From Malus domestica (Eukaryota > Streptophyta > Magnoliopsida > Rosales > Rosaceae): DNA of 64,000 bases. The translations under genes were made by a program, and so were the position numbers. Positions 1 to 64,000 of this stretch are shown here, one piece after another; the first letter of the stretch is position 1, and the number at the start of each line of letters is the position of its first letter. The notes under the pieces were generated by a model. That model saw only the letters and a list, made by a program, of their open reading frames with translations. It searched no databases and had not been told where the DNA came from. Location: positions 32,471,001 to 32,535,000 of the forward strand of contig NC_091677.1 in assembly GCF_042453785.1 (NCBI RefSeq), read 5' to 3'.

Positions 1-535
1 CACCAAGATTCAACGATCAAGTTAGAATTCCAGCACCAAAAAACTTAACTTCTGGCGAATTTCTGTGTGGTTCTCTAAGTAAAAATGTTTAGGAATGTAG
101 AAGAAGAATTTGATATTTTCAGTGTTCTAAATGCCATGCAAATGGATGTATATATAATATGATTATGTATGTTCACAACAGGTATGAGGAAGGGATGCAT
201 CTGTTCGGAGACATCTTCTCAGATGGGTGTTTTCTTTCTGCGTTTTTTCACACTTCAAACTTCATCTGAAATGATGAGTCCGTTGATAAAATAATAAAAA
301 ATTAATTAATTAATTAAATTCAAAATTAATTAAAAATAATTAATTAAAGTATTTAATTATTAGAGCCCAAGGCCCATCTTTTGATAATTAATTATATATT
401 AATTATGAATTAATTAGCACATCCCAAAGTTCAACTCCAAGGGTGAACTCAATTTTATTCTCCAAGGTCCATCACTTCAATTACTTTATATAAGGGACAA
501 AGCCTTATAAAATGCGAAAAGCTTGTGATGGTGAG
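1..535. other. AT-rich intergenic stretch
   Basis: No reading frame here is convincing. Positions 290-420 are dense in TTAATTAA-type runs. They are followed by a GGCCCA-containing stretch and a TATA-like ACTTTATATAAGG near 482-494, a layout often seen in plant LTRs. I could not find paired ends, so I do not call an element. If the oxidoreductase exon further on is part of a live gene, this stretch is its intron or 5' flank. Confidence 0.4.
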
Positions 536-574
536 CAATGTGGGATAATGAAATTTTACTCAAAATTTCCAACA

Positions 575-780
575 CAAATATGTACAAGTCTAGTTCCTCC
601 CTCCATCTATTTCCGAGTTTTCCTAGATGTTCCTCTACCTCTTTTAGCATGAGCCTCTATTTCGAAGCATCTGTAGGTCTTCGTTCACATGTCCAAACCA
701 CCTTAACCAATTTTCTCTCATCTTATATCCAATTGCGGTCACTCCTACTTGACCTTAGATATCCTCATAAATTGGCAAAC
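575..780 (-). repeat. LINE tail fragment (end of a non-LTR reverse-transcriptase ORF)
   Basis: Read on the minus strand, this stretch carries the signature of the extreme C-terminus of many plant LINE ORF2 proteins: a RENWLRWFGHV-like motif, then remnants of the DAPVRR and RGRGRPRKT-like stretches. Stops and frame changes interrupt it, so it is a dead 5'-truncated copy. It lies just upstream of the oxidoreductase exon and may sit in that gene's intron. A second copy of the same tail lies at about 13290-13480. Confidence 0.6.
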
Positions 781-951
781 TCTCCATAAAGGAAGTGTGT
801 ATTATCCCCAGGGTGTTAAAGCATACCATACAGCTTTGCTGAGTACTCAATATGTTTGTTATCAATAAGTATATTGTAATGAATTGAGAATTCTCGTGTG
901 AATTATAATTGGTGTTCTTTGTTCTTTTTTAACATCTTATTGTGCTTTTAA

Positions 952-1573
952 GATCCGTAGCACGTCAACAATGCCAGGAACCCAGGATTTCTTGGAGAGC
1001 AACATCAGAGTGAATCCGAACTTGGATGCTCTCGGTGCACTTGGGGACATAGGCTGGTACTGCATTGGGGCCATCTTGTGGGCAAAGGACTACAAATTAC
1101 CAACTGTGGTGAATGCTCTACCTGATGTCCTCAAAAACTCTGCAGGGGTCATCTTGTCTTGCTCTGCATCAATTCATTGGGAACCCGCAGACAAAACCGT
1201 CGCCACAATTCACTTCTCTTTCCTCTCCCACTCGTCCATGGACTTGGCTATGACCGGTTCTAATGGTTCGATGCATTGCAACGACTACATAATTCCGTGC
1301 CAAGAGAATTCGGCCTCATTTGACTTTACATCCGGCGCAACATTTGTGGAACTCCATATCGGGTGGAATGCAAAACCAGGAGAAGTTACCGTCATTTCTG
1401 AGCTGCCGCAAGAGGCCTTGATGGTTCAAGAGTTTGCAAGGAATGCTGAGGACATTCGGAAATTTGGAAAGCGTCCGGACAGTAAATGGCCCGAGAGTAG
1501 CAGAAAAACGCAGTTAGTATTGGACGCGGTGAAGAAATCCATTGATCTTGGTTGTAAGCCTGTTAAGTTGTAG
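952..1573 (+). CDS. GFO/IDH/MocA-family oxidoreductase, C-terminal exon only
   Basis: About 200 residues match the C-terminal half of plant NAD(P)-binding oxidoreductases of the At4g09670 type. Family landmarks include GALGDIGWYCIGAILWA, GVILSCSAS, a LPQEALMVQEFAR helix and the terminal SRKTQLVLDAVKKS. In this family the C-terminal half forms the substrate-binding alpha/beta domain, and an N-terminal Rossmann domain of about 150 residues binds the nucleotide. That domain is absent: the in-frame ATG at 971 falls in mid-domain, and the sequence just before it ends in pyrimidine-rich DNA with AG dinucleotides (TTTTAAG near 952, CCGTAG at 960) that could be splice acceptors. It is therefore either the last exon of a gene whose first exon lies left of the window, or a truncated copy. 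The frame is clean to the stop, which favours a live or recent gene. The substrate is unknown. Confidence 0.7.
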
Positions 1574-1729
1574 CTAACTTTCTTGGTTTCCTAAGGCGTA
1601 TGGGATTAATTTGCTAAGAACTTTTATACGTTAGAGATAGTTGTTTTATAAATATTTATCCTGCTGGCTGTTCAGATTAAACGTAACCAGATGTGGGGAG
1701 TTTGCAGATTGCTGCTCCGAGACTTGTCG

Positions 1730-1900
1730 TGATTAGGGCTGGGTGCGGTTCGGATAGGTTCGATTTTGGGTCCGAACCACGATCAAAACCGCACACTGCG
1801 GTTTGCCTGAATTCCAAAACACAAACAAACAATATTGGCTTAAAACTGATGTAATCGGTTCACCAATGTTGCCGTGCGGTTTAACATGCACATATTACCA
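1730..1900. repeat. Probable MITE or hAT-like repeat fragment
   Basis: A GGGCTGGGTGCGGTTCGG motif at about 1737, followed by purine-rich CGGTTCG-type repeats, resembles the GGGCTGGGT-led MITE ends common in plants. No matching second terminus was found, so this is probably a fragment. The remainder of 1574-2048 is AT-rich 3' flank of the oxidoreductase exon with nothing else recognisable. Confidence 0.35.
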
Positions 1901-2048
1901 AATTTGAACAATTGTGGGCGACAATTTTGTTGCAATTCAATGCGCTCCCTAAATAACCTCTTAGTTAAAATTTATGGAGGATTCAGAAAAATTTCATCTC
2001 TAATCAAGCTCCTTATTATGCTCTTAAGGTATCAAAACTAAATTACTA

Positions 2049-2203
2049 GGGAAACTAATGAAAATGATTTGAAAGCTTTGAGTTTTAACGGTAAGGACAA
2101 AATAAAGGGTAAAGTGAATAGTACAAAGATTGACTTTTTAGTGTAAAAATGTGGTTTTTCATTAAAATAAACAGTACCGAAAGTTTTTCGTTAAAACTTC
2201 CTA
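2049..2203 (-). repeat. Small MITE, family shared with 45414-45558 and the split copy at 25441/32030
   Basis: About 155 bp with inverted ends: it starts GGGAAACTAATGAAAA and ends CGTTAAAACTTCC. The interior has GTTTTAACGGTAAGGAC and GACTTTTTAGTGTAAAAATG. It aligns along its length, in inverted orientation, with the copy at 45414-45558. A third copy near 25.4 kb is interrupted by an LTR element. No coding capacity. Confidence 0.75.
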
Positions 2204-2575
2204 AATTATTTTGAGCACGTGTTTTTTTCTAGAAAACACTTCAATTGTTTTTAGAACTCAAATATTTTCTCTAAAAATGATTCCAATAATTTTAAAAATA
2301 CTTCTAAACGAGTCGGTGCGTTTGGTTTTTTTTTTATCTCTTCTTTTCTTTCAGTCCAATCACTACAGACGTCTTTGTCTCTGTCCAATATATAGTGATT
2401 TAATCTAATTTTGATTGGTTAATCCGATCCGTTCATCTATGATCGGCAAGTACGATGGTCCCGATAATGATCTTATACGTATTTCGCGCGTACCTCACCT
2501 GCGGCTTTAAAAAACCTGACTCGGCCATGTAAATAATAGCAAGAAAATTAAAATCCGAACAAAGTGCGACTAAAA

Positions 2576-4540
2576 ATGATTGCCGCCATTTCCCTCTCAA
2601 CGAACAAACCTGCCGCTTCAACCAACATAACTGTACCTTCTTCAATCCCCAACGGTCCTCAAAAACCTAGCAAACCTCTACCTTCAACCCTCAAATGGCT
2701 CGCCAAATCCGGCAAATTAGACGAGGCCCTTCGCCTGATCGAATCCTCACCCTCCAAATTAACAGCCACCCAGTCGGACATCGAGGCCTACTCCCTCCTC
2801 CTCCACACCTGCATCTCCAGAAGATCCTTAGAGCACGGCCAAAGGCTTTATCTCCAGCTTCTCCTCTCCGACGACAGGTGTGAAAACGGCATCCTTCTCC
2901 GAAACCCCACCTTGAAAAGCAAGCTCATTACGCTCTACTCCGTTTGCGGCAGAGTCGACGATGCTCGCTCTGTTTTTTATGATGGGGTTGAAGATGGTCA
3001 GATGCCGGAGTCGGTGTGGGTGGCGATGGCTATCGGGTACTTGCGAAACGGGTTCTTGGTGGAAGCATTGATTGTGTACTGTGACATGCTGAGCAGGTTA
3101 GTCCTGCCGGGTAATTTCGCTTTTTCGATGGCCTTGAAGGCGTGTGCGGAGCTGTCTGAGTTGAGGGTTGGTAGGGCGGTCCATGCCCAGATTGTGAAAT
3201 CCAGTGAAGAGCCTGATCAGGTGGTGAGTAATGCTCTGCTGCGGTTGTATGCGGAGAACGGGTGTTTTGTGGATGTCTTCAAGGTGTTCGATACAATGCC
3301 TGAGAGAAATGTTGTGTCTTGGAACTCTTTGATTGCGAGTTTTGCTCGACGAGACCAAGTGTTTCAGTCATTGGATTGTTTTAGAAGGATGCAAGGACAA
3401 GGGATGGGATTCAGTTGGGTCACCCTCACGACGATTTTACCAGTTTGCGCTAGAATGACTGCACTTCATTTCGGGAAAGAGATACATGCCCAGATTGTAA
3501 AGTCCACCAAGAGACCAGATGTACCTGTACTAAACTCACTTGTCGACATGTATGCGAAATCTGGAGCAATTGATTACTGTAAGAGGGTGTTTGATGGAAT
3601 GCAAAGTAAAGACTTGACATCATGGAATACTGTGCTGGCAGGGTATGCCAGCAATGGGTTTATGGAAGAGGGAATGAAATTGTTTGCTCAGATGGTAGAG
3701 TCTGGCATCCGACCAGATGGGGTAACATTTATAGCTTTGTTGTCTGGCTGTAGCCATGCGGGGCTTACTGATGAAGGACAAAGTTTATTTAGTAAAATGA
3801 AGGAGGGTTATGGCGTGTCACCAACATTTGAGCATTATGCTTGCTTGGTGGATCTGTTGGGTAGAGCCGGTAGAATTAAGGAAGCGTTAGATATAGTGGA
3901 AAACATGCCTATGAAGCCAACTGGTAGCATATGGGGATCGTTACTCAACTCATGTCGGCTCCAAGGCAATGTTTCTCTTGCAGAGCGAGCTGCAATGGAG
4001 TTGTTTGAGCTTGAACGACACAATCCTGGGAACTATGTGATGCTCTCAAACATTTATGCAAATGCAGGGATGTGGGAAGGTGTGAATAGGGTTAGGGAAC
4101 TAATGAAGGATAGGGGAATAAAAAAGGAGGCTGGATGCAGTTGGATACAAATAAAGAACAAAATTCACACATTTGTAGCAGGTGGCGGTTTTGAATTTCG
4201 TAATTCAACCGAGTTTAAAAGGGTTTGGAGTGAATTGATGGATGCTATGGAAGAGGTTGGATACAACACTGACACCAGTGTTGTCCTACATGATGTAAAT
4301 GAAGAAACCAAAGCAATGTGGGTTTGTGGACATAGTGAAAGAATCGCACTTATGTTCGCACTTGTCCACACTGCTGCCGGAATGCCAATTAGGATTACAA
4401 AGAACTTGCGCATTTGTGCAGATTGCCACACCTGGGTGAAAATAGTTTCAATGGTTACAGGGAGAGAGATTGTTTTGAGAGACACAAATCGCTTCCACCA
4501 TTTCAAAGGAGGAGCATGCTCTTGCAAGGACTACTGGTAA
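2576..4540 (+). CDS. DYW-class pentatricopeptide repeat protein, At3g14330/CREF3-like plastid RNA editing factor
   Basis: Single-exon gene of 654 residues, starting at the first ATG of the frame (MIAAISLSTNKPAAS). The N-terminus is rich in S, T and basic residues, which fits an organelle transit peptide. About ten PLS-type repeats follow (for example WNSLIASFARRDQVFQSLD and GIRPDGVTFIALLSGCSHA), then E and E+ motifs (NPGNYVMLSNIYANAGMW) and a complete DYW deaminase domain. The zinc and catalytic residues of that domain are visible: HSER, CADCH, and the terminal CSCKDYW. Such proteins bind plastid or mitochondrial transcripts and convert specific cytidines to uridine. The best remembered match is Arabidopsis At3g14330 (CREF3, reported to be needed for editing of plastid psbE), with shared stretches such as GKEIHAQIVKS and GGGFEFRNS. 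The ortholog call is from memory of the family, not from a search. Nothing looks broken. Confidence 0.92.
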   Translation: MIAAISLSTNKPAASTNITVPSSIPNGPQKPSKPLPSTLKWLAKSGKLDEALRLIESSPSKLTATQSDIEAYSLLLHTCISRRSLEHGQRLYLQLLLSDDRCENGILLRNPTLKSKLITLYSVCGRVDDARSVFYDGVEDGQMPESVWVAMAIGYLRNGFLVEALIVYCDMLSRLVLPGNFAFSMALKACAELSELRVGRAVHAQIVKSSEEPDQVVSNALLRLYAENGCFVDVFKVFDTMPERNVVSWNSLIASFARRDQVFQSLDCFRRMQGQGMGFSWVTLTTILPVCARMTALHFGKEIHAQIVKSTKRPDVPVLNSLVDMYAKSGAIDYCKRVFDGMQSKDLTSWNTVLAGYASNGFMEEGMKLFAQMVESGIRPDGVTFIALLSGCSHAGLTDEGQSLFSKMKEGYGVSPTFEHYACLVDLLGRAGRIKEALDIVENMPMKPTGSIWGSLLNSCRLQGNVSLAERAAMELFELERHNPGNYVMLSNIYANAGMWEGVNRVRELMKDRGIKKEAGCSWIQIKNKIHTFVAGGGFEFRNSTEFKRVWSELMDAMEEVGYNTDTSVVLHDVNEETKAMWVCGHSERIALMFALVHTAAGMPIRITKNLRICADCHTWVKIVSMVTGREIVLRDTNRFHHFKGGACSCKDYW

Positions 4541-4739
4541 TAAGTTAAATAACACAATTCTTTCTTGCTTCTCTCGACGTTCTGCCACTGTCTTTTTTTT
4601 TCACGATTCTTGTTTACAATTTTTTGTGAAGTTTGATTCTTCCTCTTATAAGGACCGATTATATAATAAAATTATGTTATGTTCTAGCATCTTGTTTCTT
4701 GTTCAATTTTAAAGAAGTAATCAGGGTCTTCAGAACTGT

Positions 4740-5045
4740 CTACATCTTCAGGTAAGTTGGTCTCAATCCTTGAGAGTGGTCATCTGTCCATCTAGAAGCT
4801 GATGTTGCTTATCCAAAGAGATCCCAACCAAATTCCCGATATCATCTGGTTTGGTTTGCAGATTTTCCATCCTAGATGACATTTCGTCCTCCAACTTTAA
4901 CGATCTCGTTATCAGTTTCAACAGCTTCATCTCTCAATTTGTCAATTTATTCACCCAAATGGCTGTACGACTCTTGCAGCATTGCCATCCCTTTGTTCAA
5001 TTTTCTCTTCATTTCTACTTGCCCTTGCAGCTCTGACTGAGAAAC
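4740..5045 (-). pseudogene. Possible degraded coiled-coil gene fragment
   Basis: On the minus strand, stretches such as VEMKRKLNKGMAMLQES and DEAVETDNEIVK look like coding sequence for a charged helical or coiled-coil protein, but stops interrupt them. I do not recognise the parent gene. The other side of this block is the 3' flank of the PPR gene. It may be a captured or retrotransposed exon, or chance. Confidence 0.25.
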
Positions 5046-5172
5046 TTCGATTTTCCTGGATTGTGACTTTTTTATTTGTTTAACTGATATGCTGGACTTT
5101 AGCCATCTGTGCCAAAAAAAAATATGAAAGAGACAAAGGCTCCTATGGACGAGTCAACAGTATTCATAAGTA

Positions 5173-5446
5173 CACTTCACATCTAATTTCAACGATCCGA
5201 ACCGTCTATTTTTTGAAAAAAATAGATCATCCTTGCAAAAATTCAATTCAATCCGAAACCATTTGCTTATTTAATTATCAATATCAAATTTCATATTTTC
5301 TTATATAACAAAGTATTCGTTCATTTCCTTGAACCCAATTAGATGTCTTAAACATTTCCAATTTAGCTAATACTTTGCAAGGATGATCTATGAATCGAGA
5401 CTAACAAAATAGACGGTTCGGATCGTTGAAATTAGATGTGAAGTGG
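5173..5446. repeat. MITE with long inverted repeats
   Basis: The left arm contains CTTCACATCTAATTTCAACG then ATCCGAACCGTCTATTTT. The right arm is its near-perfect reverse complement and ends at about 5446. A second inverted pair (ATAGATCATCCTTGCAAA and its complement) lies inside the first, so the whole element folds back. No coding capacity. A related fold-back element is at 32106-32440. Confidence 0.75.
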
Positions 5447-5499
5447 GTCCCACACCTAATCCCCATTTTTTTCAAAAAATAGGGATCCCTCCTTAAGCT

Positions 5500-5900
5500 C
5501 TCTGTCATAAGTGATCTAAACTCATGGAGATATATCCTTGGTTGCATATAAGAATATTTTGTGTGTTTCATTTACAGTCTCTTGCTTTTTTTGTGCGAAT
5601 CAGCCCACTTCTATGCTGGCCCACTTTTTTTTTTTTCTTCTTTTCATGATTCGTATATTTTACTTCCTTTTTTTTTGGTGAATATGTTTTACTTCATTAT
5701 TTTGTTATTTATGTATTATTTATTATTTTTATTCTTATTAATCTCTATGTATAAAGGGAAAAGACCACTAAATTGTTATTTATGTATTATTTATTATTCT
5801 TATTCTTATTCTTATTTATTCTTATTATTCATGATTCCTATATTTTACTTCCTTTTTTTTTTAGGTGAATATGTTTATTTATGTATTATTTATTATTTTG
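5500..5900. other. Low-complexity T-rich intergenic DNA
   Basis: Runs of T and TATTATT dominate. A phrase of the form TTATTTATGTATTATTTATTATT occurs three times between about 5705 and 5895, giving a loose imperfect tandem structure. The open frames here are phenylalanine/tyrosine/leucine-rich by-products of composition and are not genes. Confidence 0.5.
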
Positions 5901-5975
5901 AATGAAGTCAAACTTGAGATCTTTCACTTATAAATAAAGAATAATACCACTAGATTAATTGTAGTGCTAACCCAT
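5896..5975 (-). repeat. SINE fragment (inverted)
   Basis: The sequence GAGATCTTTCACTTATAAAT then AAAGAATAATACCACTAGA is the reverse complement of the 5' (tRNA-like) part of the SINE at about 51640-51805. Only the head region is recognisable. The rest of 5976-6459 is AT-rich 3' flank of the zinc-finger gene with no clear feature. Confidence 0.5.
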
Positions 5976-6459
5976 ACTCCATAGACTCAGCCTTGACTAA
6001 TTATTACCATTGCGCATAACTTAAACTATTTTTGAAAGATTTATAGCTCAAGTGGTGATAACATTTAAATGTAAATATCTTCATAAGTAAAATTCTCTTA
6101 CAATGAAAATTAGTTACACTTGTTATATAGGAATTTAAATATTCGTATATAATCTTTCATTAAGGATTTAGAAAATGAACAGTTCACATTACAAGATTAG
6201 ATTGTGTAGAGCGTTGAAATGAGTGGTTAGCATTGTATTAACTTACTGGTTAGAGCTTGAGCGTTAGACTAGTACCACAGCAAACTAAAACAATTTATAT
6301 AAAATCCAAGTTAAGGAGCGCTGAAATAATCCTCATACTCATACAGCTCTTATACAATTTGAAAAGGTAAAAGGCAACAATAAGAAGAAAAGAAGACTTG
6401 CAGTCATATGGCTCATGTGTTTCTCAATGTACAAACTAAGAGCAACAAACATAAACCTT

Positions 6460-7227
6460 TCAAAGTTTCAGTGTGAGATCTGGTGCAGAGTGGTCTATGG
6501 CGTCTAATGGCGGTGTAACGTCTACAAAATTCAAATTTGAACTTTCATGAGTCAGTACAAAACTTGGGTGAGTAGTGTTACTTGTGTCGGCAGCGCTAGC
6601 CTGGCGGAAACTACCAGGCCACAACAGCTGCGCCCCATCATTCACCAAGAAAATTGGCACTCCCATATACCCGTGTTCAAATCCTGCGCCGCTTCTGGTC
6701 TCAGGAGGCCTCATTGGTGGTGCAAATCCTTGATGCACTGATGAGTGTGCTCTGATACCTAGTGATCTAAATGAAGGTCCTTGCAGAGGCAAAGACGCCA
6801 GGCTTGCGTGCCTCTCAGAGAAAATACTCATTCGCAATGCGCACTTTGCTAGTGTCCTCTCTTTCTTGTGTGCATTTTGGTGTCCACCAAGTGCCTGTGA
6901 GCTCAAGAATTTGCTTCGACAGTAATTACAAGAAAAAAGTCTTGGAGTCGCTGAATTCGTGTTCTGAGACGCAGGCTCATTGCTGCTCCCACTTGTGCTC
7001 AACAATGACTGTCCTATCGAATCACTTCCTCCCAAGTCCTCATTGTTGAAGCGAAGAGTTAAGTCAAGGGAAACTGCAGGCTCCAGTACTTGCTGAGCTG
7101 CAATGGGATTTGAAAAATGGAAAGAGTTAGCCACGCTGTCGTTGGAGGTGTTAGAAGCAATTTGGCTGCTAACATCAGAGTCATTTGCCGATGAGGCTTC
7201 CACTTCAAGGTCAATATATGTGTTCAT
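6460..7227 (-). CDS. C2H2 zinc-finger transcriptional repressor, ZFP4-like (single QALGGH finger, EAR motifs)
   Basis: The protein has 255 residues, begins MNTYIDLEVEASS, and has no intron in the coding part. One C2H2 finger with the plant-specific helix lies near residues 98-118 (FSCNYCRSKFLSSQALGGH, second histidine in the following NAH). A TLAKCALRM basic stretch and the conserved SLASLPLQGPSFRSLGI patch follow, both typical of the ZFP1/3/4/7 group. Two leucine-rich repressor (EAR) motifs are present: LDLTLRF upstream of the finger and DLTLKL at the extreme C-terminus. Known members act in the nucleus in hormone and trichome or seedling responses; the exact role here is not known. Upstream on the minus strand a TTTCCAAAATTGCAG acceptor-like site near 7340 suggests an intron in the 5' untranslated region. 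Start chosen as the first ATG, in good agreement with family length. Confidence 0.87.
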   Translation of the reverse strand: MNTYIDLEVEASSANDSDVSSQIASNTSNDSVANSFHFSNPIAAQQVLEPAVSLDLTLRFNNEDLGGSDSIGQSLLSTSGSSNEPASQNTNSATPRLFSCNYCRSKFLSSQALGGHQNAHKKERTLAKCALRMSIFSERHASLASLPLQGPSFRSLGIRAHSSVHQGFAPPMRPPETRSGAGFEHGYMGVPIFLVNDGAQLLWPGSFRQASAADTSNTTHPSFVLTHESSNLNFVDVTPPLDAIDHSAPDLTLKL

Positions 7228-7339
7228 GATTGACTGTCCTTTTAGTTGAGGGGGGGATAGATTACATATCAGACTTGAAATAACCGGATTAAGCCGGTCT
7301 AGTAAGGACTCTCTGATCTCTATCCGATCTTATACATCC

Positions 7340-8760
7340 TGCAATTTTGGAAACAAAGAAAGCTCAAATGTTAGAGGTAATGTGCACTCTCCTTTACCTG
7401 AATGAAATGAAAGATCATGAGTAGTTGAATACTGCTGTCTGCAGTGTAAATTTATTGATCTATCGGAACTACTTTTTATGCTTTGATCGATTGCAGTTTA
7501 ACTTATGAGTTTGAATTTTACCGAAACATAATTTGAAAGGTGAGCAATGAATCTCCGGAGCATAGAGGGAAGCATAGAGGGGAAGCATAATTGATTTCTC
7601 AACAAAATCAGTCATCTAATGTTACAAGCGCTTCGAAACTTAATCCTTTAACATTGTTTAAGCGTCAATGTTATGAGTTATCATAAAAATAACCAGGGTT
7701 CTCTCACAAAACAAAAGTTTCCTACGGAAGTAAGATTCATCTCACCCTAAACCTGTTGATTATCTACTGATCCTCGAACCGTAAGCAAGTTTTTGTCGAC
7801 GGTTTTAGAGAATGATCTCATTGTCTCTATCAAGAGGGAATGAGGTCACGATTCTCAACATAGATTGTAGAAAAGACCTAGGAATTTCATGAAGCACACA
7901 ATCTCTATTTAATCCTTGTATATTTTCCGGACAATTTTAATCTTGTATAGAAATATGAAATAAAATAGACAAAAACGTGTTCTTTAGACTGGTCGAAAAT
8001 CAGATGCTATTCCAGAACCTAGGAAATTAAGGAGGAGATGCAGGAAAATTTATCAAAAGACCACTAGTCACATAAAAATTTCAAAGTCGCCTAGCATAGT
8101 ATTACTATCAAGATTTTAGAGGGACAGACCAACAGGTTAGTACTAATATGATGTGGATGATATTCTCAACTGTGGGAATTTTGTCAATTTTCCTATGTGG
8201 AATTACCTACTCTTCAACAATCACAACTCCAAAACCAGGCACGACCACAAATCAGCATTGGTACACCATAAAAGACAAGATCAACTGGTGATTTTTGTAT
8301 ACTATCAGTCGCGTACATGTATATAAACAAGAACATGCAGAAAAAGAAAGATGAGCAAAGAAAAGTATAGCATTTATCTGGTTGAAGATCAAGTACAATT
8401 GGCTAGCTCCTGGAGTCCATAGTATTGCAAATGCCTGAAATTAGCAGACATCTACCAGTTGAGTCTTATTATATAAATGCAATTGATCATCTCAAAACAG
8501 TTCACTACTTAAATAACAAAACAAAAGAAAGTAGAAGAAAAAGGAAAAGTAGTGAGATTTTGATGATATGGTAAAGCAAAAGGTAGGAAGAGGACAGTGG
8601 TGGTGGTGGTGGGGTTGTGGGGGACAGTGGTGGGAGGTCAGAGAGAGTACTAGGAGGAGAATGGACCAGATAAAGTGTAGTTGGGAAAAAAAATAGAAAG
8701 AAGGGGGAAGAATATTATGACATATTACTACTACTACTTATCTTCAGTCTTTATCGGGAG
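7340..8760 (-). promoter_or_regulatory. 5' UTR intron and promoter region of the zinc-finger gene
   Basis: This non-coding stretch lies between the acceptor-like site near 7340 and a purine-rich GGTGGTGGTGGTGGGG tract at about 8598-8613. No coding frame or repeat ends are visible. I infer that it holds the 5' UTR intron and proximal promoter, but I cannot place the transcription start. Confidence 0.3.
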
Positions 8761-10160
8761 AATAACTTATATAAAATAAGTTTACTATTGTGATGTTCTG
8801 ATCTGATAATGCAATGTTATGTGATGAAAAAGTTACACGTTGAAATATATTATTAGATCGAAACATCACATGACAATGAACTCGTTTCATGTAATATTTT
8901 CTTATCTCTCAACCATTCTATCCTAAATTGTTGATTTTTGGGCCACTGCTTAATGCTTATCCAGACAACTGACTCTGCAACCATGATAGTACAACAATTA
9001 GAAAGGAGAAGCAAGAGCCAAGCCAATTGCAAACAAAGCCAGTCCCGCTCTGAGATTCTCTTTCACTCTCACTTTTCAAGTGTTTGAATTGAGATAAATC
9101 CATCATGCATGGGTCCGGCCTCCTTTCATTCATCATATTCACTGTGCACGTCCAGCCTAACATTAACCTACCTTTTTTTTTCTTTTCTTTTTTTTTACGA
9201 CTCGTAGTTCAAATAGTTTAAAGTATATATATTTTTTCACGTGAAATTTTGGGCTCGATTCGCGCATCTCTCATTGGAAAACAACAACAAAAGCTACTTT
9301 TTCTTTGCTAGGATATGCCTGCATGTAGTGATCACACAAAGCTAAATATGCCAATATTTGTAATATATAAAATTTTCGACAAGTCCACCCACTAAAATTT
9401 CAAGAGAATTCAATTTAGGTATTGCCACTCCCATTACCTCATATTAATTAATCTTTTATGCATCAAATAATTTCTTTAAATATTCTTTAATTCACAAATA
9501 GAACACTCTAATATTGATTGAAATAAAATCTCAATCAGATTACAGGAATAGTAAAAAACTACATGCATTAAAGGAATGATGTTGATCCATTATTAGTTAC
9601 TTTTATACTCTGGAATCCCCGATTTTTTTAAATCTTTATTTATGACTCTATATTCAGCCATTGATTGTTTTGGTGTATGCAATACATCTAAACATAAAAG
9701 AAAAGAACTAAACTCCATATGTAACCCTAGCAGTATCGATGAAATAGGGGTAGAACCAGAGCTAAATGGAGAGTTGAAGTTCCAATTATTTGACGAAATA
9801 ACAACAATAATTCTCAAAAGAAAGAGAGAAAAACGTGTGTGACAACGTGGGACTGTGCATGGATAATGCAAAAGAACAAAAAAAAGTACGGAACTAACTC
9901 TTAGTTATCGTATCCTCTAATGCTCAACTAGCACAGCGACATACCTATAACTAGCTAGGTAGTAGGTACTACAAGCCTAAGGGCTCCTGGCTCTAAGCAC
10001 ATGTTTAAAGAGGATTCGTTTTTATTTCAAGATGAATTAAATAATCTGGTTTTTCATAGAAGTATTGTATTAGGATGTGTTATTCACACAACTCGTTTTA
10101 TTTTCTATATATCGTTTGTTAATTTTGTTTATATTCTTTAATTTAATTGCTTTGATAACC
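8761..10160. other. Intergenic DNA without recognisable features
   Basis: AT-rich DNA with T runs around 9175-9195. Short frames at 8957-9163 and 9593-9871 have no recognisable motif and look random. A TCAAATAGTTTAAAG...GGGCTCGATTCG phrase near 9210-9260 has a faint tRNA-box B look, which may be a SINE relic, but it is too weak to call. Confidence 0.4.
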
Positions 10161-10170
10161 AAAAATTAAA

Positions 10171-10318
10171 GGGGTGTGCTATCAACACACCTCTTTTTAC
10201 TTCTCACACACCCTTTGTTATTTTCTGTCCGTTGATCTTCTTCAATTCATTCGACCCAACCGTCAAAAATTAAAAGGATGTGTGAGAAGTAAAAATAGGT
10301 GTGTAAATATCACACCCC
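10171..10318. repeat. Mutator-type MITE, 148 bp, with 9-bp target duplication
   Basis: It begins GGGGTGTGCTATCAACACAC and ends with the inverse, CACACCCC. The arms CTTTTTACTTCTCACACA and TGTGAGAAGTAAAAATAG pair over about 45 bp. The direct repeat AAAATTAAA (9 bp) flanks both ends, as expected for Mutator-superfamily insertion. A diverged copy lies at about 21069-21210. Confidence 0.8.
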
Positions 10319-10327
10319 AAAATTAAA

Positions 10328-11865
10328 AAGTGTGTGAAAGATAAAATGTGTGTGGATAGATCCACCTTGTGTTGGGAAGCCATGAAAAGTGGAGGAATCC
10401 AACGATGGGTTTTTGACATATTGCATGCTCACGAGACCTTGAGCATAAACAATGAACTAGTGAATTTCCCAAGAAAAGGGGATAAAAAAAAAACCGAAAA
10501 TGAAAAATTAAAGTTACTTTTTAAGTTTTCAAATTTGGACTCAATTTTCTAATGAAAATTGAAAACAATTTTATACAAAAATGAGAACTACAATAGTTAC
10601 ATGTTGTTGCCTATATTTAACTGACAAGGAGAGGGGGCCGGCGGCACAGAGAGAAAAGAGAGAGATGTGTTTGTAGGGTTGTGTAGAGAAATGTGTTACT
10701 TCCCCTTTCGCAGTACCTCTATTTATAGTAATAAGAATAATTAGAATCCAATCAAATTTAGGATTTACACAATCACACTTAAACTAGAAGTTAACAACAT
10801 ACCAAACATATTTTAATTTTCACTGACTTGATCATACCATTTGCAACGTAAACGAACATGAAGATTGAACGTTTTAGCAATAATAATAGATAACAAATGA
10901 AAACTACATTCCATCATTTAATTTATGAGATTTTGCTAAAAATTAGAGTTCGATCACTAGTGTGTGTGTGTGTTTTTAATCTTAACAACTAATTACGACG
11001 ATGCTATTACATTACCATTTGCCACAAAAGCTTTATAAATTTTATTTTTTATTAAATATTGAAGCTATTACAGAATAGGTCAATAATGTATATCAAAATT
11101 ATGCAGGTTAAGCACGCATTGGAAGACCAATTCCCCACCACCAAGCATCCAACCACTAGAGTTTTCTTGAAGATGTACATCATAATTCACTACTTAATTG
11201 CACATTCTTCCACTAAGTTAGTGACTCCTTTCTTTATTCTCATGCTTCATTGCTTTAGTTTTAATAACATAAACATGTTGCATATATGTCAAGATAATTT
11301 AAGATCCGATGTAAAGTTTTTATGGCCAATCTAATGAAGCATATCCACTCCATTATTATTTCCCTAACTTCATATATAGAAGTCAACCGAAAAGAATTTA
11401 TCTTTCGTGTCTTCTAAACTTCAAATTCGAATACGAACCTTTCGCTTTTGTGAGTTGTAGCATAGGCTTTCCACATTATCCCCTACTATATTCAAGCGAT
11501 TCACCGGTATTATCTTAATCGAATATTTACTTACAACCAACGACTTGAAATGAACGCTTATGATTCTCATTTATGTGTTTATTAACAATCAAAGAATGAA
11601 AAGCCAAGGTATGAATTTACGTACGGGAGTTGTTTAATCTCGTACTCAATCGTTTATACTCTCATTCCTTCTCATAATAAATAAACATTTTCTAATTGGA
11701 ATCGATGAAATTAATACAAAACTACCTTCCTTGGCCATGGGCATCGAGTGCGACGACTTAGAGCCTCAAATCGAGGGGGCCCAAAAAAGTATGTTGTTTG
11801 AAGGATAATATAATTAAATAAAAAACAATTGTGATTAAAATTGATGAATTGTTCTTTGATTTAAG
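10328..11865. other. Intergenic DNA without recognisable genes
   Basis: AT-rich. It holds a purine-rich GAGAGAAAAGAGAGAGATG tract at about 10649-10668, a short GT microsatellite near 10960, and a GGCATCGAGTGCGACGACTT phrase near 11740 followed by AATCGAGGGGGCCCAA that may be a transposon relic. The 72-91 residue frames inside it lack any recognisable motif. Confidence 0.35.
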
Positions 11866-11869
11866 GTAT

Positions 11870-12015
11870 ACCAAGTTACTACAATATATTACATGGAGAG
11901 TAACATGATTGAAATTGAATCATGTTTCTCAATAACGATAATCTGGAAATGGATTGTTATTCACCAATTAATACAAAATAAAAATATTGTAATGAAAAAA
12001 TTGTAGTAACTTATT
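11870..12015. repeat. Short inverted-repeat (MITE-like) element
   Basis: AAGTTACTACAATATATTAC at the left is mirrored by AATATTGTAATG and AATTGTAGTAACTT at the right, enclosing about 100 bp of AT-rich DNA. It abuts the LTR-like block that follows. Confidence 0.5.
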
Positions 12016-12019
12016 TTAA

Positions 12020-12790
12020 CAAAGGGTCATTTCTGACTCTGATCGGCCTAAAGGAACACAAGCCCAAGGGGGCATGGGCCCAAAGGAAATTCAAGGTCCA
12101 ATGAACATGGAAAGATAAGGCCGAGCGCTTTTAAGGAGCCCATGGCCTCCTAACATCTTTTTAACAATCAAGCCGAGCGCTTCTTCATAAAGCGTCTTCC
12201 GAGCACTAGAGGGCAAGTTGGATACTGACAAATTTAAGGCACGGGCTCTCAGAAATAAAAGGGGCAGGTCTAGTCATACATTAATTTCAGGCCACGTGAC
12301 GGCCAGGCAAAGGAACAAATGCCTATGAAGAGACATAAAGGCTACCATGTAGGACACTCAGGTGCCAGTTCCTACCAACGCCAGGGCCGAGCAAGGCTCT
12401 CGGCCGCTTCATCTCAAGAATGGACACAAGTGGACTCGTGCGAAGGCACATTGTTGCCATGTGTTGGCCAAGAAGATGAGGGACAATTGGCAGGTCTAAT
12501 ATGTGCGTTCAACGCATTAAATGCAAAGGAAGTGATAGGTTCGAGCAAAAAGATTGAAGACTAAAAAAATTGCCTATATAAGAAAGACAATGACCCCTTA
12601 CAGAGGGTCAGACGAATTGAGAGAGAAATTGTACAATTTTGGCCTAGTGCTACTTGTAACTTGTGTTCTCAGTTTCTATAAGAAACTCAATGAACGTAGC
12701 TAATTTTAAGGGGTGAACAACTTAAATTCTGTATCTAATATCCTTGTTTGCAAAGCCCAAGTACATGAAGGACAAACACTTTGACCAATT
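12020..12790 (+). mobile_element. Probable solo LTR or LTR fragment, gypsy-type (fossil)
   Basis: A block of higher G+C than its surroundings, with a plant LTR-like layout: a GCC-rich upstream part with repeated GCCGAGCGCTT, a TATA-like GCCTATATAAGAAAG at about 12570, a pyrimidine/GT stretch ending CTTGTAACTTGTG, then AATGAACGTAGC. No partner LTR, primer-binding site or coding domain was found nearby. The ends are uncertain. Confidence 0.4.
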
Positions 12791-13289
12791 CAACATTTGT
12801 TAGCGAGCGTTAACAACTTATAATACATAAAAGAATTACATATATTTAATCATATTTCATCAGTTAGTACACATTTTCAAAGTAATAATGTATGTGAGCT
12901 CCTTTTATTCGCACCTTAAATCACTCACATCCAAAATGCAATGAAGTGCGTTCAATTATCTTAGTCAAAATAATAAGTAATTGAATAAATGAACATCTCC
13001 TAATGTCTCATCGAAAATTTCTCTTGTTAGTATGGCTCAACCACTCCGTCTTTGTGTGGTGGGTTTATTCTTGTTACCCAAACTTAAAAATTAGGAGAGA
13101 AAAAAAGAAAATCGTATTATTAGGGCTAGAAGAACGCAACCACTTATTTGGGCCACCATGTTCATGCGATATGATTGTTTCAATCATTTACCTTACTTGT
13201 GATTTCAAAGTTACGTAACACTCATTGTTATAAATGTTTTAACTGTACCACTTAATTTCAATTATTTATTTTCTATACTACTTAATTTA

Positions 13290-13480
13290 TGTGGTTAAGA
13301 TAGTTTGGACATGTGAACTGAAGATCTCCAGATGCTCCGGTTAGAAAATGCGATTATGAGACATACTCTCAGCAAAAAGATAGAGAAAAACCTAGAAAAC
13401 TTATAAAAGTACTTTAAGAAAAGACACAAAATATTTGAAGTTAATAAAAAATTTGTCGTAAAATCAAGCATAGTAATATT
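13290..13480 (+). repeat. LINE tail fragment
   Basis: The plus-strand translation gives FGHVN, SPDAPVRKCDYET and a lysine-rich tail like the C-terminus of plant LINE ORF2 (the consensus has WFGHV...DAPVRR). Stops intervene, so it is a dead 5'-truncated copy. The parent family seems to be that of the fragment at 575-780. Between 12800 and 13290 there is only AT-rich intergenic DNA. Confidence 0.6.
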
Positions 13481-13543
13481 CTAGAATTCATTAAGCTGCA
13501 CTGTTACGTAGCAAAGTGTTATCATGTGCTTTAGCGGTTTTAG

Positions 13544-13887
13544 TTGACCAAATTCAAAAAAGAAAAACATTTGAACGCGATGTTACCAACTGTAGAGTTT
13601 GGGTCCGAGTCCAAGCACCGAGTACTTGACATTTGACCAAAACCCCAGCACAGCACAAAACAGCTAGGCCAATCATCTACCGACTCAAATACAAATTATA
13701 AAAGGACAAGTGTAGACTGGACCCACACCCCATTCCCCCCACCCAATACACACCCACCACCTGTCCCCTTCCTACATTTGAATCTTTCAATTCAACGGTC
13801 AACATTCAAAGACGCAAGCAAACATTCATTGCATATTCCCACTTTGCCTTTTGAGTTTTGACCCCGCGTTGCGTAGACAATATATAA
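13544..13887 (+). promoter_or_regulatory. Promoter of the U-box gene: W-box cluster and TATA box
   Basis: TTGAC cores occur at 13544 (TTGACC), 13626, 13633 (TTGACC), 13797 (inverted, GGTCAA) and 13858 (TTGACC). A TATATAAG box lies at 13881, about 120 bp before the start codon. W-boxes bind WRKY factors, and the PUB20/22 group of U-box ligases is known to be induced by immune elicitors. The clustering therefore supports defence-type induction here, by inference. Confidence 0.55.
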
Positions 13888-14001
13888 GCTCATCGTGCTC
13901 CCCACATTTCTCACAACCAGAAACAACACAAATACTCAAAGCAAAATCCCTCATCGATTTCTAATTTATTCTTTTTGTACTTCGATTCAAAGCAACGAAC
14001 A

Positions 14002-15342
14002 ATGATCTTATCTTGGGGAAGAAGAAGGGCTGGACGTAAAGCCGACAACAAGAAACAATTTTGTAATTTGGACATGGACGTGGAGGAGATCGCGATTCCG
14101 ACGCATTTCCGGTGCCCGATTTCCCTCGAGTTGATGAAAGATCCGGTGACGCTTTCGACGGGAATGACGTACGACAGGTCGAGCATTGAGATGTGGATCG
14201 AGACCGGCAACAGTACGTGTCCGGTGACTAATCAGGAACTAGTGAGTTTTGACCAGATTCCGAACCATGCACTGCGTCGGATGATCCAGGATTGGTGTGT
14301 GGAGAACAGGTCTAATGGCATCGAGCGGATTCCAACGCCGCGAATCCCCGTGACTCCCTATGAGGTTTTGAGGATCCGCGAGAGAGTTGCGGGGGCGGCA
14401 AGGCGTTTGGATGAGAAGAAGTGTCATGAACTGGTGGGGAAGATTAAAGCGTGGGGCAAGGAAAGCGAGCGGAACAAGAAGTGTATGGCCGAGAACGGAA
14501 TTGGCAGCTGCTTATCCGCTGTGTTCGAGTCCTTTGCCGACCGTTCAATGGACGAACATGTTGAGATATTGGTGGAAATTTTATCAGTGCTGCCGTGGGT
14601 TTTTCCATTGAGTGAAGAAGGCCAAACAAAGCTTGGATCTTCAGGGTGTTTGCGATCTTTTGTGTCGTTTTTGGAGGGGAAAGATCTAACAGCACGGCAA
14701 AACGCAGTTTTGATACTTAGAAAGTTGTTTTCTTTGGATCAAAAATATGTGGATGCTTTCGGGGCGATTGAAGGAGGTACTGAAGCAATTGTTGGGATCA
14801 TTCGACAACCTATTTGTCCTCAAGCGACTAAGGCTGCTCTAGCTTGTGTTCTTTTCATGATTTCATCACCGCCATCCGTGCAAACCAGTGACGAAATCAG
14901 ATCAAGATTTGTGGAATTGGGTTTGGTTTCTTTGCTGCTGGAAATTCTTGTTGAGGCAGAGAAAAGCGTTTCGGAGAGAGCTTTGGGTGTTTTGGAGGTT
15001 CTTTGCGACTGCAAACAAGGGAGGGAAAAGGCCCTTGAGAATGCTCTCACAATGCCTCTTTTGGTCAAGAAGATTTTGAGGATTTCAGAGTTGGGGACGG
15101 AGTTTTCGGTGTCTATAATCTGGAAGCTGTGCAGGATTGAAACCGAGGAACGCGTTTTGATTGAGGCGCTTCAAGTGGGTGCTTTACAGAAGCTGTTGGT
15201 GGTCTTGCAGGTCGGGGTTTGTGATGGGATCAAGGACAAGATTACTGACTTGTTGAAATTGTTTAATCTGCACATGAGTAAATTGGACTGCGTTGATTCC
15301 TCCGTGGATTTCAAGTACCTGAAGAGGTCATTTTTGAGTTAG
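14002..15342 (+). CDS. U-box/ARM E3 ubiquitin ligase, PUB20/PUB21-like
   Basis: Intronless gene of 446 residues starting [15 protein letters not shown]. The U-box lies at about residues 33-107: [31 protein letters not shown], and the [14 protein letters not shown] helix. The C-terminal two thirds are leucine-rich ARM-like helices (for example [18 protein letters not shown] and [18 protein letters not shown]). Length and layout match plant PUB20-PUB24 proteins, cytosolic ligases that ubiquitinate substrates and dampen immune signalling. PUB21 is the closest I recall because of the basic WGRRRAGRK-type N-terminus. The longer frame to the left begins without an ATG, so I chose the ATG at 14002. 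The next gene is convergent with it, the stops 490 bp apart. Confidence 0.9.
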
Positions 15343-15831
15343 GGAGAAGAAATTACTTTTCTTGTTCTTTAGATTGTGTTAGAAATTATTTTTTGTACAA
15401 AATAGAGAAATTTGTAAAGCAAGATACCATTCACTTATTCAAATTATACATCAAGTTGAAACCTGGAACAAACATTCATCCTATTCTCTGTGTATTGCTT
15501 TTGGATCTAATTTAGCGTAGCTAAATTGGCTAGAACAATTGCTCCTCATCTGCACACAGGTCCGAATCCTTTTCGTTAAATTGTAATTTAAATTATATTA
15601 GAATATCACTCGAATAAAAAGTACTTGAGACATTCATTCTTGAGAGTGAAGGACTTCATCTCATTCCATTCCAAAACCTCTAACACAACTGAAAATATCT
15701 GATAACATCCGAGCGAGGGGGCAAGGCTAAAACATGAAAGTTTGAACAAATTGTACACAGAAACCCGCAAGGTAGGAATCAACCAGAACGAACATACCAA
15801 ACCCACCATTCCAATCATTTACACCTACTAA
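15343..15831. other. Intergenic gap between two convergent genes
   Basis: About 490 bp shared by the 3' ends of the U-box gene (+) and the TMK kinase gene (-). AT-rich, with AATAAA-like and TTGTAAA-type signals. Opposing untranslated regions may overlap here. Confidence 0.5.
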
Positions 15832-18800
15832 TCATCTCCCATCTGCAGATGTGAAAGACTCGGCAAATCCATACGGGCGTGTAGGGATGCTCGTCTGAGT
15901 GTTATCCAAGCTGGGAAGAAGCGATGAAGAAGAGGATTCCGAATTGCTTCTACCTTCATATGCCTGCCACTTCTTAAGTGCTTGCGGCAACGACATTTCA
16001 AGGTCTATACCATATATGTCTTCGGAACTTTGATCGCTTGGCTTCCAAAGCTCCACCAGAGAAGATAGGACATTCACGATGTGGCCCATGTCAGGCCTCT
16101 GATACGGCTCTCTGGCACAGCAGTGACCTGCTAACTCAGCGACAGTGCTGACACTGGCAAGTGTTTCCTCGTTGAGATCAATTGTGGGATCAATTGCCTT
16201 GCGGAATGAGTCCTTGTTAATGAACATTCTCCGGAACCATGTCACTAAGTGCATGCTCTCCTCAGGCTGGCTGTCGTCAAGTGCCTTTCTCCCCGTGATC
16301 AGCTCCATCAAAATCACTCCAAAACTGAACACATCTACTTTCGTTGTCACACGACCAGTAACTGCAAGTATCGCAAATTTTTTGTTTACAATCAGTGTCA
16401 ATATTGACTACCAACTATTAACCAAAAGTTAAATAGAATTTTCTTTTAAATTAAAAGTAAAACGAACTATGAGAAGGCAAAACGTCTAAGACATTAAAAT
16501 TGTAGAACCACCAGAATAAAGGCAATGATTAGCTTTGTTGTAAAGCTAGGTAAGTGGGATCAGCTGACCTAAAAAGGAAGGAACAAACAGAAAATCAAAA
16601 CTACTAAAGTGGGTTCGGTGAATCGACTGCTTTAAGCTCCAAAAGGCCAAAACCAGCTGGGAACAACTAATATCATGGAGATTTCCAATGAGAACAATCC
16701 AATAGCAAAATATTCTACCATTCTGTTACTACAAACAGCAAGGGAAAATGGCTTTAAAATATTCGGGTTGCTCGAGTGATTTCAGAAACCCTTAGCAATG
16801 ATGTCCGAAAAGGCCAAATACACAGCTGGCAGAGGAGAGAATAAGATGATGCGCAATGATGATTACTGAACATGCAATTTAGTGAAATTTAGAGAATACT
16901 CATCCTTCTGGTGCCTTTCTTTTTCATGTAACCAACCCTATCATTCTGGTGCCTTTCTTTTTCCTGTAACCAACCCACAAACTCCCAAGAAAATCATGAC
17001 TTCGCGTTTCTAATTTGTTTTCGTAAGAATGGCAGTCATGAGAATCCAACCTAAATCTCATAATGGATCACAACAATGGATTACATTTCATAACATGGCA
17101 GAAACGGACTCTATTAAATATTAGTAAGCAATAAAACTTGCTATACTATTTGCCTGACATATCTTCTCACCCCCAATGCATTAAGAACACCAACTAGAAA
17201 TTAAGCATTCTTGTTTGAATTTATTAATCCGACCAAGAGATAAAAAATAAAATAAAGTTGTTGATACATTTGCAGAGCTGCTCCTTGTCCATATTTTCTG
17301 AACCATTCATAATTTTCTGGTAAAAAGTAATGACAAACGTACTTAAAAACGATGATATAGAAATAGAAAAAGGTTCTCTAATTTGGAACCAAAACTTCGG
17401 AGCCAGCAGTGGTAGCTATTTTTTCCCCTTGAACTGGTTTTCTTGAATATTAAAAAAGCCTTAAGGAAATGGAGGCAAAGAACTAAGGTTGCATTCTGGT
17501 TGTGCCATATTATGCAAGCATTTTCTATTCACTTGCAGTATCGGGTACTCAAAGTCTCAAACTGACCTGATATCACTCTCATGTTTTATTTACTATGTTT
17601 TTATTTTCAGTAAACAAAATTGAAAATTTGCCTGATTTTAAAAGAAACTTAGCAAAAATGAAGGAAAAAAAAATCAACAAAAACAAGAATTACCTGCATA
17701 TTCTGGTGCCAAGTATCCAAAAGTCCCTGCAATCCTTGTTTCAATTGAACCTTTGCCCTCTGGAGCAAGCCGTACAAGGCCGAAATCTGCAACCTTAGCT
17801 CTCATATCATCACCAAGAAGAATATTTGAAGGCTTTAAGTCCCTATGTATAAAACTCTGATGGGCCAAACCATGGAGATACTCAACACCCCTTGCTACAT
17901 CTAAGGCAATTGTCAGCCTTCTTGTCCATTCCAGTGGTTTCAGTCCTTCTTCCGGCCAGTTGAAGAGGTGCCTGCTGAGCGTTCCTTGAGGCATATACTC
18001 ATATACAAGAAGCCTTTCATTTCCATCTAAACAATACCCCAGAAGAGCTACGAGATGCCTGTGACGAACCTTTGTCAAAACAGAAATCTCAGACTTAAAT
18101 TCAGAAAGCCCCTTGCCTACTATTACCCCAGCCTCCATTCTCTTAACAGCAATCTTTGTTCCATCGTGCAGTTCCCCTTTATACACTGTCCCAAAACCTC
18201 CTTGTCCCAATATATTTTCTTGACTGAAATTGTTTGTCACGTTCCGGAGCACTTGAATAGAAATCACCATGTTTCCTGCGTCAACCATTTGGATTTCATT
18301 GGACTCACTGCTAGGAAGAGTATGAGCTTCACTTAGTGCACCAACACTAACACTAGAGCCTGCAACTGTGATCTTCATGTTCTCATTATCGGATCCAGAG
18401 TGGCGGGGATGAACTACCATTGCATTCGGGCTCTGAACTCTGCTCAACTGCTTTTGTTTTGTTCTATATACACAGATAAGCAACAGTGCAATTAATAAAA
18501 TCACAAATACACCCCCAATTACAGAGAACACAATGACTCCTATTAGAGTTGAAGATTTCTTTCCATGAGGTCTAGAACTGTTTCCAGAACCTATACTTGT
18601 AGAAGGGTTGGTGGAATTTTGAGACGGTGCACCCCCCACTGAAGTACTCTTTTCGTTCCCTATATCAGGGTTACCAAACATTTTTACAAGCACCTTATCA
18701 TTAAAAGCTGGGGGTTTCCCATAGAGATTATTGTTTGACACATCAAATACAGTGAGTGCAGGCAGCGTGGCAAGCTCCGCCGGAATCGTTCCAGTTAAAT

Positions 18801-20022
18801 TGTTAGCAGCAAGAACTAACCTTTGAAGGGACTTCAATGACGCGATTTCGGGAGAAATCGTTCCATTAAGACCCATTTTCTGAAAATTGAGGACAGTAAT
18901 GTTCCCATTACTACAAGTAACCCCAATCCAATCTGCACATGGATCATTCCCCTTCCAATTCTCTGCAAACTTTTGGGGGTAACCCACTGAACTCGCAATC
19001 GAAAGCAAAGTATTCACTCGTGGATCACATTGACCAGGACTCGGCAAGCAAAAGTTATTAGAACCCTTAACCAAATCTACTGCAACCCCTGAAACAAAAG
19101 CCGGCATTGGTCCTTGAAGCAAATTGTTTGTCAAGTTCACAGCCTCTAGTGACTTAAGGCTCACCAATGACACTGGAACAGGACCAGTAAACATATTATC
19201 TCTCAAACTCAAGCTCCGCAAGTCTGTTAAACCCGAAAAGTCTGGTAATGGACCTGAAAACGCATTCGAATGCAACCAAACCTCCTTCAACAGAGTCATG
19301 TTCTGTAAAACAGCAATGCTTCCACCAAGCTTACCTACACTTTCTTGCCCATTAAGCCACAGAGACTGAATTTGCAACCCAGAAAAGCTCGTGGGCAGGT
19401 CGCCTTCGAGGCCATTGAAGGCCAGGTGCAAGTTAACAAGACTCGGAAACGCATCTCCATTGAAAAAATAGGGTATTTTCCCAGTAATGTTGGCCGAATT
19501 GGCCGAAAAGTTTTGAAGTGAAGATGCATTCTTGAGAGTTTCAGGAATTTCCCAACTCATAAAAGGGTTGTTATCAATCTCAACAGATTGAAGGGAAGTC
19601 ATACCAGTAAAAAAATCACTGGGAATTGAAGTAAACAAATTGTTACTGATCAGTAACACTTGCAGTGAACTTAACCCACTAAGGCTCGGAAGAGGACCTG
19701 AAATTTTGTTCCATTGAAGCTCTAAACGCTCGAGTTCAGTGAGATTTTGGAGGCTAGAAGGAAGCGTACCTTCTATATTAAGGTGACCCAGTTGGATTCG
19801 GGTCACCCTCTTGTCGTCTGAGCAGCCCACATGGGTCCATTGGCAGGGGTCCGGGTCGGACCATCCGACAGATTCAGATGGTTTGAGGGTTTTCTTCAGA
19901 GCCAGCATCACTGCAGCATCGTTGCTTGAACTCGGTTGGGAGTTGGCACCCAGCAAGATTGATGAAAGGCCAGCAAGCAAAATGGTCAAAAACTTAAACC
20001 CAGCATGGGTTTTCTTCTTCAT
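15832..20022 (-). CDS. TMK-type leucine-rich-repeat receptor-like kinase (two exons)
   Basis: Exon 1 is 17694-20022 and exon 2 is 15832-16361. The intron (16362-17693) begins GTAATT and ends TTGCAG on the minus strand and joins in phase to give [10 protein letters not shown]. The product has 952 residues, close to Arabidopsis TMK1 (942). In order: signal peptide ([19 protein letters not shown]), paired-cysteine LRR cap, leucine-rich repeats interrupted by an island region with a second cap ([16 protein letters not shown]), serine-rich juxtamembrane stretch, one transmembrane helix ([20 protein letters not shown]), then a full kinase domain with [32 protein letters not shown] and the activation segment [11 protein letters not shown]. 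TMKs sit in the plasma membrane and relay auxin at the cell surface with ABP1/ABL partners to ROP GTPases and proton pumps. The C-terminal tail is serine-rich. GA microsatellites lie in the 5' leader. It looks functional. Confidence 0.93.
16362..17693 (-). other. Intron of the TMK kinase gene
   Basis: 1332 bp with canonical GT-AG ends on the minus strand. The insertion point, just after the APEYA motif of the activation segment, is a position at which I recall plant TMK genes being interrupted. It contains a short direct duplication of a TTCTGGTGCCTTTCTTTTTC phrase at about 16907-16930 and 16942-16965. No gene inside. Confidence 0.8.
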
Positions 20023-20039
20023 CTTGAAAAACTTTCAGA

Positions 20040-20209
20040 GAGAGAGAGAGAGAGAGATTTAGGAGTTGGGTTTTGTGCAAAGTGTTTGAAGAAGGGTTTG
20101 AAGTGTCAAGAACTTGATTCTTTAGGTATGATCATAAGATTGTAGATAAATGGGGAGATAATACATTTAGCTGAAGGAAAGTTGGAATCTTTGAGTAGGA
20201 GGAAATGAG

Positions 20210-20253
<44 letters not shown>

Positions 20254-20255
20254 CG
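20040..20255. repeat. GA/CT microsatellites in the TMK 5' leader
   Basis: Two GAGA tracts (about 20040-20057 and 20213-20251) lie within 230 bp upstream of the TMK start codon; on the sense (minus) strand they read CTCTCT. Plant promoters and leaders often carry such tracts, which can bind BBR/BPC factors. The function here is inference. Confidence 0.6.
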
Positions 20256-20259
20256 ATGA

Positions 20260-21060
20260 AGGAGGACTGGCTGGCTTGCACATGGGGAGTGAGGACCACA
20301 TGGGGGTGTGGAGTGTTTAGGCTTAAAAAAGAGTAAAATACCGTCACTGACATCACTTTAGCCATTTTGTGGAGGGAGAATTGAACTCTGCAACTAAACA
20401 AAGTTCTGCCAAAAAACAAGAGTAAACGAAGTTAAAAAGTTTGCCGTAAAACTAACTGATAATACAAAAAGTAGTGTAACTTCTTGTAAGGACATACAAG
20501 AGTCTCTAATTCCTCAATGTCAAATTCATATTTTCAATTTCATCATAGGAAGCATTATTTAAGTTTACTATGTGAATAATACATATTGAGTGACGTGAGA
20601 GCACGTAGACGATTGGGCCCAACATGTTAGTTAATGTGTTCTAATATCATATAAGAAGTTGAGATTTTACTGTAATCAGTTGACAATGTAAGCATATGTA
20701 AAGTACCTTAATCAACTGAACTAATCAATATAACAGAGTCAATAAGGCTGGAAATGAGTCATGAATGGAGTGGTCCATGAGTACAGGGAGGGTCAAGTTG
20801 GCATTGGGATATGTATAGAAGGAGTAATATAATAAGTTGCGTATACTTGTATGGTTTGGATCGAATCTCGGAATTTGGAGTATCTCTCTTTATATGATTT
20901 GATTTCTCCCATCTCATGCACATGTTGAGCGCCAGAATATGAAACCATCCAGATAGAGTTTAAGTGAGCAATCCAGAAAAATGCACATGGCATGTTTCCA
21001 TTATTTTGCCTAGCTGTACGGAAAAACATAAAATCATTATATATATATATATATATATAT
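20260..21060. other. Upstream region of the TMK gene and intergenic DNA
   Basis: The likely promoter of the divergently placed TMK gene is followed by AT-rich DNA that ends in an (AT)n tract at about 21040-21062. No further gene or repeat ends recognised. Confidence 0.35.
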
Positions 21061-21068
21061 ATAAGAAG

Positions 21069-21210
21069 TGATGCTATCCACATACTCATTTTACTTCTCA
21101 CATATCTCTTTTAATTTTCAGCTGTCGAATCGAATAAAATAAAAGAGATCAATGATCAAGAAATTAACAAGGGTGTGAGAGATATAAATGGGTTTGTGAA
21201 TAGGATTGTC
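21069..21210. repeat. Diverged Mutator-type MITE copy
   Basis: GTGATGCTATCCACATACTC, then CATTTTACTTCTCACATATC at the left and GGGTGTGAGAGATATAAATGG then GTGAATAGGATTGTCC at the right pair as imperfect inverted arms. It matches the 148-bp MITE at 10171-10318 in layout and sequence. Confidence 0.6.
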
Positions 21211-21624
21211 CTATAAGAAAATGTCGCATTGTCAAACTTTGGTCCAAACTTTGGTCTTAGGTATTTTCTTTGAAGTTAAAAAAACATGTGTAATGTATGA
21301 TTGAGTCAATCAAGATATGTAATGCATGTTGTCCAATATTCTAATAGATAGAGTTAGATTTCCACTTATGCGTCCCGAATTCGAAATTCCCTCATCTCCT
21401 AAATCATTGGAATAGTTTCGAACTCTCCTTCTCCTCTTTAATAATAATAGGTTTTTTTTTTTTTTAGAAAAAGAGAAGATCAGAAAGAGAAATTTTAGCA
21501 AGTGGTATTGATCTTAGTTGGAGAGAAATAATTGATTTTACTGACCTTAGTTTCAATTGACTCTGGCAGCCTAATTATATAAGCATCGTGACACTTGTAA
21601 TATGACTTTTTTTTGTACTTGTTT

Positions 21625-21700
21625 AAAATTTAAGACATTTCACTTACAAGTAAAGAATAATACTATTATATTATAGTACTAATTGACTTCTCGTACCCTG
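21625..21700 (-). repeat. SINE fragment (inverted)
   Basis: CATTTCACTTACAAGTAAAG then AATAATACTATTATATTATAGTAC mirrors the 5' part of the SINE at about 51640. The body is missing. Confidence 0.45.
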
Positions 21701-21779
21701 TTATATAAGCAAGTGGTTGGTTGTCATTTATTTTCCTTCTTGTGAAATCCTTATTTCCATTTAGTTATTATTATTTTAT

Positions 21780-22967
21780 TTTTTTATAAGCAACGATAGA
21801 TTGGTATTTCATTCATCATCTCAAACACTACATAAGTGCCAATTGAGTACAATACTTCAGTGACCAAACAATGATCTGGAGGTGAATTTGCTCAGCAAGA
21901 CAATAATAATAAAACCCCTAAACGGCTACCACATGTGCGAAAACTTCACATGCCACCATACAAAATTGTCCTGGAACGATAGATATAACATATTTGTATC
22001 AGCAACTGCAAAATTATCGCCAAATAGCGAGGCCACACAAGGTCATCTTGGAAACGAGACCACATAAAATCATCGTAGGTAGACGAGATCACATAACACA
22101 TCGCCCAATACGAAAACTATATCCAGCCAACGTTGCAGCGTGGCCACAACACTAGCTAGGTGAGACAACAGGACTAAACTAAGATAAACTAAATTAAACT
22201 CAACTAATCTGAAACTAAACAAAAAAGAAAAAAATCGAGAAGGGAACCACAAGCCGGCATATTCCGATGAAGGGATAGGACGATTCTGAGACAATGTAAC
22301 CTGCAATGACAAGCACCATCAGCAAGTCCCGCAACAGATGAAGAGACACCGGAGGGTCCAGGAAACCTCAAGCAGCAGGGCCTCCAAAACAGGTCGACCC
22401 AAGCAGTGAAACGCCAGATTATCACGCCTAAAGGCTGAGCAGCCTCAAAGTTTGCACGACCCAGGTGGCGCAGCACCAGATTTGGGTGCAGAAGGCGGTT
22501 GTTTCCCAGAAAAGTCGATGGCAAAATTTGATTTGAAAATCTCAGCATTGGGAAAGAATGGCCGAAGTAGCTCCGACACGCCAGCAACCCCAAACCAAGC
22601 ACAAATCCCAAATCAGACCCAAATTAAAGAGAAAGCCTTGATAAGGGCACAAAACGGATCTGGGATGGTGTCTCGAAAGCAGCGCATAAAACGTTAAGGG
22701 AAGGTAGAGAGAGCAGTGCCCACATGGTGGAAGAGAAGGAAAAAAACCGTGGATGAGGGAAGGAAAGAAGGTGAAGAAACACGCAGAGGAAAAAAGGCGA
22801 TGGATCAGAAGGGAGGAGAAGGAAAAACTAAGAGAAGAAAGGAAGGAAAGGGAAGCTAGGAGGAGGAGATAGGATGGGCTGCCACCAGCCCAAGCCATGG
22901 AAAGAGACCGACGGTTAGGGTGATTTGCAGACAAGGGTTTCTGGAGGGAGAAAGGGCGAAGGTTTCT
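21780..22967 (-). mobile_element. LINE-derived non-autonomous retroposon, about 1.2 kb, with target duplications
   Basis: A block of higher G+C is flanked by imperfect direct repeats: CCATTTAGTTATTATTATTT at 21757 and CCATTTAATTATTATTTTG at 22968. On the minus strand it starts with a C/T-rich leader (CTTCGCCCTTTCTCCCTCC), continues as CG-rich leader-like sequence, and ends in an AT-rich, A-tailed 3' part preceded by ATGAATGAAATACCAATC. A long target duplication, a 5' CT-rich leader and an A-rich 3' end are the marks of L1-type retrotransposition. I see no reverse-transcriptase motif, so it looks like an internally deleted derivative. The 130-135 residue minus-strand frames are serine/leucine-rich by-products. 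Confidence 0.6.
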
Positions 22968-22989
22968 CCATTTAATTATTATTTTGCGT

Positions 22990-23720
22990 GTATTATCATT
23001 TCATTTGTAAATAGTTGACCTATATTTTATTTCTCTATTTTGTAAGAACACTAATTTTGAATCAAATGTTATTTCTCTATTTTTAAGGTAAATGATTTTG
23101 TATGAATTTTTACATATACTAGGCAATGAGTATATATCTTTAATGATGTATTTTCTTTTTCTTTTGTAAAATCATTAATCCCCTTTACAATCCGCATGGA
23201 ATTAATTTTCTACATCAAACATTCACATAGGGGTATTTTAGGCATCCTAAAAATGTAAAATGAGTAAAGTCAAATAAACTTAATGAATTTGCTTCTATGG
23301 AGTCTAGCCACTAGGTTTTATTTGAGTAAAACAATTATGTCGAGTTTTATATAGAGAAAATTAAGTTTCAAAAGCTAAAGTCATATTAATATTAATTGTA
23401 ATAAAAAAACATATATTGCTTATATAAAGATATGAATATACCACGACGACGCCCGGTGTTTGGGGACATTTAATAAAATGGTCACACAAACTTTTTTTTT
23501 ATTATTAGAAACGCTTAATGAACTTTTATTAATAATAAGGACAAAAAACAGTTCCTTTTTTATTAGTTTTTCTTATAATAATTTAGTCTCACCATGTAAA
23601 TGTAGGTCTGGTCATTGGCTATAAATGTTCTCCTCCCTAGTACATCAAAATAGTTGACGGAGACAATATCATGGACAACTTTTATCAATTTTAAATCTCA
23701 GTAATCAAAGTGAGAAGTTA
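22990..23720. other. AT-rich intergenic DNA
   Basis: No gene. A CCACGACGACGCCCGGTG phrase near 23440 is a small G+C island in otherwise AT-rich DNA. I see no paired ends. Confidence 0.4.
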
Positions 23721-23722
23721 TA

Positions 23723-24162
23723 CCAATTTCAGAGACTATTTTGAGTAAAAAAAATAAAAATAAATCTAGTTTAAACTAAAACTTTTCTTTGCTAAATCCA
23801 TTCTCACCATTGTTAATTTCAACAAGCATGGATCCAATATTTGCCAATCATATGTGTTCAGTTTGACCCAATTAAAATTTTCATTTAGAGCCTAGATATT
23901 AAAGTAGTTGTGAGGGGACTCGGGAAAGTCATATTTTGGCAGCTCTCTCGTTTCATTTAGTCCCCTCACAACTACTTTAATATCTAGGCTCTAAATGAAA
24001 TTTTTAATTGGGTCAAACTGAACACATATGATTGGCAAATATTGGATCCATGCTTGTTGAATTTAACAATGGTGAGAATGGATTTAGCAAAGAAAAGTTT
24101 TAGTTTAAACTAGGTTTATTTTTATTTTTATTTTTTTTACTCAAATTAGTCTCTGAAATTGG
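23723..24162. repeat. Long near-perfect inverted repeat (hairpin with about 200-bp arms)
   Basis: The left arm 23723-23920 and right arm 23959-24162 are reverse complements with few mismatches (for example AACAAGCATGGATCCAATAT on the left and ATATTGGATCCATGCTTGTT on the right). The loop is about 38 bp. A third partial copy of the arm tip and loop (GTTGTGAGGGGACTAAATG, then CATATTTTGGCAGCTCTCTC) follows at 24166-24250. Transcription through it would give a long double-stranded RNA. It directly adjoins the copia fossil, so it may have arisen from that insertion. Confidence 0.85.
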
Positions 24163-24249
24163 ATTTAGCCTAGATATTAAAGTAGTTGTGAGGGGACTAA
24201 ATGAAATATTAAAGAGGGAAAGTCATATTTTGGCAGCTCTCTCGTTTCA

Positions 24250-24735
24250 TTGTGCTCCACTTACCTCAACGACTACTTCTAATTACTTTTACTCGTGAGA
24301 CAAATTTCGCCCAAGTCAAGAATTCTAAAGATACGATGTCGGAGATTTTTTTTTTTCAAGAGGCTAAAGCACGCTTTGTGGCGCAGAGTTTCTCTCAACG
24401 CCTTGGAGTTGATTATGAGGAGACGTATTCACCCGTTATGGATGTGATAACGTCATGCTACCTTGTAAGACTGGTAGTTCCCGAACAACTTGACATGAAG
24501 CTTATAGATGTGGTAACTGCGTATCTATATAGGGATCTTGATATGGAAATCTACATGAAAGTTTCCGATGGACTTAAATTGACTAGTTCAAATAGTTCTA
24601 AACTACGGAAGACCCTTTCTATTCGATTGAGGCATTCGCTTTATGAATTAAAACAATTTGGAACGATGTGAAATTTAAAGATTGGGCTTTGAATGAGATG
24701 AAATTCTGCCTCAAAATATGACTTTCCCTCTTGTT
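24250..24735 (+). mobile_element. Ty1/copia reverse-transcriptase fragment (fossil)
   Basis: A short stretch resembling the N-terminal part of the copia RT domain: KARFVAQSFSQRLGVDYEE, then TYSPVMD, then a LYELKQF-like end. No LTRs, gag or integrase are nearby, so it is a broken remnant with several breaks. The phrase GAGGGAAAGTCATATTTTGG at 24211 recurs inverted at about 24710-24728, so the fragment is bracketed by short inverted repeats shared with the neighbouring hairpin. Confidence 0.7.
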
Positions 24736-25440
24736 GCCCGATACAACCGCACGTGAGTCAAATGAAAGAATGAATACTAAACATTTTGTTAAATTCAGGG
24801 ACATAAATTCATAAAATTTTAGTTTAGGGACAAATGCTAAACTCGGATACAATTTCAAGGTTAGACTCTAAATTTTTCAATGAAAAATTTTCATCCTGAT
24901 CATGGATAGATCACCCAGATTCGGATTACAAATAGTCCACCAAGAGTGATTAAGCATGCGAGAGAGGGAGAGAGATTGAGATTTATGGTTTGATGAAAGG
25001 GCTTAGGGGTTAATACTTTAACCAAAGTTACTTCTTTCTTGTTTTTCCTACTATTGTTTTCTTTGTTGGTTTGTCTGTGTCCAACATAGTTCATTGATAA
25101 CATGATATTTTGTATAACACTATATCGGCCCCTAATTATTACGAATTCTTAAATTGAAGAGCATGATTAAAGTAGACATTTTATAAAGATCTCCTAAATA
25201 AATTTGGTATTCTAATTAAAATTTAAAATATAAAATTAGAGAGCACGATTGAAGATGTTTAATATGTTCAAAGTAATTATTGGTTATGTGGCCCTAAATT
25301 CTTATAAGTCATGTACCTTTCACTGTGCGCGGGGACAAATATCACACCAAGTTAGAGTATCTCTAAGACCTTTTTCTAAATCAACTTTCTAAGAGGTTTA
25401 AATAGCCTCTTCGACATGCTCTTACTTGTAAAAGATTTGG
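24736..25440. other. AT-rich intergenic DNA
   Basis: No gene recognised. A GAGAGAGGGAGAGAGATTGAG purine tract lies near 24960. Confidence 0.4.
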
Positions 25441-26295
25441 GAGTTTTAACAAAAAAACTCGTGGTACTGTTCACTTTAACGAAAAACCACATTTTTACGC
25501 TAAAAAGTCTAAACCAAGTTGAATATCAGAGTGCGCAACGAACGAGACTAACAAAATAATAGAAATATTATTAAACAAACGAGAATGTTGAAAGGTTACA
25601 AAAACTCTAAGAGACTACATTGTGACTGACTTTTTATCTCTGAATAACAAAGCTCTCTATTTATAATAAACTAACTCTAGTCCCTAATAAGCAAGGAAAC
25701 GAAAACCTAATTCTAATGGGCAAGAAACTCTAATATTCTTGGCCCAAAAGAAAACCATAAACAATAATAAAATAATAACTAATTTTCCAACCCCCCCCCC
25801 CCATCAAACTGACACGACAAGGTAAGCTCCGTTAGGCGGACATGACAAGGCAAATGGGTGAGCAATCAAGCGAGCAAACGAACAATCCAGGCAAACAAGC
25901 AAATTCGGGCGGACAATCCAACTAATGACCAGGGGCTCCAGATGTGCTATCCCCAAATGTGTGTCTCATTTGTGTCTCTTTGCTGATATGTTAACACATG
26001 TCATTTAACTTAACTTAAAACTTAACATTGTTAACTTTATTTATTTAATATTTAAATTTAAAAAAATCCAAAATAATAAAAAATTGTTGGGTTAACGAGG
26101 TGAGCAAACCCAAACAGGATTCTTCACCTTCTTTTACGCGACTGTTCAATGCACAAACATCTCTGTTCAAGCTTTCTGGTAGGCGGAGGAATCACCAGAC
26201 AGGAGTCGGTCCAGGTGTAAGTTAATCTGCCAGTGCTGCTGGAAAGTGATTTTAATAAACAAGCTTCTGCGTCCTCCATGCTATGAATCAGGTAT

Positions 26296-26339
26296 GTGTG
26301 TGTCTATATACATATATATATATACGTGTATATATATAC

Positions 26340-26376
<37 letters not shown>

Positions 26377-26377
26377 C

Positions 26378-26409
<32 letters not shown>

Positions 26410-26412
26410 ATT
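26296..26412. repeat. TA/TG microsatellite in the left MULE inverted repeat
   Basis: Alternating TATATA and TGTGTG tracts inside the presumed intron of the terminal repeat. The right repeat carries a shorter version at about 30397-30452, so the tract has changed length since the two repeats last matched. Confidence 0.8.
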
Positions 26413-26477
26413 CTTGCTGAAATATTCACATATAAATTTGACTCTTATATGTTGTATTTTTCATTTTTCCTTAAGGA

Positions 26478-29280
26478 CATGGACAGAGAAGATAATCTCA
26501 ATGAAGCTAATGGAACAAAAGCATATGCAAAGTCACTTCTGAATTATGAAACAGGTATTGACTTGAATTCTGTTATAGACTGTGAAAGCAATGAAACAAT
26601 AGATTTGGAAAAAACTGATGTCCGGAAACAACTAGTTCCAGTATTAGGCATGGAGTTTGAGACATAAGAAGATGCCTTTGAATTTTACAATGCATATGCT
26701 TATACTGTTTGGCTTTAGTGTTCGAAAAAGTAAAGCTCATAAAAATGAGGATGGCAAGTTGATGGACATATTTTTTGTTTGCTCTTCGGAAGGGCATCGT
26801 AAAAAAAGAAGTGTGATCCCAATGTTGAATCTCATCGCGCTGAAACAAGATTTGGATGTCGAGCAAGGATGCAAATCAGTTGTGGTCGATCGGCAAAGAA
26901 CTATAAGGTTATTAAATTTATTCCTGAGCATACACATCCAACATCAAGTCCTAGTAAGACTCATTTTTTTAGGTCACATAGGAACATGTCTTTTGCACAA
27001 AAAGTTAAAGCTGATATGGCTGATAGTTCAGGAATTGCTCCAAGAGAAAGTGTTGAATTTATGAGTAGACAAGTTGGTGGTCGTCAAAATCTTGGATTCA
27101 TTTATGATGACTATAAGAATTATTTGCATTCCAAGCGAACAAGAGAGATGAAGTTAGGTGATATAGGCGGAGTGTTGGAATATTTACAAAAAATGCAGTT
27201 GAATGACCCTAATTTCTTTTATGCTATACAAGTGGATGAAGATGATTTGATTACTAATATCTTCTGGGCTGATTCAAGGATGATGGTGGATTATGATTAT
27301 TTTGGTGATGTTGTATGTTTTGATACCACATATAGAAAAAATAAAGAAGGAAGACCTTTTGCGATGTTTGTTAGTGTCAACAATCATAAACAAACTGTTG
27401 TATTTGGTGCTGCATTATTGTATGCGGAGATCACTGCAACATTTAGTCGGTTATTTGACACTTTTGTCAAGGCTATGTCTGGAAAAAAACCAAAAACTAT
27501 TCTAACTGATCAAGATGCAGCAATGGCCAAAGCATTGTTTGAGAAGTGGCCACAAACATGTCATCGTTTATGCATCTGGCACATATACCAAAATGCAGCC
27601 AAGCAACTTAAAAGTGTCTTTGAGAATTTTAATGATTTTGCCAAGGAGTTTAGTAGTTGCATATACGACTATGAGGATGAAGATGATTTGCTATATGCTT
27701 GGAATAACATGCTGCAGAAATATAATCTTACAGACAATGATTGGTTGAATCGATTGTTTGCCATAAAAGAGAAATGGGCATTAGTTTATGGGCGGCAAAC
27801 TTTTTGTGTTGATATTACTACTACTCAGCGCAGTGAAAGTATGAACAGTGCTATCAAGAAGTATGTCAACTACAAATATGATTTGCTACGATTTGTTAAA
27901 CATTTTGAAAGGTTGGTTGACGATCGTCGGTATCAAGAGTTGAGAGCTGAATTTAAAGCAAGTCAAAGTTCCCCTACATTGTCATTTCCAGTAGAAATAT
28001 TAAAGCATGCAGCAGGTATTTATACACCAGCAATGCTTAAATGGTTTCAAAACGAGTTATGCAAAGCTCATGATTGTGTCTTGATCTTCAATGGTGAGAT
28101 TGGAAGCGTTAGAAAATATGAAATCATCCCTCATAGGAAGAATTGGCACCATACAGTCACATTTGACTCGACAAACAATATTGTTTCATGTAGTTGTAAG
28201 AAGTATGATTTTGCAGGAATCTTGTGTGCACATGCTCTAAAGGTTCTTTCAACAAGAAATATTACAAGCATTCCAACTCAGTACGTCTTGGAGAGATGGA
28301 CAAAAAATATCAAGTCTAGCAGTGCAAGAGTTACTATCAACATCTCAAGTAAAGATGACCCAAAGGCCAACATTGTAAGGCGTTATAAAGAGCTATGTCG
28401 ATTGCATATTCAATTAGCAACACGAGCAGCAGAGTCACCGGAAGCATATGAAATTGCTATATCAAGACTGAACAAGACGTTGGGAGAGGTTGATGCATGT
28501 TTGAAGGAGAAAGAAACTCAACAACCAACTCAAGTGAATGCATCTGAGCTCAGTGAGACTATATGCATTGATGATAATGTCATTCAAGTTAGAGGAATCA
28601 AAACTAAGGAAAAAGTTGCTGGAAATTCTAAGAGGCCAAGAAATGCTCTAGAAAAGGCCACCAAAAAGAAAAAGCCTCGAAATAAGGAACTAAAATATTC
28701 AACGGTGGACTCCGTTGCCGGTTCTATACAAACAACTCTACCTCATACTCCTATATTGCAGTCGGTATGTAACCTTGTGATCTGTGGATTTATTGAAACT
28801 CATGGTTTTGAACATTTATTTTACTTTCATTTAGTGTTGACTTCCATCTAATTTTGGACGGTTTTATAAATTTAGGTTGGTCAACCCAATCTAATGCCTG
28901 GACATATGCATTTTGGAGAGCCATTTGATTTTTCACAGGTATATAGGTTCACTTATACAAGCATACTTCTACAATCTTGCACTTATTTTCTTAAATATAT
29001 TGTTTACTTATAGGCATATTTTTTTGCACTTCTGTTTATATGTATATTAGCAATACTATTTAGGGATCCAAAATGCTACAAGCAGTTATCCGTAAGGTCC
29101 AACTAGCATGGTTAATTTATTGCAGGTAACTCTTTTGTAATTGGTTAATACTTTCTTCTTTTTTCATTTATAATTTCTTTCCTAAAGGACTAATTTTATG
29201 TCATTATATATGCATATAGGCGCAGATACAATTACCAACAACGAAGGATTAGGCTTTGATAAGCTCTCAAATGACAAGCA
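26478..29280 (+). pseudogene. FAR1/FHY3-related MULE transposase gene, N-terminal part broken
   Basis: The first exon starts MDREDNLNEANG. A FAR1 DNA-binding domain (LGMEFET...EDAFEFYNAYAY, then CGRSAKNYKVIKFIPEHTH) lies at about 26640-26960, but a TAA interrupts it at 26665 and a frame change follows. From 26869 to 28851 a single open frame of about 650 residues encodes the MULE transposase core (VVCFDTTYRKNKEGRPF, ILTDQDAAMAKAL, CHRLCIWHIYQNAAKQL), a CX2CX-type SWIM zinc finger (CSCKKYDFAGILCAHALKV) and a lysine-rich tail. Splice-like sites after LPHTPILQS (donor GTATGT near 28765, acceptor near 28875) suggest further small exons to about 29280, with GQPNLMPGHMHFG and GSKMLQAVIRKVQ. In the domesticated FAR1 family such proteins are transcription factors; here the flanking inverted repeats mark it as transposon-borne. 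Confidence 0.8.
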
Positions 29281-29679
29281 CCACGAAGACACATGATAAT
29301 GATATGAAAGTGCAAGATGCTATGAGAAGAGCGCTCAGGGAATTTACTCTGTTTTTGGGACTAAAGCTTCAGTTAATACTTTTTATTAAAGAACCATCTT
29401 ATTTAGTTTGATGTTTGGAAAGTAGTGACTATCAGTTCTTCTGATTTGCTAATGACTCATAACATAGTTTGATTGAAAAGAACGAATTTTACTTTGTTTT
29501 TAGAGTGAAATTCGTTTGACCCCAAGCACCTGCAAGAGCTTTCATTTAGTCACAAATCAGTTCTTGCATTTAAAGGACATATATAGCACTATAGTTTTGG
29601 TTTTGTGTAATTCAGTCACCTCAGCTATGAATGATGATTTCATATTGTTATAATCTCACTTGCTTCAAACTAAAATATA

Positions 29680-30331
29680 GTGCAATCTTCTCCAATAATA
29701 GCCTTCCATCCAAGTCAGGGTTTAACCCAAGATGCCATATTGATATTCCCTTATGAGTGGCAACAACATTTACCTCATATGACCTTCCAATGTTCGGTGC
29801 CCACGCAACTGCGTAGACCTAATCACCATTGTCACCAGGCGAAGCCAACTCTGCAACTGGGAGCCATCTTTGATGAGCCTGATCAAATTCCCATATCTCG
29901 GCGGAATTAAGTTGTGGTGTTTTTAAATTGAAACCCAAAACAAAAATTGATTCCTAGCTTTTCTTTCCTTTGTGGATTCCAAGGTATATAATGCATATGG
30001 CATGGCCAACTGTAGACACCGAGTCAATAACACTCTGAAATTCAGCCTGAAGCTGCCAATTCTTCAGTTCCAATGGATTCATTAGCTCATAGAACTTGAC
30101 ACGAGCATCTGAATATGCAGTAACCATTTTTAAACCTACTGGTGAGACTCCAAATTGGGTATCTAGCAATTGAGCCAAACCGCTATTAAAGCTTGTGCAC
30201 AGCTTCCATTGAAGAGGTTGTGCATCTTCAGCAACTTCCTCCCACAATGATAAAGTTTCATCTGCACAGACACACGCCACTGCATCGCCCAATTCCGGTG
30301 GAACCCAAGCAATTTTCACAATTTCGTCCAT
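29680..30331 (-). pseudogene. Captured SEH1 nucleoporin fragment inside the MULE
   Basis: An ATG supplied by the transposon's inverted repeat (30331) opens directly into SEH1 sequence: MDEIVKIAWVPPELGDAVAC, then SLWEEVAEDAQP and LELKNWQLQAEFQSVIDS, giving a 125-residue chimeric frame that ends at 29954. Beyond a frame change, SEH1 similarity continues as WNPQRK, WEFDQAHQRWLPVAELASPG and ISIWHLGLNPDLDGRLL down to about 29690, with a further stop. SEH1 is a WD40 protein of the Nup107-160 nuclear-pore scaffold and of the GATOR/SEA complex, about 326 residues in plants. The copy covers roughly residues 60-250. The first part of the parent gene is replaced by the transposon's own leader. It is a Pack-MULE-style acquisition. 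Confidence 0.8.
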
Positions 30332-30873
30332 GTCCTTAAGGAAAAATGAAAAATACAATATATAAGAGTCAAATTTATATATGAATATTTCAGCAAGAAT
30401 ATATATATATATATACACACACACACACCACACACAGACACACACATACCTAATTCATAGCATGGAGTTCTTTGATCACCTTTCAGTTGGGACGCAGAAG
30501 CTTGTTTATTAATCTCACTTTCCAGCAGCACTGGCAGATTAACATACACTTGGACCAATTCCTGTCTGGTGATTCCTCCGCCTACTGGCAAGAACCCACG
30601 CGCCATCATCAAGTTCTACCAGAAAGCTTGAACAGAGATGTTTGTGCATTGAACAGTCGCGTAAAAGAAGGTGAAGAATCCTGTTTGGGTTTGCTCACCT
30701 CGTTAACCCAACAATTTTTTATTATTTTGGATTTTTTTAAATTTAAATATTAAATAAATAAAGTTAACAGTGTTAAGTTTTAAGTTAAGTTAAATGACAA
30801 GTGTCAACATATCAGCAAAGAGACACAAATGAGACACACATTTGGGGACAGCAAATCTGGAGCCATGACCAGG

Positions 30874-31697
30874 TACACAACGTCACTCAAGTGGTCATCA
30901 GTCCAAGCACTAAAGCAATTGTGGTGGTGAGCAACAAAGTTCCAACAACAGGTTATTCTCATATCATCCGTGTGGGCCTCAAAACCTGATTACTCTCCCT
31001 TCATTTTTTTTCTTCTTCTTTTCTTTGAGTGGTCATTCGTAAGCAATTCAAACTAACAAGCAGTGGCTTCTCAACAGAGGGGTCGCCAACGTACAAGTTC
31101 GAGATTCAAGGCTCGGTAATTCCAGCGGATTCGAGGTATGGCAGGGTGTAGCACCAATCAGTGTGTGCGTAGCAGCTCTGGTGTGGGCGAGAGCAACGGG
31201 TATACGGGTGGGGATGTCACGGTGCATGTATGGTGCAGTGGTCGGGATGGTGATGGTTTGTGCAATGGTCTGCGGCGACAGGGCAGAAGGTTGGTCAGGC
31301 GGCAGCGGCAGTGCGTGGTGGTTTGTGTTCCTGATTCAGGCAAGCAAGAAATCATGCAGGGAACAGGCATGCTAGACACAATCAGCGGCGGTGAGATTGA
31401 CGTAGCAGTGGTGTGGTGGATGGCAGGAACAAGGACGATGGTGGATGGCAGGAACAAGAACAACATTGAATGGCAAGACGAGGTGGTAGGCCAGGTAGGT
31501 GGGCCGGATCCCGGTGTGGCGTGGCTCTGGCGGCTCAATGCAACAAAGCTTCACTTTTTTTATTTATTTTTATTTCAAACTGCAAAACAGAAACCTACGG
31601 CACAACGAAAAACAAATCACAACGAAGAACAGCACAAACAAATTAGCTACCAAGAACAGATTTAACCTCGGAGGATCAAACTTGCTCTGATACCAAA
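30874..31697 (-). other. Interior of the non-autonomous LTR element
   Basis: About 0.8 kb between the MULE and the 5' LTR. The plus-strand frame reads THNVTQVVISPSTKAIVVVSN-like sequence at about 30880-30985, which may be a captured exon, but I do not recognise it. G+C-rich GTGG-repeats at 31140-31530 give long open frames on both strands; these look compositional, not genic. Confidence 0.35.
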
Positions 31698-32105
31698 TTG
31701 AATATCAGAGTGCGCAACGAACGAGACTAACAAAATAATAGAAATATTATTAAACAAACGAGAATGCCGAAAGGTTACAAAAACTCCAAAAGACTACATT
31801 GTGATTGACTTTTTATCTTTGAATAACAAAACTCTCTATTTATAATAAACTAACCTTAGTCCCTAATAAGCCAGGAAACGAAAACCTAATTCTAATGGGC
31901 AAGAAACTCTAATATCCTTGGCCCACAAGAAAACCATAAACAATAATAAAATAATAACTAATTTTCCAACAATTTATCCTTATCGTTAAAACTCAAAGTT
32001 TTCAAACCATTTTCATTAGTTTTCCTTAAAAGGTTAGCTGAACTATTCAAGTGGTAATAGTAAATTAGTAGTCATATATATGGGTTATGATTCGGGAATA
32101 CAAGC

Positions 32106-32440
32106 TTTTGACACACATCTTAACACATTTTGTGGGGCTCATTTTGCAATGTATTTCAACAATCTGACGATCTACCTTTTATGTCTTACCTCAAAGATCA
32201 TGTCTACCAAAAATCACTCAAATTCAAAATGATATAACCGTTGAACTAAATTTAGTGTTTCTTTGTAGAACCGCATTCGTCCATTTTCTTCACTACAAAT
32301 AAATGTCTTAATGATTTTGGATTTGTCTAATTTTTTATAAGGATGATCTATGAATAATGTACTAAAATAGAAAATTCAGATAATTGAAATACATTATAAA
32401 ATGGGTCTTACAAATTAGATGTTAAAATGTGTGACAAAAG
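32106..32440. repeat. MITE with inverted ends
   Basis: The left end TTTTGACACACATCTTAACA and the right end GTTAAAATGTGTGACAAAAG are inverse complements with a few mismatches. Inner pairs (CAATGTATTTCAACAATCTG against CAGATAATTGAAATACATT) extend the fold. It is related in layout to 5173-5446. Confidence 0.65.
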
Positions 32441-33091
32441 ACATCGTAACCATATATATAAGGAGATCTACTCCAGTTGACGCAAAAGTCGCATACATGT
32501 GCATTGTATTAAGTCGATCTTTGTTTTGTTAATTATATATGTCTCAAGTGCTTCAAGTTCTTTGATGTATACGAATCGGCAGGTTTCGACTTTTTGGCAT
32601 CAGTTGCTACTTCAGATGCTCTGGCTATTGGCCAGTTGATTTTGGTTCACCTTCTTTTGCGGATCTAAGGCAAGGCATGCACGTCGCTGCCTGCAATGGG
32701 TGGACTCTAGAAAATTCATTTTTTACGTGCCACTCTTGAAAATTATATTATATTTTGCATATAAATATTTAGTGGACATTATCAACAGTTAAATTCTGCA
32801 TATACAATTGTATAACAAATTAAAAACCAGATCTGAATTAATTAAATAAATGGCAGGCAATTTATTTAACTTAATGAGTTTTGCCCAAGGTTGTGTTGAC
32901 TTTCTCACTTTTTGTTTAATTTTCTAATTAAGTTTCTTTCCCTAGGCAATGTCAGTTGATATTATATAGAATAGTTGTATATAATCCCAAACCATATTGG
33001 TATGTTGTCTCACACCGATTTCTTTGTTCTCACTCCATCTCTTTGCTTCTTCTCTAAGTGACCTGAACAAACAATAAACACTGAAACACCA
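32441..33091 (+). promoter_or_regulatory. Upstream region of the methyltransferase-like gene
   Basis: Non-coding, AT-rich. TATATAGAATAG at about 32962 and GTATATAATCCC at about 32977 are TATA-like and lie 110-130 bp upstream of the start codon. No repeat ends recognised. Confidence 0.35.
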
Positions 33092-34291
33092 ATGGCCTCG
33101 GATTCCCCACTTAAATCCAAGCCTCCATACTCCTCAAATATCTTGTTCCTTTTCCTTCTCCTTTCAACAAATCTCATCACCTTGTTCCTCTCCTCATCAT
33201 TTTCGTTTTGCGCCCTCAAACCTTCTACAACAACCACCGCAGCAGCCACCGCGGATCCCGCCACTCCAACGACCGGCTCCAACCTCCCTTATGCCTCTAC
33301 GGAAGACACATCTAACCTTCCAGCTGAATTTCTTGCCTTTGCGTCCGGACAACTCCTCCCATTTGGATACAATGCAAACTTTGACTCCAACACCATATAT
33401 CCTCCAGTTGGACAAGCATGCACACTCTTCCCTGATCTCCTCCGCCGCTTCATGTCCTACAAGGTAAATGGATCGTGCCCGGATGACGAGTTTTTAGCCC
33501 AAAGGCTCCTCCTCAAGGGCTGCGAACCCTTACCACGCCGACGCTGCCGCCCTGCCTCAAACCCTAACTACGTGGAACCCTACCCTCTTCCCAAAAGCTA
33601 CTGGTCCACACCGTCCGACAACTCAGTCGTATGGACAGCCTACAAATGCAAAAACTACGACTGCCTCATCAACCGAAAGAAAAACCACAAGGGCTTCGAC
33701 GACTGTATAGACTGCTTTGACCTTCAAGGAAATGAGAAGAATCGGTGGGCAAAAGGCAAAGGAGGAGGGCTTGATTTCGGCGTGGATGAGGTCTTGGGGT
33801 TCAAGAAACCCCGAACGATACGAATAGGGCTTGACATCGGCGGTGGAGTGGCTACATTCGCTGTGAGAATGAAGGAGAGGAACATAACAATTTTGACAAC
33901 TTCAATGAACTTGAATGGTCCTTTTAACAGCTTCATTGCTTCAAGAGGGGTCGTGCCTTTGTACCTAAGCATTTCGCAGAGGCTGCCGTTTTTCGATAAT
34001 ACGCTCGACATTGTGCATTCGATGCACGTCTTGAGTAACTGGATTCCGACGACGTTGCTTCATTTCGCTATGTTTGATATCTACAGGGTGCTTAGGCCTG
34101 GCGGGTTGTTTTGGCTTGACCATTTTTTCTGCGTAGGTGAGCAGTTGGAGGAGGTCTATGGACCTCTCATTGAGAGCATTGGGTACAAGAAGTTGAAGTG
34201 GGTTGTTGGGAAGAAGCTTGATCGTGGACCGGAGCGTAGGGAGATGTACCTCTCGGCGTTGCTGGAGAAGCCATTGAAGAACTCTTGGTGA
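33092..34291 (+). CDS. Putative SAM-dependent methyltransferase, At1g29790-like, membrane-anchored
   Basis: Intronless, 399 residues. A single hydrophobic segment at about residues 16-42 (NILFLFLLLSTNLITLF) makes a signal anchor, typical of a type II Golgi or ER membrane protein. A conserved plant-specific lumenal region with many cysteines follows (GQACTLFPDLLRRFMSYK, GSCPDDEFLAQRLLLKGCEP). The methyltransferase fold comprises motif I IRIGLDIGGGVATFAVRM, IVHSMHVLSNWIP, and YRVLRPGGLFWLDHF. This family is annotated as probable methyltransferase, related to the QUA/TSD-type fold but shorter; the acceptor is not established. Start codon verified as ATG. No defects seen. Confidence 0.88.
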   Translation: MASDSPLKSKPPYSSNILFLFLLLSTNLITLFLSSSFSFCALKPSTTTTAAATADPATPTTGSNLPYASTEDTSNLPAEFLAFASGQLLPFGYNANFDSNTIYPPVGQACTLFPDLLRRFMSYKVNGSCPDDEFLAQRLLLKGCEPLPRRRCRPASNPNYVEPYPLPKSYWSTPSDNSVVWTAYKCKNYDCLINRKKNHKGFDDCIDCFDLQGNEKNRWAKGKGGGLDFGVDEVLGFKKPRTIRIGLDIGGGVATFAVRMKERNITILTTSMNLNGPFNSFIASRGVVPLYLSISQRLPFFDNTLDIVHSMHVLSNWIPTTLLHFAMFDIYRVLRPGGLFWLDHFFCVGEQLEEVYGPLIESIGYKKLKWVVGKKLDRGPERREMYLSALLEKPLKNSW

Positions 34292-35035
34292 TTAATTAGT
34301 TAACCAGAGGGGAAATATAAAAGCCTTAGCTGGTATTTGTTTTTTTTCTGTTGACATTTTTACTTTCTTTTATTGTTAAGTTACGTAGAAGAATATTTGA
34401 AAGAGAAGGAGATATGGAAATGGGCCGCGTGTATGCTGTCCCCAAAATACATGTCTCCTTCATGTCTTCTTGTTAATTTTGTGACTCCTATCTTGAAATT
34501 TAAATACTTTTAGGTCCATTAAAACATAACCGAAACTAAAAAATAATGAGCAAAAAGTCAATCGCATAGCGCTCGAAATTTCAAGGGCCTCCAAAATTTT
34601 TGCCATCTAATATTTGTATGTAATAATGTTCTATATTTAAAAATTATTTTTGTGAGCACTTTAAAATCTCATTGTGCACTCTTTATAAGTGTAATTTTTT
34701 TTCTTCCTAAATATAAAAATTTGGAGTACAATGAGATATTTGGAGTAAAAACAATATTTTTTTTTTCAATTTTATTATAGAATAATGTTACACATTCAAG
34801 TGAAACTTTAAAGTTAGAGTTTTTGAAGTTTTTTTTTCTTGTTTGGTTGTTTAAAATTGAACTGCTTTTGATTTTATTAGTGAATGTTATGTTTGCAGCT
34901 CTTTTTACTTGTGTAATCTTGCAATCATTGAGTGCTAAAGTTTGTTTTGATTTAAATGATAACTTTCTAGCATCAATACATTATCCTTTTTTTTTAAAAT
35001 ATCTTAAGGTGGGCCCATTTTATATATCTCGCACA
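34292..35035. other. 3' flank and AT-rich intergenic DNA
   Basis: No genes. T-rich runs at 34690-34770 and 34820-34850. The small open frame at 34823-35086 is hydrophobic and probably compositional, and its end overlaps a SINE. Confidence 0.4.
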
Positions 35036-35040
35036 GGGCT

Positions 35041-35215
35041 CGAAAATCTCAGAGACGGATCTAGTGATATTCCTCTTCATTTGTAACTGAGAGGTCATAC
35101 GTTCAATTCTCGCTAAAGGCAAATTTGAACCACATTATTGCTAGGTTATTGTGAGGCATAACCCACTCCCCCAACCCTAAGGTAGATAATATCGTTTGTT
35201 AGAAGAAGAAAAAAC
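35041..35215 (+). repeat. SINE copy
   Basis: A tRNA-like head with a box-B-type GGTCATACGTTCAATTCTCG, then the body GCAAATTTGAACCACATTAT and TGCTAGGTTATTGTGAGGC, and an A-rich end after TAGATAATATCGTTTGTTAG. The same order occurs at about 51631-51805. It ends in AAGAAGAAAAA. Confidence 0.75.
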
Positions 35216-35295
35216 TAGTTAAATGTCTAAACACTTGTCGCGGAGTTAGCTAGGAAATAAGGAGAGTGTATCTAATCCTCGGAGATAGCAGTTTC

Positions 35296-35347
35296 GTGGT
35301 CATGGATGTCAGATATGAGGTGGTCATGGATGTCAGATATGAGATGT
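35296..35347. repeat. Tandem duplication, 26-bp unit, two copies
   Basis: GTGGTCATGGATGTCAGATA followed by TGAG occurs twice head to tail. The remainder of 35348-35463 is ordinary AT-rich flank before the LTR element. Confidence 0.8.
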
Positions 35348-36729
35348 GAAAAAGAAAATGGAAGAACGCAAATTTAGAAAGTGCGATATTCCTATATAAC
35401 ATTGACGATAGCATTTACAATGATTGTATTTCCAAAACCCTTAAACCATGTCATTCTATCAAACTAACTGTGGAGCCTAAAATAATCACAAGGCGACACG
35501 TGGATTTTTGGGTAAAAGAGGACAAAAATACCCTTGAGGCATACTGGGATTCCTACGCGCGAGCAGCGGGTAATCATCCCTAAACAAAGTCAAAAGTGCC
35601 CAAAATAGGTATCAACTTAAAACCTATTTCATTCCATATATTTCTTACCTCTTTTTCCCTCTTTTAGCTAATCAATTAGTTATTTATTTTATTCTTTCCA
35701 TAACTTCTAAAACCTTCCTTCTAAAAATCATGATAAATGGCCAATTAAGGACTTAATTGCCTATTTAATCCCTTAAATTGACAATTAAGTGATCCCTTTT
35801 ACCCATAAAATACCACATGGCCGGCCATCCCCATAGCTTTCTACCTTTCCTATCTTTTCCCACTTTACTACCCAATTAAGCTAGCTAATTGATTCTATAA
35901 CCATCCATTTATTCCCTTTATGTTTAATTAGCCAATTAATCATAATAAATTGGCTAATCAAACCTAAAATCAACCACAAAACCCACTTAATGGCCGACCA
36001 CTTTCTCTAAAAAGTGGACCGGCCAAACCCTATAAAAAGGCTCCCATTTTCACAAAACTTTCATTCCAACACTTTGGCAAAAATCCCAAAATTCTCTAAA
36101 CACTCTTTCTCTCTAAATTCTAACTTTGGCATCGGAGGTTCTTCGGCTAAAGCCCCCCATTCATCGTGGGCACGTGAAGCTCTTGGCCTTAACCTAAGGT
36201 GTTAATTGTTTTGTAGGTGCAAAATTGTCCAAGATCAAGGAGGAAGAAATTTGCCTCCACAAATTGGTGCTTTCATTGAGAGTTGAAATCCATACTCGTA
36301 GAAGACTCTCGCACAAAAAGGTTTTTTCTTTATTTTCTAGTCCATTTGAATATTTTTCATACGTTCTTATTATTAGAATTTTTTACTTGCAAAGGTTCTT
36401 TGATAAAACGTATAAGCAAAATATAATGACTAGAAATTTAGAAAATTCCACAAGTGAAAATTCTAATGTTTAAGAAATGGGATTGCGGAGACCCGTGAGG
36501 CTAAATGCGACAATAAGTGGAGCAGCACCACCACCACGAGTTTCCACCATGGGAACCATCGCGGTGGCTACCTCGGTAGCCACCCGTGGCGAGGTCCATG
36601 GTGCCTTCACCACGGCCCGAGCTGTGCCATCCAAGGCTCACGACAGCAAGGCCACGGCCCAAGCCGTGCCATCCAAGTTTGCACGGGCCCGAGCCCAAGC
36701 CTCGCATTCGCATGCATCACATACTAAGC

Positions 36730-37385
36730 AGTCTGCTTCCGTCGAGCAGCCCACTCCCGTGGCCCAGCCTGCTCCCGTCAAACAACCTGCTCTCGTGGCC
36801 CAGCTTGCTTCCACCAAGCAACCTGCTCTCGCGGCCCAACCTGCTCCCGACAAGCAGCCCACTCCCATGGTCCAGCCTGCTTCCGTCGAGCAGTATACTC
36901 CCGTGGCCCAGCCTGCTCCCGTCGAGCAACCTCATCTCGCGTCCCAGCCTGCTCTTGTCGAGCAGCCTACTCTCATGACCCAACCTGCTCCCGACGAGCA
37001 GCCCACTCCCATGGCCCAGCCTGCTCCTGTCGAGCAGCCCACTCTCATGGCCCAACCTGCTCCTGCCGAGCAGCCTACTCTTATGACCCAGCCTGTTCCC
37101 GACGAGCAGCCTACTCCTGTGGCCCAACCTGCTCCTGTCGAGCAGCCCACTCTCACGGCCCAACCTGCTCCTGCCGAGCAGCCTACTCTCGTGACCCAAC
37201 ATGCTCCTGACGAGCAGCCCACTCCCGTGGCCCATCATGTTCCTGTCGAGCAGCCCACTCTCACGGCCCAACCTACTCCTGCCGAGCAGCCCACTTTCGT
37301 GACCTAGCCTGCTCCCGACGAGCAGCTCACTCTCGTGGCCCAGCCTGCTCCAGTCGAGTAGCCCACTCTCACGGCCAGCCTATTC
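36730..37385 (+). repeat. 36-bp tandem repeat coding for a proline-rich 12-residue unit
   Basis: About 17 imperfect copies of a 36-bp unit whose plus-strand product is PAPVEQPTLMAQ with variants. Because the period is a multiple of three, long frames stay open on both strands. It lies between the 5' LTR and gag, where Tat/Ogre-lineage gypsy elements are known to carry an extra frame of unknown function. Element fossil; the frame is not a host gene. Confidence 0.8.
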
Positions 37386-38339
37386 TCGTGGCCCAACCTG
37401 CTTTCGTGGCTTTCCAAGCAACCCAAGTCGGCCCAAGAATATCTCAACCATTCGGACCTACCATCGAGCCGGGGATATTTTCACCATATTTTTTCGCGGA
37501 TTTGACATTTCCCAACTCAAATCTCGCGCTCGGAGTCTACCACCCTTCCATTGCCCAATGAGGCGCATTCCTTCCAAGCTCTTCTAATCCAAATGACGAA
37601 CAACACTTGTCTCGACAAGTCATAGAGTTGACGAGCGCCCTTGCACAACAGACAACCTTGGTGAATCAACTTTTGTAACGCATCGGGATCCAACGTGCCC
37701 CGGACGAGGTATCCCGAAGTAGGACAAGGGCAGACGAACTTTTCCAGCAGGGTCTCGGCAAGCAGCCACGAGCCGAACGTTCAGGCAATGTACATTCCCG
37801 ATTGGGCCCCCAAGATAGCGTATACTCCCGTCTTAGCGCGCGGAGGAGCGTGCACTCTCGACTAGGCCCACGGATAAGCACACATTCACGGTTGGGGTCA
37901 CATTCCGATAGTCAACATGAGCAACTTTCCGGGCAAAGTGTTAATTCGCGGCTAAGCCCGCAAGGAGCATCATCCACCTCACATCAGAGTAGGCAGCACG
38001 ACGGACGGAGAGAAGCAGTCACTCAATCCAGCTCAAGTTCAACCAGCAGCCTGCGAAGAACTCGCTCGCATGTTAAGAACGCACCACATGCACTACATCC
38101 GCGACATAGACGAGCCAAACACATGGAAGAGCAGCCTAGACCAGCAAGTCATGGCTGGGGGCAGCCGAGATCTCAGCTACCCTAACAAAGGCAAATTCAG
38201 GAAGAAGTAGAGAGACTCTTGACCAAGCGATTGCATGATTTCCAACGTAATGAGGTCACCGATGAGGCACTACAATGGAACATGACTAACATAAGTAGGT
38301 CACCCTTCACGGACGAGATCGAGTAGGCAGAGCCTCCAC

Positions 38340-38881
38340 GCGAGTTCAACATGCCACATTTCACATCTTTCAAAGGGGATGAAGACCCGGAGAGACACTT
38401 AAAGCGCTAACGAAGCGCAATGATCCTTTATCGAAACAACGATGATCTCATGTGCAAGATATTTGCCACTACTCTACAAGACGAGGTGCAAAATTGGTTC
38501 TACACCATGCCGCCACAATCCATCCGGAATTTCTACGAACTTTCTTTGGTTTTCACCAAAGAATATTCATCCTATCGCTCAATCAAAAAGAAGTCTGACC
38601 ATTTGTTCGATGTCAAGAAAAACCCAAAGGAGTCACTTCGCTACAATGTGAGGAGATTCAAAGCAGAGAAGGCAAGGATAGTCGGATGCAACGACTCAAT
38701 AGCTAGAGCAGCCTTCCAAAAAGGCCTTCCAGTAGACCACCCGCTATTCAGAAAATTGATCATGAAAGAAGATCTAACTCTGGCAGACTATTTTGCTTTG
38801 GCAGAGAAGCATGCACTCTGGGATGAGGCTCACCAATGCACATTCAAGGACTTGAAGAAGTACCCGACATCACCTCCCTAG
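38340..38881 (+). mobile_element. gag remnant of the gypsy-type element
   Basis: Retrotransposon gag signature: FNMPHFTSFKGDEDPERHL, then WFYTMPPQSIRNFYELS, then FDVKKNPKESLRYNVRRF and ADYFALAEKHALW. This is the order of the plant Ty3/gypsy Tat-lineage gag. Fossil. Confidence 0.8.
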
Positions 38882-40955
38882 AAGCAGTGGAGGACTTATT
38901 CGCATGTTTGACGGTATCTAAAGTAGCTATAAGCTCTACCATCATGTGAGAAGAGCTGGGGGCCCGACTACCTGTATTCTACAGTTCAAAAGCTCTCATC
39001 GATGCTATTAAAACCCAAAAGCTCAAGTTTTACTTTCAAACGCATGCAGTCTTCCTCATGACGTACTATTTTGCCCAATCCAGACGCGCGATGATAAAGG
39101 CGTAGGCCCTGACGAACACAACATTGGAAGGACACACTCGAAAGTAAGTTTTGTCCTCGTCACCCTAAAAGATTCTACATAGGAGCAACATGTACCGGCA
39201 ATTGAGTACCACTTCTTGCTACGCACCACATGGCCCTAGCCGACCCTTGCTCAATTATTCAACTCTAGAGTGGCCCAATACTGGCAGTTGAGCATCTCCT
39301 GCTGCGTATAACATGGCCCCATCTCCACAGCTCCCTACTGCGCCTTCACGCCGAGCCTAGGTGACGCAACAGGCGGCCCAACGATGCCTCAGAAGTAGCC
39401 GAGCACACTTTAGCCGCGCCTACTCCACCAAATGGAGACTTCTGGCATTTGCATGTCAACGGCGCAGAAAAGCCTTCATCACTGCCCGTAGAGAAGGCTA
39501 AAAAAAGATGGATCCCATCTAGGAAGGTCCGTACAAGATCAGCATAGTAGGTGGCAAGAGTAATTACACCCTCGCCACCATGAAACGGCAAAAAGATTGA
39601 AAAGCAGTGGATGGCCTACAATTTGAAGAAGTACCATGTGTGACTTCCCGCCACAGCAAAACCCGAAGATTCAAGAAGCTCGACGGGCACCACCTCACAA
39701 GCCGAGGACTATCCAGTTGTTATGCAGTTCCTACCTTACAGCTAAGTTCTCGTTCGTTTCACTTGTTTTTTTAATGAGGAATTCAGAAGTAATCACAACT
39801 TGGCTTGGCTGCATGCTTACAACAACTGATCACTCCTGCATTTCAAAAGAAGACTGCGCCCTACTTAGGGACTCATCGCAGGAATTGCGCCCCCTGAGGG
39901 ACTAACCATGCTCTCCAGTGCGAGAAGGTAAACTAATTGCTCTCCAGTGCGAGAGGGTAAACTAATTCCCCGACACCCATATGGGTCAGCTCTTTAAGAC
40001 GGGAGGATAAACTTTACACTCCGAATATCCAGACGTGGATGAGCCTGGCTGCCCTAGTATAACTAGATGCACGATGGCTTGCGCCGGGATTCCTAGAAGT
40101 AGCTACAATGGTCTTTTTCAAGGCTTAGCTAACTGAAGGATTTTAGGTCTCTTGGCCTAATCCTTGGGGAACCGGACCCCAGAGACGGAGGGGGCACATT
40201 ATGCAGTACGCCATACAGACGGCTGCCCTGGAACCCTAAAGCTGCTACTGAGTGCACTAAGGTAGCCTACGGATTCTGGAAGACTGCCTACGGCTTGCCC
40301 TTCGAGCAGTAAAACCTCGCTAGACTTATACAATCGCACATTCTTGTGAAAGGTTAAACAAGCTAGCACGCATATATGAAGTTTTATCCACTGCCGACAT
40401 GCTACGTAGTCGATAAGCTTCACCTCTGCCAAGCGCGGAACAACCTACATCAAGTCCTAAAGTGTTGTGATACTTGCTACGCAACCTACAGAATTGCAGA
40501 AAGCCAAGGTTAACAGCCTAGTGGTTACGCGGACTTGTCTGCTTCTGTAAGTAAGGCATCCGGCTGCCAATCCTATGGCTAACAACTTTGCAAAGTTCTA
40601 CACCAACACCTACGGCTGCATAGGCTACGCGGGCTTGTCTGCTTATAAAAAAGTAGCATGCCTGCCACTGGTCTATCAAGTCTAAAGGTTAGGGCATGAA
40701 CAAAAGAAGCGAATATGAAGAAAATCGAAGGAAAACATGTTTATAAACAACTAGCAAAGGTCGAAAGAGTTCAACCAAAACAAGAGCTACAAGGAAAAAT
40801 AAATAAAATCCTAAAAGCTACCTAGAAGACTATCGCAGCTTGGACATCCCACGACTACTCGATCGCCACACTTTCAGCAGCCACGACGCTCTTAGCAGCG
40901 GTATCATCCAGCGCTTCACCCCCGGCTGCCCCAGCCTAGGCACTAACTTCTCCAA

Positions 40956-41700
40956 CTACTTCACCAATAGAAGCCACAAAAGTAAAATCAAGCAAGTCTT
41001 CCGGAGAAATAGAGAAGGTCTCGAAACCCCAAGCCCAACCTTTTCACCTTTCAGTTGCTCATCCTCATCGAGCAGACTAACGTAGATGCTCTGCAGCTCA
41101 TCCACTTCCTTCTTCAGACTTTCGTTGATCTTCAGTACGCCTTGAAGTTCCAACACTTGGGGTTTAAGCCTATCGACGATTCTCTTGAAGTGGATCACTT
41201 GGTTATAAGCAGCAATCAACTCTTCATCTTTTGCAGCAGAACGAAGCGCAGAAACGACATGCTTAAGATCTTGAATCTACAGCGGGGAAGATCTCTTCTT
41301 TCCACTTTCAACAATGCCATTTACGATACTCAGCATGGGAGCTCAACCCATACTGGCTTATCCCTCATTTTTTCCTCTCAGACCAGCAAGCAGGAGGCCT
41401 GTATACCCAACATTCCAGTAGCCTATGAGACCCACAATCTCCTCATTTATCTCAATCACCAGCTTGGCCCGAGTCAGACCAAAGGACATGAGCCATGCGG
41501 CTCGCCTAACACTGCGCCCCAATGCCACAATCCGCGACCCTAGCCGCACAAGCTGCCCTTGGCTCAAGCCAAGCCAAGCTGCCCAAGCAGTGGTCCCTGC
41601 CACGACATCTCCTCGGCACATGCCGAGCCAGCTTCTGGCTCCTGCCAGCCGACGTGCCGCACCATCCAGACAGCTGCCCCGCGGTAGTATCATCCAAGAA
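40956..41700 (-). mobile_element. Antisense reading frame near the 3' LTR of the gypsy-type element
   Basis: On the minus strand, frames at 40956-41219 and around 41358-41700 encode helical, charged sequence (VIHFKRIVDRLKPQVLELQG, NESLKKEVDELQS) that looks like a coiled coil, not random translation. Extra frames in either orientation between pol and the 3' LTR are known from Tat-lineage gypsy elements. Their role is unknown. Treated as part of the fossil element. Confidence 0.55.
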
Positions 41701-42870
41701 GAAGACAAGGAAAATTAATTTTTTCTTACCTCAATGCAACACGAGGAAGACGAAGAAAACAATGAAAGACGGTCCTTTGCACGGGCAAGATGTAGAAGAT
41801 TGCTAGAGGAAGGGGAGAAAATATTCTCTAAGCTATCTCTCTCTTGTAGGGTAGAATAAATCGCTCTCCAAAGTTGATTTAATAACCCACTTAAGGTGGA
41901 CTTAAATAGGCTTTGAGAGAAATTTATTTCCCTTTCCTAGAAGGATCTAATTTCCTATTAAAGAGAGAATCAACATCAAAATAGGAAGCAGTCTTAAGTT
42001 TCCTAAAGCAAGAAGATCTCTACACCTACTGCCCTTTCTTGCGAGCAGCCCAACAGGTGTGGGGGCATTTGTGGAGCCTAAAATAATCACAAGGCGACAC
42101 GTGGATTCTTGGATAAAAGAGGACAAAAATACCCTTGAGGCATACTAGGATTCTTACACGCGAGCAACGGGCAATCATCCTTAAACCAAGTCAAAAGTGC
42201 CCAAAATAGGTATCAACTTAAAACCTATTTCATTCCATATATTTCTTACCTCTTTTTCCCTCTTTTAGCTAATCAATTAGCTATTTATTTTATTCTTTCC
42301 ATAACTTCTAAAACCTTCCTTCTAAAAATCATGATAAATGGCCAATTAAGGACTTAATTGCCTATTTAATCCCTTAAATTGTCAATTAAGTGATCCCTTT
42401 TACCCATAAAATACCACATGGCCGGCCATCCCCTTAGCTTTCTACCTTTCCTATCTTTTCCCACTTTACTACCCCAATTAAGCTAGCTAATTGATTCTAT
42501 AACCATCCATTTATTCCCTTTATGTTTAATTAGCCAATTAATCATAATAAATTGGCTAATCAAACCTAAAATTCAACCACAAAACCCACTTAATGGCCGG
42601 CCACTTTCTCTAAAAAGTGGACCGGCCAAACCCTATAAAAAGGCTCCCATTTTCACAAAACTTTCATTCCAACACTTTGGCAAAAATCCCAAAATTCTCT
42701 AAACACTCTTTCTCTCTAAATTCTAACTTTGGCATCGGAGGTTCTTCGGCCAAAGCCCCCCCATTCATCGTGGGTGCGTGAGGCTCTTGGCCTTAACCTA
42801 AGATGTTAATTGTTTTGTAGGTGCAAAATTGTCCAAGATCAAGGAGGAAGAAATTTGCCTCCACACTAAC

Positions 42871-44280
42871 TACTTAAATTATAACTAGCTCTTAGCTTAA
42901 CTAGTGATACTTTTCTTCTCACTTCTAAAAACAAATTTTATGGGTTTGAAAATTACCAGCTCGTAAATTCGGATTAGCCTACGGTTTATTCATGCCAAAG
43001 GCTTAACACTTATAGACGCGCAATGAACTTGTAACTCAATTGCACTCGAGGTTCTAAACAGAGACGACTCAAATGCAAAACGAACAACGCATGTGGCTCA
43101 CTTTGAATCAAGCCTTATGTTTTTTACACTCTTTTTTTTTTTTTTTGGTACCATAAAAGTGTCTTCTTATTCCCAGCAAAAAAAGGGGGGGGGGAGGGGG
43201 GGGGAAATCACAAATTGTCGTTTTCATCTAAACCTAATTTAATTTGCCTCAAATTCACTAGTTAATGATTAAAAATTACACTTAGGAATTAAAGTAGGTA
43301 GGGCTCTCATTTGCGCTTTCATCTGAGGCCTCAATTTAGTCCTAAGTTCCATTCACTCTCCTCCTGCAGTAGCCACTTGTATGAAAATTAAAAAAATTAA
43401 AAAAAATCTAGGCATGACATGGCAGAATGATGAATATGCGGAAAATAAAATGTGTTTAAATTTTTTAAAAGATTAATGATACACTAATTATATTTTTCAT
43501 ATCTCATTTGTACTATTTTTGTAATAATTAATAAAGAACACATATATATCGGGATCTCATCTTCACTGAAAAGGTGTTACAAATATGAAATGAACAATAT
43601 GGTAAGATTAACAATTTTTTTTTTTTTTTTTAAATCTTAGCCATGCAAGCATCCCTCGAGAAATGCATGAATATCAGACAAGATGCCAATTTACCCGAAA
43701 CCGTCACATTTAGATCCAAATTTAGTACTCTTGTTTTTATTCATGAATTTACAATTTTGTCCTCGTCCACGGCATCTTCCAGGTGGATAACTCACGTGTA
43801 TTGTTGTTATAGAAAGATAATAAACTGTTGACCCAAAAAATAATAATAATAAACTTGATGCGTTGTAAATACTTTTCTTATTTTTTGAAAGAAATGAAAA
43901 TTAATAAATTTGTTGCGTTGTAAATACTTTTCTTATTTTTTGAAAGGAAAGAAAATCAAATGCATCATGGAAAAGAAGAAAGACATGCAACTTTTTTGTC
44001 CATATCCATAAGAATTTATTGAAATCTATGCATGGTCATGCTGACGTTACTGGTTAAACGAATATTTGCCACGTATTAATAAAAGTTTTTCTTTAACAAT
44101 CCCAATAAATGTTTGTCATGCTACGTCTCAAATTACTCTCTTCTTGATATCATCGACCAGTCAATCATAAAAAGTAAAATGAGCTGTTATATCTATATAT
44201 AATCTATCCCCTTTCACTAAGTAGACCCTTCTTTCCTAAGCATTTTACCTCTTCTCAAATTTCTCCTCCCACCCTTGAAT
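42871..44280. other. AT-rich intergenic DNA with small tandem duplications
   Basis: Contains a G-run/A-run low-complexity tract at about 43179-43206 and a direct duplication of about 65 bp at 43848-43950 (unit includes TGCGTTGTAAATACTTTTCT and TATTTTTTGAAAG). The 62-residue frame at 43643 has no recognisable motif. No gene called. Confidence 0.45.
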
Positions 44281-44321
44281 CAAACACCAAATCTTTACAA
44301 TTTCAACTTGTTTTCAGTGGA

Positions 44322-44621
44322 AGTATGAGTTCATCTTACTCTAGGCTAAGACCTGAGGCACTTCCTCAAAAGAAAAGACATCTTCAGGTACGAGACCTCG
44401 AATTAATATTAGTTATATTTCCTTTTGGCTTAATTTGTTGCAAATAGTTAAATTGTAACCAATATTTATTCTCTATACATCCATGATTTTTTTCCCTAAT
44501 TATGTTTCTAATGCCTGTGTGCTGAAAATTTTTTCCTATTCAATTTGTGGTGTATATTCAGAATGGTCCCGTCCAAGACCCAATGTAATTTTATTTTGTA
44601 CCAAAATATCGTTTTCACTTT

Positions 44622-44669
<48 letters not shown>

Positions 44670-45980
44670 GTGTATAGTTACTATGAAATTTTTTTGGTCG
44701 AGTATTCGCTATGAATTAGCCGGTAGATAAAATAATTTGGTTTTTTTTAGCAAAATAAAAGTATTTTTTGTTGAGTGTTGCTAGTTTTGTTATGTTTTTA
44801 TTTTTTATTTTATTATGTTTTGCTATTTTGTGCTAAAAGATCTAATTAATAATTAAAAAGGGAAATTCTTGAGCTAATTTCCTAAAATTTGTTGAAATAT
44901 CTTTTATTTTTCAATGCAAACATACTTATTTTCGCTTCCCGAAATCGACTTGGCATCTCTAGCTACTTGTGTTTATTGAAATTGTATATTTTGCTATAAA
45001 TTTGATTCATTCAAGTTATGTTTTTCTTTCTGCTTTTTGGGTATTTCCATCATGCAATGATTTTTTTTTCTTATGATAATCAACTGTGTATATCCACCAC
45101 GGAGCAATTTAGTGGTTAGGGGGGATCCTAGACCCGTATTTCATACAATACATCCTGTATTCGATTTTTGACGCTTGTGAACCAGACGATGGTGATCAAG
45201 GAGAGGCTAAAATGTCTTTGTAAATCTTATCAGACTCCAAAAAAGTAGATTGTCGTAGCGAAGTCACTAGCTGATCTTTAAAAAAAATCAAAAAAATCAA
45301 AAATAAAAAACATGCATGCAATCTTTATGCAACGGTTTGACAACATGGAGAGACAAGGGAAAGTTGTAACGGATAGCAAATATATATATAGCGATTTTAA
45401 ATTAGGAAACTTTAACGAAAAACTCTTGGTACTGTTCACTTTAACGATAAATCACATTTTTACACTAAAAAGTCAATCTTGGTATTATTCGCTTTACCCT
45501 TATTTTGTCCTTATCGTTAAAACTCAAAGTTTTCAAACTTTTTTCATTAGTTTTCCTTTTTAAATTAAGTAGTATGTTAGTTGATTACCTTTTATGGATA
45601 GTACCTTTTATGGATAGAGCCATATTTGCTAGAGCGAGTTGGATTAAAAACATTAGCCAAATTGACATTTCTACCCTCATAAGGCAAAAAAATCAAAACC
45701 CTATTGGACTCCTTTGAATATCTTTAAGGGAGAGCAACCACAATCATTCACCAAATTTTGGTGCATAGACCACGTACGATTGGCAAGCCACTTATTTACC
45801 AAACTTTGGTGAGTAAACCATGTACGATTGGCAAGCCACTTTGTGAGTAATACAAATGTATCTTGCAGATGAAGCCATTACTGCCACCCTTTGTTGTACT
45901 TAACAATGAAGATGATTGCAATTATTGCAAGTGTTTCAGTGAAAATGCGGTAGAAACCCAAGTCAGATATGGTCTCTGAT
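44322..45980 (+). CDS. Possible small two-exon gene of unknown function
   Basis: After a TATA-like CTATATATAATC (about 44190) and a C/T-rich leader, an ATG at about 44325 opens MSSSYSRLRPEALPQKKRHL, and the frame meets a good donor (CTTCAG/GTACGAG) after 21 codons. A good acceptor (ATGTATCTTGCAG) at about 45868 opens in phase into MKPLLPPFVVLNNEDDCNYC and reaches a stop near 45980. The predicted product is about 57 residues with a basic head and a cysteine-containing tail. I do not recognise it, and the intron of about 1.5 kb contains a SINE and a MITE, so pairing these exons is speculative; exon 1 may instead join something else. Confidence 0.25.
44624..44668. repeat. (AT)n(GT)n microsatellite
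   Basis: About 30 bp of ATATAT followed by GTGTGTGTGTG. Confidence 0.9.
45095..45295 (+). repeat. SINE of a second family
   Basis: The head GGAGCAATTTAGTGGTTAGG resembles tRNA box A. A TGTATTCGATTTTTGACGCT box-B-like stretch, then GGTGATCAAGGAGAGGCTAA and an A-rich end (TGATCTTTAAAAAAAATC), completes the layout. It differs from the SINE at 35041 and 51631. Confidence 0.55.
45414..45558 (+). repeat. Intact copy of the small MITE
   Basis: AGGAAACTTTAACGAAAAAC at the left and GTTTTCATTAGTTTTCCTTT-like sequence at the right, with GTACTGTTCACTTTAACG and TTGTCCTTATCGTTAAAACT inside. It is the uninterrupted reference for the copies at 2049 and at 25441/32030. Confidence 0.75.
45740..45850. repeat. 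Two-copy tandem duplication, about 55-bp unit
   Basis: ACCAAATTTTGGTGCATAGA and CGTACGATTGGCAAGCCACT recur once, slightly changed, immediately downstream. Confidence 0.75.
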
Positions 45981-46800
45981 TTTGGGTTTGAAGCACGAAG
46001 CTGGAAAAAACACAGGTGATTTTCTGGTTGAAAATTTTGGAAGGACATGTGTGGCTTAAAATTCCTTCGGCCTTTTTGAGCCCTACTGGTGATTAGTCCT
46101 ACCATTCGTGGTGTGGAATACCGGCTTTGGTGAAGAAAAAAAATGAAGACGAATGCAGTAGACTTTAAAACGAATAAGTAGACAAAATGCAACTTAAATA
46201 ACAATAAATTCGACCTTTCGTGGTACGATTGAAATCATTAGCTTCCTCATTGTCTGGATAGGCTATTGTGTTCATGTAAATGACAAAACGAACACTAACA
46301 GACAAATGACCTATCGACATAAACAGTCTCGTTCTCCTATTCATAGGGTGCAAGAAAAATGTTGGTCACTCACTGTTGAATCTAATCTAACGATTTTTTT
46401 TTGTTTTACTTCTAGTCTCTCTCCCTTTCCGTTTCCCTCTCTGCGGGCATCATTTTGCATAATTGGAGACAATGGCTCACCTGTAGGCATCATTCAAACA
46501 TAAGAACAATGAGACGACACTACCTCTAATGGCAGTGGCGTCGCCAAAAAGGATGGAACTGGGGCCATCAGTCTTGGTGGTGGCGACGACGATGGTGAGA
46601 GTGTGACGACAATGCGGACCAAGGGCGTCGTCGTCACAATCCAAGCAGCACCAACGGCGTCGTCGTCACAATCCAAGCAGCACCAACAACTAGCAAATTC
46701 ATTTGATTTGATATGTTCTCCAAATCATTGTCTTTACGACTCAAACTATTTGTAATAAATTATTGAGTTAGTTTTAGGGTGATCTACCCTTATATGTTTA
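45981..46800. other. Intergenic DNA with a short G+C-rich island
   Basis: Positions 46530-46690 are rich in GTCGTCGTCAC; the 40-bp phrase around GTCACAATCCAAGCAGCACC is present twice. Minus-strand frames of 60-108 residues here carry no recognisable domain. Confidence 0.35.
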
Positions 46801-46807
46801 TTTTGGA

Positions 46808-47530
46808 ACAAGACATTATTGTGTAGACAATCTGAATGAATAGATTGTGGTCACAAAAGGAGGGGAAGATTGAAAAGCATAGTGTCAGACCTCAATTTAT
46901 TCAGCTTCAATTAGATAAGTGAGATTTCTCCAAACAATCTTCAGCCAAGCCAAATCATGGCCAGCCGAAATGGGAATCTGAATGAATATATTGTGGCCAC
47001 AAAAAGGATGGAAATATATTGTGGCCATAAAAAGGATGGAAAATTAACGAGTATAGTGCCAGACCTCAATTTATTCAGTTTCAGCTAGATAAATAAGACT
47101 TCTCCAAACAAACTCAGTCATACCAAATCATGGCTAGCCGAAGTTGAATATGATAGATGACATTGTTGTGCAAACAATCTGAGTGAACAGACTGTGATCA
47201 CAAAAGGAAGGAAGATTAAAAAGCATAGCGTAATACCTCAATTTATTTTGTTATGGCTAGATAAGTAATATTTCTCCAAACAAGCTTCATCCGGGCCAAA
47301 TATGGCTAGCCGAAATGGAATATAATAGATGACATCACTATGCAGACAATTTGAATGAACAAACTGGTCACAAACTGAGGGAAGCTTCAAAAGTATAACG
47401 TCATACCTCAATTATGAACGTCAAAAGTATAACGTCATTGTGCAGACAATTTGAATGAACAAAAGGTCACAAAATGAGGGAAGCTTCAAAAGTATAACGT
47501 CAAAATGACAGAAGTATAACGCACTCCAAG
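46808..47530. repeat. Degenerate satellite-like tandem array
   Basis: About four imperfect copies of a roughly 170-185 bp unit containing CAATCTGAATGAATAGATTG, GGTCACAAAAGGA, CCTCAATTTATTCAG, AGATAAGT, TTTCTCCAAACAA and CATGGCTAGCCGAA. Unit boundaries are blurred by insertions, and the last copies are partial. No coding potential. It ends about 85 bp before the LTR element at 47615. Confidence 0.75.
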
Positions 47531-48169
47531 TAATTATGAACCCATATCATGTAAGGAGACACCTTCCTAGATTTCCTACTGTATTTGGATTACACCCTAT
47601 TAGGGTATACAACTTGTTGATGCACAAAACCGGAGGTCTTGGAACAACGTAAATCCGACCGTGAATCTGCAAGAAAGTAAATAATACAAGATGTATCGTG
47701 GTTCACCTCAATGTTTGGGCTACGTCCACACTGATATTATATTTCTCTGAGAGGATTGAGGATGAGAGGGTGAGAGCTCTTCCCATGGCCTAAGAATTGG
47801 CCTCCCCTAATGAGAAGAGTGAGAAGTCCTTTTATAGAATAAGGGCTCCTCACTCATTACATATTTGCCCCTTCATTTATTACATAATTACATTTGGGTC
47901 CCTTGAGTATTTATACGAGGTCTAAATACGGAGGCCCTAAGTATGGTACAAACAATGGTCCCCCAAGTCTTCAGTCAAGAGAGTCTTTTGGCTAGAGATT
48001 TGAAATTCAGTCCATGTGTGGGCCGAAGTAACTAGATGTCATCTAGAATCAATACTCGATATGAGGCGGTGCCCAATCTGAAATGATGCTCAACCAGAAG
48101 TAGCACATGTTGTGAGGCTGCTCTGCTTGTGGCTTATGTTGCCTTGGTTGGCTCAGCCTGTGGTGTTGA

Positions 48170-48590
48170 AGATGAGGGAGTCCCTTTTATAGAATAAGGG
48201 CTCGCTCCTCAATACAAAAATGATGGGCTAGAGTTGATGCTCGCGGCGAGGCGGTTGCTCAGTAGATGGCGATGCTCTCTAATGATGGTGAAGGAGTCCC
48301 TTTTATAAAATAAGGGCTCGCTCCTCAGTACATGAATAATGGGCTAGAGTTGATGCTTGCGACGATGCTCTCTAATGAAGGTGAGGGAGTCCCTTTTATA
48401 AAATAAAGGCTCGCTCCTCAGTACATGAATAATGGGTGCTCTCTAATGAAAGTGAGGGAGTCCCTTTTATAAAATAAGGGCTCGCTCCTCAGTACATGAA
48501 TAATGGGTGCTCTCTAATGAAAGTGAGGAGTTCATTTTATAGAATAAGGGCTCGCTTCTCAATACATAAATAATGGGTTATAGTCCCCCA
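48170..48590. repeat. Tandem array A inside the LTR element (five copies)
   Basis: The phrase GAGTCCCTTTTATAGAATAA then GGGCTCGCTCCTCA occurs at about 48177, 48292, 48385, 48457 and 48527 with spacers of variable length (about 70-115 bp period). The same phrase resembles part of the LTR itself (CCTTTTATAGAATAAGGGCT), so the array may have been seeded by LTR sequence. Confidence 0.8.
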
Positions 48591-48754
48591 AGTATTTTTC
48601 ATGAGGCCCAGTTGAGGCCCAATATATGGTACATAATGTAGTCTCCCAAGTTTTCGGTCAATAGAGTCTGTTGGCTGGAAACTTCAAATTGAATCCACGT
48701 ATGGACCGAAGTGGCGGTTGTTTGGAGGTGGTATTTGTATACCCTACACTGAAG

Positions 48755-49030
48755 CTTTGTAGGTGAAGCTTTGCAAGTGAAGCTTTTGAAGCTGGAGCTT
48801 TGTAAATGAAGCTTTTGAAGCTGGAGCTTTTGTAAATGAAGCTTTTGAAGCTAGAGCTCTGTAAATGAAGCTTTCGAAGCTAGAGCTCTATAAATGAAGC
48901 TTTCGAAGCTAGAGCTCTATAAATGAAGTTTTCGAAGTTGGAGCTCTATAAATGAAGCTTTCGAAGCTAGAACTCTATAAATGAAGCTTTAAAAGCTAGA
49001 GCTCTGTAAATGAAGCTTTTGAAGCTAGAT
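48755..49030. repeat. Tandem array B, about 29-bp unit
   Basis: About nine copies of TGAAGCTTTTGAAGCTAGAG then CTCTGTAAA. The unit contains the palindrome-like GAAGCTTTCGAAGCT. Confidence 0.85.
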
Positions 49031-49190
49031 TGACATGAGTGATGCTCATGAATGTTTATGTTGATTGACATGAGTGATGCTCATGAATGTTGACATGAAT
49101 GATGGTCATGAATGTTTATGTATGATTGACATGAGTGATGCTCATAAATGTTTATGTATGATTGACATGAGTGATACTCATGTATAATTG
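49031..49190. repeat. Tandem array C, about 36-bp unit
   Basis: Four to five copies of TTGACATGAGTGATGCTCAT then GAATGTTTATGTATGA. Confidence 0.85.
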
Positions 49191-49192
49191 TG

Positions 49193-49500
49193 GAATATTG
49201 GACGTAGTTTTGATCACCTGGTTGGTGATAATAGCGGCAGGGTGCCGAATAAATTTGGAGTACTGGGCGTACTTTTGATCACATGGTTGGTGATAATAAC
49301 GGCATGGTGCCGAATAAATTTGGAGTACTGGGCGTACTTTTGATTACCTGGTTGGTGATAATAGCAGCAGGGTGCCGAATAATTTTGGAGTACTAAGCGT
49401 ACTTTTGATCACCTGGTTGGTGATAATAGCGGCAGGTTGCTGAATAATTTTTTGTAGTACTGGACATACTTTTGATCACCTGGTTGGTGATAATAGAGGG
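49193..49500. repeat. Tandem array D, about 63-bp unit
   Basis: Five copies of a unit with GGAGTACTGGGCGTACTTTT, GATCACCTGGTTGGTGATAA and TAGCGGCAGGGTGCCGAAT. GATCACCTGGTTGGTGAT can fold on itself. Confidence 0.85.
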
Positions 49501-50269
49501 CCTGACTTTTTTGGGCATATGAGCCTTCACCCTCCACATAACATTCTAGCCCATTATTTTGGGCTTGCCGTTTTTTTTTTTTTTACCCCTTGATGGGGTT
49601 ACACAGATGTCTTCGAAAGATAAGGAAAACAAATTACATCATTAAAAAATAAAGCTACTGAAAGTGGGTATGGCAGATGGTTAGATAGCATGTGCAGCTG
49701 GCAGTTGCGGGGGCAGGGCTTGCTCAATGGGTCACGCCCATAATTATGCCATTACTCCATCTGCTTTTTCTTTATCTTCTTCCCTTTTTCTTTTCTCTTT
49801 TTTGCTGCACCTCTCTCTGTTTCTCCACCTCCAGACATAAGGAATCATAATGATAGGAATCTTATATTTTGATTTTCTTCTTTCCTCTTTTCCTTTATTC
49901 CACTTTTGCTTTTTTTAGAAAAGGAAGATGCAGGGGATGGGTCATTGATCTCATCCAACAGGTTGTCTGGAGCATACATAACATCTTTGATCTGCACTAG
50001 CTTCCCTGCAATTTGTCGATGTGCTGGGGCTGGCCATGGCCCTTCTTGATCGCTTCCCGGAAACTGCAAGATTAAGAACCAGACGGCGGATTCTTACTGG
50101 AGATCCACCGCCGCTGAGATGATAGGGAAATCAGAGATCGACGGACGGCAGAGATCGGATACGATCAAACATCGACGGCGGCCATCGGACCTCAAAATCT
50201 GTGGCAGTTTTGTCATCTCTCTCACTCTCTCCGGAGTTCGTCTCTACCTCCCTTTCGTGAGATATGGAT

Positions 50270-50475
50270 TCATCCCTGAAATGCTCCATAACTCAGAAGC
50301 TTCCTAACGAGCGCCAAATTCCCAAAGTGAGCGGCGAGGAACAAGGCAATGATCTGAGTCTTGAACTCCTCATAATCGACGCGAACCTCGTGCGCCGACT
50401 CGCCCTGCGCCACAATCTCTATCTTTTTCGACTTCAAGCACACTGTTCTAACAAAGTTTTGAACTTTCAAATGGG
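50270..50475 (-). pseudogene. Possible captured host exon, ankyrin-like
   Basis: The minus-strand frame reads IEIVAQGESAHEVRVDYEEF followed by KTQIIALFLAAHFGNLALVR and KLLSYGA. The last part resembles one ankyrin repeat. It is in the same orientation as the LTR element and ends at a stop after GAFQG. I do not recognise the parent gene. Confidence 0.35.
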
Positions 50476-50599
50476 TTTTCTAAAATCTAAAATGGGTTTT
50501 GCTTAAAATTGAAGAGAAATGATTAGAGTGGGAGTGAGAGATGCGGTAGGTTTATAGTTAAGAGAGTAGAGAGAGAATGAGAGATAAGATGGCTCCGTG

Positions 50600-51010
50600 G
50601 AGATGATGTTCGTCTGTTTAAAAATCCCTCGTTTGAGCAACTATCTCATTGCCTTTGTAGATGGTGCAAGATTTCTGGAAAGGAAATCCCTTCACTTTGA
50701 AATTACAAGTTGGATCTGCTGAGTTCTCACCAACAAGAAACACTTCCAACTCAGTTCTGGTAAGCTTATTTTTCGTTCTCTTCACTCTAAATTTCAAGTC
50801 TTTCTCCTCACTATCTCCCCCTTTGTATCCTTCCCAACTTCCATGATCTTTACAGAGCAAAGAAAACAGAGGATTTCCGGTGGCGTCAAGCATCACGTGC
50901 TTGTGAGAAGAAGTCTTGGAAGATTGATGGGTGACTTTGTAAACGGTGTCACCGAAGGAATCGAGGAAACCTAATTCGCCACGTGGAAGGCCGGGATGTT
51001 TCTGACAAAG
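50600..51010 (-). pseudogene. Captured LURP-one-related (LOR/DUF567) gene fragment
   Basis: The minus-strand frame includes GFLDSFGDTVYKVTHQSSK, MLDATGNPLFSLLCKDHGSW, EGYKGG, FRVKRTKNK, TELEVFLVG and KVKGFPFQKSCTIYKGNEIV. The order DTVY, LMDA-x-G-x-LFSLxxK, W-EGY, F-x-VKR and C-x-IY is that of plant LURP-one-like proteins (tubby-like beta barrel of about 200 residues; LURP1 is needed for basal defence against Hyaloperonospora). Only the N-terminal and central part is present, and it stops at AQTRDF. It lies in the sense direction of the LTR element and within its boundaries, so it is best read as a host transcript piece carried by the element. Confidence 0.7.
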
Positions 51011-51630
51011 AGATTGACCGGGATTTGTGAGCTCGTGGGATGAACAGGGGCTGAAGCTGGAACGATGTCAGCTATTTTACAGAAGCAAGGGATTCATTTG
51101 AATTCAATTGAGTTTTTGGGATTTTGGAAACTGGGTTAGGTTGATTTATTTGATGTTTGGTTCTTGGGTTTCTGCAAATTCATGGTGGTGATATGAAAAA
51201 ATTGAGAGAGGATCGACATAGCTTTTCGTGTCGTTTCCCACAGATGGCGCCAAATGTTGATGCACAAAACCGGAGGTCTTGGAACAACGTAAATTCGACA
51301 GTGAATCTACAAGCAAGTAAATAACACAAGATGTATCGTGGTTCACCCCAATGTTTGGGCTACGTCCACATTGTTATTGTATTTCTCTTAGAGGATTGAG
51401 GATGAGAGGGTGAGAGCTTCTGAGGGTGAGAGAGCTCTTCCCATGGCCTAAGAATTGGCCTCTCCTAATGAGGAGAGTGATGAGTCCTTTTATAGAATAA
51501 GGGCTCCTCACTTATTACATATTTGCCCTTTCATTTATTACATAATTACATTTGGGTCCCCCAAGTATTTATACGAGGTCTAAATACGGAGACCCTAAAT
51601 ATGGTACAAACACAACTCTTATAGGGACTC

Positions 51631-51805
51631 ACCACTTTGTATTACGATCTAGTAGTATTATTCTTCACTTGTAAGTGAGAGGTCTTAGGTTCGATTCTCG
51701 CCAAAGGCAAGTTTGAACCACATTATTGCTAGCCCATTGTGAGGTTAAGCCTACCCCCTCCCTTTTAGTGTAGACAATATTATTTGTGCAAAAAAAAAAA
51801 AAAAC
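51631..51805 (+). repeat. SINE copy, fullest in the window
   Basis: Head CACCACTTTGTATTACGATC then AGTAGTATTATTCTTCACTT, box-B-like GGTTCGATTCTCGCC, body GCAAGTTTGAACCACATTAT and TGCTAGCCCATTGTGAGG, tail GTGTAGACAATATTATTTGTG then an A15 run. It begins just after the CAACT duplication of the LTR element. Confidence 0.8.
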
Positions 51806-51809
51806 TCCT

Positions 51810-52500
51810 ATAGAGACTCTCCAATCATCGTTATAAGTACCCCCAATCATCCACCATTGAAGGTATACCATCCTTCACGCTCTAAGCCTGCTAGTCTTAC
51901 GTTTATACTGAAACACAACTAACTTGACCATTAGAGAGTCCTTGAGCGACACCATACCAGTGCCATCTTAACTATTTGAGAGTTGTATGTATTGTCTTGC
52001 ATGTGACTTTAGAGTCACAAACTTAGACTTAACCAAGTTGGCTGTTGTAGTACGGTCCCTTCTATGAACCCAAGTTTGAGTCACTATCCATGTCGTTTAG
52101 ATATATTAATTAGAACATGGTTAGAAAAACGAGAACAATTTTAAAGACAAGGCATTTTCCCGCAAACAAGAAAGCAAGACAATAATTAAATTCACTCAAA
52201 TCAAATAAGGGGATTTTATCACCAAACAAAAAGTCGAATGAGGGGATTCCCAATAATTTCCTTATTTTGCCATGAAATATAGAAATACTTACTGATTGTG
52301 TTTTATATATTAAGTCCTTTAGCAATACTGTCTAGGAGTATTTTTTTTTAAATAAGAGATTTTAAGTCTGGCTTTTGCAGATAGTATAAGTTTCTTATTT
52401 ATCTTTGTAAGTAATATTCATTAAGGAACTAATGAAATTTCACACGTATGTAGACCCCTTGGGCAAAATTAAGTTTCTGGATCCACCATGTTAATTGCAA
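51810..52500. other. Intergenic DNA without recognisable genes
   Basis: AT-rich. No convincing frame; short frames on the minus strand lack motifs. Confidence 0.4.
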
Positions 52501-52507
52501 GAGAAGT

Positions 52508-52745
52508 AGGGCTCGTTTGGATGTGCTTTTAAAATGACTAAAAGCGCTTTTAGAGAAAATGTTTTTTGGTTCCAAAAGCACTTAAAGTGCTTTCTGCAAG
52601 AAGCATCAGTTATATGCTGCTTCTAGGAATGACTTTAAGTGCTTTTCCAGAATTTACTTGTATTTTTACTAAGGATTGGTTTCAAAAACATTTTCACCAA
52701 AAGCGTTTTTAGTCATTTTAAAAGCATATCCAAACGAGCTCGTAA
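52508..52745. repeat. MITE with about 45-bp inverted ends
   Basis: It begins GGGCTCGTTTGGATGTGCTT and ends AAAAGCATATCCAAACGAGC, with inner pairs ACTAAAAGCGCTTTT and AAAAGCGTTTTTAGT. A possible 3-bp duplication GTA flanks it, which would fit the PIF/Harbinger group. The superfamily is uncertain. From 52746 to 53203 nothing else is recognised. Confidence 0.8.
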
Positions 52746-53203
52746 TGTCGTTTATAAGATGAACAATTTGAGATTTTGTGCTTCATGGTTTGGCATGATG
52801 TCCCTCATGTTGTGCTCTTGCTACTGTTGCCTAGTCATGACCTTGGCTTTCTTCCAATCTTTTTTGTTAGACTTTGCATTTTAGTTGCTTGCGGTTCATA
52901 CCATTGTCTCGGTGTTTCCATTTTTGCTGCATTTTGCATCAAGTAAATTCATACTTTAATTAGTAAGGCTGAATGAGACCTCTCGTCGTAAATGGATGGT
53001 CTCTTCACCTACATCCTGCCACTCTAGGGTGGAGAATCTGTTTGCCGCTATTCTTTTTGCAACCGCAAGTGAGCAGTCGTGGCATTGGTGACAAAAGACG
53101 TAGCACTTGTGTCTGTTTTGGGTGATGAAGATTGAAGCATCACAATTCATTGCCAAGACAAGAACTTTTCCTGACTTTTCGTCCTTAAAACCTTGTTTTG
53201 TAG

Positions 53204-54084
53204 GGGAATTATCAACTTAATGGAAGCAGGGATGAAGTAGTTGAAGTTGCAAGCGACTTGAGGAATGAAAGCTTGACGAGGGAAAAAAATTTAAGCAAAA
53301 AGGAAGTTATGAATGGAAATCAAAAGCCCGAGTGGCTCGATTCATTTATAAAAATAATCTTTTTCGATGCCTGTCCAGATCATCCTGTAGACAAGAATGA
53401 AAAGAACAGATACTTGAATGAAAGGAACAGATACTGTGTTGATTGTAACACAGCAGCCTGCCAGTACTGCATTGATTCTGGTGATCATCGACATCACCGA
53501 ACATTGCAAATTTACCACTATATCTATCAGGGTGCTGTCCCACTTGATACCATGAAAAAGCATATGGATTGTTCCCAAATTCAGGTACATTAATTATTCA
53601 TGTGTTTTCCTTCTTTACTAAATTCTTTATTGTGTTTTCCTTCTTCATCTGTTTCTTCTTCTTTTTTCGTCGGTTTTTCAGCCATATAGATCCAACAAGA
53701 AATTGGTTCTACCTCAGACTCCACTTCCCCGCTCTGGATCAAAAAATGACTCTGCCAATGATGAAGGGTGCTGTGAGATTTGTAAAAGAACATTACGTGA
53801 ACCAGATCGTCATCGCTATTGCTGTATTTCTTGCAAGGAAAGTCTCTGACTGTAGTATGATTGCCGTGTATATATATATATATACTGCTTTCATTTTACC
53901 TTCAATTGAATTCGTCTAAATTTACTGCATAAAACTTCAGGTCAAAGCATTTTCAAGAAAGGCCAGTGCTTCAGTTCCTCCATTTCTTTCCGTCCAGCCT
54001 TCTAAGCAGCGCAAGAGAGTTCCGAAACCTGAAGGAAATTTATCCAAAAGAAAGGGAAAACCATGCAGAGCCCCCTTTTTCTAA
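53204..54084 (+). CDS. PLATZ-family zinc-binding transcription regulator, possibly splice-defective
   Basis: Three exons: 53204-53584 (acceptor TTTTGTAG just upstream), 53682-53837 and 53941-54084. The order KPEWLDSFIKIIFFDACPDH, CVDCNTAACQYCIDSGDH, IYHYIYQGAVPL, CSQIQ-PYRSNKKLVLP, CCEICKRTL, RYCCISCK and the terminal RKGKPCRAPFF is that of plant PLATZ proteins, which bind zinc and A/T-rich DNA and often repress transcription in growth and stress. Two oddities. The residues KNEKNRYLNERNRY contain a small internal duplication relative to the family. The donor expected after CISCK (53838) reads GA instead of GT, although the exon phases on both sides fit. The first exon and start are not identified; an in-frame ATG exists in NGNQK. 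It may be a recent pseudogene. Confidence 0.65.
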
Positions 54085-54530
54085 AGCCTAGCCTTAGGTC
54101 AGTTCACTTGCTTGATGTTTAAAAATGAAAGTACTCAGTTTTCTCAGTCATTTAAGTAATTAAACACTAAAATTTTGCTAGTAAAGCCTGCTTCTTGTTT
54201 TTCAGGCCTTTCTTCACTCTCTCGTATCAAGTCAGGATGCAATGTTTCTCGAAGAACTTCAAGCATGCCATCTAAACATCATTCTGCATTTTTATCATAT
54301 TGCAGCAGTCACTGAACTACCTGACTGCGCGTGTGTGTGAATTAGTGAGAGAGAGTGAGAGTGAGAGACAGAGACAGAGATGCGCGTGTGTGTGAACGAA
54401 TGAATTTTGGTATGACATTTACAGTTACTATGATCGAAGGTACAAGAATATTCGCAAATCTTTATGCATTGTCATTCCTAGGCTGGTAGCTATCAGCACA
54501 TATCATTTGCATCAGTTTGCATTAGTACCC
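54085..54530. other. Gap between PLATZ and PHD-finger loci
   Basis: Probably the 3' flank or untranslated region of the PLATZ gene, possibly with an intron (acceptor-like TTGTTTTTCAG at about 54206). It includes a GA/GT-rich stretch at about 54330-54395. No coding frame. Confidence 0.4.
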
Positions 54531-54534
54531 CTAC

Positions 54535-56276
54535 CCACACCCGTCCTTATTCAGTCTCTGGCTCTCTGCAACAAATGGAAAAAGCTTCAGAGCAGTTGAA
54601 CCTGAGACTGGGTTGAATTCTAGGAGGCACCGGTGAAACACAACATGCAGAGCATAGAAACAGCGGTGGCACAGTGTCAGCATCCTCAATTCCGCAGCAG
54701 CGTGTATGTTGCCACAACTCAGTGGTGTGTCTAAATCTATCCCACTTCCTCTCACACCAGCTTCTGCTCCTCATTTAGCTACTCCAAAAAGTACTACCAT
54801 TTCATCCAAGCCTTTAATTCCCATGACCACAAACCGTTCTATGATACAATAAGTATCTCTCAGTGCACTCTCAGCTGCTTGCTTTAGCTCTCTAATTGTT
54901 GAATGCTGTGGCATAACTACTACTTCACCAGGCGGCAACCCCCTCTTGAATTCGATTTCCTTATCAGTCGAACTGGGCAAGAGTTGGCAAAAGAATGTCA
55001 ACAACTGCTCTTCATCATCCCTAAATGAACATTCCTTCACGAATTGCTTGGCATCTAATACTGCTTGAGTAGCCAAATCTACTAGCTCTGATTCCGGGTA
55101 TGGGTATCCCAACAGCACGTGCTCATATAGATAAAGCACATCATTGTAAACATCAACTCCAGGAACTAGAGTTGCTGATTGAAAAGACTGAGCAACTCTC
55201 TTTCTCAGGTTCCAAGACCTTAACCCCATCTGCAAGATCACTGTGTACCCCAAAACCTGAGTTGCTGGGTTCACTGCACAGCACACGATGTGATTCCCAA
55301 CTATCACATTATTCATTGATTTCAGCACAGTTCAAGAGGCCAGTATCTCCAATACGTAAGCTAGCTGCATCTCGCACATCTTGCCGGGTCATCCAACCAT
55401 GACCGCTCTCTTTCTTTTCTTGCAATGCATTCACAATCACATCCGCTGCAAACTCGAGTCTTCTTGTAGGCCATCAGCTATCCATGTGAGCAATAATAGT
55501 ACCGAACTTCCTGCACCTCGCAGATTTTCCTTCATCGAGGGCTTGATCTGGAGGGTAACTTTGGTTGCAGATTTTACAGTGAAAGATGAAACAGCAGCAG
55601 GACCCATGACTTCTTCTGTCCAGGAACACTAGACTTGACAGTTAGCATAAAGCAGATAAGATCTTTGATTGTGATCAACTTTGTTTCACTCAAACTTCCG
55701 TAGTAGCGAATTATCTGTTTCAGTTCTTCACACTCGTCCATGTCAATGAAATCTTGAAGGATCCTTCCAAGTTCTAATGAGCTGAGAATCTCTATTGCTT
55801 ATTCATAATTGTGTTCTGTCACATCAAAACTGCCATGGCAGAATTGGTAACCCCACCTACCAAACCAAGAATGGCCATAAGCAACACCATGGAGAACGCG
55901 TAGATTCATTGAACGTTTCTTAGAGGCATCCTCAACGGTGATTTTTCCTGGAAAAGGGAGAAAACATCAAAACCAAGTCACGGATTTCAATAAAGTAATT
56001 GCAAAATCAGGAAATGGAGAGTTTTCTTTTACCTGGTTCGAAGATTAGTGCAAATTCTGTCCCAAAGATCCATAATCTCTCTGCCATAGAGATGCTTTGA
56101 ACCCCCTTCGGGTCCATTGATGCAGACCAAGTGAGCAAACCCATTACAGTAAATCAAGCCGTGTAAGAGGTGGGTAGGAAGATCAAGGCTACCATTAACC
56201 AGAGGCTTATGCCACTCATCATCTACTGGGATTATCATTTGGTACTTTCTCTTCGATACAAAGTAATTACTCCAAC
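54535..56276 (-). pseudogene. MMD1/MS1-type PHD-finger gene, 5'-truncated pseudogene
   Basis: The minus strand carries pieces in family order. One exon at 56033-56276 has YQMIIPVDDEWHKPLV, LPTHLLHGLIYCNGFAHL and YGREIMDLWDRICTNLRTR with good splice signals. Below 55948: VLHGVAYGHSWFGRWGYQFC, then a TAA within NYE-AIEILSSLELG (near 55800). Then LYLYEHVLLGYPYPESELVD, AVLDAKQFVKECSF and LPPGEVVVMPQHSTIRELK (54771-55328). Last, RCCGIEDADTVPPLFLCSAC, the end of the PHD finger, near 54650. The first half of the finger is missing and several frame changes occur. In Arabidopsis MMD1/DUET and MS1 act in the nucleus of male meiocytes and tapetum, reading histone H3K4 methylation. Here the N-terminal exon is also absent in the 1.1 kb upstream. 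This is a dead copy. Confidence 0.8.
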
Positions 56277-57345
56277 CTAAACAAACACAACATGTTATGA
56301 TTGCAGAACTCAGAAGCTGGAATGACTCTGGTACAGCACAATCAACTAGCAGACGTAAAAGCTAAACTATTTTCCCTTCATGATTTCTTGTTTAAGAAAA
56401 GCCAGCTAAGTAGCCATTTCTGTGTAAATTAGTAGTACATTAGGTTAGAGTAATACTAACTGTAACAATAATCTACCGGATGGAGAAATCGAATGACAGA
56501 ATTAGGGAAGTTACAAATTTTCTGTGGTTCCATTGCAAGAAGGAAGAATTACAAATTTCTGAATTCTGCATTCCAACAATTTAATCCAGCGACTTGCTTT
56601 GCTATGTTCAACCAACATCCAATTCCAAAATCCAACCCCAAAGTAGCAGAAACCCCCACTAGGAAAACTGACGAACACAGCTAAAGTAGCACATTGGTCG
56701 TTTATTTACTAGTACATTCAGTTTGACTTATATTAACTCTAACAATCATTCTTATATAAGAAATCCATTACAACTTCTCTAACCTTGGTTCCTTTCGAAG
56801 GAGAAAGGAGTTACAACCGCTCGAAAAACTGGTTTCTAGGATAAATGTAACTCAATTAACATGGTGGAATGACAGAATTAGGAATTGTTTCTAGGCTATA
56901 TAGGGAGACCAATTTTCTAACTTAGCCTCCTTTCCAAGAGGGAAAGAGTAAGAAATTTTCCAGCTTCTGCATTCTGCAGAATACAACTACATCCAGCAAC
57001 CAACATCAAATTTTCCAACCAAAATTTTCAACACCAAAGTAGCAGAACCCCAATCGAAAAACCGAGGAACAAAGCTAAAGATAAGCAATTCTTGGAACAG
57101 AAAAAAGTCAAGAAACCAAATTGAGAAATCAAAGAAACAATCACATTACAGTACACCAATTCTTGTTCTATAAAAAAAAAAAACCACACTGCAGCAGGGA
57201 AATTCGAATTCTTTAGCAGAAATCCACTTGAAAAAAAACCAAGGAATTGAAGAAATATAAGAAAATCTTGGAACACCAACGACCAATTCCTGACCCTAAA
57301 CAGAAGTATGCAGAAAACCAATTCCAAAATCAAGCTTCAAGCTTC

Positions 57346-57381
<36 letters not shown>

Positions 57382-57432
57382 CTCTCTTTCTCTCTCCTCC
57401 AAGACTCTGCTTTCTTGAAAAATCAATAACGA
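56277..57432. other. Intergenic DNA upstream of the PHD pseudogene
   Basis: No exon is recognised. The partial phrase GAAAAACTGGTTTCTAGG and related AGCAGAA(A)CCCCAATCG-type phrases near 56650 and 57043 recur loosely, suggesting an old duplication (AACATCCAATTCCAAAATCC near 56610 and a similar run near 57003). A CT microsatellite lies at about 57350-57379. Confidence 0.4.
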
Positions 57433-57437
57433 GTAAC

Positions 57438-60400
57438 TGTTAGGAATGTCGGTACTACAAGATAGAGAATGCACAAAGTAAAGTAGAAAATGGACACCAA
57501 AAATTTATGTGGTTCGGCAATTTATGCCTACGTCCACCAAACAAGGATCAATCTTCACTATATGAAAAGATGAGTACAACAAGAGTAGTCTTACCAAGCC
57601 AAAGACAAGGCTTGATGGATACAAGAAAGTAGGACACACACTTTCTATCACACTAAACTTCACTCACACAATGTGTAGTGGAACACTCTCACTCTCACTC
57701 TTGGAGTGGAACTCTAGCTTTGGACTTGATCCTTTGCTACTCACTACTCTCTTGATTTGTTGTTTCACTACAACATCACACCCATATTTATAGGTGAGGG
57801 TTTGGCATTCTACTAGTTTCTAGTGTATTCTTCAAACCTCTAGCATAGAAAGATCTAGACTAGCCACAAAAGTGTGGCTTCTAGATCTTTCCATTTGCAA
57901 CCAAGGAAGCTAGTACTCTCTAGCTTCTTCCATCAACTTAATAACATGCTAGAATTGTCTAGCATGCTCCAGCCATCTCTCTTGCTTACTAGAATAATCT
58001 AGAACATTGATCATGGGCTGGACCATATACCAACAATCTCCCCCTCCAGTCCATGAGGGAGGAATTCCGATCATGACTCCAAGTTACCTGGAGTCCATCC
58101 CAGCAGCCTTAATGCAGAATTCCAACTTTGATTTTGTGACCACCTTTGTCAACATGTCTGAAGAATTATTATCGGTATGAATCTTCTTCAGCTGTAGCAT
58201 CTTGTTCTCGATAGCATCTCTAATCCAGTGATAACGAATATCAATGTGCTTGGTGCGTGAATGGTATGCAGTGTTTTTGCTCAAATCCAGAGCACTCTGA
58301 CTATCACAATAAACGCCATAATCACTTTGTTTCAAACCCAACTCTTGGAGAAACCGCTTCAGCCACAACAACTCCTTGCATGCTTCTGTAGCGGCTATGT
58401 ATTCAGCCTCGGTTGTAGACAAAGCAACACACTTTTGCAACTTGGATTGCCAAGACACGGCTCCCCCTGCAAAAGTAAACAAGTACCCAGACGTAGATTT
58501 TCTACCATCCAGGTCACCTCCCATGTCAGCATCTGTAAATCCTTCTAAGATTGGTTTGGAACCGCCAAAGCACAAGCACATCTTAGAAGTCCCCTTCAAA
58601 TATCTGAGAATCCACTTAACAGCTTCCCAATGGTCTTTCCCTGGATTAGAGAGAAACCTGCTCACCACACCTACTGCATGAGCAATATCTGGCCGTGTGC
58701 ACACCATTGCATACATGATACTTCCTACTGCTGAAGAGTAGGGAACAACTGCCATTTTCTCCTTTTCTTCATATGTTTTTGGACACGACTCTTTGCTCAA
58801 CTTGATATGATTGGCTAAAGGTGAGCTTACCGATTTGGCTGTTTTCATGTTGAACCTTTCAAGCACCCGTTCAACATACTTTTCTTGTGACAGCCACAAC
58901 TTCTTGGATTTTCTGTCACGAATTATCTCCATGCCCAAAATCTGCTTGGCTGGCCCTAAGTCCTTCATGTCAAAGGACTTAGATAACTCTTCTTTGAGCT
59001 TTTTAATCATAAAAGCATCTTGACCGACAATCAACATGTCATCAACATAAAGCAACAAAATGATGAATTTACCTCCAGAAAATTGTTTGATATAGACACA
59101 AGAGTCAGCATGAGTTCTCTTGTACCCATTACTCACCATGAATGAGTTGAACTTCTTATTCCACTGTCTCGGAGCCTGCTTAAGACCATATAAACTTTTC
59201 TTGAGCTTGCACACCAAATTTTCTTTACCTTTGACTTCAAAGCCTTTGGGTTGCTCCATGTATATCTCCTCTTCTAAATTGCCGTGGAGAAATGCAGTTT
59301 TAACATCTAACTGCTCGAGCTCAAGATCCATGCTTGCTGCCATACCAAGGATAACTCGAATGGAAGTCATCTTCACCACCGGTGAGAAAATCTCATCAAA
59401 GTCAACTCCTTTCTTTTGACCAAAACCTTTGACAACCAAACGAGCCTTGTACCTTGTCATGTTGTCGTCTCTTTTCAATTTGAACACCCACTTGTTTTTC
59501 AATGCTTTCCTGCCCTTTGGAAGCTCCACAAGCTCATAGGTATCATTCTTTGATAAGGAATCCATCTCCGACTCCATTGCCTTCATCCATTTGTCACTGT
59601 CGTTATGAGCTTTGGCATCCTCATATGTTTCGGGCTCTCCATAATTAGTCAACATGATATACTCTGATGAAGAATACTTGGTAGACGGTCTTCGACTTCT
59701 GATGGATCTTCTGACCTGATCTTCATTCTCTTGCGGGGCTAGAGGCTCCCCCTGATTGGATTCTCCTTGAATCTGCTCTTCTTGACTAGGCTCCCCCTGA
59801 TCAGCAATCTCATGGTCTGGCACATCTTGATCAGGCTCCTCTTGATCAGCATTATCTGATTCTGCAGGCACTTCATTGGCAGTTGCTTCAGGGATGTCAT
59901 CGTGACTTTCTTCATCTGAAACTAATGGATCAACTCCTCTGACTGCGCCATCTGGTTGTGCCTCTTTATCCGAATCCCCAATTGTTTGATCTTCATAAAA
60001 GACCACGTCTCTACTTCGGATAAACTTCTTCTGGTATGGGTCCCATAATCTGTAACCAAAATCTTCACCGCCATAACCAAGAAAGATGCACGGTGTAGCT
60101 TTGTAGTCTAACTTCGATCTCTGCTCTTTGGGCACATGCACAAAAGCTTTGCAACCAAACACCTTCAGATGAGAGTAAGACACATCATTACCAGTCCATA
60201 CTCTCTCTGGAACATCAAGACCTAATGGTACTGATGGAGATCGGTTGATCAAATAGCAGGCTGTCCTTACAGCTTCACCCCAGAACTGCTTAGATAACTT
60301 TGCAGTCCTCAACATACACCTGACTTTCTCCATGATGGTTCGGTTCATTCTTTCAGCAACACCGTTATGTTGTGGAGTTCCAGGAACTGTCTTCTCATGA

Positions 60401-62730
60401 CGTATGCCATGTTTTACACAATACTCTCTAAACTGGTGAGATGTGTACTCGCCGCCGTTGTCGCTACGAAGGCACTTGAGAGGTTTCCCAGTTTCCCTCT
60501 CCACCATGGCATGGAACTCCTGGAATGTCTGAAACACCTGGTCTTTGGATTTCAACAAATACACCCACACCCTTCGTGAAGCATCATCAATATAAGTAAC
60601 AAAATATTTATTTCTTCCAAGTGACTCGACTTCCATGGGACCACACACATCTGAATAAACAAGATCTAACAAGTTTCCTTTCTTTGTAGATGGAACAGAA
60701 AAACTAACTCTTCTTTGTTTTCCGAATAAACAATGCTCACAAGAGTTTAACGACGTACCTTTGGCAAAGGGAATATGAGACTTCTTTGCCAAAACTTGTA
60801 GGCCTTTCTCGCTCATGTGGCCTAGCCTTTTATGCCACAAGTCTAGAGATGAGTCTTCCACAGCATTCAACTCACCTTTCAAAACCTTGGCATTTGACCG
60901 GTACAACGTACAACAAAGTCGTGCTCTTGCTACCACCATTAAGCCTTTAGTAAGCTTCAATTTTCCTTCGCCAATATGGTGATAATATCCTTGTCGATCA
61001 AGGGTACCGATGGATATCAGATTGAGACGTATATCAGGAATATGTCTCACATCTTTCAACATCAATTGGCAGCCGAGATTAGTTCTTAAGCAGATATCAC
61101 CAATTCCAAGAATTTTGGAATAGCTTTCATTCCCCATCTTCACTATGCCAAAGTCACCTTCTTTGTATGTACTGAAGAACTCCCGTTTGGACGTAGCATG
61201 GAAGGAAGCTCCATTATCAAAGATCCATTCAATGTCTCTGTCAGAGTTGCCCATATGCAGACATTCACCAACAGACAATATTTCTGGTACATCACCACAG
61301 ATGACAGCGGTGGTATTGCCAGTATCATCTTTCTTCTGATTGTTTCCTTCCCTTTGCTCTCTCTTCCAAACTCGACAATTTTTCTTCATATGGCCTTCTT
61401 TGCCACAGTGGTGGCATGCACCCCTGAACTTTGACTTGGATCGGCTAGGACTCCTGCCATGACCTCTAGGCCCTCTACTCTTGCTTCTTCCGCGGTTCTC
61501 TGTGACAAATACTTGGCTGCTATCTGTGCCAGAAGTCTTTCTCCTTGTTTCTTCATTGAGCATGCTATTTTTAACATTATCAAGAGTAAGAACACCATTA
61601 GAAGCAGAGTTACTTATACTCACCACAAAGGTCTCCCAACTGTCTGGCAAGGATCCAAGTAACAAGAGCGCTTGTAGCTCGTCCTCGATCGTCATTTTCA
61701 TAGTAGCCAACTGGTTGATGATATTCTGGAAATTGTTCAAGTGTTCTGCTACACTTAAACCATCCTTGTACTTCACATTGATGAGCTCTTTGATCAAGAA
61801 GGCTTTCTTGGCTGGAGTTTTCTTCTCGAACAAGGACTCAAGCTTTGTCCAAAACTCGCGAGCATTGGTTTCATTAGACACATGGTGAAAAACACTATCG
61901 TCCACCCATTGTCTAATTGTGCCAATAGCCTTGCGATTCATCTTCTTCCACTCGGCATCGGACATGCTCTCGGGCTTAGCGGCATCTCCTTCAATTGGCT
62001 CATGCAAATCCTTGCAATAGAGAATGTCCTCCATCCTTGGCTTCCATGTTACCCAATTGGAGTTGGTGAGTTTGATCATAGTGCCACTTCCTTCCATCTC
62101 GCAGTACGAGCCAACCGGGCTCTGATACCACTTGTTAGGAATGTCGGTACTACAAGATAGAGAATGCACAAAGTAAAGTAGAAAATGGACACCAAAAATT
62201 TATGTGGTTCGGCAATTTATGCCTACGTCCACCAAACAAGGATCAATCTTCACTATATGAAAAGATGAGTACAACAAGAGTAGTCTTACCAAGCCAAAGA
62301 CAAGGCTTGATGGATACAAGAAAGTAGGACACACACTTTCTATCACACTAAACTTCACTCACACAATGTGTAGTGGAACACTCTCACTCTCACTCTTGGA
62401 GTGGAACTCTAGCTTTGGACTTGATCCTTTGCTACTCACTACTCTCTTGATTTGTTGTTTCACTACAACATCACACCCATATTTATAGGTGAGGGTTTGG
62501 CATTCTACTAGTTTCTAGTGTATTCTTCAAACCTCTAGCATAGAAAGATCTAGACTAGCCACAAAAGTGTGGCTTCTAGATCTTTCCATTTGCAACCAAG
62601 GAAGCTAGTACTCTCTAGCTTCTTCCATCAACTTAATAACATGCTAGAATTGTCTAGCATGCTCCAGCCATCTCTCTTGCTTACTAGAATAATCTAGAAC
62701 ATTGATCATGGGCTGGACCATATACCAACA
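57438..62730 (-). mobile_element. Ty1/copia LTR retrotransposon, Tork/Tnt1-like lineage; looks whole and young
   Basis: 5293 bp with the direct repeat GTAAC on both sides (57433-57437 and 62731-62735). The LTRs 57438-58035 and 62133-62730 are each 598 bp, start TGTTAGGAATG, end ATACCAACA, and read as identical, so insertion was very recent. On the minus strand TGGTATCAGAGC (initiator methionine tRNA site) follows the 5' LTR, and a GGAGGGGGAGAT polypurine tract precedes the 3' LTR. Each LTR holds a TATA-like ATATTTATAGG. A single long frame fills the interior. Nearest relative from memory: tobacco Tnt1/Tork. Confidence 0.92.
58084..62097 (-). CDS. Copia gag-pol polyprotein of the young element
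   Basis: One frame of about 1337 residues from the ATG at 62097 (MEGSGTMIKLTNSNWVTWK); the longer frame to its right has no earlier ATG. In order: gag (UBN2-type, LLLGSLPDSWETFVVSI), zinc knuckle CHHCGKEGHMKKNC, protease region, GAG-pre-integrase domain (LWHKRLGHMSEKGL), integrase core (SDNGGEYTS, GTPQHNGVAERMNRTI), an acidic spacer rich in PDQE, reverse transcriptase (YKARLVVKGFGQKKGVDFDE, LKQAPRQWNKKF, LLLYVDDMLIVG) and RNase H (YCDSQSALDLSKN, RTKHIDIRYHWIRD). Copia elements usually make gag and pol from one frame, as here. The polyprotein encodes everything for reverse transcription and integration in virus-like particles. Confidence 0.9.
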   Translation of the reverse strand: MEGSGTMIKLTNSNWVTWKPRMEDILYCKDLHEPIEGDAAKPESMSDAEWKKMNRKAIGTIRQWVDDSVFHHVSNETNAREFWTKLESLFEKKTPAKKAFLIKELINVKYKDGLSVAEHLNNFQNIINQLATMKMTIEDELQALLLLGSLPDSWETFVVSISNSASNGVLTLDNVKNSMLNEETRRKTSGTDSSQVFVTENRGRSKSRGPRGHGRSPSRSKSKFRGACHHCGKEGHMKKNCRVWKREQREGNNQKKDDTGNTTAVICGDVPEILSVGECLHMGNSDRDIEWIFDNGASFHATSKREFFSTYKEGDFGIVKMGNESYSKILGIGDICLRTNLGCQLMLKDVRHIPDIRLNLISIGTLDRQGYYHHIGEGKLKLTKGLMVVARARLCCTLYRSNAKVLKGELNAVEDSSLDLWHKRLGHMSEKGLQVLAKKSHIPFAKGTSLNSCEHCLFGKQRRVSFSVPSTKKGNLLDLVYSDVCGPMEVESLGRNKYFVTYIDDASRRVWVYLLKSKDQVFQTFQEFHAMVERETGKPLKCLRSDNGGEYTSHQFREYCVKHGIRHEKTVPGTPQHNGVAERMNRTIMEKVRCMLRTAKLSKQFWGEAVRTACYLINRSPSVPLGLDVPERVWTGNDVSYSHLKVFGCKAFVHVPKEQRSKLDYKATPCIFLGYGGEDFGYRLWDPYQKKFIRSRDVVFYEDQTIGDSDKEAQPDGAVRGVDPLVSDEESHDDIPEATANEVPAESDNADQEEPDQDVPDHEIADQGEPSQEEQIQGESNQGEPLAPQENEDQVRRSIRSRRPSTKYSSSEYIMLTNYGEPETYEDAKAHNDSDKWMKAMESEMDSLSKNDTYELVELPKGRKALKNKWVFKLKRDDNMTRYKARLVVKGFGQKKGVDFDEIFSPVVKMTSIRVILGMAASMDLELEQLDVKTAFLHGNLEEEIYMEQPKGFEVKGKENLVCKLKKSLYGLKQAPRQWNKKFNSFMVSNGYKRTHADSCVYIKQFSGGKFIILLLYVDDMLIVGQDAFMIKKLKEELSKSFDMKDLGPAKQILGMEIIRDRKSKKLWLSQEKYVERVLERFNMKTAKSVSSPLANHIKLSKESCPKTYEEKEKMAVVPYSSAVGSIMYAMVCTRPDIAHAVGVVSRFLSNPGKDHWEAVKWILRYLKGTSKMCLCFGGSKPILEGFTDADMGGDLDGRKSTSGYLFTFAGGAVSWQSKLQKCVALSTTEAEYIAATEACKELLWLKRFLQELGLKQSDYGVYCDSQSALDLSKNTAYHSRTKHIDIRYHWIRDAIENKMLQLKKIHTDNNSSDMLTKVVTKSKLEFCIKAAGMDSR

Positions 62731-62735
62731 GTAAC

Positions 62736-64000
62736 GACCTCAAGAAAAGTTGTTAAAGGGGGAGTTTGTCAGTTACAACTTTCAGGCTCTGCTTCTTGAG
62801 TTCTCGCAAATACAATTTTCCCGCTGAAATGGAGTGTGAGTTGAATTACAATAATGCTCCTCCTATGAGAGATAACTACAAGTTTTACCAGTGGATTGTT
62901 GCCCTTGAGGCTTTTGTAATATGTGTATTTTAGTCATTTAGGGCGGTTAGACATCACTGAATCATTCCACGCACTAGCCTTCATGCGCGTGAGGAGCGCG
63001 TGTGGAAGGCATTTTTTTGAGTCACAATGTGTTAAGGGCGACTTACGCGTTTTATATATATTTATATGCGTAAATTGACAAAAGGAAAGTCAAATATTTG
63101 AAATAAATGAATAATCTTAGATTATGCTAGAGAAAATAATATTTAATAAACAATTGATTGAATTACATTATTGCTAGCCTATTATGAGGCTAAGTCCATC
63201 CCCTCACTCTTAGTGTAGATAATATCGTTTGTTCAAAAAAAAAATCATTTGACAACTAATTTAATCACATTATTATGCGGGTGCAAAAGAATTTTTTTAT
63301 AATCGGCATTACATACCTTTTAAGATGTTTTGAACGTGTTTCAAAATATAGAAAATAATATTTAATGAAAATCTGATTAATCACATTATTACTAACTTAT
63401 TATGAGGTACTAATTATATAAAATAAAAAAATAAAAAATGTACAAAAAAATTAATTATTAAAAAGCACTGTTAAAATGACGAAAATACTCTTGCAACATT
63501 TGATGCATTATTTTGAGCTGCTTTCAAAGTTTTTTGTTTGAGGAGCATTTCTATCTATTTATTTGGGTGAAGCTTGTGACCCCCAAAAATCACTATTCAA
63601 AAGCCTGCCGACTTTATATATAAGATGAACGTATCAAGTGTGAACAGATTTTTTGAGCACTCACTTTGGGAAAGTCGATCCGTTTTAGAGTGAAAAGGAC
63701 AAGGACAATGTCAATGATGGATTTAATATTCCAATTTTTTGGTGTTCCATTGTTAAAAGGTTTAAATTTTTTAGATAGAAATAGAGCGCAAAGCGCGGAA
63801 AAAAAGAATTCAGTTTATTGCATACATGTCAACAGATATCGACATATGATGCAGCAATCTAATGAGTAATGTCGAGAGAATTTGTAGAGTATTGTTGATG
63901 TAACCTATCGAGATATGCCTAACCGATATCACATTAAACATTTGGTAAACACAAAAATGACTTGCACCAAACATTCAAAGAGTTCTCAAAAAACTTCTCC
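62736..64000. other. Intergenic DNA right of the copia element, with a SINE 3' fragment
   Basis: AT-rich, with no gene recognised. At about 63168-63245 the body and tail of the first SINE family recur (TACATTATTGCTAGCCTATT, TAGATAATATCGTTTGTTC, A-run) without the head, so it is 5'-truncated. A shorter, diverged trace of the same body (ATCACATTATTACTAACTTATT) lies near 63390. The 67-residue frame at 63666 has no motif. Confidence 0.5.

Follow-up and report, generated by a model that had tools for sequence, protein, structure and literature searches.

Intronless SEH1 sequence carried by a family of Mutator-like elements in the apple genome

A Mutator-like element (MULE) of Malus domestica carries, alongside a broken transposase-type gene, a fragment of the nucleoporin gene SEH1 that lacks all five parental introns within its span, and among the matches listed an intronless SEH1 copy occurs in six loci of the same family, with both arms and target duplications in five of them. 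The account that we favour, and consider probable, is that the element in the window (the whole 64,000-nucleotide stretch of DNA that was analysed) is a decayed copy of a Mutator family in which both ends are potential 5' ends, and that processed SEH1 sequence entered this family once, spread with it, and was fused to the transposon's start codon in the window copy. Contigs of the apple assembly are designated C and loci of the family L; L011 is a relative with SEH1, L047 one without.

The element, its arms and its two convergent genes

The features of the element are the following, in positions of the window:

25925..25933, no strand: left target-site duplication ATGACCAGG, an exact 9-bp match to the right copy
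25934..30864, no strand: Mutator-like element of 4,931 bp; terminal inverted repeats (TIRs) start GGCTCCAGAT, target duplication on both sides
25934..26484, plus strand: left inverted arm with TIR, leader exon to 26291, leader intron 26292-26475 and GACATGGAC
26476..29252, plus strand: transposase-type gene; MULE and SWIM domains above the Pfam cut-off, FAR1 below it and split over two frames
29254..29676, no strand: transposon 3' region between both convergent genes, with 96% identity in L011 and 91% in L047
29677..30325, minus strand: SEH1 fragment without introns, from parent exon 2 to exon 7, across five exon junctions
29819..29821, minus strand: second in-frame stop TAG, CAG in the C6 SEH1 gene
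29954..29956, minus strand: first in-frame stop TAG, CAG in the C6 SEH1 gene
29957..30331, minus strand: 125-codon open frame ATGGAC-SEH1, from translation, PDB match and arm alignment
30326..30864, minus strand: right inverted arm with TIR, leader exon to 30450, leader intron 30449-30335 and GACATGGAC
30865..30873, no strand: right target-site duplication ATGACCAGG, a perfect 9-bp pair with the left copy

The perfect 9-bp duplication lies within the 8-11 bp of MULE target duplications, the arms of ~540 bp are long terminal inverted repeats as MULEs possess them, and the gene on the plus strand encodes a MULE transposase domain (PF10551, E 6.1e-27, above the Pfam cut-off), all of which bears out the initial annotation of a transposase-bearing MULE. 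An in-frame stop at 26665-26667, together with frame changes, interrupts the reading frame of the transposase, so that the element is not an autonomous MULE today. Its longest open stretch in the window runs from 26803 to 28851; in the three elements compared, such stretches amount to 682 codons in the window and 176 in both L011 and L047. The small 3' exons of the gene and its end near 29252 are a by-eye reading. Viral-contig searches with the transposase and with SEH1 returned no relatives.

The two inverted repeats had been described as mirrored 5' ends with an identical leader, intron and start codon. Both arms indeed hold a leader, a GT-AG leader intron and, directly after the intron end, GACATGGAC, but the leaders are not identical: the right arm has 34 and 23 additional bases, its microsatellite is shorter and it carries substitutions, and the arms align with 17 mismatches at 482 sites (K2P 0.036) and several indels. 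By one such substitution the exon-1 ATGAATCAG of the left arm, which is in frame with the transposase, reads ATGAATTAG on the right arm. At the arm transitions the right arm carries A/T in nine of 12 cases, a bias in direction that is not significant (p 0.15). When spliced, the right leader presents an upstream ATG that opens a 78-codon frame overlapping the SEH1 ATG in a different frame, which matters only if transcription starts upstream of it. The splice sites of the leaders, like those of the SEH1 genes, are read from the sequence.

On the minus strand the right arm, up to ATGGAC, abuts SEH1 at about codon 59 in frame, and the junction of host sequence to the transposon's own start codon thus holds as first described. 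The 125 residues match 'Protein SEH1' (PDB 9sob_O, which we take to be the Arabidopsis protein) with E 2.7e-44 and 153 bits; a SEC13 reached only 24 bits, which rules out a generic WD40 identity and makes the assignment to SEH1 specific. The SEH1 pieces past both stops match 9sob_O likewise (129 identical among 196 aligned residues for the window SEH1), and because the similarity continues through two in-frame stops to ~29677, the 125 codons are the remnant of about 217. Pfam returned a sub-threshold TFIIIC_delta match for the fused frame, and no match in a scan of the two later SEH1 pieces. Since SEH1 lies between the two copies of the target duplication, it was absent from the empty site; its presence at the site before insertion is ruled out.

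Several other repeats and frames occupy the window. Direct repeats at 25513-25791 and 31692-31970 (95% alike) flank the MULE; their starts lie ~1.24 kb apart if the MULE and a single target copy are discounted, and the stretch adjoining the right repeat presumably resembles a tRNA primer site, so that the MULE seems to lie inside a short LTR-type element. Just beyond the MULE, positions 33089-34291 hold an open methyltransferase-type frame of 400 codons (PF03141, PF08241). A GC-rich 36-bp tandem array of ~18 copies (36625-37428), possibly a coding repeat within an LTR element, is situated between repeats 6.6 kb apart and 96-100% alike. Two 300-nt stretches, 57438-57737 and 62133-62432, are 100% identical at a distance of 4.7 kb and resemble the LTRs of a young retrotransposon. 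A dense minisatellite cluster with units that include 29, 65 and 71 bp (48167-49496) and an inverted repeat of 174 nt, 98% complementary with a 38-nt spacer (23747-24132), complete the picture.

Spliced SEH1 sequence, its parent gene and its entry into the family

The genome search covered 651 Mb in 19 contigs and reported best-scoring candidates only, so copies may be missed. It located intron-containing SEH1 genes on C6 and C14 that match the query exon by exon, the C6 gene with eight GT-AG exons and a coding sequence of 981 nt for 326 aa. In the available text of PMC7566457, apple MdSeh1a is assigned to Chr06 with 326 aa and MdSeh1b to Chr14 with 327 aa; our two genes resemble this pair in chromosome, and the C6 gene also in its 326 aa. 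How much of the intron structure had been kept was to be read from a comparison with the host locus: against the C6 gene, introns are absent at all five parental junctions in the window copy and at all seven in L011. The window copy differs from the C6 gene at 46 of 646 sites and from the C14 gene at 80 of 649; the corresponding counts for L011 are 65 of 976 and 120 of 979, and the genes themselves differ at 80 of 978. Where the genes differ and the window and L011 agree with one of them, they side with C6 at 41 sites and with C14 at nine, and they have eight changes in common that are absent from both genes. The window fragment is nearest the C6 SEH1 gene.

L011, a 5,525-bp element on C14 with a 9-bp target duplication (one mismatch) and a transposase gene of 92.5% identity to that of the window, contains the SEH1 transcript in spliced form and free of introns: the copy starts ~39 nt ahead of the ATG, ends ~118 nt past the stop and aligns over ~1,140 nt at 92% to the spliced C6 transcript. 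It retains SEH1's own ATG, and its SEH1 frame is broken too. L012 (C12) and L013 (C4) are elements of ~1 kb that have both SEH1 breakpoints in common, differ at 10 of 337 sites and are flanked by perfect 9-bp target duplications different from each other, while L056 (C2, 849 bp, perfect 8-bp target duplication) holds the 5' part of SEH1 from the 5'UTR, own ATG included; no transposase match was found in any of these three. In L014 (C12) SEH1 stands beside only part of one arm. The cargo is thus distributed over two elements with transposase genes, three elements of 0.85-1.0 kb without, and one partial-arm locus.

The 26 listed matches to the L011 SEH1 copy comprise these six intronless copies, all in the MULE family, eight exons of the C6 gene, eight of the C14 gene and four exon-sized matches elsewhere, two of them near the C6 gene, one on C8 and one on C13. 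The latter two (L015 and L016) are single stretches of the length of SEH1 exon 2, 83-87% like the C6 transcript, with no further SEH1 match apart from a weak one of 41 nt in L016.

L011, L014 and L056 have the same 5' junction, GACAAGG followed by SEH1 5'UTR. At the capture point of L047, ATTAATGAAGACAA continues into other sequence; in L014 and L056 this motif is followed by the SEH1 5'UTR, and L011 shows the same continuation after a rearranged version of the motif. Because the intronless copies span exon junctions, and in L011 extend from 5'UTR to 3'UTR, SEH1 would have entered the family as processed sequence. By eye, neither a poly(A) tract nor a target duplication of retroposition is seen around the L011 SEH1, and the argument for an RNA step is for this reason the absence of introns by itself.

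Two routes of entry have to be weighed. A MULE may have captured a genomic SEH1 retrocopy as DNA, the retrocopy being later lost or missing from the assembly, and we give this an even chance. Ordinary gap-filling at the DNA level would be enough for it, models of which are described for Pack-TIR elements in the available passages of PMC8277862, where a retrogene, ARF6, is also placed almost completely within a MER20 transposon, a case that could also be recurrent retroposition (PMC8277862). The 26 matches listed (best candidates) contain no intronless SEH1 outside the MULE family, which speaks against this route and in favour of the other, in which reverse-transcribed SEH1 mRNA served directly as filler in the repair of a break inside a MULE and was then multiplied with it. 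Such cDNA capture, a possibility to which we lean less than evenly, fits the content of L011, an intron-free and complete coding region with ~39 nt of 5'UTR and ~118 nt past the stop, but it left no poly(A) trace, and a lost retrocopy would be expected to yield the same pattern. Under the favoured account, then, a processed SEH1 transcript, as cDNA or as a since-lost retrocopy, would have filled a gap in the 3' interior of an element once; the SEH1-carrying element would have spread, and internal losses would have given rise to Pack-MULE-like derivatives. In the window copy the 5' part and the 3' end of SEH1 would have been lost, and the right arm through ATGGAC would have come to abut the remainder.

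Ks is 0.112 between window and C6 gene and 0.257 between C6 and C14, therefore the capture is younger than the SEH1 gene duplication and, by rough proportion, would be a bit under half its age. Selection was assessed at codons where C6 and C14 are the same (163 for the window, 246 for L011), with stop-making changes excluded (one and three, respectively). Against 77% expected, nonsynonymous changes make up 17 of 25 in the window (p 0.34) and 32 of 42 in L011 (p 0.86), compared with 30 of 80 between the C6 and C14 genes (p 6e-14); the substitutions in the window and L011 copies fit neutrality. Pairwise Ka/Ks is 0.48 for C6-window and 0.53 for C6-L011, values that mix in the constrained C6 branch, 0.77 for window-L011, and 0.40 for L012-L013, which rests on few changes; the range of 0.40-0.77 therefore leaves room for some early constraint. 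Of the changes in the window lineage 13 of 26 are C-to-T or G-to-A, and of those in the L011 lineage 32 of 45.

These data bear on the chimeric 125-residue frame highlighted at the outset. The frame exists, with an in-frame ATG and a GT-AG leader intron ahead of its 125 open codons, but it is decayed: it ends at the first of two TAG stops, compensating frameshifts lie within it, and its substitutions look neutral. The possible upstream overlapping frame is a further obstacle, and joining in frame has a one-in-three chance of occurring anyway. That it represents a functional chimeric gene or a dominant-negative piece of SEH1 is highly improbable; a working chimeric protein is unlikely, and the window copy most likely does nothing as a protein now.

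The mirrored start and the fusion to SEH1

Contrary to what the initial annotation had implied, the capture event itself did not produce the ATG fusion. L011, L012, L013, L014 and L056 all retain SEH1 sequence 5' of the window's junction, L011 and L056 even the whole region from the 5'UTR with SEH1's own ATG; of the six loci, therefore, only the window copy has the ATG join.

The mirrored start has a history independent of SEH1. Eighteen further regions with arm matches were examined, among them L047 (C15), which has a transposase gene of 90.8% identity and no SEH1 match. Its right arm contains the leader, the intron, the ATG and ~40 nt of the transposase start, and this start passes a shuffle test (none of 200 shuffles as high); the element is degenerate on the left, and a search for its target duplication came out negative. 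An element without SEH1 hence possesses a mirrored 5' end with start codon, which rules out that mirrored arms were made only by the SEH1 event. In L048, L049, L061 and L064 the end of the leader intron, the ATG and ~57 nt of transposase start adjoin the 3' region, on one side only in the matches listed; L049 (999-5225), flanked by a perfect 9-bp target duplication, contains different cargo in which a LINE-like frame was recognised by eye. The other 13 regions include L056 with its SEH1 and L052 with leader pieces on one side, the rest holding little beyond TIR matches.

Conversely, SEH1 is present and the mirrored start absent in L011 and L056. In the SEH1-side arm of L011 only the initial 141 nt of the leader query find a match, the rest of the leader, the leader intron and the transposase start being unmatched there. 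A transposase remnant in SEH1-side arms seemed likely on inspection by eye but was discarded, the scores being at chance level (26, 13 and 21 of 200 shuffles as high for L056, L011 and L014, respectively).

The outer arms of the window element are 2.1% apart and 8-14% from the nine other arms compared, so the two have a recent history in common. In a comparison of the inner 85 nt, the right arm of the window element lies at a distance of 0.024 from the L011 left arm and of 0.082 from its own left arm. A 28-nt piece like the SEH1 5'UTR recurs in the opposite arm of L011, L012 and L013, a sign that arms exchange sequence. The fusion may have come about when the left arm was copied into the right, or through a deletion behind an older mirrored start; the two routes are about equally likely in our view, because the SEH1-side transposase remnant is no better than chance.

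If transcribed, the arms would give rise to RNAs that converge, one from the transposase gene and one in sense orientation to SEH1, and the 423 bp between both genes could let these transcripts overlap; any effect would be exerted by RNA or small RNA rather than by a working protein. A further reading is that the element gives, or once gave, rise to small RNAs which damp the SEH1 genes, through convergent transcription from its arms. The convergent gene order in the window would suit such a role, long MULE TIRs are associated with siRNAs in the available text of PMC6446971, and captured sequences are described as siRNA reservoirs in maize in that of PMC13317346; at 7% divergence from the C6 gene, we nevertheless regard it as unlikely. 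The idea that SEH1 was taken up to escape nuclear-pore control is weak: the yeast Nup84 complex represses Ty elements, and in the passages available of PMC8585004 the seh1 deletion is the exception.

Comparison with known transposon systems

The initial statement that gene capture by MULEs is mostly a matter of Pack-MULEs is fair, but capture by elements with a transposase is on record as well (PMC2528002), and MULEs that combine a transposase gene with transduplicated host sequence are documented (passages of PMC2528002 and PMC13317346). No MULE carrying a full spliced transcript and no Pack-MULE with nucleoporin cargo was found described in the open-licence literature searched; in the available text of PMC8903248 the terms intron, cDNA, spliced and mRNA are absent. 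Intronless copies of multi-exon genes were deliberately discarded in a survey of animal Pack-TIR elements (available text of PMC8277862), so spliced captures may be under-reported. What sets the present family apart is a near full-length spliced transcript as cargo, with a cargo-free relative and derivatives in one genome. The pick-up of genes by DNA transposons is still an open problem, and cargo-free, full, truncated and small copies here display its steps together; the family is indicative of an RNA step, the products of which can be filtered out in surveys, and if direct uptake of cDNA were true, MULE captures of processed mRNA copies would be under-counted.

The KI-MULE and other ULP-bearing MULEs of Arabidopsis, melon, rice and grapevine likewise unite a transposase with a host-derived gene, and in KI-MULE that gene is in reverse orientation to mudrA, as SEH1 is to the transposase in the window (passages of PMC2528002 and PMC13317346). 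According to the same passages, ULP-bearing MULEs encode a ULP1-type protease domain that is conserved in eudicots, and KI-MULE is without TIRs, whereas the window element has a decayed spliced SEH1 and long TIRs; no ULP1 protease domain occurs in the window frames scanned with Pfam, a set to which 29254-29676 does not belong. A Mutator family of grapevine with cellulose synthase sequence also has a piece of a host gene inside it, but that cargo is both intronic and exonic, whereas the SEH1 copy is free of introns (available text of PMC2528002).

With Jittery-like MULEs that have an N-terminal FAR1 domain, the window element shares MULE and SWIM domains and a weak FAR1 match; its arms, at ~540 bp, exceed the 39-292 bp that the available text of PMC6446971 gives for the dicot/monocot Jittery subgroup. 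L012, L013 and L056, with host sequence and no transposase match, are like Pack-MULEs. The window element likewise has a host fragment (SEH1, 29677-30325) between MULE TIRs, but both it and L011 also contain transposase genes, which Pack-MULEs do not.

In maize MuDR the genes mudrA and mudrB are convergent. Each of the two stands beside its own TIR, TIRA or TIRB, as each gene does in the window (available text of PMC8224964). Unlike in MuDR, the second gene of the window element is a host fragment and the arms extend through a start codon; arms that reach this far can supply captured sequence with a leader, an intron and an ATG.
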